In this document: one piece after another, positions 1 to 43,212 of the stretch | Numbering within the stretch: the stretch's first letter is position 1 | How the letters are laid out: each line of letters starts with the position of its first letter | From: Candidatus Rokuibacteriota bacterium | GTDB lineage: Bacteria > Methylomirabilota > Methylomirabilia > Rokubacteriales > CSP1-6 | NCBI GenBank assembly: GCA_003221615.1 | Contig: QHSQ01000105.1 | Span: forward strand, 1-43,212 | DNA: 43,212 bases | Direction of reading: 5' to 3' | Notes under the pieces: model-generated | Database searches by the model: none | What the model saw: only the letters and a program-made list of their open reading frames with translations | Told to the model about the DNA's origin: nothing | Position numbers and translations under genes: made by a program

Positions 1-1084
1 CGAAGCCGCCGAGGCCGGCCGTCTCGGTGATGGCGCTGTCGCCGATGTCGGGGTTGGCATCGCCGGCACTGAACCCGGGAAAGTAGAGCCCTTGCGGCGT
101 CTGCGCCGGCCTCGTGAACCACCGGTCGCCCAGCCCGCCGACACGGATCCCGAAGTCCGTGCCGTTGCGCGCCATCGCCGTCACGATCGTCGAGTCGGGC
201 ACGCCGTGCGCCGCGTCGAGCGCGGCCTTGCACGCGGCCATGCCGACGTTCAGGAACAGGTGCTCGTTGGACGCCGCGAAGGCCAGGACGCGACTGCGCT
301 CCTTCGCCGGCAGCTCCAGCGCGGCGATCTCGGGCGCGAGTGCCTTGATGAGCAACGCAGAGGCCGCGCGATTCCGGTTGTGACACTCGTCGCCCATCTG
401 CACCGCCTGGCCGATGAGCGCTCGGAGGTCGACGCCACCCGCGCGCCGGATCGATTCCCCGAACGCCGGGCCCACGACGTCCCTGAACCAGCGCAGGCGA
501 TCGATCACGTCGGGAGCGTAGGCGCCGTAGCGCAACACTTTGCCGAGCCCCTCGTTGATCGTCGAATAGGCGCGGTTGCCGGTCGTCCGGTTTTCGACGA
601 CGAGCACCGGCATCGAGGCGGTCGTGGCGCCGGCCATCGGTCCGACGGTCGCGTGGTGATGACAGGGATCGAAGCGAACCGCGCCGTGGGTGACGAGCCT
701 CTCCGCGTCCTCCCACGTCGTCGCCAGCCCCTCGTAGATCAGCGCGCCGACGATCCCGCCGCGCAGGGGGCCGCTCATCCGTTCCCACGCGATCGGCGGG
801 CCGGCGTGGAGCACGGTCTCGCGCGTCATACCCGGCACCACCTCTTTCGCCGGGCGCACGTCGACCAGAACTTGATGGGCGGCGAGGATGCGATCGAGCG
901 TGACGCGATTGGCGGCGTCGACCGCATCGCACCAGAGCGCGCCGAGCTCGCCCGGCGCCGACGGAGGCCGCCAGTCGACCCGTGTAACGGGAACGCCCTG
1001 AGCGGCGAGGGCCGAGGCGAAGATCTCGGGACCGGCGACGAGGGCCCCGAGCGGATTGCGGAGGAGGTCGGCCTCAGACGACAT
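1..1084 (-). CDS. DUF1116 / YlbE (AllG)-family protein, cut by the window edge
   Basis: About 361 N-terminal residues are present; the C-terminus lies beyond the left edge. The family is recognised by a His triplet in CHHHATVGPM (about 141-150), GDECHNRN (about 231-238) and ARNGTDFGIR (about 305-314). The start ATG (1084-1082) overlaps the end of the upstream fdrA gene by 11 bases, so the two are co-transcribed and probably translationally coupled. From family knowledge, E. coli YlbE (AllG) and FdrA (AllF) lie in the allantoin locus and have been linked to oxamate carbamoyltransferase activity in anaerobic ureide breakdown. Whether this pair has the same substrate is inference. No third partner (YlbF/AllH type) or carbamate kinase is visible, but either could lie off the edge. 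Confidence 0.85.
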   Translation of the reverse strand, partial: MSSEADLLRNPLGALVAGPEIFASALAAQGVPVTRVDWRPPSAPGELGALWCDAVDAANRVTLDRILAAHQVLVDVRPAKEVVPGMTRETVLHAGPPIAWERMSGPLRGGIVGALIYEGLATTWEDAERLVTHGAVRFDPCHHHATVGPMAGATTASMPVLVVENRTTGNRAYSTINEGLGKVLRYGAYAPDVIDRLRWFRDVVGPAFGESIRRAGGVDLRALIGQAVQMGDECHNRNRAASALLIKALAPEIAALELPAKERSRVLAFAASNEHLFLNVGMAACKAALDAAHGVPDSTIVTAMARNGTDFGIRVGGLGDRWFTRPAQTPQGLYFPGFSAGDANPDIGDSAITETAGLGGF

Positions 1085-2519
1085 CGCGTCCCTCGGCGAT
1101 CGCCCGCGCCGCCTCGGCCGCCATCCGGTTGCTGGCGCATACGACCGCGCCGAGCTTCCGGAGCTGTTCCTCCTGGCGCTCGAGACCCTGCGGGTCCTGG
1201 TCGGTACCGACCACGTGAGCGACGACCGCCAGCTCGCGCCCGCGACGCCGCGCGCGCGCCTCGGCGAGGGCGGGCCGCAGTGCGCCGACCGGGTCGGCGT
1301 GAGCGCAGTCGCCGAGCACGAGATCGAGCAGGATCACGGAGACACCCGAGTCGTCGCCCGCGCCCACGATCGCCACGTTTCGCTGGCTTGGATCGATGAT
1401 CGGGTGCGGGCGCCCGCGGGTGTACTCCTCGGCGCCGAAATCGACGAAGCGGTGCCCTGGACCATCGCCCACGAGGCGCCGCGCCTCGTCACACAGCGTC
1501 CCGCCGGAGTAGAGACCGAAGATCGCGCCGCGCGCGCCGGGGGCCTTCGCCCTCGACCTCTCGAGGTCTCGGACACTACCCGCGGTGAGCTTCACCGCGG
1601 TGGTCGCCGCCTCTTCGAGCGTCGGCGCCGTGCGAACGCCCGCCGGCGTCGCGCCGTCATACCCGAGCAAACACGCGACGACCGGCTTCCCCGTCTCGAC
1701 AGCGGCTCGGAGCACGGCATCGGCGGCGGCCGGCGAGGGCGGCTTCGAGACGATGAGCACGACCCGCGTATCGAGGTCGGCGCCCAGGGCCGCGACACCC
1801 TGCAAGGTGGTCAGCCCGCCGACGGCGGCGTGGAGATCCCGCCCGCCCGTGCCGATCGCGTGGGAGACCCCCGAGCCGAGGCGATGGATGAGGCTGGTCA
1901 GCTCCTGGATCCCTGTTCCCGAGGCGCCGACGACGCCGATGGGACCGCGGCGCACCCGGTTCGCGAAGCCCAGGCCGATTCCGTTGATGATCGCGGTCCC
2001 GCATTCGGGGCCCATGACCAGAAGCCGGCGATCGCGCGCCCGGCGCTTGAGCGCCACCTCGTCATCCAGTGAAACGCCATCGCTGAACAGGAACACGTGG
2101 AGCCCGGCGGAGAGCGCCTGGTGGGCGTCGACGGCGGCGTAGGCACCCGGAACCGCGATGAGGGCCACGGTCGTCGTGGCCCTCCTGCGCGCGGCGCCGG
2201 CCGTGGTCCGCGGCAGGACATCGGAGCGGGCTTGCTCGGTGTCGCGGCTGGCGCTCAGAAGCTCGTCGACGCTCGCGAGGGCCCGGTTCGCGACCGTCTC
2301 GGTGCTCGCCCGGACCGAGACCAGGAGGTCCGAGGGCCCGGACTCCGGCGCCTCCGCCGGCCACATGCCGGCTTCTGCGAGCATCGAGCGCCCGGCCGGA
2401 GTCCCCATGACGACCGCGACCTCAGCGACACCCGCCAGCTGCCTCACCTGCTCGGCGACGCGCATGAGGTCGATCGAATCGAAATACGAATTCCGCCGGA
2501 CCGCCCACGCCAGAAGCAT
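1074..2519 (-). CDS. fdrA: FdrA-family protein (succinyl-CoA synthetase-like)
   Basis: 481 residues, somewhat shorter than E. coli FdrA. It has the family opening (SYFDSIDLM, then MGTPAG near residue 40), a CoA-ligase-like core with MGPECGTAIING and GVVGASGTGIQE, and the C-terminal signatures GLYSGGTLCDEA, GRPHPIIDP and VVGTDQDPQ. The start ATG is preceded by a GGAGG ribosome site about six bases upstream. It is followed directly by an overlapping DUF1116 gene, the usual partner of FdrA. In E. coli this pair belongs to ureide nitrogen catabolism (oxamate/carbamoyl phosphate step); the reaction here is inferred. A -10-like TATAAT on this strand at 2540-2545 and a 15-bp tandem repeat just upstream suggest local regulation. 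Confidence 0.9.
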   Translation of the reverse strand: MLLAWAVRRNSYFDSIDLMRVAEQVRQLAGVAEVAVVMGTPAGRSMLAEAGMWPAEAPESGPSDLLVSVRASTETVANRALASVDELLSASRDTEQARSDVLPRTTAGAARRRATTTVALIAVPGAYAAVDAHQALSAGLHVFLFSDGVSLDDEVALKRRARDRRLLVMGPECGTAIINGIGLGFANRVRRGPIGVVGASGTGIQELTSLIHRLGSGVSHAIGTGGRDLHAAVGGLTTLQGVAALGADLDTRVVLIVSKPPSPAAADAVLRAAVETGKPVVACLLGYDGATPAGVRTAPTLEEAATTAVKLTAGSVRDLERSRAKAPGARGAIFGLYSGGTLCDEARRLVGDGPGHRFVDFGAEEYTRGRPHPIIDPSQRNVAIVGAGDDSGVSVILLDLVLGDCAHADPVGALRPALAEARARRRGRELAVVAHVVGTDQDPQGLERQEEQLRKLGAVVCASNRMAAEAARAIAEGRDVV

Positions 2520-2539
2520 CCCGACCCTCCGGTCGTCGC

Positions 2540-2575
2540 ATTATAGCCAGTCGGTGGACGAGCCAGTCGGTGGAC
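2540..2575 (-). promoter_or_regulatory. Candidate fdrA promoter with tandem 15-bp repeat
   Basis: On the minus strand a perfect TATAAT lies at 2545-2540, about 20 bases before the fdrA start codon. Upstream of it the 15-mer AGCCAGTCGGTGGAC (plus-strand reading) occurs twice, at 2545-2559 and 2561-2575, a period of 16. No good -35 hexamer is seen at 16-18 bp spacing; the repeats occupy that place, which would suit an activator or repressor site. They may equally be a simple slippage duplication. Confidence 0.45.
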
Positions 2576-2580
2576 CGGGC

Positions 2581-2802
2581 TCAGCCCAGGCGGATCATCA
2601 CGAAGCCGCGCTGCTGGAGATCGTCGTAGATGTCCCGGCGCTCTTGCTGACCCGGGTTGCCCGCCGTGCCGGGCTGGCCCCCTGGCGGCAGGATCCGCCG
2701 GTCCACAAGAACCTTGATGTCCGGCATGCCGGCGAAGACTCGCTCGAAGTAGCCGAGGAGCTCAGGGCGGTCGCGCGCGACCACGACGATCACCTTCAGC
2801 AT
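2581..2802 (-). CDS. Small protein of unknown function (73 aa), related to the divergent small gene
   Basis: A 73-residue protein with no recognised domain. The N-terminal half, with a hydrophobic strand (KVIVVVARD), a Leu/Phe-rich helix (ELLGYFERVF) and a second strand ending in VLVDRR, aligns with the protein encoded divergently at 2932-3231 (LFLVSRHE, LFEYLLERF, VILDRR). Both end in a short hydrophobic strand (FVMIRL versus VILTL) after a polar linker. The start ATG has a GGGGAG ribosome site at good spacing. There is no signal peptide or membrane segment, so it is probably cytoplasmic. The shared fold and repeated occurrence support a real gene family; its function is unknown. Confidence 0.6.
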   Translation of the reverse strand: MLKVIVVVARDRPELLGYFERVFAGMPDIKVLVDRRILPPGGQPGTAGNPGQQERRDIYDDLQQRGFVMIRLG

Positions 2803-2891
2803 CGTGTCTCCCCGTCGGAAAATCTTCCAAATCGAGCGGACGGAGCTCGGCGCTGTCTAGAAACAACCCGATTATTCGCTGTCTTCGTGAA

Positions 2892-2907
2892 TGGCACTGC
2901 AAATGCT
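2892..2907 (+). promoter_or_regulatory. Candidate sigma-54 promoter ahead of the 2932 small gene
   Basis: TGGCACTGCAAATGCT has a perfect TGGCAC -24 half, exact GG-N10-GC spacing and a TGCT -12 half, giving 10 of 12 informative positions of TGGCAYRNNNNTTGCW. A start near 2917 would leave a short leader holding the GAGG ribosome site at 2923-2926. Three sigma-54 activators of the NtrC family are encoded in this window, which makes use of the site plausible. Confidence 0.5.
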
Positions 2908-2931
2908 CCGCATTCGATCCGCGAGGAAAAA

Positions 2932-3231
2932 ATGACCTGCCGCGCACAGTGTCGACAGACAATAGACGAGCACATGGCCAGACATCTGTTTCTCGTCTCG
3001 CGCCACGAGGCTCGCCTGTTCGAGTACCTGCTGGAGCGCTTTCGCGACGACGGGAATGTCGAGGTCATTCTGGATCGCCGTCGCGCAGAGCGACGGCGAC
3101 GGCCCCGGGGTCAGGAGCCCGAACGTCGGCGTTCAGACCGGCGAACCCGACGCGAGGTCGATCTGGAGCTCCAGGTGCGATCGCACGTGATCCTGACCCT
3201 CCCCGAAGACGACCCGCCGCCCCGACTCTGA
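2932..3231 (+). CDS. Small arginine-rich protein of unknown function
   Basis: From the ATG at 2932 the protein has 99 residues; from the ATG at 2974 it has 85 (MARHLFLVSR...). The 2932 start has the better ribosome site (GAGG five bases upstream), while the 2974 start matches the length of its relative at 2581-2802. The core is strand-helix-strand ending in VILDRR, followed by an Arg-rich stretch with repeated RRR/DRR triplets and a final hydrophobic strand (VILTL). No membrane segment or signal peptide is seen. A sigma-54 type promoter lies directly upstream (2892-2907). The basic linker might bind nucleic acid or another acidic partner, but this is speculation; I do not recognise a function. 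Confidence 0.55.
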   Translation: MTCRAQCRQTIDEHMARHLFLVSRHEARLFEYLLERFRDDGNVEVILDRRRAERRRRPRGQEPERRRSDRRTRREVDLELQVRSHVILTLPEDDPPPRL

Positions 3232-3508
3232 GACTCGCCCGCCTGCGCGGGTGCCGTCTGAGCAAGGTTAGCACTGTCGGCTCGGTGAGCTTTGCGCTCT
3301 CGAGCGCACGTCCTGTTCAGCTTCTGATCAGCCGATTACCGCGCCCTTGAAACAGCCGATCTAGCTGATTTCACAGAGGCTCGCGGCACTCTGGCTCCCT
3401 CGATATCCTCGCCGGGTGATCAAGTCTCTTCCACTGCCCGCCCCGCGCAACAACTTCGGGTACGCAAAAAATGCAAGCGATCCGGAAGGTTGCGCCGTAA
3501 ATGCACAA

Positions 3509-3524
3509 TGGTATTGGCTTTGCT
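3509..3524 (+). promoter_or_regulatory. Possible sigma-54 promoter in the gene-poor region
   Basis: TGGTATTGGCTTTGCT matches 10 of 12 informative positions of the -24/-12 consensus with exact GG-N10-GC spacing and a perfect TTGCT. No good coding start follows within 100 bases, so the target could be a small RNA or the regulator gene 550 bases downstream, or the match could be chance. Confidence 0.3.
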
Positions 3525-3805
3525 CGTTTGTCAGGCTCGTGGACCCGACCGCGCCGCGACCGCATGCACTGGATCTCGACGGCTCCGAGTCACGCCACGT
3601 CGTGAGGGCCATCCAGGATCGGTTCGGCGAAATCGTCGAGCGCGCGGCAACGCTCCAATCGGGGGCCGTCCGAGCTCTGAGGCGCTTGAAGCTCTTCCGG
3701 ATGTTTCGCGAGGATCACCGGCACACCCCAAGCGCGACGAGTCGGCCCCCGGGCGAGCGGAACAAAAAAATTCCGAGTCGCGTCGGGCATTTCCGGAATG
3801 GCGAC

Positions 3806-3826
3806 GTCCTGAGCGAGTCGAAGGAT
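3806..3826. repeat. REP-like dispersed repeat sequence
   Basis: The core CTGAGCGAGTCGAAGG resembles a short intergenic repeat family that I recall from many high-GC environmental genomes, read as CCTTCGACTCGCTCAG on the other strand. Only one copy was noticed in this window, so repetition could not be confirmed here. Confidence 0.35.
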
Positions 3827-4073
3827 ACGCCGACCGCGCGCTCGAGCCGCGCGGAGAGCGGCCGGCCGAATCGAGCGGCCGAGGAGGCCGTGTTGCGCAA
3901 CGCGCTCGAGCTCGTGGGTGGGATCCACGCGGCGGCAGCTCGGCTCCGTCAGGCGAGTTACCGGACGCCGTTGCGGAAGCTCCGCGACGACGAGCGCGCG
4001 CGTCATTCGGGCTTCGGGGCTCTTGCTTGACAAAGCACACCCTGTCAGAATTGCGGAACTGCGGAGGCGAGAC

Positions 4074-5468
4074 GTGCGCGTAGTGATCGTCGACGAGAGC
4101 ATGATCCTGGGCGAAGCCGCGCGCCGCGTCTTGTCTTCGATGGCAGTCACGACGGCGTCCGCCGGCACTCTGCACGAACTTTCGCGCGCATTCGAGATGC
4201 ATCGCGTCCCTGATCTTTTGATCGTGAACGTCACGCCCGATCTCACGGGCTGGCAAGTCGCGGTCCGGGTGGAGCGCGCGGGCTATCGAGGCCGCGTGCT
4301 CGCGTTCGTCGACGCGCTCGACGACACCAAGATCCAGTATCTGACCCAGCTGCCCAACGTCGATTGCGTCGCGCGGCCGAGCTCCACCGCGCTGCTCGAG
4401 CAGGTGCTGAAGCAGGCGCTGCGCGCGGCGAAAACCTCCGCCGAGCGATCACTCCCGGCGCCGATCCGGCCGGCGTATCACGGCATCATCGGCGAGTCGT
4501 CGCAGATGGCCGACATCTTCGCGCGCATCGCGAAGGTGGCGGTCGGGGACGTCAACGTCTGCATCCACGGCGAGAGCGGCACCGGCAAGGAGCTGATCGC
4601 GCGCGCGATCCACTACGCGAGCCCGCGGCGTGATCGTCCGCTGATCACGCTCGACTGCACCACGATCCCCGAAGGCTTGATGGAGAGCCACCTCTTCGGT
4701 CACGTGAGGGGCGCGTTCACCGGCGCGACGGAGCATCGTGAAGGCGTCTTCTCGCTGGCCCACACCGGGACTCTGTTCATCGACGAGCTCGGTGAGCTGA
4801 GCCCGAGCCTCCAGGCCAAGCTCCTCCGGGTCATCCAGACGCGTGAGTTCTCCAAGGTGGGTGGGAGCAAACCCATCAGGACGGACATCCGGCTCATCAC
4901 CGCCACCAACAAGGATCTCAAGGCGGCCGTGGCGCAGGGCACGTTTCGCGAGGACCTCTACTATCGGGTCGCGGTCTTCATGATCAAGGTGCCGGCTCTC
5001 CGCGAGCGGACCGAAGACATTCCACGCCTGGTCGATCACTTCCTGCAGCGGTTCGCGGGTCTGTACGGCAAGCCCGTCACACAGGTCGCGCCCGTGACGC
5101 TCAAGCGCATGATGGCCCTGCCCTGGCCGGGCAACGTGCGACAGCTCGAGAACTTCCTCGAGCAGGCCGTCGTGCTCGCCGAGGGCGATACGCTGACCGA
5201 CCGCGATCTCTTCGCCGGAGACCCGTCGAGCGCCGTCGCCGCTCCCTCGCCCGTGCTCTCGGGATTGTTCGAGGCCGGGCTGCCGCTGAGCGAAGTGGAG
5301 CGCCGCCACATCCTCAGGACTCTCCACAAGGTCCACGGCAACCGGACCGAAGCCGCACGGCTCTTGCAGATCAGCGTTCGCTGCCTGCAATACAAGCTCA
5401 AAGCCTACGGCCGGGACGTCGACGCCTCCACCGGCTCCGACCGGGGCCTCGTCCCGAGCGGCTCCTAG
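4074..5468 (+). CDS. NtrC-family sigma-54 activator with degenerate receiver domain
   Basis: 464 residues from the GTG at 4074, chosen because GGAGG (4063-4067) sits six bases upstream and the product then begins exactly at the receiver strand. The N-terminal domain has receiver shape but lacks the phosphorylated Asp: the strand reads LLIVNVTPD, with Asn near residue 52, and the conserved Lys is replaced (CVARPSS). The AAA+ domain is intact, with Walker A GESGTGKE, GAFTGA for sigma-54 contact and FIDELGEL Walker B. The C-terminus has a Fis-type helix-turn-helix (NRTEAARLLQIS). No kinase gene is adjacent. It lies upstream of the envelope/PrsKR gene run and may regulate it. Phosphorylation-independent control is inference. 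Confidence 0.9.
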   Translation: MRVVIVDESMILGEAARRVLSSMAVTTASAGTLHELSRAFEMHRVPDLLIVNVTPDLTGWQVAVRVERAGYRGRVLAFVDALDDTKIQYLTQLPNVDCVARPSSTALLEQVLKQALRAAKTSAERSLPAPIRPAYHGIIGESSQMADIFARIAKVAVGDVNVCIHGESGTGKELIARAIHYASPRRDRPLITLDCTTIPEGLMESHLFGHVRGAFTGATEHREGVFSLAHTGTLFIDELGELSPSLQAKLLRVIQTREFSKVGGSKPIRTDIRLITATNKDLKAAVAQGTFREDLYYRVAVFMIKVPALRERTEDIPRLVDHFLQRFAGLYGKPVTQVAPVTLKRMMALPWPGNVRQLENFLEQAVVLAEGDTLTDRDLFAGDPSSAVAAPSPVLSGLFEAGLPLSEVERRHILRTLHKVHGNRTEAARLLQISVRCLQYKLKAYGRDVDASTGSDRGLVPSGS

Positions 5469-5491
5469 ACGGCCCTCCGTTCGACGCCCCG

Positions 5492-5522
5492 GCAAACTTT
5501 GCGGGGCCGACGCGCAAACTTT
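5492..5522. promoter_or_regulatory. Repeated GCAAACTTT motif, possible operator
   Basis: GCAAACTTT occurs at 5492-5500 and again at 5514-5522, exactly 22 bp apart, or two helical turns, and each copy is followed shortly by GGGG. The first copy lies in a perfect small dyad, GCAAA-C-TTTGC (5492-5502). The pair sits in the only gap between the regulator at 4074 and the gene run starting at 5572, as expected for a regulator-binding site. Confidence 0.4.
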
Positions 5523-5571
5523 TAGGGGACGCTCGCGATCTCAGCGTTTCCGGATTCGCAGAACGTAGAGA

Positions 5572-5958
5572 GTGCGGCCAGTTACGACGTTGGCCCCAAT
5601 CGTGCTCTCTCACCACGCCGCATTGAAGCTCGCGCCTCAGGCCAGTCGCAGCAGGGTGACGCCGGCGCTCCGAGATCTTCTCGAGCGCGACGCGGTATGC
5701 CGCGAGATCGTGCAGTACCTGATGCGCCACAACGAGGCCGCCGACACGGCCCGCGGCATCGCGGAGTGGTGGATCAACCGGGACGTACCCTCCACGCGAC
5801 AAGCCCTGCTGAGGCTCCAGGAATGCGGCGTCGTTCAGTCCTACATCGTCCAGGGCGACACGTTCGTCTACGCGTACACGAAGAGGGCCGTCCTGCGTCA
5901 GTCGCTGGCGCGTTGTCTTCCGGAACTGGTCGCTCCCCCTGCGGCCAAGGAGCTCTAG
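5572..5958 (+). CDS. Small winged-helix-like protein (128 aa)
   Basis: 128 residues from a GTG start; the ribosome site is weak. Residues about 35-100 have the pattern of a winged helix-turn-helix: a helix (VCREIVQYLMRH), a second helix with small residues (ADTARGIAEWWI), a recognition-like helix (STRQALLRLQECGVV) and a beta wing (SYIVQGDTFVYAYT). This resembles ArsR/MarR-type DNA-binding modules, but no specific family is recognised. The gene stops three bases before the YvcK-like gene and heads the 5572-12010 run, so it may be a local regulator of that run, perhaps acting at the repeated motif at 5492-5522. The DNA-binding role is inferred. Confidence 0.6.
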   Translation: MRPVTTLAPIVLSHHAALKLAPQASRSRVTPALRDLLERDAVCREIVQYLMRHNEAADTARGIAEWWINRDVPSTRQALLRLQECGVVQSYIVQGDTFVYAYTKRAVLRQSLARCLPELVAPPAAKEL

Positions 5959-5961
5959 GCC

Positions 5962-7035
5962 ATGGCAGCAGCTTCGGTCGTCACGATCGCCAGCGAGGCG
6001 TCGCGCGTGAACCCGCCTGAAGAGGGTGGCCTCCCCGACCTTCGCATCGTCGCGCTGGGCGGCGGCACGGGGCTGCCGACGGTGCTGCACGGTCTCCGCG
6101 CGGGACTGTTCGAGTCGTACCCCTGGGATCCCGAACGGGACCAGACGCGGCTGACCGCGGTCGCGACCGTCGCCGATGACGGTGGCAGCTCCGGCAAGCT
6201 GCGCGCGACGTATCGGCTCCCGTCCCCCGGCGATGTGAGGAACTGCCTCCTCGCCCTCGCCGGGGGGGATCCGGCGCTGGCGGACGTGTTCGCCTTTCGC
6301 TTCGCCGGCGACAGCGAGATGGCCGGGCACAGCCTCGGCAATCTCATCCTGACCGCGCTCACGGAACTCGAGCAGGATTTCTCGAAAGCGGTCGCGCGAG
6401 TCGGGCGACTGCTGGCGATCCGGGGCCTGGTGCTGCCCGCGACCGGCCAGAACGTGACGCTCCAGGCGGAGCTGTCCGACGGCACCGTGATCGAGGGCGA
6501 GTCCCGCATCGCGAGCGCGCGGAGCCCGATCCGCAAGGTGCGGCTCCATCCGGCCGACGCCGTGGCGCTGCCCGAGGCGGTCGACGCCCTCGAGCGCGCG
6601 CACCTGATCGTGATCGGCCCGGGGAGCCTCTACTCGAGCATCGTCGCCGCGCTGCTTCCGCACGGGATCGCCGAGGCGATCACGCGGTCGCGGGCGCGGG
6701 TGGTGCACGTCATGAACCTCATGACGGAGCCGGGCGAGACCGACGGGCATACGGCGGTGGACCATCTCATGGCCATCCGCCGGCACGCGCCGACGATGCC
6801 GATCCACGACATTCTCGTCAACACGACGCCGTTCGCCCCCGAGCAGATCGCACGGTACGGCGCGCAGGGCGCGGTCCTGGTCCGGACAGACCTGGCGCTG
6901 CTGAGAGCGCTCGGACACTCCGTCCACGAATGCGACCTGCTCGCGAGCGGCGACGATGTGCGCCACGACCCGGCCAAGCTCGCTCGCTGCCTCCTGACGC
7001 TCGCCTACCGAAGCGGATCGCGCGCGGGCGCCTGA
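5962..7035 (+). CDS. yvcK: YvcK/GlmR (CofD-like) family protein
   Basis: 357 residues. It has the glycine-rich nucleotide-binding motif ALGGGTGLPTVLHGL (about 29-43), VADDGGSSGKLR, PGDVRNCLLAL, GHSLGNLILTAL and GPGSLYSSI, all typical of the YvcK branch of the CofD-like superfamily rather than true CofD. YvcK/GlmR binds UDP-GlcNAc and affects carbon flow into envelope precursors in Bacillus and relatives (family knowledge). It is spaced three bases from both neighbours. Its place ahead of a polysaccharide deacetylase and a nucleotide-sugar dehydratase fits control of envelope sugar supply. Although cofG and cofH occur in this window, this is probably not the F420 ligase CofD. Confidence 0.88.
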   Translation: MAAASVVTIASEASRVNPPEEGGLPDLRIVALGGGTGLPTVLHGLRAGLFESYPWDPERDQTRLTAVATVADDGGSSGKLRATYRLPSPGDVRNCLLALAGGDPALADVFAFRFAGDSEMAGHSLGNLILTALTELEQDFSKAVARVGRLLAIRGLVLPATGQNVTLQAELSDGTVIEGESRIASARSPIRKVRLHPADAVALPEAVDALERAHLIVIGPGSLYSSIVAALLPHGIAEAITRSRARVVHVMNLMTEPGETDGHTAVDHLMAIRRHAPTMPIHDILVNTTPFAPEQIARYGAQGAVLVRTDLALLRALGHSVHECDLLASGDDVRHDPAKLARCLLTLAYRSGSRAGA

Positions 7036-7038
7036 GCC

Positions 7039-7845
7039 ATGACGCTTCGGGGCGTCCCCGTGCTCCAGTACGACGGGCTCGGGATCTCGCTTCCGGCGGA
7101 CGTGGACGACCGTCTCGCGAGCCACTGGGTCACGCCGGTCGGGCTGGGGCGGCAGCTCGGGTTGATTCGCGAATTCGGGCATCGGGTCGTCAGGCTCTAC
7201 GACGCCTGGGCCCGCGGCGAGGAAGAGTGGCCCGCACGCTCGCCGGTCGTGCTGACCTTCGACGACGGCCGCGCCGCGGACTATGAGGTGGCCTTCCCTC
7301 TCCTGCTGGCCGCGGGGGTGCGCGCCGAGTTCTTCATCAACACCGCCACGATTGGGCAGCTCGGCTATCTCACCTGGAGCCGCATCGCCGAGATGCAACG
7401 CGCTGGGATGTCGTTTCAGTCGCACTCGCACGATCATGTCCCGCTGCCGGCCTTGCCGGCCCGGCAGCTCAGCAACGAGCTCCGGATCTCGAAGCGTCTC
7501 ATCGAGGACCGCGTAGGGCGCGCGGTGGATTTCCTGGCGGCACCGCACGGCCTGATTGACCGCCGCGTCGTCGAGGCCGCGCAGGACGCCGGCTATCAGG
7601 CGGTGTGCGCCTCGCGCGGTTGGCCCGCGCGCCCCGGCGCCGCGATCGTGAATCGGGTCACCGTGCTCCGCGACACGACCGAGCTGCAGTTCAGGGCGCT
7701 GCTCGCCCGTCAGCCGCGCGCTTACGTCCCGGCGGTCGCGCGCACGCTGCTGGCGCGCCTCCAGCACCGCGGCGCTCGCGCGCGCTCCGAGGACCGGCCC
7801 GTGCTCTGGGGCGCATGGGCGAACAACTCGAAGGGCTCGTCGTGA
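7039..7845 (+). CDS. Polysaccharide deacetylase (NodB-like)
   Basis: 268 residues with NodB-homology signatures: LTFDDG (about residues 72-77, metal and catalytic Asp), SHSHDH (metal His pair) and APHG. The fold family removes N-acetyl groups from polysaccharides such as poly-GlcNAc, peptidoglycan or exopolysaccharide. No signal peptide or membrane segment is visible, so it may act in the cytoplasm or on a lipid-linked intermediate, as suggested for deacetylases in XrtA/PEP-CTERM exopolysaccharide loci. It begins three bases after the YvcK-like gene and is followed 31 bases later by a GDP-mannose dehydratase, within a run ending in PrsK/PrsR-like genes. Confidence 0.88.
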   Translation: MTLRGVPVLQYDGLGISLPADVDDRLASHWVTPVGLGRQLGLIREFGHRVVRLYDAWARGEEEWPARSPVVLTFDDGRAADYEVAFPLLLAAGVRAEFFINTATIGQLGYLTWSRIAEMQRAGMSFQSHSHDHVPLPALPARQLSNELRISKRLIEDRVGRAVDFLAAPHGLIDRRVVEAAQDAGYQAVCASRGWPARPGAAIVNRVTVLRDTTELQFRALLARQPRAYVPAVARTLLARLQHRGARARSEDRPVLWGAWANNSKGSS

Positions 7846-7876
7846 TCGCCGCGACCGACGGCACTGGACCTTGTCG

Positions 7877-8854
7877 ATGAAGACCGCTCTGATCACCGGC
7901 ATCACCGGTCAGGACGGCAGCTACCTGGCCGAGTACCTGGTCGGTCTGGGCTACAGGGTCTACGGCCTCGTCCGTTCCGACGCAGGACTCGCGAGCTGGC
8001 TCTCGCCGATTGCCGATCGACTCGAGCTTGTTCGAGGCGATATGCGTGACCACGCCTCCCTCGAGATGGCGTTCGAGAAGGCGCGACCCGACGAAGTGTA
8101 CAACCTCGCCAGCCAGACATCCGTGCCGACAAGCTGGGAGCTGCCGGACCAGACGTGCGACATCAACGTCGGCGGCCTCGCACGGCTTCTGCAGATCGTG
8201 GAACGGCGTCGACCGTACACACGCGTGTATCAAGCGTCGAGCTCCGACATGTTCGGCGACGTCGACGGCAGCCGCCATGAGTTGACGCCGCTTCGTCCCA
8301 CCTCGCCTTACGGCATCTCGAAGATGGCAGCTCACAGGCTCTGCGACGCGTACCGGCGCCGAGGCATCTACGCGGTGAGCGGCATTCTGTTCAACCATGA
8401 GTCACCGAGGCGGCGCCCGGAGATGGTCACTCGCAAGATCACCCGAGCGGTCGCGGCCTGGGCGCACGGCGATCGCACCAAGCTCAAGCTCGGCGACCTT
8501 GGAGCGCGGCGCGACTGGGGTTTCGCGGGAGACTACGTCAGGGCGATGCACGCGATGCTCCAGCAGCCGTTGCCCAAGGACTATGTCCTCGGCACCGGCA
8601 AGTCGCACAGCGTCGGGGACTTCCTGGCGCAGTCCCTGGCCGCGCTGCGCCTCTTGAACGGCAAGGGGTTGGCCTTCTCGACCTTGGAGGAGTGGGTGGA
8701 GATCGATCCCGGCCTGCTGCGCGTGGGCGAGATCCACAATGCGCGGGCCGACGCGGCGCAAGCGCGCCGGGATTTCGGCTGGACACCGCACGTCGGGTTT
8801 CCCGCCCTGGTGCGCATGATGCTCGAGGCCGACCTGAAGGCGCTCGCGTCGTGA
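7877..8854 (+). CDS. gmd: GDP-mannose 4,6-dehydratase family (short-chain sugar dehydratase)
   Basis: 325 residues from the ATG at 7877; a TTG two codons upstream is also possible. It carries the NAD(P) motif GITGQDGSYLAEY at the N-terminus, YNLASQTSV, the catalytic Tyr/Lys in PYGISK, and the strongly Gmd-like NHESPRR and VTRKITRAV. These enzymes convert GDP-mannose to GDP-4-keto-6-deoxymannose for deoxy sugars in exopolysaccharide or O-antigen. The catalytic segment reads QASSSDMFG, where E. coli Gmd has Thr and Glu (QASTSELYG): a conservative Ser and an Asp in place of Glu. It is shorter than E. coli Gmd (about 370). A related nucleotide-sugar dehydratase with another substrate is possible. 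The stop overlaps the next ATG by one base. Confidence 0.82.
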   Translation: MKTALITGITGQDGSYLAEYLVGLGYRVYGLVRSDAGLASWLSPIADRLELVRGDMRDHASLEMAFEKARPDEVYNLASQTSVPTSWELPDQTCDINVGGLARLLQIVERRRPYTRVYQASSSDMFGDVDGSRHELTPLRPTSPYGISKMAAHRLCDAYRRRGIYAVSGILFNHESPRRRPEMVTRKITRAVAAWAHGDRTKLKLGDLGARRDWGFAGDYVRAMHAMLQQPLPKDYVLGTGKSHSVGDFLAQSLAALRLLNGKGLAFSTLEEWVEIDPGLLRVGEIHNARADAAQARRDFGWTPHVGFPALVRMMLEADLKALAS

Positions 8855-9471
8855 TGATCGGGCTCGCCGGCGGCACCGGCTCGGGGAAAACCTCGATCGT
8901 CCGAAGCCTCGTCGCCCGAGTCGGTGGGTGTGCGATCGATCTCGAGTCGTACGCGCTCGACCGGAGCGCCTTGCCGCCCGACGAGCGGAGCCAGATCGGT
9001 GACGACGAGCCAGCCTCCATCGACACGGCGCTGCTGGTCGCGCAGCTCACGGACCTGCGGCGCGGCGAAGCGATTCGGAAGCCGGTGTACTCCGCCGAGG
9101 CCCACGCGCGCACGGGAGTCGAAGTGGTCGCTCCCGCGCGGCTCGTGCTCGTCGAAGGCCTGTTCACGCTGTGGTGGGGCTCTCTCCGGTCGCTCCTGGA
9201 CGTGAAGGTGTTCGTCGATGCGCCGGCCGACCTCCGGCTCATCCGGCGGATCCGGAGAGATCTCGCGGATCGCGGTCGCACCGTGGAGCAGGTGTTGTAT
9301 CAGTATTCGGGTCCGGTGCGGGCCGCGCACGAGCGCTACGTGGAGCCGACGCGCGTCCACGCCGACGTCGTCGTCACCAACGACGGCCCGCTCGACGACG
9401 CGGTCAAGCAGGTCATCGCGCTCGTGCGGCGCAAACGGGTCAACGGCCTGGCCGACGCGGCCCAGCTCTGA
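8854..9471 (+). CDS. udk: Uridine kinase family protein
   Basis: 205 residues from the ATG at 8854, which overlaps the preceding stop (TGATG). The P-loop GGTGSGKT lies at residues 6-13. LPPDER, the Asp-rich IDTALLVAQL segment, EGLFTLW and the long FVDAPADLRLIRRIRRDLADRG signature (split by my reading) match uridine/cytidine kinase, as does the VRAAHERYVEPTRVHAD end. It would phosphorylate uridine to UMP, feeding UTP and hence nucleotide-sugar supply, which fits the sugar-metabolism neighbours. Family length is about 210. A phosphoribulokinase-like paralog with another substrate cannot be excluded. Confidence 0.82.
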   Translation: MIGLAGGTGSGKTSIVRSLVARVGGCAIDLESYALDRSALPPDERSQIGDDEPASIDTALLVAQLTDLRRGEAIRKPVYSAEAHARTGVEVVAPARLVLVEGLFTLWWGSLRSLLDVKVFVDAPADLRLIRRIRRDLADRGRTVEQVLYQYSGPVRAAHERYVEPTRVHADVVVTNDGPLDDAVKQVIALVRRKRVNGLADAAQL

Positions 9472-9473
9472 CG

Positions 9474-10664
9474 ATGAGTGCTCGCCCCGACGCCCGCCGG
9501 ACCTCGCGAACCCGCTACGACTATCGCGCCCGGTGGCTCGGCTTCACCCGGCGTCTGGGCACCGCCGTGACACTCGACGAGCTGGCGCCGAAGCTTGTCG
9601 ACGCCGTCGTGGAGACGGTCGGCGCGACCGGCGCCCTCTTATATCTGGGAGATGCGGGCAAGGGCGGGCTGCACCCGGTCGCCGCCGCCGGCACCGGGTA
9701 TCCGGCACCCACGTTCGCCGACGAGACGCACTCGCTGGCCGCCTCGCTCCGGGCTCGGCGGAGCCCGCTCGTCCTCGAGAATGGCTCGACCGCGGCGTGG
9801 CGCGGGTCGACGGAGGTGCGGGCGGTGGCCGAAGGGTCAGTAATCCTTCCGCTTCGCTGGGGCGGCGAGCTGGTCGGGCTGCTGGCGATCGGTAGCGAAC
9901 GGAGCGGAGAGTCGTATACGAGCGACGACCTCGAGCTCATGGAGACCGTCGGGGGACAGGCCGCCGCCGCCATCGCCACCGCGCAGCTGTCGGAGAGCCG
10001 GGCGCGGTCGCGGGAGCTCGGGGCGTTGCACCGGCTCACCTCGCTCGTCGGCCACGACCTCAAGAACTCGATCACGGCGCTCTCGATGCTGAGCGAGAAC
10101 GCGCTGAAGAACTTCGAGGACCGGGAGTTCCAGCGTGTCGTGCTCAACACGATCGCCCAGACGGTGGACCGCATGAAGTCGCTGCTCGGGCGGCTCCGCG
10201 AGGCGCCCACCCCCACACGGCTTCGTCTCGAGCCGGTCGACCTGGCGACGCTCGCGCGGGAGGCGGCGGCGCCGGTCGCCAGGAACGACCGGGTCCGCCT
10301 CGTGATGGAGCTGACGCCGCTGTCGATCTCGGCGGACGGCGAGGCGCTCGCCCGGGTGATCCAGAGCCTCGTCACCAATGCCGTGCAGTCGATCGAGGGC
10401 TACGGCACCGTCCAGCTGAAGACCTACGCGGAAAGCGGCCGAGCCGTCGTATCGATCACCGACACCGGCTGTGGCATGTCGGAAGAATTCGTGCGCACGT
10501 CCTTGTTCGCGCCGTCCGGCTCCAGCCGGAGCGGTGGCTGGGAGATCGGCCTCTACGACGCCAGGGGGCTCGTCGAAGCCCACGGCGGCACCATCGACGT
10601 GTCGAGCAAGACAGGGAGCGGGACCACCTTTTCGCTGCGGCTCCCCATCGGAGGGCGGACATGA
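9474..10664 (+). CDS. prsK: GAF-domain histidine kinase, PrsK-like
   Basis: 396 residues from the ATG at 9474. A GAF domain spans about 30-170; the dimerisation/phosphoacceptor segment is VGHDLKNSITAL with His194; an HATPase domain follows (N box VIQSLVTNAVQS, DTGCGMS, then GLYDARGLVEAHGG and GTTFSLRLP). The HDLKN box and the unusual C-terminal segment with Tyr-x-x-Arg following Gly-Leu resemble PrsK, the kinase of PEP-CTERM/exosortase and exopolysaccharide systems. Proteobacterial PrsK is much longer because of an N-terminal membrane domain, which is missing here, so this would be a soluble sensor. It overlaps the PrsR-like gene by ATGA. Confidence 0.82.
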   Translation: MSARPDARRTSRTRYDYRARWLGFTRRLGTAVTLDELAPKLVDAVVETVGATGALLYLGDAGKGGLHPVAAAGTGYPAPTFADETHSLAASLRARRSPLVLENGSTAAWRGSTEVRAVAEGSVILPLRWGGELVGLLAIGSERSGESYTSDDLELMETVGGQAAAAIATAQLSESRARSRELGALHRLTSLVGHDLKNSITALSMLSENALKNFEDREFQRVVLNTIAQTVDRMKSLLGRLREAPTPTRLRLEPVDLATLAREAAAPVARNDRVRLVMELTPLSISADGEALARVIQSLVTNAVQSIEGYGTVQLKTYAESGRAVVSITDTGCGMSEEFVRTSLFAPSGSSRSGGWEIGLYDARGLVEAHGGTIDVSSKTGSGTTFSLRLPIGGRT

Positions 10665-12010
10665 AGCCCAAGCTGCTCATCGTCGAGGACGAGGAGCCGA
10701 TCCGCACCCAGCTCACCTCTGCGCTGCGCGACGATTTCACACTCTTCTTCGCCGAGGATCGCGCCGAGGCGCTCTCGGCGGTCGCGTGCGAGCGGCCGGC
10801 GGTCGTCAGCCTCGACCTCGGGCTACCACCGCACCCGGAAAGCTCAGAGTGTGGTCTCGAAGCGCTCGACCAGATCATGCGGACCGCGCCGGCGACCAAG
10901 GTCGTCGTGCTCACCGGCAACGGCGGCCGCGAGAGCGTGATCCGCTCGGTCCAGCTCGGCGCCTTCGACTACCACCAGAAGCCGATCCAGCTTCCCGACC
11001 TCAAGGTGATGCTGCAGCGGGCCGCCAATCTGCAGACGCTCGAGGCCGAAGCCGAGAAGCGCGGCAACGAGACGTTGATCCGTTTCGCGGACATGCTGGG
11101 CCACACGCCCGGCATGCGCGAGATCTTCGCCGTCGTGAGCCGCATCGCGCGGAGCGACGTCACCGTGCTGATCCAGGGCGAGAGCGGAACGGGCAAGGAG
11201 CTCTTGGCGCGGGCCGTTCACGCGAACAGCGCCCGGAGCACCCGCCCGTTCGTGGCGATCAACTGCGGCGCGATCCCCGACACGCTGTTGGAATCCGAGC
11301 TGTTCGGCCACGAGCGCGGCGCCTATACCGGCGCGTACACTCAGCGAAAGGGCAAGCTCGAGCTGGCGGACGGCGGCACGCTCTTCCTCGATGAGATCGG
11401 GGAGATGAGTCCCCCCCTGCAGGTGAAGCTCCTACGCTTCCTCCAGGAGCGGGAGCTCGAGCGCGTCGGGGGTCGTGGGGTGCTCCGCGTCGACGCCCGG
11501 GTCGTCGCCGCGACCAACAAGGACCTGAAGGCCGAGCTACAGGCACGGCGGTTCCGCGAAGATCTCTACTATCGTCTGTCGGTCGTGAACCTGACCCTCC
11601 CGCCGCTGCGCGAACGCGGGGAGGACGTCATGCTGATCGCCAACGCGCTCCTCCAGCGGACCTGCAAGGCCCACCGGCGCAAGCTCCGCTTCGGAAGCTC
11701 GGCCCTCGAGGCCATCGCGCACCATCCCTGGCCCGGCAACGTCCGTGAGCTCGAGAACGCGGTGGAGCGGGCGGTCCTGATGGCCCACGGCAAGCTCGTC
11801 GAAGCCCGCGACCTGGGCATCGAGCTGAAGGAGCGGCCTACGGCGTCGCTTCGAGAGGCTCGGGACCGGGCGGAGCGGGGCGCCCTCGTGGAAGCGCTCG
11901 TCAAGACGCGCGGAAACATCACACAGGCCTCGCGGCTCCTGGCGGTGAGCCGTCCGACTCTCCACGGCTTGATCACCCGTTACGAGGTCAGCACCCGGGA
12001 TTTCAAGTAA
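10661..12010 (+). CDS. prsR: Sigma-54-dependent response regulator, PrsR-like
   Basis: 449 residues. The receiver (about 1-120) has LIVEDEE and Asp52 in VSLDLGLPP; the AAA+ domain has GESGTGKE, GAYTGA (Tyr for the usual Phe in the sigma-54-contacting loop), FLDEIGEM and PLRERGED; the Fis-type helix-turn-helix is near the end (GNITQASRLLAVSRPTL). The opening MKPKLLIVED, TLDLGLPP-like strand and LREARDRAER linker are characteristic of PrsR, the PEP-CTERM-box regulator acting with PrsK. It overlaps the kinase gene (ATGA), so the pair is coupled. Likely targets are sigma-54 promoters of exopolysaccharide or surface-protein genes. No exosortase is in the window. Confidence 0.88.
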   Translation: MKPKLLIVEDEEPIRTQLTSALRDDFTLFFAEDRAEALSAVACERPAVVSLDLGLPPHPESSECGLEALDQIMRTAPATKVVVLTGNGGRESVIRSVQLGAFDYHQKPIQLPDLKVMLQRAANLQTLEAEAEKRGNETLIRFADMLGHTPGMREIFAVVSRIARSDVTVLIQGESGTGKELLARAVHANSARSTRPFVAINCGAIPDTLLESELFGHERGAYTGAYTQRKGKLELADGGTLFLDEIGEMSPPLQVKLLRFLQERELERVGGRGVLRVDARVVAATNKDLKAELQARRFREDLYYRLSVVNLTLPPLRERGEDVMLIANALLQRTCKAHRRKLRFGSSALEAIAHHPWPGNVRELENAVERAVLMAHGKLVEARDLGIELKERPTASLREARDRAERGALVEALVKTRGNITQASRLLAVSRPTLHGLITRYEVSTRDFK

Positions 12011-12017
12011 GGACGGC

Positions 12018-12047
12018 TTGCCCTCGGATCCCCAACGCTCGCATAAT
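12018..12047 (+). promoter_or_regulatory. Possible sigma-70-type promoter for the TAXI gene
   Basis: TTGCCC (12018-12023) and CATAAT (12042-12047) are separated by 18 bp, in the gap between the PrsR-like gene and the TAXI receptor gene. The gap contains no clear sigma-54 site. The match is moderate only. Confidence 0.3.
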
Positions 12048-12136
12048 CCAGGTCATTTCGGTCGCGGACGTGTCAGAATCGGCGGAGGATTCGGGAGCGA
12101 GCCGGGCGTCGCCGCTCCAGTAGAGGAGGACAAGCC

Positions 12137-13129
12137 GTGAAAACCGTCATCACCTGGTCCGTCATGCTTCTGGTGCTATTCGCCTGGACGAGTCCGTCCG
12201 GGGCCGTCGAGGACATGGGGCTGATCACCGGCGGCGACAAGGGCACCTACTATCAGTTCGGCCTCGATCTGCAGAAGCTCGTGAAGCCCGCGGGTATCAA
12301 CCTGAACGTCTATACCTCGAAGGGCTCGATCGAAAACGTGTACGCGGTCTACCAGCGGCCGGGGGTTCCGATGGGCATCGTGCAATCGGACGTCCTGGCG
12401 TTCGTGTCACGCGTGCAGACGGACCAGACGCTCCAGCGGATCGCGAAGAAGACGAGGATGGTCTTCCCGCTCTACAACGAGGAAGTTCATCTGCTCGGCA
12501 AGAAGGGCATCACCGACTTCGACGATCTCGCCGGGCGCAGGGTCGCGGTCGGCCGCGACGGCAGCGGCACGTATCTCACGGCGCGCCTTCTCTTCAAGCT
12601 CTCCGAAGTCGCGCCCAGCGAGATGGTGCCGATCGACACGGGCGAGGCGCTGGCCGAGCTCAAGGCGGGCCGCATCGACGCGATGTTCTACGTGGCCGGC
12701 TATCCGGTGAAGCTCCTCAAGGAGGACGTCACCGACAAGGACAACCTCGCCCTGATCCCGATCACCAACAAGAGCGTCCTCGAGTTCTACCCGCAGGCCG
12801 AGATTCCGGCGGGCGTCTACCCGTGGCAGGCGACCGCGGTCAACACCGCGGCGGTCAAGGCGGTGCTCGTCTCGTTCGACTTCCGCCGCCGGGATTGCGA
12901 CAACGTCGGCAAGTTCGCGCAGATCCTGTCGAAGAACCTCGACACGCTGCAGAAGACCGGCCACGCGAAGTGGAAGGTGGTCGACCTGAACTATCCGCTT
13001 CGCGGCTGGGAGCAGTACGACTGCGTCCGGAAGTATCTCGGCAAAGCGCCGGCGGCGGCCGCCGCGCCCACACAGCGCAGCAGCCAGAATCCCGTCTTCG
13101 ACGCGATCAAGGGAGCGCTCGACCAGTAG
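12137..13129 (+). CDS. TAXI-family solute-binding protein (orphan TRAP receptor)
   Basis: 330 residues with an N-terminal signal peptide (about 1-23, hydrophobic core MLLVLFAW, cleavage after SGA). The opening LITGGDKGTYYQFG, SKGSIENV, VQSDVLAF and AVGRDGSGTYLTARLL are typical of TAXI receptors of tripartite ATP-independent transporters, which capture substrates such as glutamate or other carboxylates in the periplasm. The region about 225-300 departs from the usual C-terminal part. The ribosome site is GAGGAGG, about seven bases before the start. No DctQ/DctM membrane partner is adjacent, so it must use a distant transporter or act as a sensor subunit. The ligand is unknown. Confidence 0.82.
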   Translation: MKTVITWSVMLLVLFAWTSPSGAVEDMGLITGGDKGTYYQFGLDLQKLVKPAGINLNVYTSKGSIENVYAVYQRPGVPMGIVQSDVLAFVSRVQTDQTLQRIAKKTRMVFPLYNEEVHLLGKKGITDFDDLAGRRVAVGRDGSGTYLTARLLFKLSEVAPSEMVPIDTGEALAELKAGRIDAMFYVAGYPVKLLKEDVTDKDNLALIPITNKSVLEFYPQAEIPAGVYPWQATAVNTAAVKAVLVSFDFRRRDCDNVGKFAQILSKNLDTLQKTGHAKWKVVDLNYPLRGWEQYDCVRKYLGKAPAAAAAPTQRSSQNPVFDAIKGALDQ

Positions 13130-13144
13130 CCTCGTCGAGCGCGG

Positions 13145-13187
13145 CTCGTCGGCGCGCCTGATCCCTCGAGGATCAGGCGCCGACGAG
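13145..13187. terminator. Bidirectional hairpin terminator between convergent genes
   Basis: A perfect 11-bp stem (GCGCCTGATCC at 13154-13164 with GGATCAGGCGC at 13170-13180) encloses a 5-base loop; with a 2-base bulge it extends outward through CTCGTCGG/CGACGAG. It lies between the convergent TAXI and pit genes and overlaps the last codons of pit. There is no long T tract. Confidence 0.7.
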
Positions 13188-14165
13188 GCGCAACAGCATC
13201 CAGGTCACGGCCGCGACGATCGCCGAGGCGGGGATCGTCAGGATCCACGCCCACAGGATTTTCCCCGCCACGCCCCAGCGCACGGCCGAGAAGCGCTGAA
13301 TCGCGCCCACGCCCATGATCGAGCCGCTGATGGTCTGCGTGGTGCTCACCGGAATGCCGGCGATCGCGGTACCGAGCAAGGTGATCGCGCCCGCCGTCTC
13401 GGCGCAGAAGCCGCCCACGGGCCGCAGCTTGGTGATTCGCATCCCCATCGTCTTCACGATGCGCCAGCCGCCCGCCATCGTGCCAAGACCAAGCGCGGCG
13501 TGGGCCGCCAGGACGACCCAGAAGGGCACGTAGAACTCGGGGCCGAGATGTCCGGTGGTGAAGAGGAGCACCGCGATGATCCCCATCGTCTTCTGAGCGT
13601 CGTTGGTGCCGTGCCCCAGGCTGTAGGCAGCCGCCGACAGGAGCTGGCCGCGACGGAAGATCTTGTCGACGCGTCCTGGAGTCTGGTTCTTGAAGACGTT
13701 GATCACCAGCACCATCATCGTGAAGCCGACGACCAGGCCGATCAGCGGCGCCAGGATCATGAACGCCCCGATCTTCAGGAGGCCGCTGGCGACCAGCGAG
13801 CCGAAGCCCGCTTTGACCACGGCCGCGCCCGCGAAGCCACCGATCAGCGCGTGGGAGGAGCTGGTCGGCAATCCCCAGACCCACGTGATCAGGTCCCACA
13901 CGATCGCGCCGATGAGTCCCGCCACGATCACCCACTGGTCGACCACGGCGGTGTCGACGACGCCCTTGCCGACCGTGCGCGCCACGCTCACGCCGAAGCC
14001 GAACGCGGCGACGAAGTTGAAGAACGCCGCCCAGACGACCGCCTGCAGCGGCGTCAGCACACGGGTCGACACGACGGTGGCGATCGAGTTGGCGGCGTCG
14101 TGGAAACCGTTGAAGAAGTCGAAGACGAGCGCGATGAAGATGATGACGACGATGGCCGTGAGCAC
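13173..14165 (-). CDS. pit: PiT-family inorganic phosphate transporter
   Basis: 330 residues, strongly hydrophobic with roughly ten membrane segments. Both PiT signature repeats are present: FNGFHDAANSIATVV near residue 18 and LGHGTNDAQKTMG in the second half, plus GLPTSSSHAL and PVSTTQT segments that form the transport core. PiT proteins move metal-phosphate (or sulfate in some relatives) into the cell with protons or sodium. It follows the DUF47 gene by 14 bases; that pairing is the usual bacterial Pit/accessory arrangement. The shared hairpin at its 3' end separates it from the convergent TAXI gene. Confidence 0.93.
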   Translation of the reverse strand: MLTAIVVIIFIALVFDFFNGFHDAANSIATVVSTRVLTPLQAVVWAAFFNFVAAFGFGVSVARTVGKGVVDTAVVDQWVIVAGLIGAIVWDLITWVWGLPTSSSHALIGGFAGAAVVKAGFGSLVASGLLKIGAFMILAPLIGLVVGFTMMVLVINVFKNQTPGRVDKIFRRGQLLSAAAYSLGHGTNDAQKTMGIIAVLLFTTGHLGPEFYVPFWVVLAAHAALGLGTMAGGWRIVKTMGMRITKLRPVGGFCAETAGAITLLGTAIAGIPVSTTQTISGSIMGVGAIQRFSAVRWGVAGKILWAWILTIPASAIVAAVTWMLLRLVGA

Positions 14166-14179
14166 GGCTCAGCTCGCCG

Positions 14180-14797
14180 TCAGGCCATCTTCAGGATGAT
14201 CCCCTCGATCACGTTGGCGACGTCCTCGCATCGATCGGTCACGATCTCCATCGTCTCGTAGATCTCTTTCCACTTGATGACCTCGATGGGGTCGCTCGCC
14301 TCGTCGAACATCGCGGCGAGACTGTCGCGCAGGAGCACGTCGGCGGTGTTCTCGAGCCGGTTCACCTCGACGGTGTGCTCGTGAAAGCCCGGGTCCATCG
14401 TGCGCAGGCACTTGATGGTGCGATCCATCGCGTGCGTGATGTTCACGATGACCTCGGCCATCGCCCGGCAGGCCGAGGTCGGCTCCTTGATGCGGTAGAC
14501 GACTAGCCGCTCGGCGGCCGCCTCGATGTAGTCCAGCACGTCGTCCAGGCGCGAGGCCAGGTCGTGGATGTCCTCGCGGTCGATCGGCGTGATGAAGGTC
14601 GTGTTGAGCTTCTTGATGATCTCGTGCGTCGTGTGGTCGCCCTGGTGCTCGACTTCCTTGATCGCGTGGGCCTTGGCCCGCGCGTCGCTGAAGTTGTGGA
14701 CCATCTCGTGCAGCAAGGCGGCGGCGCGGATGATGTGCTGGGACTGCTGCTCGAAGTAGTCGAAGAACCGAACTTCCTTCGGGATCAGGTTGAACAT
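14180..14797 (-). CDS. DUF47 (PhoU-like) phosphate transport accessory protein
   Basis: 205 residues, almost entirely helical, opening MFNLIPKEVRFFDYFEQQ. It shows the DUF47 pattern of Glu/Asp-rich metal sites (EVEHQGDHTTHEI, DREDIHDLASRLDDVLDYIE). DUF47 proteins resemble PhoU and are encoded beside PiT transporters, which they are thought to control. Here pit starts 14 bases downstream on the same strand. Upstream lies the end of the urease operon (ureD) and a hairpin element at 14853-14875 that probably separates the two units. Confidence 0.9.
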   Translation of the reverse strand: MFNLIPKEVRFFDYFEQQSQHIIRAAALLHEMVHNFSDARAKAHAIKEVEHQGDHTTHEIIKKLNTTFITPIDREDIHDLASRLDDVLDYIEAAAERLVVYRIKEPTSACRAMAEVIVNITHAMDRTIKCLRTMDPGFHEHTVEVNRLENTADVLLRDSLAAMFDEASDPIEVIKWKEIYETMEIVTDRCEDVANVIEGIILKMA

Positions 14798-14852
14798 TGA
14801 CCCGAGCCGAGTGTAACGGAAACGTCACAACTCCGCCAGTCCGTCTCACATG

Positions 14853-14875
14853 GGGGTCCCGAAATGGCCCCCAAT
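14853..14875. repeat. G/C palindromic element, copy A (possible terminator after ureD)
   Basis: GGGGGTCC-CGAAAT-GGCCCCC can form a 7-bp stem with one G.T pair. Its reverse complement, GGGGGCCATTTCGGGACCCCC, is nearly the same as copy B at 17629-17651 (GGCCATNTCGGGRCCCCC shared), in inverted orientation. It lies just after the ureD stop on the minus strand and may end the urease operon transcript. Confidence 0.5.
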
Positions 14876-14879
14876 CCCC

Positions 14880-15803
14880 CTAGCCCTTGCGCAGGGCGAG
14901 CGGAGGGAGTCCGAGCAGCGCGTGGCGCGCGAGTCGCCAGCATCCTTGGAGCGCGTCGACGAACGCGGGCGCGGTCGGCGCGAGGCAGCGGACCAGCACC
15001 CCGCGGCGCGGGAGCGTGGCGACGCCGAGGCGCGAGGTGTCACCGTCCGCGACGAGCTGCGCGACGTCGGCCGCGAAGCGGTCGCGGTCGAACTCGCCGA
15101 CGATCGCGATCGATGCGAAGTACGGGCGCGACTCCGCGAAACCGAGCCCATCGAAGGCGGGTTCGTCGTGAGCTCGAGGTCGCGCCTCGGCCGGCGGGGA
15201 CCCCTCCCCGCGACGGCCTGCCGCGCGCCCAACGCCGGCGCGGCCGCGCAGGACGAACCGATCGTGGAGGAGCCAGCCATAGCGATCGCGGATCGATACC
15301 GCGCTGTCGAGCACGGTGAAGCGCCACGCTTCGCCGAGCGCGATCCGGCCGGCGGAAAAGGCGTCGAGGAGGATGAGACCGGCCGTCTCGGCCAGATCGA
15401 CGTCGATCGTCTGCCGCAGGGCCGAGCCCGCGAACGGAATCGTGTGGTCGGGCACCCACTCGACGACCGCGCGCGGCCCGAGCGAGATCCGCACGCGCTG
15501 GAGAGTTTCCTCGCCTTGGGTACGGTACACGCGGGTAGCCGAGGGCGTCGTCAGGACGGCGTGCGCTCGCTCCGCCACCTCGACGTCGATCGAGAGCCGA
15601 TCGCCGCCGACCAGACCTCCTGTCGGGTTCAGCATCGAGACGACCGCCGCGGGATCGTCGAGCGCGACGGGCGCCAGAACCTGGAGCGGCAGCGTGTACC
15701 GGCAGCCCGCGACGACGGTGGCGGGGCCGCGCCGATCAAAGCGAAGCCGCAGGGCGCCGTCGCGGCCGACGCGGGCGGCGCCGAGCGATATTCCAACCGT
15801 CAC
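14880..15803 (-). CDS. ureD: Urease accessory protein UreD
   Basis: 307 residues. The UreD/UreH signatures are present: [12 protein letters not shown] (about 79-90), [23 protein letters not shown] and the [10 protein letters not shown] segment. UreD is the scaffold that binds apo-urease and, with UreF and UreG, guides nickel into the UreC active site. It is the last gene of the operon and its start overlaps the ureG stop (ATGA). Residues about 190-215 form a low-complexity Arg/Gly/Pro-rich insert that is not typical and probably a loop. Confidence 0.93.
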
Positions 15804-16426
15804 GCAGGCGCCGCGTCGAGCGACAGCTCGCGCCGGATCCAGGCGACGATCGTGTCGAGGCCCTCGCCGGCCCGCAGATTCGTGAACACGAAGGGCCGCT
15901 CGCCGCGCATCCGGCGCGAGTCGCGCTCCATCACCGAGAGGCTCGCGCCCACGTAGGGGGCCAGGTCGATCTTGTTGATGACCAGGAGGTCCGATCGCGT
16001 GATACCCGGGCCGCCCTTGCGCGGGATCTTCTCGCCCTCGGCGACGTCGATCACGTAGATCGCTGCGTCGACCAGCTCGGGACTGAAGGTCGCCGCGAGG
16101 TTGTCGCCGCCGCTCTCGATCAGCAAGAGCTCGAGCCCGGGAAACCGCGTCTGGAGCTCGTGCACGGCCTCGAGATTGGCCGAGGCGTCTTCGCGGATCG
16201 CGGTGTGCGGGCAGCCGCCGGTCTCGACGCCCACGACCCGCTCGGGCGGCAACGCGCCGCGGCGCACGAGGAACTCGGCGTCCTCCTTGGTGTAGATGTC
16301 GTTCGTGATCACCGCCATCTCGAGCTCGCCGGACAGGCGCCGGCAGAGCGCCTCGGCCAGCGCGGTCTTCCCCGAGCCGACGGGCCCGCCGATCCCGAGC
16401 TTCAACGGCCGCGGAATCGCCTTCAT
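15800..16426 (-). CDS. ureG: Urease accessory GTPase UreG
   Basis: 208 residues. P-loop GGPVGSGKT at 13-21, the nickel-binding Cys72-Pro-His74 motif in [14 protein letters not shown] (switch region) and the guanine-specificity motif NKID are all present. UreG hydrolyses GTP to drive nickel delivery within the UreD-UreF-UreG complex. Start overlaps the ureF stop and its own stop overlaps the ureD start, both by ATGA, so ureF, ureG and ureD are translationally coupled. Length is normal for the family. Confidence 0.96.
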
Positions 16427-17115
16427 GACCGAAACAACCTCATGTCGAGCGTTGCGTGGCGGATGCCGGCGATCTCGAGCGCGGGATTGAAGCTCCAGAG
16501 CTCATCCGCGCGCGCGGTCGCGGCCGCGGCGGCCAGCCGGCCGATCCGGCCTCGCATCGCGGCCAGGACACGCTGTCCGTCGAGCTGTCCGAGCGCGATC
16601 AGCCGCAGCCCCGCGCCGACCAGCAGCGAGGCGCTCGCGTAGAGATACGCCGTCGCGGCGCGCTCGGGATCGGCGCCCTCGCGCCCGACCGCAGCGCCGA
16701 ACACCGTCGCGTGGTGAGCGGCGGCGCGCCCGTCTTGGACGACGGCCGCCAGCCGCGCCAGAAATGGATCGTCGCGGATGCCCACCGCGATCCGGAGCGC
16801 TTGTCGCCCCATCTGGCGGCTGGCCAGCCTGAATTCCGGGACGCTCTTCATCGCGTCCAGCCGCGCGTCGAGCTCGATCCATTCCTGCGGGTCGTCGCGA
16901 CGCGCGATCCCGACCGCGATCGCGGCCGCCGCCGCGTCGGCGGGGCCGGCGGAGCCCTCGAGGTGCGCCGCGACGAACGCCTCGAGATCCTGGCGATCAC
17001 GAACCCGTCCGTCCTGCACGTAGGTCTCGAGCCCGAACGAGTGGGCGAAGCCGCCGGCTGGGAAGAGTCCGTCGGCGAACTGGAGCAAGGTCAGGAGCGA
17101 CGGATCAGCGGTCAT
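16423..17115 (-). CDS. ureF: Urease accessory protein UreF
   Basis: 230 residues from the ATG at 17115, chosen because UreF proteins begin just before the [19 protein letters not shown] signature, seen here near residues 9-27; the frame stays open further upstream, but only inside ureE. The protein is mostly helical with Ala-rich stretches, and the C-terminal Arg (MRLFRS) needed for UreG recruitment in other UreF proteins is present. UreF links UreD to UreG and acts as a gatekeeper in nickel loading. It overlaps ureE by 11 bases upstream and ureG by four downstream. Confidence 0.93.
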
Positions 17116-17545
17116 GCCGGTGACCCCTGCCGATCGGTACGAACGCGGCCCGGACGCGTTCGAACCGAACGCCGAGGCGCGTGAGCATGATGTCCAGCCC
17201 CGGATCATCCGGGACGAGAAGCCGCTCGCCGTCGAACGCCAGCGTGAAGTGACGATTGCCGACCTCGAACGCGACCCGCAGCGCTTCCTCGTGCGATGCC
17301 GGCGTCACCGCCAAACACGACTCCGCGGCGCACTCCACGACCACGAACCAATCCGGCCCGACGTGCACAATCGCTCCCGGCACCAGCAGGGTCCCGGTCG
17401 GCAACGCCAGCGCGAGCGTGCGCCCTCCGGTCGTCGTCACCCGGCGCCGTCCCCACCGCCGCTCTTCAGCCGTGAGCACGAGCGTGTCGCGCACGCGCCC
17501 AGCCAGCTCCGCCTCCCGAACCCCGTCCGGCAGCTCCGTGACCAC
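17105..17545 (-). CDS. ureE: Urease accessory nickel chaperone UreE
   Basis: 146 residues from a GTG at 17545. UreE features seen are the N-terminal beta domain ending LLVPGAIVH, and the metal-binding domain with the conserved GNRHF His, DPGLDIMLTRLG, and a short His-containing tail (GHRHDR) in place of the long His-rich tail of some homologs. UreE dimers bring nickel to the UreDFG complex. The start is uncertain: the frame is open to 17722, with an ATG at 17638, but that stretch contains two perfect hairpins and resembles intergenic repeat rather than protein. No strong ribosome site precedes any candidate. Confidence 0.85.
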   Translation of the reverse strand: MVTELPDGVREAELAGRVRDTLVLTAEERRWGRRRVTTTGGRTLALALPTGTLLVPGAIVHVGPDWFVVVECAAESCLAVTPASHEEALRVAFEVGNRHFTLAFDGERLLVPDDPGLDIMLTRLGVRFERVRAAFVPIGRGHRHDR

Positions 17546-17585
17546 GACGACAGTCTCTGTGGTCGTAAAGGGATGATTGCTTGAA

Positions 17586-17608
17586 CGATCGAGCCCCCGG
17601 CTCGATCG
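17586..17608. promoter_or_regulatory. Hairpin in the ureC-ureE interval
   Basis: CGATCGAGC (17586-17594) and GCTCGATCG (17600-17608) form a perfect 9-bp stem with a 5-base loop. With palindrome copy B just upstream in the transcript, this gives two strong stems between the structural urease genes and the accessory genes. Such stems often stabilise or attenuate part of an operon transcript and could set the ratio of UreABC to UreEFGD. Confidence 0.45.
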
Positions 17609-17628
17609 CGACGCGGACGGGGGGGTAT

Positions 17629-17651
17629 GGGGGGCCATGTCGGGGCCCCCC
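17629..17651. repeat. G/C palindromic element, copy B (ureC-ureE interval)
   Basis: GGGGGGCC-ATGTCGG-GGCCCCCC is a perfect 8-bp stem with a 7-base loop. It is an inverted near-copy of the element at 14853-14875. The two copies bracket the ureEFGD segment. This looks like a dispersed palindromic repeat of the REP type; only two copies were noticed in this window. Confidence 0.5.
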
Positions 17652-17670
17652 ATCCCATTAAAACCCCCCA

Positions 17671-19389
17671 TCAGAACAAAAAATACCGCTGGGCCATCGG
17701 CAACACCCGCGCCGGCTCGCACGTCAGCACCGTGCCGTCCGCGCGCACCTGATACGTCTCGGGATCGACCTCGATCCGCGGCAGCGCGTCGTTGTGAATC
17801 ATGTCGCGCTTGCTGAGCCCACGGCAGCGACTCACCGCGACCGCGCGCCGGCTGAGACCGAGCCGCTGCGGAACCCCATCGGCGAGCGCCGCCGCCGAGA
17901 CGAACGTCAGCGCGGTGGAGCCGACGGCCCGGCCGAGCGCGCCGAACATCGGACGATAAAGGACGGGCTGAGGCGTCGGGATCGACGCGTTCGGATCGCC
18001 CATCGCCGCCCAGGCGATGAGGCCCCCCTTGACCACCATCTCAGGCTTGACCCCGAAGAATGCGGGCTTCCAGAGCACGAGATCGGCCAGCTTGCCCGCC
18101 TCGACCGAGCCGACATGGCCGGCCAGGCCGTGGGCGATCGCCGGGTTGATCGTGTACTTCGCAACGTAGCGCTTCACCCGCCGGTTGTCGTCGCCCGCCG
18201 TCTCCCCCGGCAGCGGCCCGCGCTGGCGCTTCATCTTGTCCGCGGTCTGCCAGGTTCGGATGATCACCTCGCCGATGCGGCCCATCGCCTGCGAGTCCGA
18301 GGACATCATGCTGATCGCGCCCAGATCGTGCAGCACGTCCTCGGCGGCGATCGTCTCGGCGCGGATGCGCGACTCGGCGAAGGCGAGGTCCTCCGGGATG
18401 CGCGCGCTGAGGTGGTGACACACCATCAGCATGTCGAGGTGCTCGTCCATCGTGTTCACCGTGAACGGCATCGTCGGATTCGTGGAGGACGGCAGGCAGT
18501 TCGGCTCGCCGCACACGCGGATGATGTCCGGGGCGTGACCGCCGCCGGCACCCTCGGTGTGGTACGTGTGGATCGTCCGGCCCTTGAAGGCGCGGATCGA
18601 GTCCTCGACGAACCCGCTCTCGTTGAGCGTGTCGGTGTGGATCGCCACCTGCACGTCGAGCTCGTCGGCGACACCGAGCGCGCAGTCGATCGCCGCCGGC
18701 GTCGTGCCCCAGTCTTCGTGCAGCTTGAGCCCGATCGCGCCGGCCGCGATCTGCTCGCGCAGCGGATCGGGCGCGGAGGCGTTGCCCTTGCCGAGGAAGC
18801 CGAGGTTGAGCGGAAACGCCTCGGCCGCCTCGAGCATGCGGGAGATGTTCCAGGCGCCCGCGGTGCACGTCGTCGCGTTGGTCCCCGTCGCGGGGCCGGT
18901 GCCGCCGCCGACCAGGGTCGTGAGCCCGGCGCTGATCGCCTCGTCGACGAGCTGGGGGCAGATGAAGTGGATGTGCGAGTCGAGCCCGCCGGCGGTGACG
19001 ATCTTCCCCTCGCCCGCGATCACCTCCGTCGACGCGCCGACCACCATGCCCTCGGTGACGCCGGTCATCAGGTCGGGATTGCCGGCCTTGCCGACCGCGA
19101 CGACCCGCCCGTCCCGGATCCCGATGTCGGCCTTCACGATGCCCCAGTGATCGACGATGACCGCGTTGGTGATCACGAGATCGAGCGCGCCCGACGCCCG
19201 CGTGGCGCGGACCGACTGGCCCATGCCGTCCCGGATCACCTTGCCGCCGCCGAACTTCGCCTCTTCGCCCGCCGTCGTGAGATCGCGCTCGACCCGGATG
19301 AACAGCTCCGTGTCGGCCAGACGCACTCGGTCGCCCGTCGTCGGCCCGTAGAGATCGGCGTACTGCCGGCGGGTCAGGCGGAGCGTCAT
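17671..19389 (-). CDS. ureC: Urease alpha subunit UreC
   Basis: 572 residues from the ATG at 19389, which overlaps the ureB stop (ATGA). All active-site residues can be placed: His139 and His141 (DSHIHF), the carbamylated Lys222 (GLKLHEDWG), His251 (VAIHTD), His277 (YHTEG) and Asp365 (SSDSQAMG), each five residues later than in Klebsiella urease. The flap Cys324-His (MVCHHLS) is present. Urease hydrolyses urea to ammonia and carbamate at a bi-nickel centre in the cytoplasm. Together with UrtABCDE uptake it supplies ammonia to the glnA/amt system encoded 10 kb away. The separate small A and B subunits give the common three-subunit bacterial type. Confidence 0.97.
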
Positions 19390-19736
19390 GAGCGGCGCTC
19401 CCACGCCGCCAGCTTCGCCAGGGCTTGCTCGCGGCTGCCGCCGTCGGTGAGCGCGTTCAGGCCGAAGACCCGGCGCGTGCCGCCGAGCTCGACGAGCGTG
19501 ACCCGCTTCTCGTCGCCGGGCTCGAAGCGGACGGCCGTGCCGGCCGGCACGTTGAGCCGCATTCCGAACGCCTGCGCACGATCGAAGCGAAGCGCGCGAT
19601 TGACCTCGAAGAAGTGGAAGTGCGAGCCGATCTGGATCGGGCGGTCCCCCGTGTTGGTCACGGTCAGGTCGAGCGTTCGACGGCCCTGGTTCGCGATGAT
19701 GTCGCCTTCACCCAGCAGGTACTCGCCCGGAATCAC
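19386..19736 (-). CDS. ureB: Urease beta subunit UreB
   Basis: 116 residues. It opens [13 protein letters not shown] and contains the core [19 protein letters not shown] followed by [19 protein letters not shown], the standard UreB signature. UreB is a beta-rich structural subunit of the (UreABC)3 enzyme and helps position the active-site flap. It is 10 bases downstream of ureA and overlaps ureC by four bases, so the three structural genes are coupled. Length is typical for bacterial UreB. Confidence 0.96.
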
Positions 19737-19746
19737 GGTCGGCCTC

Positions 19747-20049
19747 CTAGCGGATCGGATGATGAATGGTGACGAGCTTGGTGCCGTCGGGAAAGGTGCC
19801 CTCGACCTGCACCTCCTCGAGCATCTCCGGCACTCCCTCCATCACGTCGTCGCGGCCGAGGATGTCGAGGCCGGCCGCCATCAGGTCGGAGACGCTCCGG
19901 CCGTCGCGAATCCCCTCGAGAATTTCGGCGGTGATCAGCGCCAGCGCTTCGGGGTAGTTCAGCTTGAGACCGCGGCCACGTCGCCGGCGCGCGACTTCGG
20001 CGGCGGTGAACACGAGGAGCTTCTCCTGCTCACGCGGGGTGAGGTGCAT
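19747..20049 (-). CDS. ureA: Urease gamma subunit UreA
   Basis: 100 residues, the normal size. It has the UreA signatures [59 protein letters not shown] and the conserved ending TIHHPIR. It is the small helical subunit of the urease trimer. It lies 22 bases downstream of urtE and 10 bases upstream of ureB, linking urea import and urease into one transcript. Confidence 0.97.
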
Positions 20050-20071
20050 CGTCGCGCCTCCTGAATAGGCG

Positions 20072-20761
20072 TCAGACTGCTAGATGCTGCCTGACCATCT
20101 CGGGCCGGAGGTCGCGCGTCGCGCCCGCCGCGACGACGGCGCCCTTGGCCATGATCACGTACTTGTCGGCGAGTCGCTCCGCGAAGTCAAGGTATTGCTC
20201 GACCAGCAGGACCGCCAGCTTGAGCTCGGCCTTGATCCGTCGCAGCGCGTCCTCGATCTCGAGGATGATCGAGGGCTGGATGCCCTCGGTCGGCTCGTCG
20301 AGCATGAGCAGCTTGGGCCTGGTGAGCAAGGCGCGGCCGATCGCGAGCATCTGCTGCTCGCCGCCGGAGAGGACGCCCCCCTTGCGGGCGAGCAGCGGCT
20401 TGAGCGCCGGAAAGAGCGCGAGCGGCTCGTCGAGCGAGGCGGCGCGCCCGCAGCCCAGAAGCGCCATCCGCAGATTCTCCTCGACCGAGAGATGCGGAAA
20501 GATCTCCCGTCCCTGGGGCACGTAGCCGATTCCCGCTCGCGCCCTCCGATCGGGCGACCAGGTGGTGACGTCGGCGCCGTCGAACGTCACGCGCCCGCCG
20601 CGCGCCGGCAAGAGCCCGATCGTGGTCTTGAGCAACGTGGTCTTGCCCACGCCGTTGCGTCCCATGAGGCAGACGAGCTCACCGGCACGCACCTCGAGGT
20701 CGACGCCCCAGAGCACTTGCGACTGGCCGTAGGCGACGTCGAGGCCCCTAATGGACAGCAT
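20072..20761 (-). CDS. urtE: Urea ABC transporter ATPase UrtE
   Basis: 229 residues, LivF-type ABC ATPase: Walker [11 protein letters not shown] (about 33-42), Q loop [12 protein letters not shown], signature [15 protein letters not shown] and Walker [17 protein letters not shown]. The GRNGVGKT and [11 protein letters not shown] variants are characteristic of UrtE within the LivF group. It pairs with UrtD to power urea import through UrtB/UrtC. The start overlaps the end of urtD by 14 bases, and ureA follows 22 bases after the stop. Confidence 0.95.
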
Positions 20762-21551
20762 CGGCCCCCTCGCGGCGACGGCCGAGATAGACCTCGAGAA
20801 CGCGTGGATCGCTCTGGACCTGCTCGACGGGCCCCTCGCACAGCACCGTCCCCTGATGGAGCACGGTGACCTGGCGGGCGATCTGCCGCACGAACTCCAT
20901 ATCGTGCTCGATGACGAGCACAGACCGGTCCGCGGCGATCGATTCGAGCAGCTGGCCCGTGCGCTCGGTCTCTTCGTCGGTCATCCCGGCGACCGGCTCA
21001 TCGACCAGCAGGAGCTCCGGATCCTGCGCGATCATCATGCCGATCTCGAGCCACTGCTTTTCGCCGTGCGACAAGGCGCCGGCCTTCCCCTCCGCCTTAT
21101 CACTGAGCTGCACGGTCTCGAGCGTATGGAGGATGCGGTCGCGGTCCTCGCGCGCGTCGCGCTGGCGGAGCGCGGCGAACACGCCCTTCGAGGCGCGGCG
21201 AAGGGACAGCTCGACGTTGTCCCATACGGTGAGGTTCACGAACACCGACGGCGTCTGGAACTTCCGGCCGATGCCGAGCTGGGCGATCTGGTTCTCGCGA
21301 AGCGGGAGAAGGTCCGTGTTGTGGCCGAAGATCACGCGGCCGCTCTCGGGCTTCACGCGTCCGGAGACGACGTCGAGCAAGGTCGTCTTGCCCGCGCCGT
21401 TCGGGCCGATGACGACCCGGAGCTCGCGCCGCTCCATGAAGAAGTTCAGCCGGCTCAGCGCCTTGAAGCCGTCGTAGTTCACCGTGACGTCTTCGAGATA
21501 GATGATGCTGGTGGCGTGGGTGGGCGCTTCGAGCGCCGGCGGTGGGCTCAT
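20748..21551 (-). CDS. urtD: Urea ABC transporter ATPase UrtD
   Basis: 267 residues from the ATG at 21551, chosen because it overlaps the urtC stop (ATGA); the frame is open further but only inside urtC. LivG-type ATPase: Walker A IGPNGAGKTT, signature LSHGEKQWLEIGM (the His in the signature is usual in UrtD), Walker B LLLVDEPVAGMTDEETE and the His switch VIEHDMEF. The first 20 residues are a short extension (Pro/Ala/Thr) before the conserved YLEDVTVNYDGFKAL. It forms the ATPase pair with UrtE. Confidence 0.95.
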   Translation of the reverse strand: MSPPPALEAPTHATSIIYLEDVTVNYDGFKALSRLNFFMERRELRVVIGPNGAGKTTLLDVVSGRVKPESGRVIFGHNTDLLPLRENQIAQLGIGRKFQTPSVFVNLTVWDNVELSLRRASKGVFAALRQRDAREDRDRILHTLETVQLSDKAEGKAGALSHGEKQWLEIGMMIAQDPELLLVDEPVAGMTDEETERTGQLLESIAADRSVLVIEHDMEFVRQIARQVTVLHQGTVLCEGPVEQVQSDPRVLEVYLGRRREGADAVH

Positions 21552-22681
21552 GGCGTCGGCCGGCCGAGCGAGACGCTGGGCGTCGAGACCGCCCGGTCGG
21601 GGCGTCGCGACACGAGTCGACGAACACGCGCGCCCAAACGGCCGAGAGCGCCGACGATACCGTCGGGAAAGAACAGGACCGCCCCCATGAAGAGGCCGCC
21701 CAGGAAGAGGAGCCAAAAATCGGGGTAGCTGGTGGTCAGCCAGCTCTGGATCCAGTTCACGCCGAACGCCCCGAGCACCGCGCCGTAGAGCGTGCCGCGC
21801 CCGCCCGCGGCGACCCATACGACCATCTCGATCGAGGGCAGCACCCCGATCTTCGCGGGCGTGATGATCCCCACCTGCGGCGCGTAAAGGGCCCCGGCGA
21901 TCCCGGCGAGCGCCGCCGAGACGACGAACACGAACAGCTTGTAGGCCGCCGGCGAGTACCCGGAGAAGAGCACACGGGTCTCGCTGTCGCGGATGGCCAC
22001 GAGCACCTTGCCGGCGCGAGTCAAGGTGATCCAGCGGCACAGCAGGTAGGCGCCGATCAGGGCGAGCGCGGTGACGACGTAGAGGCCGCGCTGGGTCGCC
22101 GGCTGGTTGAGCGGGAATCCAAAGACCGTCTTGAAGTCGGCGAGGCCGTTGGTGCCGCCGAGATTCATCTCGTTGCGGTTGAACACGAGCCACGCGCTGA
22201 GCGCCAGCGCCTGCGTGATGATCGAGAAGTAGACGCCGCGGATCCGGCTCCGAAACGCCAGGTACCCGAAGGCGAAGCCGAAGAGCGCCGGAACCAGGAC
22301 GATCGCCGCGAGCGTGAACAGGCTACTGTGAAAGGGGCGCCAGAAGAGCGGCAGCACGGTGACCTGGTTCCACACCATGAAGTCGGGCAGCGAGCTCTGA
22401 TAGACGCTCTTCGACCCGATCTCGAGCATCAGGTGCATCCCCATCGCGTAGGCGCCAAGGCCGAAGAACACCCCGTGGCCGAGCGAGAGGACGCCCGCGT
22501 AGCCCCACAGGAGATCGAGCCCGAGCGCCAGGATCGCGTAGGTGAGGAACTTGCCGAACAGGTTCAAGGTGAAGTTCGAGATCGCGAGCGGCGAGCCCGC
22601 CGGCAGCATGTTGCAGACCGGCAGCACCACCGCGACGACGACGGCCGCGATGCCGAGCGCCACGGCCTCACGCCTCGGCAT
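21548..22681 (-). CDS. urtC: Urea ABC transporter permease UrtC
   Basis: 377 residues, LivM-type permease with about ten hydrophobic segments. The landmarks DLLWGYAGVLSLGHGVFFGLG, FRSRIRGVYFSIITQA, NGLADFKTVFGF and the EAA-like cytoplasmic segment AIRDSETRVLFSGY are typical of UrtC. It forms the membrane channel for urea with UrtB. Its start overlaps the end of urtB by 14 bases and its stop overlaps urtD by four. The C-terminus has a cytoplasmic Arg-rich tail of about 30 residues. Confidence 0.95.
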   Translation of the reverse strand: MPRREAVALGIAAVVVAVVLPVCNMLPAGSPLAISNFTLNLFGKFLTYAILALGLDLLWGYAGVLSLGHGVFFGLGAYAMGMHLMLEIGSKSVYQSSLPDFMVWNQVTVLPLFWRPFHSSLFTLAAIVLVPALFGFAFGYLAFRSRIRGVYFSIITQALALSAWLVFNRNEMNLGGTNGLADFKTVFGFPLNQPATQRGLYVVTALALIGAYLLCRWITLTRAGKVLVAIRDSETRVLFSGYSPAAYKLFVFVVSAALAGIAGALYAPQVGIITPAKIGVLPSIEMVVWVAAGGRGTLYGAVLGAFGVNWIQSWLTTSYPDFWLLFLGGLFMGAVLFFPDGIVGALGRLGARVRRLVSRRPDRAVSTPSVSLGRPTP

Positions 22682-24332
22682 TGCGCCCCCGCGTCGCGAA
22701 GAGCCCGGCCGGCCGCCGCTGCAAGAACAGGATGACGCCGACGAGGATTGCCACCTTGCCGAACACCGCGCCGAGCGCGGGCTCGATGCCCTTGGTCAGG
22801 CTGCCGAGGCCGGCCGAGGCCAGGATCGTCCCGGCGAGCTTGCCGACGCCGCCGGTGACGACCACCATGAACGAGTCCACGATGTAGTTCTGGCCGAGCG
22901 ACGGGCCGACGTTGCCGATCTGGGTGAGCGCGCAGCCCGCCAGCCCCGCGAGCCCGGCGCCGAAGGCGAACGTGGTCGCGTCGACCACGCCCGCGCGCAC
23001 GCCCAGGCACGAGCTCATCGCGCGGTTCTGGGTTACCGCGCGGATGCGGAGACCCGCGCTGGTCCGGAAGAGCAGCCAGTACATCGCGGCGACCGACACC
23101 GCGGCGAGCCCGATGATGAAGACGCGGTTGTACGGCAAGGTGAGCCCGACCATCACGGGAACGCCGCCCGAGAGCCACGAAGGCGAGCTCACGTCCACGT
23201 TCGCCGCGCCGAACCAGAGCCGCAGGCCCTGCTGGATGATGAGCGAGGCGCCCCACGTCAAGAGCAGCGTCTCCAGCGGCCGCCCGTAGAGCAACCGGAT
23301 CACGCCCCGCTCGAGGACCAGGCCGACGGCCGCCGCCACCAGGAAGGAGACCGGCAGCGCCACCAGGAAGTAGGTGTCGAAGTACGCCGGCCACGTCGCG
23401 CGAAACCAGTTCTGGACGACAAACGTCGCGTAGGCGCCGAGCGCCATCAGCTCGCCGTGCGCCATGTTGATCACGCCCATCAGCCCGAACACGACGGCGA
23501 GGCCGAGCGCCATCAGGAGGAGGATCGACCCGAGCGAGGCGCCCTGAAACAGGGTCTCGACCGTACGCGTCAAGAGACCCCAGCGCTCGATGCGCCGTAT
23601 CGCCGACACGGCCGCGTCGCGCTCGGCCGGGGTGGCCCCGGTATCGACGGCCAGCCGCTGGAGCGCCGACACCGCGCTCTCCGAGTGGAGCTCGCCGAGG
23701 GTCCGGGCGGCCACGGCTCGCTGAGACGGCGAGCCGTTGGCCAGCTGGATCAGCGCCAGCGCCTCGGCCAGGGCGTGGTGCACCCAGCGGTCGGATTCTT
23801 TCTTGAGCGCCGCTTCGACGACGGGTGCCGCGCCGGCCGCGGCCTGATTGCCGAGCTTCACGGCGGCTCCGCGTCGCACGCCGGGATCGGGATCGGCAAG
23901 CTGCGCCTGGGTCTCGTCGGCGTCGAGAAACGGCTTGATCACGAGACGGAGGCGGCGGTCGGCCGGGACTTCCTTCAGGTCCGTCAGCGGCACGGTGCCG
24001 AGCGGCTCGCGGTCGTAGGCGCCGGCGATGTCGATGACGTCTTGATCGCCCTTCGTGGCTTTGGTGCCGCCGATCACGAGCTCGGTCTTCCCGGCGCGCG
24101 TGCGCGCGTACACGCTGCCGTCGCGGAGCGCGCTCAGGAACTGAACCCACTTCGGATCGCGCGTCTGGCCTAGCGTCGTGACGGCCGCTTCGCGTTTGTC
24201 GGCGTCGTCGCCGGTGAGATCCGCCAGCGCCCGCGCGATCTCCGCGGGCGGCTCGGCGGCGGCCGCGTGGCCCGCCGTTCCTGCGGCGAGCCACGCGACC
24301 AGCGAAAGGAGTACGGTGAGACGAGAGATCAC
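22668..24332 (-). CDS. urtB: Urea ABC transporter permease UrtB with N-terminal repeat domain
   Basis: 554 residues from a GTG at 24332 that overlaps the urtA stop (GTGA). The first 25 residues form a signal-like segment (LLSLVAWLAAGTAGHA), followed by about 220 residues with HEAT-like alpha repeats (KREAAVTTLG, GVRRGAAVKLGNQAAAG, AVAARTLGELHSE), as in the long form of UrtB. The C-terminal part is a LivH-type permease (GLMGVINMAHGELMALGAYA, NRAMSSCLGVRAG). The large extracytoplasmic repeat domain is usual for UrtB and may contact the binding protein. It forms the urea channel with UrtC. Confidence 0.94.
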   Translation of the reverse strand: MISRLTVLLSLVAWLAAGTAGHAAAAEPPAEIARALADLTGDDADKREAAVTTLGQTRDPKWVQFLSALRDGSVYARTRAGKTELVIGGTKATKGDQDVIDIAGAYDREPLGTVPLTDLKEVPADRRLRLVIKPFLDADETQAQLADPDPGVRRGAAVKLGNQAAAGAAPVVEAALKKESDRWVHHALAEALALIQLANGSPSQRAVAARTLGELHSESAVSALQRLAVDTGATPAERDAAVSAIRRIERWGLLTRTVETLFQGASLGSILLLMALGLAVVFGLMGVINMAHGELMALGAYATFVVQNWFRATWPAYFDTYFLVALPVSFLVAAAVGLVLERGVIRLLYGRPLETLLLTWGASLIIQQGLRLWFGAANVDVSSPSWLSGGVPVMVGLTLPYNRVFIIGLAAVSVAAMYWLLFRTSAGLRIRAVTQNRAMSSCLGVRAGVVDATTFAFGAGLAGLAGCALTQIGNVGPSLGQNYIVDSFMVVVTGGVGKLAGTILASAGLGSLTKGIEPALGAVFGKVAILVGVILFLQRRPAGLFATRGRNAEA

Positions 24333-25621
24333 GCCTTCTTCTGATACGTGCCCTGGTGCTTGACCCAGTCGCAACCCTTGTCCGGGCTCGTGTACTTGCT
24401 CCACGGCTCGGGCTCGACCAGACCCTTGGTGCGCGAGATGATCTTGAACTGACCGTCCTTCAGGATCTCGCCGATGAGCACCGGCCGATAGGTGTGCTGG
24501 TTGTATTCGTGCATCTTGATCGTGCCGCTCGGCGCCGCGAACGTCTGGCCGTAGACGGCCTTGCGGACCGGATCGACGTCGAAGCTCTTGGCTTTCTCGA
24601 CCGCCTGCTTCCACACGTAGACGCCGAAGTAGGCCGCCTCCATCGGATCGTCGGTGACGCGCTTGTCACCACCGGGCAGGTTCGCCTTCTTCGCGTATGC
24701 CTTGAAGGCCTGTACGAACTTCTTGTTGTTCGCGGCTTCGACCGACTGGAAGTAGTTCCACGCCGCGAGATGGCCGACGAGGGCCGAGGTGTCCATGCCG
24801 CGCAGCTCGTCCTCGGCGACGCTGTACGCCATGATCGGCGCGTTCTCCGAGCGCAGACCCTGGTTGGCGAATTCCTTGTAGAACGGCACGTTCGAGTCGC
24901 CGTTGATCGTCGACAGCACGCAGGCGCTGCCGCCGGACGAGAAGCGTTTGATCTTGCCGACGATCGTCTGGTAGTCCTGATGGTTGAACGGCGTGTATTC
25001 CTCGGCGATGTTGTCGGCCGGCACACCCTTGGCGACCAGGAACGCGCGCAGGATCTTGTTCGCGGTACGCGGGAACACGTAGTCCGTCCCCAGCAGGTAG
25101 AACTTCTTGAATCCGCCGCCTTCTTTCGACATCAGGTACTCCGCGCCGGGGATCAGCTGCTGGTTCGGCGTCGCGCCCGTGTAGAACACGTTCTTGGAGC
25201 ACTCTTCGCCTTCGTACTGCACGGGGTAGAAGAGCAAGCCGTTGTTGTTCTCGAACACCGGGAGGACCGACTTGCGGCTGACCGAGGTCCAGCACCCGAA
25301 GACCACCGCCACCTTGTCCTGGAGCAGGAGCTGCTTGGCCTTCTCGGCGAACAGGTCCCAGTTCGACGCCGGGTCGACGACGACCGGCGTGATCTTCTTG
25401 CCCATGACGCCGCCCTTGGCGTTGATCTCCTCGGCCGCCATGAGCACGACGTCTCGGAGCGAGACCTCGCTGATGGCCATCGTGCCCGAGAGCGAATGCA
25501 GGACGCCGATCTTGACGGTCTCCTGCGCTCTCAGCACGTTGGGGAAGCTGAGGCCCGCGCCGACCGCCGTGGACGCCAGCAGTCCCCCTTTGATGAAGTC
25601 GCGACGTGAGTACTGCGCCAT
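24329..25621 (-). CDS. urtA: Urea ABC transporter substrate-binding protein UrtA
   Basis: 430 residues from the ATG at 25621, which has a GGAG ribosome site and begins directly at a twin-arginine signal (SRRDFIKGGLLASTAV, then cleavage near LRA-QE). The mature protein has the UrtA pattern VKIGVLHSLSGTMAISE, VVVDPASNWDLFAEKA, GCWTSVSRKSVLPVFE and LLFYPVQYEGEE. It binds urea (or short amides) in the periplasm and delivers it to UrtBC. The Tat signal means it is probably folded before export. It is the first gene of a 12-gene operon; a sigma-54 promoter candidate lies about 90 bases upstream. Confidence 0.96.
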   Translation of the reverse strand: MAQYSRRDFIKGGLLASTAVGAGLSFPNVLRAQETVKIGVLHSLSGTMAISEVSLRDVVLMAAEEINAKGGVMGKKITPVVVDPASNWDLFAEKAKQLLLQDKVAVVFGCWTSVSRKSVLPVFENNNGLLFYPVQYEGEECSKNVFYTGATPNQQLIPGAEYLMSKEGGGFKKFYLLGTDYVFPRTANKILRAFLVAKGVPADNIAEEYTPFNHQDYQTIVGKIKRFSSGGSACVLSTINGDSNVPFYKEFANQGLRSENAPIMAYSVAEDELRGMDTSALVGHLAAWNYFQSVEAANNKKFVQAFKAYAKKANLPGGDKRVTDDPMEAAYFGVYVWKQAVEKAKSFDVDPVRKAVYGQTFAAPSGTIKMHEYNQHTYRPVLIGEILKDGQFKIISRTKGLVEPEPWSKYTSPDKGCDWVKHQGTYQKKA

Positions 25622-25711
25622 TTCCGTCTCCTTTCGTGTGGGTGGTCTCGGTCGCGACGTCATTGGCGCGCCTCCCGCGGACGTCTCTGGCCGCAGGCTG
25701 GCCTCGGTAGC

Positions 25712-25727
25712 AGCAAAGGCCGTACCG
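25712..25727 (-). promoter_or_regulatory. Candidate sigma-54 promoter of the urt-ure operon
   Basis: Read on the minus strand, CGGTACGGCCTTTGCT has exact GG-N10-GC spacing and a perfect TTGCT, matching 10 of 12 informative positions of the -24/-12 consensus. The predicted start near 25701 leaves an 80-base leader before urtA. A 17-bp dyad shared with the glnB promoter lies upstream at 25781-25797. Together these suggest nitrogen-responsive control by an NtrC-type activator. Confidence 0.55.
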
Positions 25728-25780
25728 GAACCGCTATGTGTTTCTTTTTGGGATGTTGGGGCTCAGTGAGGTCGGGAGGT

Positions 25781-25797
25781 TGCTCAATGCGTAGGCA
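25781..25797. promoter_or_regulatory. Candidate enhancer (NtrC-type) site upstream of urtA
   Basis: TGCTCAATGCGTAGGCA matches TGCCCAACGAATAGGCA (31939-31955, upstream of glnB) at 13 of 17 positions and in the same orientation to its promoter. The centre is about 88 bp before the predicted start site. It overlaps the last codons of the ANTAR regulator gene. The length and outer TGC/GCA dyad recall NtrC sites. Confidence 0.5.
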
Positions 25798-26413
25798 CGT
25801 CCGAGGCGACTGACTCCGACACGAGCAGAGCCTTGGCGATCTCGACCATGGGACGGCGGCTGTCCATCGCCGCCCGGCGGAGACGGTGAAACGCTTCCTC
25901 TTCGCTGAGATGGTAGCGCGCCATCAGTCGTCCCTTCGCGCGCTCGATGATCTTCCGCTCTTCGAGCGAGCGACGCAGGTCCCGCGTCTCGCTGAATCGG
26001 GCGACCGCCAGGTCGAGCACAGGGGCCAGCTCCGCCGAGCGAAGCGGCTTGAGAAGGTAGGACATCACGCCGGCCGAGCGTGCCCGATCGACGAGCTCCT
26101 GGCGTGTGTGGCTGGTGAAGAGCACGACGGGACACCCGCCCTCGATCAGCTGCCGCGCCACCTCGACGCCGTCGCCGTCCGGGAGCCCGACGGCGCAGAC
26201 GGCAACGTCCGGGCTCGTGCGACGCATCAGAGCGGCCGCGTCCGCGCACCGCACGGCCTCGCCGACCACCTCGCCGCCCGCCGCCCAGATCGCGGCGCGA
26301 AGCGCCGCGCGCGAGCGCTCGTGATCGTCGAGAATCGCGACCCGCCAGCGCGGGTCGGGCTTCGGCCCCTCGCTCGCCATGCGCGAAGGCATCGCAAGCG
26401 CAGTGCCAGGCAC
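25784..26413 (-). CDS. ANTAR-domain response regulator (antiterminator type)
   Basis: Up to 209 residues from a GTG at 26413; ATGs at 26392 and 26380 are alternatives, and the receiver starts only near WRVAILDDHERS. The receiver lacks the usual phosphorylated Asp pattern: the strand reads VAVCAVGLPDGDG, with Ala where Asp is normal. The C-terminal ANTAR domain is clear (ERKIIERAKGRLMARYHLSEEEAFHRLRRAAMD, split by my reading). ANTAR proteins such as AmiR and NasR bind twin hairpins in nascent RNA and prevent termination, often in nitrogen operons. Its position just upstream of urtA on the same strand suggests it controls the urt-ure leader. Confidence 0.88.
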   Translation of the reverse strand: MPGTALAMPSRMASEGPKPDPRWRVAILDDHERSRAALRAAIWAAGGEVVGEAVRCADAAALMRRTSPDVAVCAVGLPDGDGVEVARQLIEGGCPVVLFTSHTRQELVDRARSAGVMSYLLKPLRSAELAPVLDLAVARFSETRDLRRSLEERKIIERAKGRLMARYHLSEEEAFHRLRRAAMDSRRPMVEIAKALLVSESVASDVPTH

Positions 26414-26631
26414 CGCGCTCGAGTCGAGTTCAGAAAATCAATTGCTTAGGCGGCGTGACGTCGCGCCTCAATGCCCAGCGACCCGGCACCTTCGAAAACC
26501 CTGCCGCTTTCCCGGGCATCCGAGCCTTGCCCGGGACTCAGCTTCGCCCGGTGCCGGCGCGATTGCGCTGCTCACCTCGCCGTGCTATCAGGCGCTCAGC
26601 AGACCGGACCTGGTCGAGCACGGAGGCAGGC

Positions 26632-28257
26632 ATGACCCTCTCCCGTCGCGATCTCCTCGCGCTGAGCGGTATGGCGCTCGCCGGCACGACCCTGAACGCT
26701 TCGGCGGCTCGCGCGCAGGGCCCCAAGCGAGGCGGAACGCTGACCCTCCGTGGATCGGATCCCCCGCTCTTCGACCAGATGCTACAGACCGCCTATCGGG
26801 TGCAGATCCCGATCACGTTCACGCACAGCCGCCTGGTGAAGCACAAAGCCGGGCCCGGTGTCGCGCCGGCGACCCTGGCGATCGAGGGCGACCTCGCGGA
26901 GTCGTGGAGCCAGCCCAACGAGACCACGTACCTCTTCAAGCTGCGCCGTGGGGTGCGCTGGCATCCCAAGCCGCCCGTCAACGGGCGCGAGCTCACCGCC
27001 GAGGACGTGCGCTACACGGTCGAGCGGTTCCTCACCGTCAAGGGCAACCCGATGGCGTACATGCTGAGCTCCGTCGATCGCGTCGAGGCGGTCGATCGAT
27101 ACACGGTCAAGTTCGTCATGAAGGAGCCGTTCTCGTGGCTCCTCGATGTTCTCGCCAATCCGATGGCGGTCGCGATCGTCGCACGCGAATGCGTCGAGAA
27201 GTTCGGCGACCTCAAGAAGGCCGAAGCGGTGATCGGGACCGGTCCCTGGATGCTCAACAGCTACCGGCCCAACGTCGGGCTCACGTTCGTCCGCCATCCG
27301 AATTACTTCGTGGCCGGCCTTCCGTACATCGATCGGATCGAGTATCTCGTCGACGAGGACAACGCCTCACGGATGGCCGCGTTCCTGGCCGGCAAGTACG
27401 ACCTCGGCTGGGAATTCCCGGGAAGCATCAATCGGACGGACTGGATCCAGATCAAGGACACGCTCAAGCAGAAGCGGCCGAATCTCCGCACGGCGGAGTT
27501 CCCGAGCAACGTGGAGACGCACATCTCCATGCGGACCGATCAGCCTCCCTTCAAAGACGTCCGTGTGCGGCAGGCCGTGTCGCTCGGGATCGACCGGCAA
27601 GGTATCATCGACGCCTCCTTCGAGGGCGTCGGTATTTTCAACGCGGCCGTGCCGGCGGGCCTCGTCGAGTGGGCCCTGCCCATGAACCAGATGGGCAACG
27701 GCGCGAAGTATTTCCGATACGATCCCGCCGAGGCCAAGCGTCTGCTCGCCGCAGCCGGATATCCCAACGGCTTTGCCGCGAGCTTGTGCTTCACGACGTA
27801 CGGCTCGACGCTCCTCAGCGACAACGCCCAGCTCGTCCTCAAGGACCTCAAGAATATCGGCATCAACACGAAGCTCGACCAGCGCGAGTACGGCGCCTTC
27901 ATCGCGAGCTGCTACTTCGGGAAGTTCGACTCGATGACGTTCGGCCCGCAGACGCCGTTCCTCGATCCCGACAACTTCCTGTACGGCATGCACTATCCCG
28001 GCGAAGCCAAGAACCAGAGCCACGTCGACGACCCGGTCGTCACCGACATGCTGATCCGCCAGCGGCACATCTTCGACGTGGCGAAGCGACGCGAGGTCAT
28101 CCACGACCTGCAGCGCTATCTGGCCAGGCAGCAGTACTACGTCCAGCTCCCCTCGGGCACCTACGTCGCGGTCTGGGACGGCGCACTGAAGAACTACGGG
28201 CCGAATCTCGGCTATGACTACGGCGGGCGCCTCATGGCCGCCTGGCTCGACCGGTGA
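26632..28257 (+). CDS. ABC transporter substrate-binding protein, family 5 (orphan)
   Basis: 541 residues from the ATG at 26632, with CGGAGG six bases upstream. A twin-arginine signal is present (LSRRDLLALSGMALAG, cleavage after ARA). The mature protein has the SBP family 5 pattern: KRGGTLTLRG, LAESWSQPNETTYLFKLRRGVRWH, GTGPWML, RQAVSLGIDRQGII, and PAEAKRLLAAAGYPNG. Such proteins bind peptides, opines, nickel complexes or glycosides for ABC import. No permease or ATPase genes follow; a strong hairpin terminator and glnA on the other strand come next. Given the neighbouring urease, nickel is one possibility, but nothing in the sequence shows it. Confidence 0.9.
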   Translation: MTLSRRDLLALSGMALAGTTLNASAARAQGPKRGGTLTLRGSDPPLFDQMLQTAYRVQIPITFTHSRLVKHKAGPGVAPATLAIEGDLAESWSQPNETTYLFKLRRGVRWHPKPPVNGRELTAEDVRYTVERFLTVKGNPMAYMLSSVDRVEAVDRYTVKFVMKEPFSWLLDVLANPMAVAIVARECVEKFGDLKKAEAVIGTGPWMLNSYRPNVGLTFVRHPNYFVAGLPYIDRIEYLVDEDNASRMAAFLAGKYDLGWEFPGSINRTDWIQIKDTLKQKRPNLRTAEFPSNVETHISMRTDQPPFKDVRVRQAVSLGIDRQGIIDASFEGVGIFNAAVPAGLVEWALPMNQMGNGAKYFRYDPAEAKRLLAAAGYPNGFAASLCFTTYGSTLLSDNAQLVLKDLKNIGINTKLDQREYGAFIASCYFGKFDSMTFGPQTPFLDPDNFLYGMHYPGEAKNQSHVDDPVVTDMLIRQRHIFDVAKRREVIHDLQRYLARQQYYVQLPSGTYVAVWDGALKNYGPNLGYDYGGRLMAAWLDR

Positions 28258-28284
28258 GCTGACAGATTGACTTAGCCGGGGGGC

Positions 28285-28316
28285 GATCGGGGGGAGCGGC
28301 CTCGCTCCCCCCGATC
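28285..28316. terminator. Strong hairpin terminator between convergent genes
   Basis: GATCGGGGGGAGC (28285-28297) and GCTCCCCCCGATC (28304-28316) form a perfect 13-bp stem with a 6-base loop, between the binding-protein gene and glnA, which converge. A partial copy of the right arm (GCTCCCCCGATC) recurs near 28380, just before the glnA stop. It probably ends both transcripts; there is only a short T-rich tail. Confidence 0.75.
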
Positions 28317-28403
28317 TTCAATCAAACTCACGCGCCGCCGGCGGCCCGAATCGCCGCCCAGGCTCACCGCGGAGCGGCGGCGCTCCCCCGATCCGAATGA
28401 ATC

Positions 28404-29828
28404 TCAAATATCGAAGTAGAGCGCGAACTCCCACGGATGCGGACGCAGCCGCACCGCGTCGACCTCGTTCTTCCGCTTGTACTCGATCCACGTCTCGATG
28501 ACGTCAGGCGTGAACACGTCGCCCTTGAGGAGCCAATCGTGGGACTTCTCGAGATTGTCGAGCACGATCGAGAGCTCACCCGGCAGCTGCTTGATCTTCT
28601 TCTGCTCGGCCGGCGGCAGCTCGTACAGGTCCTTGTCGACCGGCTTGCCCGGATCGATCTTGTTGGCGATGCCGTCGAGCCCCGCCATCAGGCACGCCGC
28701 GAACGACAGATACGGGTTGCAGGTCGGGTCGGGCGTGCGGAACTCGATGCGCTTGGCGCCCTCCGACTTCGAGTACACCGGGATGCGGATCGCCGCCGAG
28801 CGATTGCGCTGGCTGTAGACCAGGTTGATCGGGGCCTCGTAGCCGGGCACCAGACGCTTGTAGGAGTTGGTCGACGGCGCGATCAGCGCGAGCAGCGCCG
28901 GCGCGTGCTTGAGGATGCCGCCGATGTAGTAGAGGCAGTTCTTCGAGATGTCGGCGTAACCGCCCCGCTCGTAGAAGAGATTCTTGCCGTTCTTCCAGAG
29001 CGACTGGTGGGTGTGCATGCCCGAGCCGTTGTCCTGGAAGAGGGGCTTGGGCATGAACGTCGCGGTCTTGCCCCACTTCCGCGCGGTGTTCTTCGCGCAG
29101 TACTTGTACCAGAGGACCTTGTCGGCCATCTTGGTCAGCGTGTCGAAGCGCATGTCGATCTCGGTCTGGCCGCCGGTCGCCACCTCGTGGTGGTGCACCT
29201 CGACGCGGACGCCGACCGACTCGAGCGCCAGCACCATGTCCGACCGGATGTCCTGGAACTTGTCCATCGGGGGCACCGGGAAGTAGCCCTGCTTGTAGCG
29301 CGGCTTGTAGCCGAGATTCGGCTGCTCGAGCGTGCCCTCTTTGCCGGTGTTCCAGGCGCCGGCTTCGGAGTCGATGAAGTAGTACCCGGAGTTGTAGTTC
29401 TGATCGAAGCGGATCGAGTCGAAGAAGAAGAACTCCAGCTCGGGCCCGATGTAGACGGTGTCGGCCAGGCCAGTCTTCTTCAGGTGAGCCTCGGCCTTCT
29501 GGGCGATGTAGCGCGGGTCGCGCGTGTACGCCTTACCGGTGACCGGGTCCTTGACGTTGCAGATCAGCACGAGCGTCGGGACCGCGGTGAACGGATCCAT
29601 GACGGCCGTGTTCGGATCCGGGATCAGCAACATGTCGGATTCATCGATCGTCTGGAAGCCGCGGATCGACGACCCATCGAAGCCCAGACCGTCCTCGAAG
29701 ATCTCTTCGTTCAGCTCGGACATCGGGATCGAGAAGTGCTGCCAGAGACCCGGCAGGTCGATGAACCGAAGGTCGACGATCTTGGCGCCTTTCTCCTTGG
29801 CCAGCTTCAGTACGTCCTTCGCCGTCAT
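28404..29828 (-). CDS. glnA: Glutamine synthetase type I
   Basis: 474 residues, standard GSI-beta length. Signatures: [12 protein letters not shown] (about 47-58), [22 protein letters not shown], the ATP site [16 protein letters not shown] and RIEFRTPDP. The adenylylation site is present as Tyr402 in DLYELPP, so activity is likely controlled by GlnE-type adenylylation. It converts glutamate, ammonia and ATP to glutamine in the cytoplasm. It lies 88 bases after amt on the same strand and may be read from the glnB promoter as well as from its own. No sigma-54 site was found in that 88-base gap. Confidence 0.97.
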
Positions 29829-29916
29829 GCGCGACTCCTTCTGTGCTGAGTGATGTGAAGCCCGCTTACCTTACGGTCAACCGAGAGGTGAATCAAGCCC
29901 CGCCGGGCGCGCGGGC

Positions 29917-31413
29917 TCAATGCGCCACCCGGGGCTTGCCTTCGGCGGCGCGCACGGGCTCGCCCATACCGCCGGACGCCGTCCCGAACTCGCCGAACCC
30001 GCCTCCGGCGGAATAGGCGGTCTCGGAATGCTGGGAAAGATCCAGCCCGGCCATCTCGTCCTCGACGCTGACGCGCAGGCCGACGAGCGCGTCGACGATC
30101 TTGAGGATGACGACCGTGCCCACGATCGCCAGGATGTAGGTCGACGCCACCGCGACGATCTGCACCCAGAGCTGGCCCGGATTTCCGTAAAACAGGCCGT
30201 TCCCGCCCGCGTCGTTGACGGCCTTGGTCGCGAAGAGGCCGGTCGCCAGGGCACCCCAGGTCCCGCCGACGCCGTGCACGCCGACCACGTCGAGCGAGTC
30301 GTCGTAGCCGAGCTTCGTCTTGATGTTGCAGGCCGTGTAGCAGAGCCAGCCGGCCACGCCACCGATGATCACCGAGGCCATCGGCGTGACGTAGCCGGAG
30401 GCCGGAGTGATCGCGACGAGACCCGCGACGGCGCCGGACGCGGCGCCCAGAACGGTCGGCTTGCCGCGGCTCATCCACTCCGTGAACATCCAGCCGAGCG
30501 CGGCGGCCGCCGCGCCGGTGTTGGTCGCCGTGAAGGCGCTCACGGCGAGGCCGTTGGCCTCGAGCGCACTGCCCGCGTTGAATCCGAACCAGCCGACCCA
30601 CAGCAGCGAGGCGCCCATGACCGTCATCGGCAGATTGTGCGGCTGCATCGGCTGGTGCCCGAAGCCCCGCCGCTTGCCGATCATGATCGCGCAGACCAGC
30701 GCCGACACTCCGGACGAGATGTGCACGACGGTGCCGCCCGCGAAGTCGAGGGCGCCCTTCGCCTTGAGCCAGCCGCCGTCACCCCACACCCAGTGCGCCA
30801 GCGGATCGTAGACGAACGTCGCCCACAAGAGCGTGAAGAGCAGGAAGGCCGAGAACTTCTTGCGCTCGGCGAAGGTGCCGGTGATGAGCGCCGGCGTGAT
30901 GATCGCGAACATCATCTGGAAGAGCATGAACGCCTGGTGCGGGATGGTCTTGGAGTACGCGTCGAATGGCTCGAGCCCGACGCCCCGCAGCCCGACCCAG
31001 TCCAGGCCGCCGATGATCCCGCCTTTGTCGGGCCCGAAGGCGAGACTGTAGCCCCAGAGCACCCACTGCACCGAGATGAGCGCGGCGATGATGAAGCTGT
31101 GCATCAGCGTTCCCAGCGCGTTCTTCTGCCGCACCATGCCGCCGTAGAAGAGCGCGAGCCCCGGCGCCGTCATCATGAGGACGAGGAGCGACGAGGTGAG
31201 CATCCACGCCGTATCGCCCTTGTCGATCTTCGACGCGGGGGCGGCTGCCGCGGCGGGCGCCGCTGCCGGTGCCGGCGCCGCTTGAGCGTCGGCGGCAGGG
31301 GCCGGAGGCGCGGTGGTCTCGGCTGCCGGAGGGGTCGGCTGCTGAGCAATCGCCACAAACGCTGTGGCACTCAGCACCAGCAGCATTGCCACTGCGAGGG
31401 TCATTCGCTTCAC
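29917..31413 (-). CDS. amt: Ammonium transporter Amt
   Basis: 498 residues. An N-terminal signal peptide (about 1-24) is followed by a 40-residue Ala/Pro/Thr-rich linker, then eleven membrane segments of the AmtB fold. Landmarks are ALFYGGMVRQKN, the twin pore His residues (GTVVHISSG and GVHGVGGTWG) and WVGWFGFNAGS. Amt conducts ammonium/ammonia into the cell and is blocked by de-uridylylated P-II protein, whose gene lies 71 bases upstream. The cytoplasmic tail of about 60 residues (Gly/Glu/Ser-rich, then VRAAEGKPRVAH) is longer than in E. coli AmtB. Confidence 0.96.
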   Translation of the reverse strand: MKRMTLAVAMLLVLSATAFVAIAQQPTPPAAETTAPPAPAADAQAAPAPAAAPAAAAAPASKIDKGDTAWMLTSSLLVLMMTAPGLALFYGGMVRQKNALGTLMHSFIIAALISVQWVLWGYSLAFGPDKGGIIGGLDWVGLRGVGLEPFDAYSKTIPHQAFMLFQMMFAIITPALITGTFAERKKFSAFLLFTLLWATFVYDPLAHWVWGDGGWLKAKGALDFAGGTVVHISSGVSALVCAIMIGKRRGFGHQPMQPHNLPMTVMGASLLWVGWFGFNAGSALEANGLAVSAFTATNTGAAAAALGWMFTEWMSRGKPTVLGAASGAVAGLVAITPASGYVTPMASVIIGGVAGWLCYTACNIKTKLGYDDSLDVVGVHGVGGTWGALATGLFATKAVNDAGGNGLFYGNPGQLWVQIVAVASTYILAIVGTVVILKIVDALVGLRVSVEDEMAGLDLSQHSETAYSAGGGFGEFGTASGGMGEPVRAAEGKPRVAH

Positions 31414-31435
31414 GGTAAGTTCCTCCCTTTGTCGA

Positions 31436-31470
31436 CGACGCGATCAGTCTCCAGCGACGCGATCAGTCTC
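31436..31470. repeat. Tandem 16-bp repeat between glnB and amt
   Basis: CGACGCGATCAGTCTC occurs at 31436-31451 and 31455-31470, a period of 19 bp, within the 71-base gap between glnB and amt. It could be a local duplication, a protein-binding pair or an RNA element affecting amt expression. Confidence 0.6.
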
Positions 31471-31484
31471 GGTGACATTCCCGG

Positions 31485-31847
<363 letters not shown>

Positions 31848-31850
31848 TCA

Positions 31851-31866
31851 AGCAACCCCCATGCCC
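31851..31866 (-). promoter_or_regulatory. Sigma-54 promoter of glnB-amt-glnA
   Basis: On the minus strand GGGCATGGGGGTTGCT matches 11 of 12 informative positions of TGGCAYRNNNNTTGCW with exact GG-N10-GC spacing. The predicted start near 31840 gives a 17-base leader holding the GGGAGG ribosome site. glnB/glnK-amt operons are classic sigma-54/NtrC targets. Confidence 0.7.
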
Positions 31867-31938
31867 GGGGATGCCACGAGCGGAGCCTCAGGAAATCAGC
31901 CGCTTCGAGGGGACCCGCGCCGAGCGGGCAGCCGAGCT

Positions 31939-31955
31939 TGCCCAACGAATAGGCA
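31939..31955. promoter_or_regulatory. Candidate enhancer (NtrC-type) site upstream of glnB
   Basis: TGCCCAACGAATAGGCA is an imperfect dyad (outer TGCC/GGCA) centred about 107 bp before the predicted glnB start site. It shares 13 of 17 bases with the site upstream of urtA (25781-25797). The two centres differ by about 19 bp in distance to their promoters, close to two helical turns. Confidence 0.5.
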
Positions 31956-32003
31956 GGCCCGGCTCGACTGCTCGCGATTCAGGCGCAAAGCGAGGTGTGG
32001 GGG

Positions 32004-33407
32004 CTACGCGCGCCGCTGAGGGATGCCGTGCTTACGCATCTTCGAGTAGAGCGTCGGACGGCGCAGCCCCAGCAGGGCGGCCGCGGCCTGCTTGTTCCAG
32101 CGCGTGGTCTCGAGCGCCTTGAGGATCGACGCCCGCTCGATCTCCTCGAGCGAGCCTGCGGGCACCTGCGAGGGTGCGACGGCCGAGGTACCGAGCCCGC
32201 CTTCGCGGGCCGTGTGCTGGAGCTGCTCGGGCAGGTCTTCCAGGATGATCATCGGGCCTCGCGTCACGAGCACCGCCCGCTCGATCGCGTGCTGGAGCTC
32301 GCGGACGTTGCCCGGCCAAGACCAGGAGAGGAGGCGCCGATAGGCTTCCGGATCGATGCCCTCCACGCCGCGCGCGTGCTTCGTGCGGTAGCGATCCAGG
32401 AAGGCGCGAACGAGGATCGGAATGTCGTCACGTCGCTCGCGCAGGGGCGGCACCTCGATCGACACGGTGTTGATCCGAAAATAGAGATCCTGGCGCAGAT
32501 GGCCCTCGCGCAGGGCGACGTCCGGGCTCTGGTTGGTCGAGCTGATCAGGCGGAAGTCGACAGGCACGGCCTTCGCGGCGCCCAGGCGGCGCACCATCCG
32601 CTCCTCGAGCACGCGCAGGAGCTTCGCCTGAAGATCCATCGGCATCTCGGTGATCTCGTCGAGCAGCAGCGAGCCGCCGTCGGCTTCCTCGAGCAATCCG
32701 ACCTTTTCGGTGGTCGCGCCCGTGAACGCGCCGCGCGTGTGCCCGAAGAGCTCGGACTCGATCAGATCCTTGGGAAGCGCCGCGCAGTTGATCTTGATCC
32801 ACGGGCCGCCTCGCCGGTGGCTCTGCTCGTGGAGCGCGTTGGCCAGGAGCTCCTTGCCGGTGCCGCTCTCGCCGACGATGAGCACGTTGGCGTCGGCATC
32901 CGCCACCGCGGCCACCGTTTCGAGCACACGCTGGATGCCCGGCGCGCTTCCGAGGATCTCCGTGTCGGTGACCTGGTCGACCAGCCGGCGCTTGAGGTCC
33001 GCGTTCTCGCCGACCAGCTTTCGGTGCTCGAGCGCGTTCTCGAGCAGGCCGAGGAGCTCGTCCGGCTCGAACGGCTTCTCGAGGACGTGAAATGCGCCGG
33101 CGCCCTTCGTGGCTTCCATCGCCTTGCGCACGGAGCCGTAGGCGGTGATGACGAGCACCTCGAGGGCCGGATCGCGCCGCTTGAGCTCGCGCGTGAGCTG
33201 CAGACCGTCCCCGTCGGGCAGCATCAGGTCGACGATGGCCGCGTGCGGATCACCCTGGACGACTGCGCCCAGCGCCTCGCGCACGCTTCCGGCCGTGCGC
33301 ACGCCGTAGCCCTCGCTCTCGAGCGTCAGGCGGAGACCGTCGGCGATCGTCTTCTCGTCGTCGACGACGAGGATCGTGTGATTACGCTTCACGGGAGCCC
33401 TGGTCAA
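32004..33407 (-). CDS. NtrC-family sigma-54 response regulator
   Basis: 467 residues from a TTG at 33407 whose codon overlaps the stop of a tiny upstream frame (TTGA); a GTG at 33392 with AGGG five bases upstream is a good alternative. The receiver is complete (LVVDDEK, Asp60 in IVDLMLPDGDG, Lys in LEKPFEP). The AAA+ domain has GESGTGKE, GAFTGA, LLLDEITEM and PPLRERRDD, and a Fis-type helix-turn-helix ends the protein (NKQAAAALLGLRRPTL). It sits downstream of two kinases and upstream of the sigma-54 promoter of glnB, so it is the leading candidate to activate glnB-amt-glnA and urt-ure. By position it corresponds to GlrR in enterobacteria. Confidence 0.93.
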   Translation of the reverse strand: MTRAPVKRNHTILVVDDEKTIADGLRLTLESEGYGVRTAGSVREALGAVVQGDPHAAIVDLMLPDGDGLQLTRELKRRDPALEVLVITAYGSVRKAMEATKGAGAFHVLEKPFEPDELLGLLENALEHRKLVGENADLKRRLVDQVTDTEILGSAPGIQRVLETVAAVADADANVLIVGESGTGKELLANALHEQSHRRGGPWIKINCAALPKDLIESELFGHTRGAFTGATTEKVGLLEEADGGSLLLDEITEMPMDLQAKLLRVLEERMVRRLGAAKAVPVDFRLISSTNQSPDVALREGHLRQDLYFRINTVSIEVPPLRERRDDIPILVRAFLDRYRTKHARGVEGIDPEAYRRLLSWSWPGNVRELQHAIERAVLVTRGPMIILEDLPEQLQHTAREGGLGTSAVAPSQVPAGSLEEIERASILKALETTRWNKQAAAALLGLRRPTLYSKMRKHGIPQRRA

Positions 33408-33499
33408 TCATCCGCTTCATGGTAACGAAGCATGCAAGGGGCGCCCGTGCGGGGGTCGTAGAGCAAGCCGGTCCGGCCGGGCCATGTCAGGCGGATCAA
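33404..33499 (-). CDS. Possible 31-residue micro-protein between kinase and regulator
   Basis: A TTG-initiated frame encodes 31 residues (LIRLTWPGRTG, then LLYDPRTGAP, then CMLRYHEADD) and stops with TGA overlapping the TTG start of the NtrC-like gene. The composition is protein-like and nearly every gene junction in this operon overlaps in the same style. It is in the same frame as the upstream kinase, after its stop codon, so stop-codon readthrough or a lost C-terminal extension is another explanation. No clear ribosome site precedes it. Confidence 0.25.
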   Translation of the reverse strand: MIRLTWPGRTGLLYDPRTGAPCMLRYHEADD

Positions 33500-33520
33500 C
33501 GCGCGTTGGTTCCCGTGCCG

Positions 33521-35044
33521 TCACGCGCCGGCGCTCGGCCCGCGCGCGGGATCGGGTGCGGGCTCGAGTGGAAGACGGGCCTGGACGCGGGTGCCTTCGC
33601 CCACGCGGCTCGAGACGGCGAGCTCGCCGGCGTGCAGGTTGACGACCGAGCGGGCGATCGACATGCCGAGGCCGGTACCGTCCGGCTTGGTCGTGAAAAA
33701 CAGGTCGAAGGCCCGCGAGAGCGTTTCCTCTGTCATGCCCGGTCCCGTGTCCTCGATGGTCACCGTCACCGTCCCGGTCGCCGCCGAGTATGCCGTGGCG
33801 ACCGTCAGCCGGCCCGCGCCTTCGAGCGCCTCCAGCGCGTTCAGGATCAGGTTCAGGAAGGCCTTCTTCAGCTCGCGTGCGTCGAGACGGCCCTCGGGGC
33901 AGGACGGGTCATAGGCCGTGACGATGTCGACGCCCTCGGTCGGCCGGCGGGCGCGCGCCAGCTCCAGGCACTCGTCGAGCAGCGGGTGCAGCGCCGTCGG
34001 CACGCGATGGAGCTCGGGCGGACGTCCGAACGCGGTGATCTCGGCGACGACGCTCGCCAGATGGTCCACCGTGACCGCGATCTTGCCGGCCAGATCCTTC
34101 CCCGCGGCATCCTCGACCTTGGAGAGGTGCTGCTCGAGGTGGCGCACGTAGAGCCGTAAGCCGGCCAGCGGGTTCTTCACCTCGTGGGCGACCTGCGTCG
34201 CCATGCGTCCGAGCGCCGCGACGGCGCCGCTCTTGAGGCTCTCGAGGTCGTGCGTGTTGCGGATCGCGATCGCCGCTTGCGAAGAGAACAGCGCGAGGAG
34301 CTCGAGGTCGTCCTCCCCCGGCTCGAGGCGCGCCGCAGTCTCGATCACCAGGGCACCGGCCGGGCCGCGCTGGACGACGAGCGGCGCGGCGACGATCGTG
34401 CCGCTGTCAGCGCCGTCGGCCACGCCCGACGTGGTGATCGGCATCCCTTTGTCCATCGCCGCCGAGGCCGCCGCCTCGAGTCGCGCCCACGCCGGAGGCG
34501 GCGACCCGGCGCTCGCCATCGGCACGAGACGGCCCTGCTCGAGCTGGAACACCACGCAACGATCCGCGTCGGTCGCCTCGACGGTGGCTTGAGCCACGGA
34601 GTCCAGCACGCGGGCCATGATGCCGGATGACGCGAGGGCCTGCCCCACCGTCAGGAGCCGCTCGCGGTCGCGCGCCCAGCGGCGCGTCGCCAGGGTGCGC
34701 GCGATCTTCGAGCGAAGCTCGTCGCGCACGAACGGCTTGGTGAGATAGTCGAAGGCGCCGCGACGGACCGCCTCGACGGCGGTCTGGATCGTGCCGTGCG
34801 CCGTCATGATCAGCACGGGGAGGCGCGGCTGGCGCTCGTGGAGCCCTTCCATGAGGCGCATGCCGTCCGTCGGCTCCATGCGCAGATCGAGCAAGGCGAG
34901 GTCGAAGCGGGACGCCTCGGTCGCTTCGAGAGCCTTGCGCGGGTCGCTGGTGGCGATGACCTCGAACCCCATCGCGGTGAGGCGCATCTCCAGCACCTCG
35001 AGGATCGCCGCGTCGTCGTCGACCACGAGGACCTTCTGCTTCAC
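33521..35044 (-). CDS. Receiver-GAF-histidine kinase hybrid
   Basis: 507 residues from a GTG at 35044. The N-terminal receiver is complete (VVDDD, Asp53 in LALLDLRMEPTDG, Lys103 in YLTKPF). A GAF domain covers about 130-262. The kinase follows: His287 in QVAHEVKNPLAG, N box AFLNLILNALEAL, DTGPGMTEE, and GTGLGMSIARSVV. There is no membrane segment, so it is cytoplasmic; the GAF domain may bind a small ligand. The receiver could accept phosphate from the membrane kinase encoded upstream, and the kinase could pass it to the NtrC-like regulator downstream, giving a relay. The HEVKNPLAGLR box is of the NtrB type. Confidence 0.9.
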   Translation of the reverse strand: MKQKVLVVDDDAAILEVLEMRLTAMGFEVIATSDPRKALEATEASRFDLALLDLRMEPTDGMRLMEGLHERQPRLPVLIMTAHGTIQTAVEAVRRGAFDYLTKPFVRDELRSKIARTLATRRWARDRERLLTVGQALASSGIMARVLDSVAQATVEATDADRCVVFQLEQGRLVPMASAGSPPPAWARLEAAASAAMDKGMPITTSGVADGADSGTIVAAPLVVQRGPAGALVIETAARLEPGEDDLELLALFSSQAAIAIRNTHDLESLKSGAVAALGRMATQVAHEVKNPLAGLRLYVRHLEQHLSKVEDAAGKDLAGKIAVTVDHLASVVAEITAFGRPPELHRVPTALHPLLDECLELARARRPTEGVDIVTAYDPSCPEGRLDARELKKAFLNLILNALEALEGAGRLTVATAYSAATGTVTVTIEDTGPGMTEETLSRAFDLFFTTKPDGTGLGMSIARSVVNLHAGELAVSSRVGEGTRVQARLPLEPAPDPARGPSAGA

Positions 35045-35051
35045 GGCTGAA

Positions 35052-35450
35052 TCACTTCCGCTTTTCCAGCTGCAAGTCGATCTGCTTGAGCCGCTCGAGA
35101 TCGGCGCGCAGCTTGTCGGCCTCCTGGCGCACCTTCGCCAGGTCGCCCTCGCGCTTGGCGAGCTCCTCGCGCACGCGCGCGAGCTCCTGGTTGAGCCGCG
35201 TGATCTCGTCGCGGGTCGTCACGATCGAGGCGACCGCGTCGCGGCGCGCCCGCACCCCCTGCGAATCGTCGGAGTTCTGCGCGAGGAACGCGTCGTACGC
35301 GGCGACGGCGGACCGGTAGTCACCCTCGGCGGTCAGCCGATCGGCCTTCGCGAGCATCGTCGCGGGGCCGCCGAATGGATTCGAGAAGCTCCAGGAGCTG
35401 CAGCCTCCCAGAATCACCGAGAGCGCGACGGCCACGCAGGCTCGCTTCAT
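35052..35450 (-). CDS. QseG-like lipoprotein with coiled coil
   Basis: 132 residues. A lipoprotein signal is clear: MKRACVAVALSVILGGCSS with the acylated Cys near residue 17. After a Ser/Gly/Pro linker comes a TPR-like helical pair (ADRLTAEGDYRSAVAAYDAF), then a long charged heptad region (about 75-130) predicted as coiled coil. Size, lipobox and place between a HAMP kinase and a sigma-54 regulator match QseG (YfhG), the outer-membrane lipoprotein that modulates the GlrK/QseE kinase in enterobacteria. Homology is inferred from position and architecture, not from a strong sequence match. The start overlaps the kinase stop (ATGA). Confidence 0.78.
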   Translation of the reverse strand: MKRACVAVALSVILGGCSSWSFSNPFGGPATMLAKADRLTAEGDYRSAVAAYDAFLAQNSDDSQGVRARRDAVASIVTTRDEITRLNQELARVREELAKREGDLAKVRQEADKLRADLERLKQIDLQLEKRK

Positions 35451-36892
35451 GAGCGCGGGAGCAGGACGGTGAACCGGCTCCCCTTCCCTTCCTGCGACTC
35501 GACGGTGACGCGCCCGCCGTGAGCCTGCGCGACGCCGCGAACGATGGCGAGACCGAGGCCCGTTCCGCCGCGATCGCCGTGCGCCTGCCGATACGGCTCG
35601 AACACGTGCGGCAGCTCGGCCGGTGGGATCCCGATCCCCGTGTCCTCGACCTGGATCTCGAGCTCCGATCCGGTCGACACCAGCCGCGCGACGACGCGGC
35701 CGCCACGCTTGGTGAAGCGAATCGCGTTGCCGACGAGATTGATGACCACCTGCAGGAGTCGGGTCTCGTCGCCCATGAGCACGAAGTCCTCGCCCACGCG
35801 CTCCCGCTCGAGCGCGACGCCGGCCTGATCGGCGCTCGGCTTGAGCTCCTCCACGGCGCGGGTGACGACCTTCTCGAGGTCGAGGCGCACCCGCTGGATC
35901 GGGAGCACGCCCGCCCGCAGACGCGAGACCTCGAGGATCTGGTTGACGAGCCCCAGGAGCCGGTCGGAGCCCGCCGCGATGATCTCGACGAGCCTCCGCT
36001 GCTTGTCGTTGAGCGGCCCCGAGACCCGGTCGCGCAGGAGGTGCGCGCCTTCCCGGATCGACGTGAGCGGCGAGCGCAGCTCGTGGGACACCGAGGCGAA
36101 GAATTCCTCCTTGGTGTCCTCCATCCGCCGGAGCTCCCGGGCCATCGCGCTGAACGAGCGCGCGAGCTGGCCGACCTCGTCCCGTCCCTCGACCGCGATG
36201 GGCTCCTCGAACGAGCCTGCGGCGACGGCCGCGGTGGCGGCCGACAGCTTCTGGAGCGACTGGGTGAGGCGGTGCGCGATGAGCCCGCTCCCGAGCAGCG
36301 CCAATCCGACCGCGGCGCCGAGCGCGACGAGGACGCCCGACCAGGTGCGCGCTTCCAGACGCGCAACCTCGGCCTGGGCGTGCAGGACGTCCGCGTGCAT
36401 CGACTCCGTCAGCGCCTCCAGGTTCACCTCGACGTGGTCGGCGAGCGAGCGCGACGCGCCTTCCGACAGGGCCGCCGCGCGGGCGCGCTGGTTGCGACCG
36501 ATGAGGGCCTGGATCTGTCCGACCGTGCCGTAGTAGCGCTCGAACGATTCGGTGGCCGCATCCAGCAGGCGGGTCTCCTGCGCGCTCGTCGCGTATTCCC
36601 GCAAGCGGATGAGACTCACCCGCAGGCGCTCCGCCCGCTCGTTCCAGGCCCCTATGAAGCGCGTGTCGTTGAGAACCAGGAACCGGGCCTCGAGGCGAAC
36701 CAAGGCGGGTACCGCATCGCGAGTCGACGCCGCCAGGCGCAACGCGGGGACGGTCCGGGTGGTGATCTCACGGTTGACGGAGGCGAGACGGCCGATGGCG
36801 CGGAGGCTCAGCACGCCGACCATGCCGAGCACCACGACGACCACCGCCGACGTCAGAAATATCTTCGAGGCGAGCCGCATTCCGCTTCTCAC
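35447..36892 (-). CDS. Membrane histidine kinase, GlrK/QseE-like
   Basis: 481 residues from a GTG at 36892 that overlaps the thioesterase stop (GTGA); an ATG at 36880 is an alternative. Membrane segments at about 9-31 and 185-206 flank an all-helical periplasmic sensor; HAMP follows (about 207-260), then His270 in FASVSHELRSPLTSI, N box VVINLVGNAIRF, DTGIGIP and GTGLGLAIVRG. The helical periplasmic domain with HAMP and the downstream lipoprotein are the GlrK arrangement, in which an outer-membrane lipoprotein tunes the kinase. The signal may be envelope state; here it would feed into nitrogen genes. Confidence 0.9.
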   Translation of the reverse strand: MRSGMRLASKIFLTSAVVVVVLGMVGVLSLRAIGRLASVNREITTRTVPALRLAASTRDAVPALVRLEARFLVLNDTRFIGAWNERAERLRVSLIRLREYATSAQETRLLDAATESFERYYGTVGQIQALIGRNQRARAAALSEGASRSLADHVEVNLEALTESMHADVLHAQAEVARLEARTWSGVLVALGAAVGLALLGSGLIAHRLTQSLQKLSAATAAVAAGSFEEPIAVEGRDEVGQLARSFSAMARELRRMEDTKEEFFASVSHELRSPLTSIREGAHLLRDRVSGPLNDKQRRLVEIIAAGSDRLLGLVNQILEVSRLRAGVLPIQRVRLDLEKVVTRAVEELKPSADQAGVALERERVGEDFVLMGDETRLLQVVINLVGNAIRFTKRGGRVVARLVSTGSELEIQVEDTGIGIPPAELPHVFEPYRQAHGDRGGTGLGLAIVRGVAQAHGGRVTVESQEGKGSRFTVLLPRS

Positions 36893-37371
36893 CCTGCGTG
36901 AGATCGAGTCTCTGCCGGCGGAGCCGCCGGAGCCAGTTGAGTCGCCGCGAGCTTGGCAATGAGCCGCCGCTGAGCGTCAAAGACTTCGACGTCGACGACG
37001 AGCGTCGTACGACCACGATGGACGATCTTGGCCTCGGCTGTCAAGGTCCCGTGGTCCGCATTTCGAATAAGGTTTACTGATAGTTGGAGGGTTAAGGGGA
37101 ACAGCTCGGGCCGAAGCTCGCCCGATGGATTCGTCTCCCACAGCGATGCGCACGTGGCGGTCTCGTCCGCGAGGGCGATGATGGCGCCGGCGTGGAAGCG
37201 GCCGGTGAGCTGCGCGAGCGCAGGCTTGAAGTCGAGCTCGGCCGCCGCGCGGCCTGGGCCCACCGATACGAAGCGCGTCCCGTGGCTCTCGATCATCGTG
37301 CCTCGCGACCATCCGGCGAGCTTCTTCAGGAACTCCTCGGGCGTCACGGCTGGCGATGGGATTCGGCTCAC
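36889..37371 (-). CDS. Hotdog-fold thioesterase (PaaI type)
   Basis: 160 residues from a GTG at 37371 overlapping the mnmG stop (GTGA). The hotdog core is recognised from ALAQLTGRFHAGAIIALADETATCAS (split by my reading), where the central helix follows a His-Ala-Gly turn, and from VNLIRNADHGTLTAEAKIVHRGRTT. PaaI-type enzymes hydrolyse acyl- or aryl-CoA thioesters in the cytoplasm; the substrate is not predictable. A close relative is the YiiD/DUF4442 group. Its coupling to mnmG and to the sensor kinase suggests the operon starts upstream of mnmG. Confidence 0.8.
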   Translation of the reverse strand: MSRIPSPAVTPEEFLKKLAGWSRGTMIESHGTRFVSVGPGRAAAELDFKPALAQLTGRFHAGAIIALADETATCASLWETNPSGELRPELFPLTLQLSVNLIRNADHGTLTAEAKIVHRGRTTLVVDVEVFDAQRRLIAKLAATQLAPAAPPAETRSHAG

Positions 37372-39230
37372 GGCAAGTTGTCGTCGCGCCTCGGCCTATG
37401 GGGCTCTAGTCCCGCGACGGCCGCCGCCTCCGCCGGTCGTGCTCGATGACACCACACCGTGAGGATCGAGACGGCCGCCGGAGTCACACCGGGAATGCGC
37501 GAAGCCTGGCCCAGCGAGCGCGGGCGGACCTCGGCGAGCCGCTCGCGGATCTCCGTCGAGAGGCCGGGCACGGCGCCGTAGTCGAGACCGTCGGGGATCA
37601 GCCGCTGCTCGAGACGCCTGAAGCGGGCCACGTCGTCCAGCATGCGGCGGATGTAGCCTTCGTACTTCGCCGACACTTCGACCTGGCGCGCCACCGCGAC
37701 GTCGGTGAGGGCCTCCGGATCCAGTCGCTGGACGTCGGCGTAGGTCACTTCGGGGCGTCGGAGCATCTGCAGCAACGGGGTGCCGGCCACGCGCGTGCCC
37801 TCGAGACGCAGGATCTCCGCCGCCGTCCGGGCGCGCCGACCCTCGACGGCCTCGTGCCGCTCGGCCGAGACCAGGCCCAGGCGAAAGCCCGCCGCCGTGA
37901 GGCGGAGATCCGCGTTGTCCTCCCGGAGCAGGAGGCGGTACTCCGCTCGCGAGGTGAACATCCGGTAAGGCTCGAGCGTTCCCTTCGTCACCAGATCGTC
38001 GACCAGCACGGCCATGTAGCACTCGGAGCGATCCGGGAGAAACGGCTCGCGCTCGAGCACGGCCGAGGCCGCGTTCACGCCCGACCAGAGCCCGAGCGCG
38101 GCGGCCTCCTCGTAGCCGGTGGTCCCGTTGATCTGGCCGGCAAGGTAGAGGCCGGGCGCCGCGCGGCACTCGAGCGTCGGCGCCAGCTGCGTGGGATGCA
38201 CGAAGTCGTATTCGATCGCATAGCCCGGGCGCATGAGCTCGGCGTGCTCGAGACCCGGGATCGAGTGCACCAGCGCCTCCTGGGCGTCGGCGGGCAGACT
38301 CGTCGAGATCCCATTCGCGTACACCTCCTCGGTGTCGAGACCATCGGGCTCGAGGATCACCTGGTGGCGATCGCGATCGGCGAACCGCTTGACCTTGTCC
38401 TCGATCGACGGACAGTAACGGACCCCGGTCGCGTCGATGATCCCCGAGTAGAGCGGCGAGCGATCGAGGTTCGCGCGCACGATCTCGTGGGTGCGCGGCG
38501 TCGTGTACGTGAGGTGGCACGCGACCTGTGGCAATTCGAGCCGCTCGGTCGCCCAGTGGAAGGGCCACGGCTCGGCGTCGCCGTGCTGCGCCTCGAGCTG
38601 CGCGTAGTCGATCGTCGAGGCGCGAAGGCGCGGCGACGTGCCGGTCTTCAGCCGGCCGAGGGTGAGCCCGAGCTCGCGCAACGCGTTCGAGAGGTCGACC
38701 GACGCGAACTCGCCGGCGCGGCCCGCGCTGTGCCGGGCGAGCCCGACGTGGATCAGTCCGCGAAGGAACGTTCCGGTCGTGACGATCACGGCGCGGGCGC
38801 CGTAGCGCACGCCGATCTGGTCCTCGACACCCGCGACTCGCCCGCCGTCGAGGACGAAGCGCACCGCCTGTCCCTGCCGGACCTCGAGATTGGGCTCGCG
38901 CTCGACGGTTTGCTTCATCGCGCCGCGGTAGCGGGCGCGATCGCACTGGGCGCGCGAGGCCCGCACCGCGGGCCCGCGCGAGGCATTGAGCGTCTTGAGC
39001 TGGATCGCGGCGCGGTCGGTGTTGCGCCCCATCTCGCCGCCGAGCGCGTCGATCTCGCGAACCAGGTGTCCCTTCGCGGTGCCGCCGACGGCCGGGTTGC
39101 ACGACATCTGGCCGATCGCGTCGAGGTTCATGGTGAGGAGCAACGTCCGGCAACCCATGCGCGCGGAGGCCAGCGCGGCCTCGCAACCCGCATGGCCAGC
39201 GCCGATCACGACGACGTCAAAGAATTGCAT
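37368..39230 (-). CDS. mnmG: tRNA uridine-5-carboxymethylaminomethyl modification enzyme MnmG (GidA)
   Basis: 620 residues from the ATG at 39230, six codons inside a longer frame starting at ATG 39248; the shorter form begins near the FAD-binding strand as expected. Signatures: VVIGAGHAGCEAALA, MSCNPAVGGTAKGHLVREIDALGG (split by my reading), TGTFLRGLIHVG, RLKTGTSPRL, QINGTTGYEEAAALG and MFTSRAEYRLLLREDNAD. With MnmE it modifies the wobble uridine of several tRNAs using FAD and methylene-tetrahydrofolate. MnmE is not in the window. It heads a minus-strand run that continues through the signalling genes to glnA. Confidence 0.96.
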   Translation of the reverse strand: MQFFDVVVIGAGHAGCEAALASARMGCRTLLLTMNLDAIGQMSCNPAVGGTAKGHLVREIDALGGEMGRNTDRAAIQLKTLNASRGPAVRASRAQCDRARYRGAMKQTVEREPNLEVRQGQAVRFVLDGGRVAGVEDQIGVRYGARAVIVTTGTFLRGLIHVGLARHSAGRAGEFASVDLSNALRELGLTLGRLKTGTSPRLRASTIDYAQLEAQHGDAEPWPFHWATERLELPQVACHLTYTTPRTHEIVRANLDRSPLYSGIIDATGVRYCPSIEDKVKRFADRDRHQVILEPDGLDTEEVYANGISTSLPADAQEALVHSIPGLEHAELMRPGYAIEYDFVHPTQLAPTLECRAAPGLYLAGQINGTTGYEEAAALGLWSGVNAASAVLEREPFLPDRSECYMAVLVDDLVTKGTLEPYRMFTSRAEYRLLLREDNADLRLTAAGFRLGLVSAERHEAVEGRRARTAAEILRLEGTRVAGTPLLQMLRRPEVTYADVQRLDPEALTDVAVARQVEVSAKYEGYIRRMLDDVARFRRLEQRLIPDGLDYGAVPGLSTEIRERLAEVRPRSLGQASRIPGVTPAAVSILTVWCHRARPAEAAAVAGLEPHRPRRDDNLP

Positions 39231-39292
39231 TCCGCTTAGTGATACCATAACGGCCGTCGCGTTCGAGGAAACCCCTTTTTCGGAGGAAGGTC

Positions 39293-40327
39293 GTGGAGTT
39301 CGGGTTCTCGCTTCCGGGTCGCGGGCCGCTGGCCGGTCTCGACGTCGTCCTCAGGCTCGCCGAGAAAGCCGACGCCCTGCGGTTCGACTCGCTGTTCGTG
39401 ACCGATCACGTCGTGATGCCGGTCTCGTCGGCGAAGTCCGTGTACCCCTACACCACGAGCGGGCAGTTTCCCGGCGGGCTCGCGCAGGACTATCTCGAGC
39501 CGCTGGCGATGCTGAGCCACCTCGCGCACGCGACGAGCCGGCCGCGGCTGGGCATCAGCGTCCTCGTCGTCCCGTACCGCAACCCGCTCCTCGCCGCGAA
39601 GATGCTGGCGACGACCGACGTGCTCTCGAAGGGCCGCGTGATCCTCGGCGCGGGCGTGGGCTGGCTGCGCGAGGAGTTCGAGGCGCTCGGGGCTCCGCCG
39701 TTCGAGGAGCGCGGGCCTGTGACCGACGACTACATCCGGCTGATGCGCGCCGCGTGGACGACCGATCCGGTGAGCTTCGAGGGCAAGTACTACTCGGTCC
39801 GCGACGTCCACGTACTCCCCAAGCCGGTGCAGCGCGGCGGCATCCCCGTGTGGATCGGCGGCCACACCGGCGCGGCGCTCCGGCGCGCCGGCACCATCGG
39901 TGACGGCTGGCATCCGATCGCGATGCGGCCGCCGGCGCAACTCGGCCCCGACGAGTACGCGGCCAAGGTCGACGAGATCCACGGCTGGGCGCGGCGGGTC
40001 GGACGCGATCCGAAGTCGATCAAGCTCACCATTCGGGTTCCGATGGAAGTGCGGGGCAAGAACGCCAAGGCCGCCGCCGGCGACCGGCCGCCGTTCCAGG
40101 GCACCGCGGACGAGGTCGCCGCCGACATCCGCCGCTACCAGGCGCTCGGCGTCTCGCATTTCGTCTTCGATCACACCGTGCAGGAGCTGCGCGCGGTCAT
40201 CGCGAACATGGAGCGCTTCGCCGGCGACGTGCGGCCGAAGGTGACGGGCGGGCGCAAGGCCGCCGCGTCATCCGCCGGCGGCCGCTCGACGGCGTCGAAG
40301 CCGAAGGCCGCACGGCGACGCGCATGA
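39293..40327 (+). CDS. LLM-class F420-dependent oxidoreductase
   Basis: 344 residues from a GTG with GGAGGAAGG upstream. Luciferase-like TIM barrel: EFGFSLPGRGPLAGL, LFVTDHVVMP, PRLGISVLVVPYRNPLLAAKMLATTDVLS (split by my reading), GRVILGAGVGWLREEFEALG and PVWIGGHTGAALRRAG. These are typical of the F420-dependent subfamily of bacterial luciferase-like enzymes. The C-terminal tail is Lys/Arg/Ala-rich. It overlaps cofG by ATGA, so it is made together with the F420 chromophore enzymes, strengthening F420 rather than FMN as cofactor. The substrate is unknown. Confidence 0.9.
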   Translation: MEFGFSLPGRGPLAGLDVVLRLAEKADALRFDSLFVTDHVVMPVSSAKSVYPYTTSGQFPGGLAQDYLEPLAMLSHLAHATSRPRLGISVLVVPYRNPLLAAKMLATTDVLSKGRVILGAGVGWLREEFEALGAPPFEERGPVTDDYIRLMRAAWTTDPVSFEGKYYSVRDVHVLPKPVQRGGIPVWIGGHTGAALRRAGTIGDGWHPIAMRPPAQLGPDEYAAKVDEIHGWARRVGRDPKSIKLTIRVPMEVRGKNAKAAAGDRPPFQGTADEVAADIRRYQALGVSHFVFDHTVQELRAVIANMERFAGDVRPKVTGGRKAAASSAGGRSTASKPKAARRRA

Positions 40328-41466
40328 TCTCGCACCAGGAAGCGTGCGCGCTCATCGAGACTGGAGCGGCCGGGCTGGACGACCTGCTCGTCCGCGCCGG
40401 CGAGATGCGCGATCGCGGCCGGGGCCGCACCGTGACTTTCTCGGCGAAGGTCTTCGTGCCGCTGACGACGCTCTGTCGCGACTACTGCGGCTATTGCACC
40501 TTTCGCCGCGACCCGGGCGAGCCGGGTGCTCACACGATGGAACCCGACGAGGTCGTCGCGCTCGCGCAGGCCGGCGGGCGCCTGGGCGCGAAGGAAGCGC
40601 TGTTCTCGCTGGGCGACAGGCCGGAGGCGCTCTTCGCGAGCCATCGCGAGTTCCTCCGGCGGCACGGGCATCGCACGACCCTGTCGTATCTGCGCGCCGT
40701 GTGCTCGGCCGTCCTGGCGGACTCGCCCCTCCTGCCCCACGCCAACCCGGGCGTGATGGGCGAGCGCGATCTGGCGGCGCTGCGCGAGGTGAACGTGAGC
40801 ATGGGGATCATGCTCGAGACGGTGTCGGAGCGACTCCTCGGGCGCGGCCTCGCGCACGATCGGGCGCCCGACAAAGTGCCGGCGCGGCGCCTGCGCACGA
40901 TCGCGCTCGCCGGCAAGCTCGGGATCCCGTTCACGACCGGTCTGCTCATCGGCATCGGCGAGACGCGACGCGAGCGGGTCGACACGCTCGTCGCGATCCG
41001 CGACCTCCACGAAACGCACGGCCACATCCAGGAGGTCATCGTCCAGAACTTCCGCGCCAAGCCGCGGATCCCGATGCGGGAGGCGCCCGAGCCCTCGCTC
41101 GAGGATCTCTTGTGGACGCTCGCGGTGGCGCGGCTCGTCCTCGGCCCAGACGTGAACATCCAGGCGCCGCCGAACCTCTCGCCGCTGGTCTATCCCCGCC
41201 TCCTCGCGGCGGGTCTCAACGATTGGGGCGGAATCTCGCCGCTCACGCTCGACCACATCAACCCCGAGAAACCGTGGCCGCTGATCCCCGAGCTCCGGCG
41301 CGCGACCGAAAGCCAGGGCTTCGTCCTTCGCGAGCGTCTCGCGATCTACCCGGAGTTCGCGACGCGCGCCGAGTACCTGGACGAGGGCCTGCGCGCGCGC
41401 GTCCAGGCGCTGGTCGACGAGCGCGGTCTCGTCAAGGAATCCCATGAACGCTGGCGTCGCTGGTAG
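40324..41466 (+). CDS. cofG: FO synthase subunit CofG (radical SAM)
   Basis: 380 residues. The radical SAM cluster motif is Cys51-x3-Cys55-x2-Cys58 in TTLCRDYCGYCTF. Other CofG marks are SLGDRPE, HANPGVMG, LGIMLETVSERL-like MGIMLETVSERL, IPFTTGLLIGIGE, QNFRAKP and APPNLSP. CofG joins the CofH product to close the deazaflavin ring of FO, the precursor of coenzyme F420. The start overlaps the LLM gene (ATGA) and the end overlaps cofH by 23 bases. In actinobacteria the two activities are fused as FbiC; here they are separate proteins, as in archaea and many other bacteria. Confidence 0.95.
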   Translation: MISHQEACALIETGAAGLDDLLVRAGEMRDRGRGRTVTFSAKVFVPLTTLCRDYCGYCTFRRDPGEPGAHTMEPDEVVALAQAGGRLGAKEALFSLGDRPEALFASHREFLRRHGHRTTLSYLRAVCSAVLADSPLLPHANPGVMGERDLAALREVNVSMGIMLETVSERLLGRGLAHDRAPDKVPARRLRTIALAGKLGIPFTTGLLIGIGETRRERVDTLVAIRDLHETHGHIQEVIVQNFRAKPRIPMREAPEPSLEDLLWTLAVARLVLGPDVNIQAPPNLSPLVYPRLLAAGLNDWGGISPLTLDHINPEKPWPLIPELRRATESQGFVLRERLAIYPEFATRAEYLDEGLRARVQALVDERGLVKESHERWRRW

Positions 41467-42709
41467 CCTGCTCGGTTCGCTCGACTGGGTCTCGCGCGAT
41501 CTCCGTCCGATCCTCGTCCGGGCCCTCGACGGCCACGAGGTCTCGGTCGAGGACGGCATCGCCCTCGCACGAGCCGAGGGCCGCGATCTCCACGCGCTGA
41601 CCCTGGTCGCCGACGAGCTGCGGCAGCGTCAGGCGGGCGACGTCGTCACGTACGTCGTCAATCGCAACGTCAATTTCACGAACGTCTGCATCAAGCACTG
41701 CACGTTCTGCGCCTTCAGCCGCGACCACCGGGAAGAAGAGGGCTACTTCCTTCCCCTTCCAGAGGTCGTGCGGCGCGCCCAGGAAGCGCGGGATCTCGGC
41801 GCCACCGAGGTCTGCATCCAGGCGGGCCTGCCGCCCAAGCTCGATGGTCGGTACTACATCGATCTCACGCGCGCGATCACGACGACGCTGCCGGAGCTGC
41901 ACATCCACGCGTTCTCGCCCGAGGAGGTGCTGTACGGCTCGGTGCGCTCGGGGCTGCCGATCCGGGAGTACCTGAGCGAGCTGAAGGCGGCGGGCCTCGG
42001 AACGTTGCCGGGCACCTCGGCGGAGATCCTCGACCAGTCGATCCGCGATACCATCGCGCGCGGCCGGATCACGGTCGAGCAGTGGGTCGACGTGATCACG
42101 ACCGCGCACGCGCTCGGGATCCGCACCACCTCCACGATCATGTACGGGCACGTGGAAACCCCCGATCACTGGATCCGCCACATGGCGCTCCTGCGCTCGA
42201 TCCAGAAAGACACCGGCGGCTTCACCGAGTTCGTGCCGCTCTCGCTGATCCACTCCGAGGCGCCGATGTACTCGAAGGGGCTCGTCCCCGGCGTCCGGCC
42301 CGGCGCGACGGGGGCCGAGGTCGTCAAGATGCACGCGCTCGCGCGCCTGATGCTCGGCGCGACCTTCCGCAACATCCAGTCGTCCTGGGTGAAGGAAGGA
42401 CCGAAGCTGGCGCAGCTGCTCTTGGGCGCCGGGGCCAACGATCTCGGTGGCACCCTGATCAACGAGTCGATCTCCACGTCGGCCGGCGCGCAGTACGGCC
42501 AGCTCGTGGGGCCGGCCGAGCTCCATCGGCTCATCCGCGACGTCGGACGCGTCCCCGCGCAGCGAGACACGCTGTACGGCCTCATTCGAACCTATAGAGA
42601 TGGTGAGAGCCCCGACTCACCCCTGGACAAGATCGACGACGCGGAGGCGCGCTTCGGCTCGTATCGCCGACTGATCGCTTCGGGAGAGTTCCGCTTCACG
42701 CGCGGCTAG
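41444..42709 (+). CDS. cofH: FO synthase subunit CofH (radical SAM)
   Basis: 421 residues. The radical SAM motif is Cys82-x3-Cys86-x2-Cys89 in NFTNVCIKHCTFCAFSR. CofH marks are EVCIQAGLPPKLDG, IHAFSPEEVLYG, GTLPGTSAEIL, STIMYGHVETPDHW, GANDLGGTLINESIS and SAGA. CofH couples tyrosine to 5-amino-6-ribitylamino-uracil, the first step of FO synthesis. The start overlaps cofG. Related menaquinone enzymes MqnC/MqnE share the fold, but the cofG linkage and the STSAGA region support CofH. A perfect 16-bp palindrome (42700-42715) spans its stop codon. Confidence 0.95.
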   Translation: MNAGVAGSLLGSLDWVSRDLRPILVRALDGHEVSVEDGIALARAEGRDLHALTLVADELRQRQAGDVVTYVVNRNVNFTNVCIKHCTFCAFSRDHREEEGYFLPLPEVVRRAQEARDLGATEVCIQAGLPPKLDGRYYIDLTRAITTTLPELHIHAFSPEEVLYGSVRSGLPIREYLSELKAAGLGTLPGTSAEILDQSIRDTIARGRITVEQWVDVITTAHALGIRTTSTIMYGHVETPDHWIRHMALLRSIQKDTGGFTEFVPLSLIHSEAPMYSKGLVPGVRPGATGAEVVKMHALARLMLGATFRNIQSSWVKEGPKLAQLLLGAGANDLGGTLINESISTSAGAQYGQLVGPAELHRLIRDVGRVPAQRDTLYGLIRTYRDGESPDSPLDKIDDAEARFGSYRRLIASGEFRFTRG

Positions 42710-42715
42710 CCGCGC
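42700..42715. terminator. Palindrome at the cofH stop codon, possible terminator
   Basis: GCGCGGCTAGCCGCGC is a perfect 16-bp palindrome including the TAG stop of cofH. As RNA it would form a 6-bp GC stem with a 4-base loop. There is no T tract. It separates cofH from the HU-family gene, which appears to have its own promoter-like AT stretch (TAATAAT at 42730-42736). Confidence 0.35.
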
Positions 42716-42781
42716 CGGGTAGGCCTGTGGTAATAATGCAGTTCGCGTTCAACCACCACCTCGATCGACAGGAGGTCACCT

Positions 42782-43075
42782 GTGGCGAAAACGATGACGA
42801 AGTCTGCAACGGTCGCGTACCTTGCGGAGAAGACCAGCCTCACCCGGAAGCAGATCGAGGGTATCCTCGACGAGACGCTCAACCTCGCCTCCAAGGAAGC
42901 GAAGAAGAGCGGCGTGTTCCTCCTGCCGGGCTTCGGGAAGCTGGTGCTCGCGAACCGCAAGGCGCGGATCGGACGCAATCCACAGACCGGCGAGCCGATC
43001 AAGATCCCGGCCAAGCGCGTCTGCAAGTTCCGCCTCGCCAAGAGCCTGAAGGACGCGGTGCTTGGCAAGAAGTAG
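42782..43075 (+). CDS. HU/IHF-family DNA-binding protein
   Basis: 97 residues from a GTG with an excellent ribosome site, AGGAGGT at 42771-42777. It has the HU fold: N-terminal helices (KSATVAYLAEKTSLTRKQIEG), the FLLPGFGKLVL strand, the DNA-minor-groove arm ANRKARIGRNPQTGEPIKIPA with the intercalating Pro, and the final helix FRLAKSLKDAVLG. HU dimers bend and compact DNA and could assist looping at sigma-54 enhancers. It belongs to the subgroup with a Lys-rich N-terminus (MAKTMTKS) found in several deep-branching phyla. A TAATAAT -10-like box lies 45 bases upstream. Confidence 0.95.
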   Translation: MAKTMTKSATVAYLAEKTSLTRKQIEGILDETLNLASKEAKKSGVFLLPGFGKLVLANRKARIGRNPQTGEPIKIPAKRVCKFRLAKSLKDAVLGKK

Positions 43076-43150
43076 GACTGGAAATCGTGCGGGGGGCCCC
43101 CGGCCCGCTGCCGCCCCAGCTCCGTCACTTGCATCCGCGACCGTTCCGCG

Positions 43151-43188
43151 CGTCTGGCAGGGTATCGGCTACCGTCCCCTGCCGGACG
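43151..43188. terminator. Hairpin downstream of the HU-family gene
   Basis: CGTCTGGCAGGG (43151-43162) pairs with CCCTGCCGGACG (43177-43188): a 12-bp stem with one G.T pair and a 14-base loop. It lies 75 bases after the HU-family stop. It may be its terminator, or part of an element that continues past the window edge. Confidence 0.4.
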
Positions 43189-43212
43189 CCGCGATGGCCC
43201 GCCCACTCTTCG

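Follow-up and report, generated by a model that had tools for sequence, protein, structure and literature searches.

Control of a nitrogen operon by both the Ntr system and an ANTAR protein is known for the nas genes of Klebsiella (PMC5424462). In Klebsiella oxytoca, the nasF operon has a nitrogen-limitation promoter followed by a P1-P2 leader on which an ANTAR protein acts, a layout similar to that of the urt genes described here (PMC5424462, PMC7496416, PMC3369936). The motif obtained by SELEX for this protein, NasR, consists of C-G closing pairs and loops with A at position 1 and G at position 4 (A1/G4), as found in the urtA leader. In Enterococcus, EutV likewise combines a receiver with an ANTAR domain and recognizes, in front of eutP, twin hexaloops of the A1/G4 type with C-G closure (PMC3369931). 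The rule that each loop is closed by a C-G pair derives from the NasR SELEX motif and from EutV mutants. The two eutP loops (A29 and A53) are 24 nt apart, the same distance as in the leader studied here (PMC3369931). Urea transporters were listed by Ramesh et al. among the genes downstream of ANTAR hits, some of the hits being devoid of terminators (PMC3369931), and sigma-54 sites were predicted before ANTAR genes of beta- and gamma-proteobacteria (PMC12316311). These statements hold for the parts of the sources drawn on here. Since both observations on urea transporters and sigma-54 sites are already published, the idea of such control is itself not new. What is added here is the anatomy, the lineage and the missing terminator.

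The urt locus and its sigma-54 promoters

The window (the whole stretch of 43,212 nucleotides from a Candidatus Rokuibacteriota bacterium that was analyzed) carries on its minus strand an ANTAR response-regulator gene, followed after a gap of 162 nt by urtA and then by urtB, urtC, urtD and urtE. NCBIfam matches were obtained for UrtB, UrtC and UrtE. Upstream on the same strand are located glnA, amtB, glnK (P-II), an NtrC-like activator gene and a gene for a histidine kinase with its own receiver. glnK is the first gene of glnK-amtB-glnA, an Ntr-type locus. P-II was assigned by Pfam, whereas glnA, amtB and urtD were named by eye from the translations. The kinase beside the NtrC-like gene (33521-35044, minus strand) is NtrB-like and has an odd make-up of receiver, GAF, HisKA and HATPase domains. 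The genome contains a single ANTAR gene and one copy of rpoN. On the plus strand, Rfam RF02514 (5' ureB sRNA) matches at 18941-19234 with 51 bits (gathering threshold 40), which presumably reflects sequence in common with the urease gene.

24329-25621, minus strand: urtA, urea-binding protein with Tat signal (SRRDFIK); NCBIfam TIGR03407 above cut-off, start-motif scan
25628-25632, minus strand: Shine-Dalgarno AGGAG of urtA; read from the sequence, GAAAGGAG kept in alignment A5
25712-25727, minus strand: sigma-54 (-24/-12) promoter of urtA, CGGTACGGCCTTTGCT; consensus scan, conserved in 36 of 42 leaders
25784-26380, minus strand: response regulator ending in an ANTAR domain, with the ATG at 26380 taken as start; Pfam PF03861, E 2.8e-22
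26393-26408, minus strand: sigma-54 site of the ANTAR gene, TGGCACTGCGCTTGCG; consensus scan, predicted +1 at 26382
31851-31866, minus strand: sigma-54 site of glnK (P-II); consensus scan

For scoring we used TGGCACGNNNNTTGCW, which we take to be the sigma-54 consensus. The 16-mer in front of urtA has the form GG-N10-GC with 10 matches to this consensus, and lies exactly where a sequence-only reading of the locus had placed a sigma-54 match, on the minus strand between the ANTAR gene and urtA. Only three minus-strand sites in the 43-kb window score at least 10, all of them before nitrogen genes (glnK, the ANTAR gene and urtA); the plus strand also has three sites scoring 10. An equally good site was found in 3 of 2000 shuffles of the 162-nt intergenic stretch. 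The GG-N10-GC element stands in a TGGCAC/TTGC context, is conserved in relatives and belongs to a genome with RpoN. The +1 was placed 12 nt after the GC of the -12 element, at 25701, and the resulting leader of 80 nt up to the ATG at 25621 agrees with the length read previously.

Among the ANTAR genes examined, 38 of 41 have a sigma-54 consensus 41-66 nt before the conserved WRV codons, and for one of the three others just 2 nt of upstream sequence were available. In the window the predicted +1 of this gene (26382) lies two bases before the ATG at 26380. Therefore, the GTG start in the list of open reading frames is probably wrong. This position suggests that ANTAR-gene mRNAs are nearly leaderless; the short distance from sigma-54 start to ATG recurs in relatives. 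With an NtrC-type palindrome and up to three mismatches, the window has 29 matches against a chance mean of 20.6, and no site was picked out near urtA (25.6-26.5 kb).

Twin hexaloop hairpins in the leader and in relatives

25622-25701, minus strand: urtA leader RNA, predicted +1 to the base before the ATG; placed from the sigma-54 site
25674-25697, minus strand: hairpin P1, CCTGCGGCC[AGAGAC]GTCCGCGGG; leader fold, match of model R1, aligned in 23 leaders
25653-25670, minus strand: hairpin P2, CGCGCC[AATGAC]GTCGCG; leader fold, match of model R1, aligned in 23 leaders

P1 and P2 were first seen in the fold of 25622-25701. The P1 hexaloop (25683-25688) has A1 at +14, G4, a C-G closing pair and a C.U mismatch beneath it. 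The P2 hexaloop (25659-25664) has A1 at +38, G4, a C-G closing pair and again a C.U mismatch, and the spacing of the two loops is 24 nt. The leader therefore holds two tandem hairpins of at least 3 bp with 6-nt loops carrying A1 and G4 (AGAGAC and AAUGAC). The sequence-only reading had seen no convincing twin hexaloop by eye and had offered one weak stem, GGCC-AGCCTGC-GGCC at 25690-25704. The sequence does contain this stem, with its second GGCC belonging to P1, but the stem is not conserved as a hairpin and was rejected as the motif. Overall, the folding energy of the leader is not unusual (z +0.45), and Rfam gave no match for it at the gathering level or at E <=1. The P2 loop also holds an ATG (25661-25663, minus strand) that is preceded by an SD-like GGGAGG and is in frame with urtA, 42 nt ahead of its start. 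An ATG in this frame, at 42 or 45 nt, recurs in genomes G014, G015 and G016. This ATG is a possible second start hidden by P2.

For comparison, a family set of 57 genomes was used, in 42 of which PF03861 was found. UrtA was identified by TIGR03407 in 41 genomes, 39 over cut-off and two (G017 and G027) with the gene cut by contig ends. Together with the paralogue G032b, which is below cut-off, these genomes gave 42 leaders; G048, with a partial UrtA lacking the start, was left out, and G039 offers just 69 nt of upstream sequence. At least one hairpin with an A1/G4 hexaloop occurs in 41 of the 42 leaders (shuffles: mean 7.2, maximum 13), while eight other loop patterns occur in 0-17. Two non-overlapping A1/G4 hexaloops were found in 23 leaders (shuffles: mean 0.5, maximum 3). 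A sigma-54 site scoring at least 9 is present in 35 leaders (shuffles: mean 0.5, maximum 3), the promoter being conserved in 36 overall.

In the 36 promoter-bearing leaders, C-G-closed loops are concentrated at +11 to +20 and again at +33 to +39, and a few lie elsewhere. A P1 loop at +10 to +20 is seen in 31 (shuffle mean 0.36) and a P2 loop at +33 to +42 in 25 (shuffle mean 0.34). Both loops are in register in 21 leaders (shuffle mean 0.015), and where both were found their spacing is mostly 22-25 nt. The urtA 5' UTR ranges from 64 to 190 nt among the leaders. As its length varies while the loops keep their distance to +1, the element is tied to the transcription start and not to the start codon. 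G015 falls out of the register set because its P1 loop, AAGAGC, has no G4. P1 is imperfect in G017 and G053, as is P2 in G026; G032 and G033 have P1 only, G031 has no qualifying loop, and other arrangements occur in G021, G023, G024, G025, G028, G034, G035 and G047. In the genus of G031, G032 and G033 the urtA leader is very short, and no more than one hexaloop hairpin stands where it is expected. In these three genomes (loci L029, L017 and L032, respectively) a Fis-like helix-turn-helix frame follows the ANTAR gene.

From the stretches listed 3' of 45 ANTAR genes, 23 P1-P2 elements were aligned. They form group A (the genus of the window and near kin), with C-Y mismatches beneath the closing pair, and group B, in which P1 is GGAC[AACG..]GUCC, as in eutP. 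The closing pair is C-G in 23 of 23 leaders for P1 and in 22 of 23 for P2. In this alignment 79.6% of cells pair, compared to 27-51% for slid structures, and 14 cells show a double change, compared to 6.4 after shuffling, a level that none of 500 shuffles attained. Counted by pairs instead of cells, double changes in the 23 leaders are not above shuffles (135 of 500), and P1-P2 covariation within group A alone is not significant.

In the consensus that RNAalifold derived from the mixed alignment, P1 was in the wrong place, so the structure for the covariance model (R1) was set by hand, and the model leans towards that structure as a result. R1 was built from the 23 leaders, including that of the window. 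In the window's own 7.2-Mb genome it finds this leader with E 7e-7, the next best match having E 0.14. Over 95 genomes of the class it gave 27 matches with E <=0.003, of which 26 lie upstream of urtA and one (G038:C53) away from it. The 26 comprise 23 training rows and three leaders outside the training set, G029, G047 and G038:C146. In G029 promoter and hairpins stay with urtA, the ANTAR gene being on a different contig. Outside the family, no match with E <0.08 was obtained in these 95 genomes. Weak matches at L077-L080, which are not upstream of urtA, were rejected as chance. A covariance-model search of relatives' urtA leaders had been proposed along with the sequence-only reading, and it recovers conserved twin hairpins. 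Neither of the two findings named there as speaking against it, a lack of conserved hairpins or a start site downstream of the leader, was made.

Regulator and transporter also occur together. An ANTAR gene is present in 39 of 41 genomes with UrtA versus 3 of 16 genomes devoid of it (p 2e-8, from a table drawn up by hand). UrtA occurs with no ANTAR gene found in G039 and G053, the latter having the hairpin motif; an ANTAR gene but no UrtA is found in G030, G051 and G052. In G052 and G051 (loci L036 and L040) the ANTAR genes are of the Ala type with a sigma-54 site, and the next gene is DUF47/PhoU-type by eye.

The proposal that sigma-54 and an ANTAR protein act together on the urt genes is strongly supported by this comparison (promoter in 35 of 42 leaders, hexaloop in 41, two hexaloops in 23, fixed spacing). 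Judged from sequence, two controls, sigma-54 and an RNA-binding ANTAR protein, very likely act on the operon, which probably needs both signals to be switched on.

Mode of action of the leader

Antitermination, the second half of the earlier proposal, is not supported for the leader of the window, in which no intrinsic U-tract terminator was found. Hairpins with at least 4 U in a 9-nt tail occur in 8 of the 42 leaders, several of them spanning the start codon, and more than 5 U occur in G047 only. Here the hairpin shares the loop and 3' arm of P2 and is followed by U5GU3, the one clear U-tract terminator overlapping P2 among the 42 leaders. A similar arrangement was seen by eye at L125, a distant Ala-type ANTAR locus of the Deltaproteobacteria MAG nzgw178. 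The ANTAR stop at 799 is followed there by a hairpin with the hexaloop AGCGCT and by a GC hairpin plus T6, together resembling a classical attenuator. G047 and L125 suggest that the ancestral form may have been a usual attenuator. In the window, an ANTAR protein on P1-P2 might still block a U-tract-less or Rho-dependent stop in the leader or early urtA. Such antitermination is the mode of every characterised RR/NIT-ANTAR target in the parts of the literature covered, mycobacteria apart (PMC3369931, PMC3369936), and hairpins at a fixed distance from +1 instead of from the start codon would suit it. We regard classical antitermination as a serious possibility that falls somewhat short of an even chance.

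A second way of closing the leader is offered by pairing with the start of urtA itself.

25651-25663, minus strand: P2 loop and 3' arm, leader side of a possible competing helix; partner 25593-25605
25593-25605, minus strand: Tat-motif codons (RRDF-I) of urtA, coding side of this possible helix; predicted pairing

In the predicted free structure of group A, the P2 loop and 3' arm pair with the Tat-motif codons of urtA, and in that of group B, P1 pairs with the SD-AUG region. The group A helix has 12 pairs, with 94.7% of cells paired in 11 leaders. Two pairs show double changes (U-A to C-G), and the covariation score of the helix was reached by 5 of 500 shuffles. Leaders folded with the start region omitted mostly keep both hairpins. 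P2 of group A has a mean of 0.65 alone, 0.04 with the native start region, 0.29 with a shuffled one and 0.21 with that of the other group; the values for P1 of group B are 0.42, 0.00, 0.38 and 0.44, respectively. Native pairs of leader and start region are only slightly better than swapped ones (p 0.056 and 0.14). No signal came from a test of the longest pairing run between leader and coding sequence, runs of 8 bp being common in shuffles. Forcing P1-P2 does not generally open the SD-AUG region: over 20 leaders the mean goes from 0.44 to 0.45, with a rise in 5 and a fall in 7, and for the leader of the window itself the value drops from 0.72 to 0.44. The Tat motif is present at the UrtA start in 40 of 42 cases, and its codons are conserved for the Tat signal anyway. 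Within double control, the pairing of a hairpin arm with the urtA start region in place of a terminator is, in our view, the likeliest single mechanism, although these folding results are suggestive only and we would not bet on it at even terms. Registration to the promoter and not to the start codon fits an effect on early elongation at least as well.

Binding might also have the opposite effect and hide the start site, thereby lowering urt expression, as is known for ANTAR proteins in mycobacteria (PMC8164766, in the part drawn on). The in-frame ATG in the P2 loop 42-45 nt upstream (G000, G014, G015 and G016), preceded in G000 and G014 by the SD-like GGGAGG, could serve such repression. However, with about 20 nt between the end of P2 and the SD, the main start stays accessible in the bound form, the distance from P2 to the ATG varies widely, and the sigma-54 control common to regulator and target suggests activation. 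Translational repression is therefore unlikely. The repeats at +13 and +37 could also be read as DNA sites of a DNA-binding regulator that are registered to the promoter, since a fixed promoter distance is usual for operators. The conserved letters lie in the loops and closing pair while the arms vary, loop rules and spacing match known ANTAR RNAs, the linked regulator is of an RNA-binding type, and G008, G010, G038 and G056 keep such hairpins with no sigma-54 site in front, all of which makes DNA sites very improbable. That sigma-54 acts alone and the hairpins are chance products is hardly credible: stable hairpins are common in such GC-rich DNA and the folding energy is ordinary, but loop-specific enrichment (41 of 42 against 0-17), fixed positions and matches outside the training set contradict it.

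The ANTAR regulator and its possible signal

The receiver of the ANTAR protein in the window has Ala at the phospho-acceptor position, as in 18 of 18 proteins of alignment A4 and, read by eye, in 43 of 45 ANTAR rows. The two rows with Asp (L044 and L045) are second ANTAR genes not linked to urt. Named relatives numbered at least 592, and of the best 80 among them 77 carry Asp instead. With Ala at this position, phosphorylation is unlikely to be the switch, and a receiver devoid of the usual phospho-residue would be expected, like AmiR, to take its signal from a partner or ligand. No gene for an AmiC/NasS-like cytoplasmic partner was found beside the ANTAR gene. Peripla_BP_5 has 43 matches in the genome, exported and cytoplasmic proteins counted together. 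Among proteins of solved structure, only four urea-transporter-like binding proteins rank above AmiC (1pea, E 3e-42) as relatives of UrtA. AmiR (1qo0) matches the regulator family of the window only weakly.

Double control by sigma-54 and ANTAR would work as two locks in series. Under nitrogen limitation the sigma-54 promoter would fire, presumably opened by the NtrC-type activator encoded nearby. The nascent leader would fold at once into the twin-hexaloop ANTAR target (loops at +14 and +38). Both loops may be gripped by a dimer of the ANTAR regulator, the product of the adjacent upstream gene, as comparison with EutV and NasR suggests. Binding might break the pairing between hairpin arm and urtA start, freeing translation initiation, a step for which the foldings are suggestive only. 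Since a separate sigma-54 promoter precedes the ANTAR gene, the arrangement would amount to a feed-forward AND gate.

A more far-reaching proposal is that the whole of this Rokubacteria-type family controls urea uptake by an ANTAR mechanism in which no terminator takes part. Twin hairpins at a fixed distance downstream of the sigma-54 start would be bound by an ANTAR protein with a pseudo-receiver, which would flip the leader off the urtA start region and activate translation. The signal would be UrtA, a relative of AmiC and a Tat-exported protein, in its folded form and still in the cytoplasm. Taken as a whole this is a speculative and rather improbable scheme. If true, the leader RNA would be informed of urea by the receptor of the very transporter to which it belongs.

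Comparison with known systems

No paper was found that joins ANTAR with urtA regulation or with the Rokubacteria-type lineage, which is weak evidence of novelty as most subscription journals were outside the search. The only paper found with both ANTAR and urtA, PMC5424462, mentions urt genes, in the part drawn on, as nitrate-induced. The present locus is a case from an uncultured soil-type lineage in which an ANTAR target appears to be kept by selection in register with a sigma-54 promoter, the usual terminator being absent. It makes a mode of ANTAR action distinct from antitermination open to experiment. It also leads to the prediction that these bacteria take up urea only when two nitrogen signals are present.

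NasR senses nitrate by a NIT domain and the nasF leader has an intrinsic terminator, whereas the receiver of the urt regulator is degenerate and the urtA leader showed no terminator. EutV dimerises on phosphorylation and acts on a terminator; the regulator of the window has Ala as phospho-acceptor, and its loops lie 15 nt nearer to +1 than those of eutP. Pseudomonas AmiR is likewise an ANTAR protein with a non-phosphorylated pseudo-receiver (PMC3369936, in the part drawn on). Unlike AmiC-AmiR, the regulator of the window has no adjoining AmiC-like gene, and UrtA carries a Tat export signal. The NasT-NasS system of Paracoccus and Azotobacter differs, in the parts of the sources drawn on, by a gene for the sensor NasS beside the regulator and by responding to nitrate instead of urea. 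In these bacteria, as in the urt locus, the regulator gene is located just upstream of its nitrogen-acquisition target, and the gene for NasT is under Ntr control, as is presumed for the ANTAR gene of the window. NasT, like the regulator of the window, is a receiver-ANTAR protein of the RNA-binding type.
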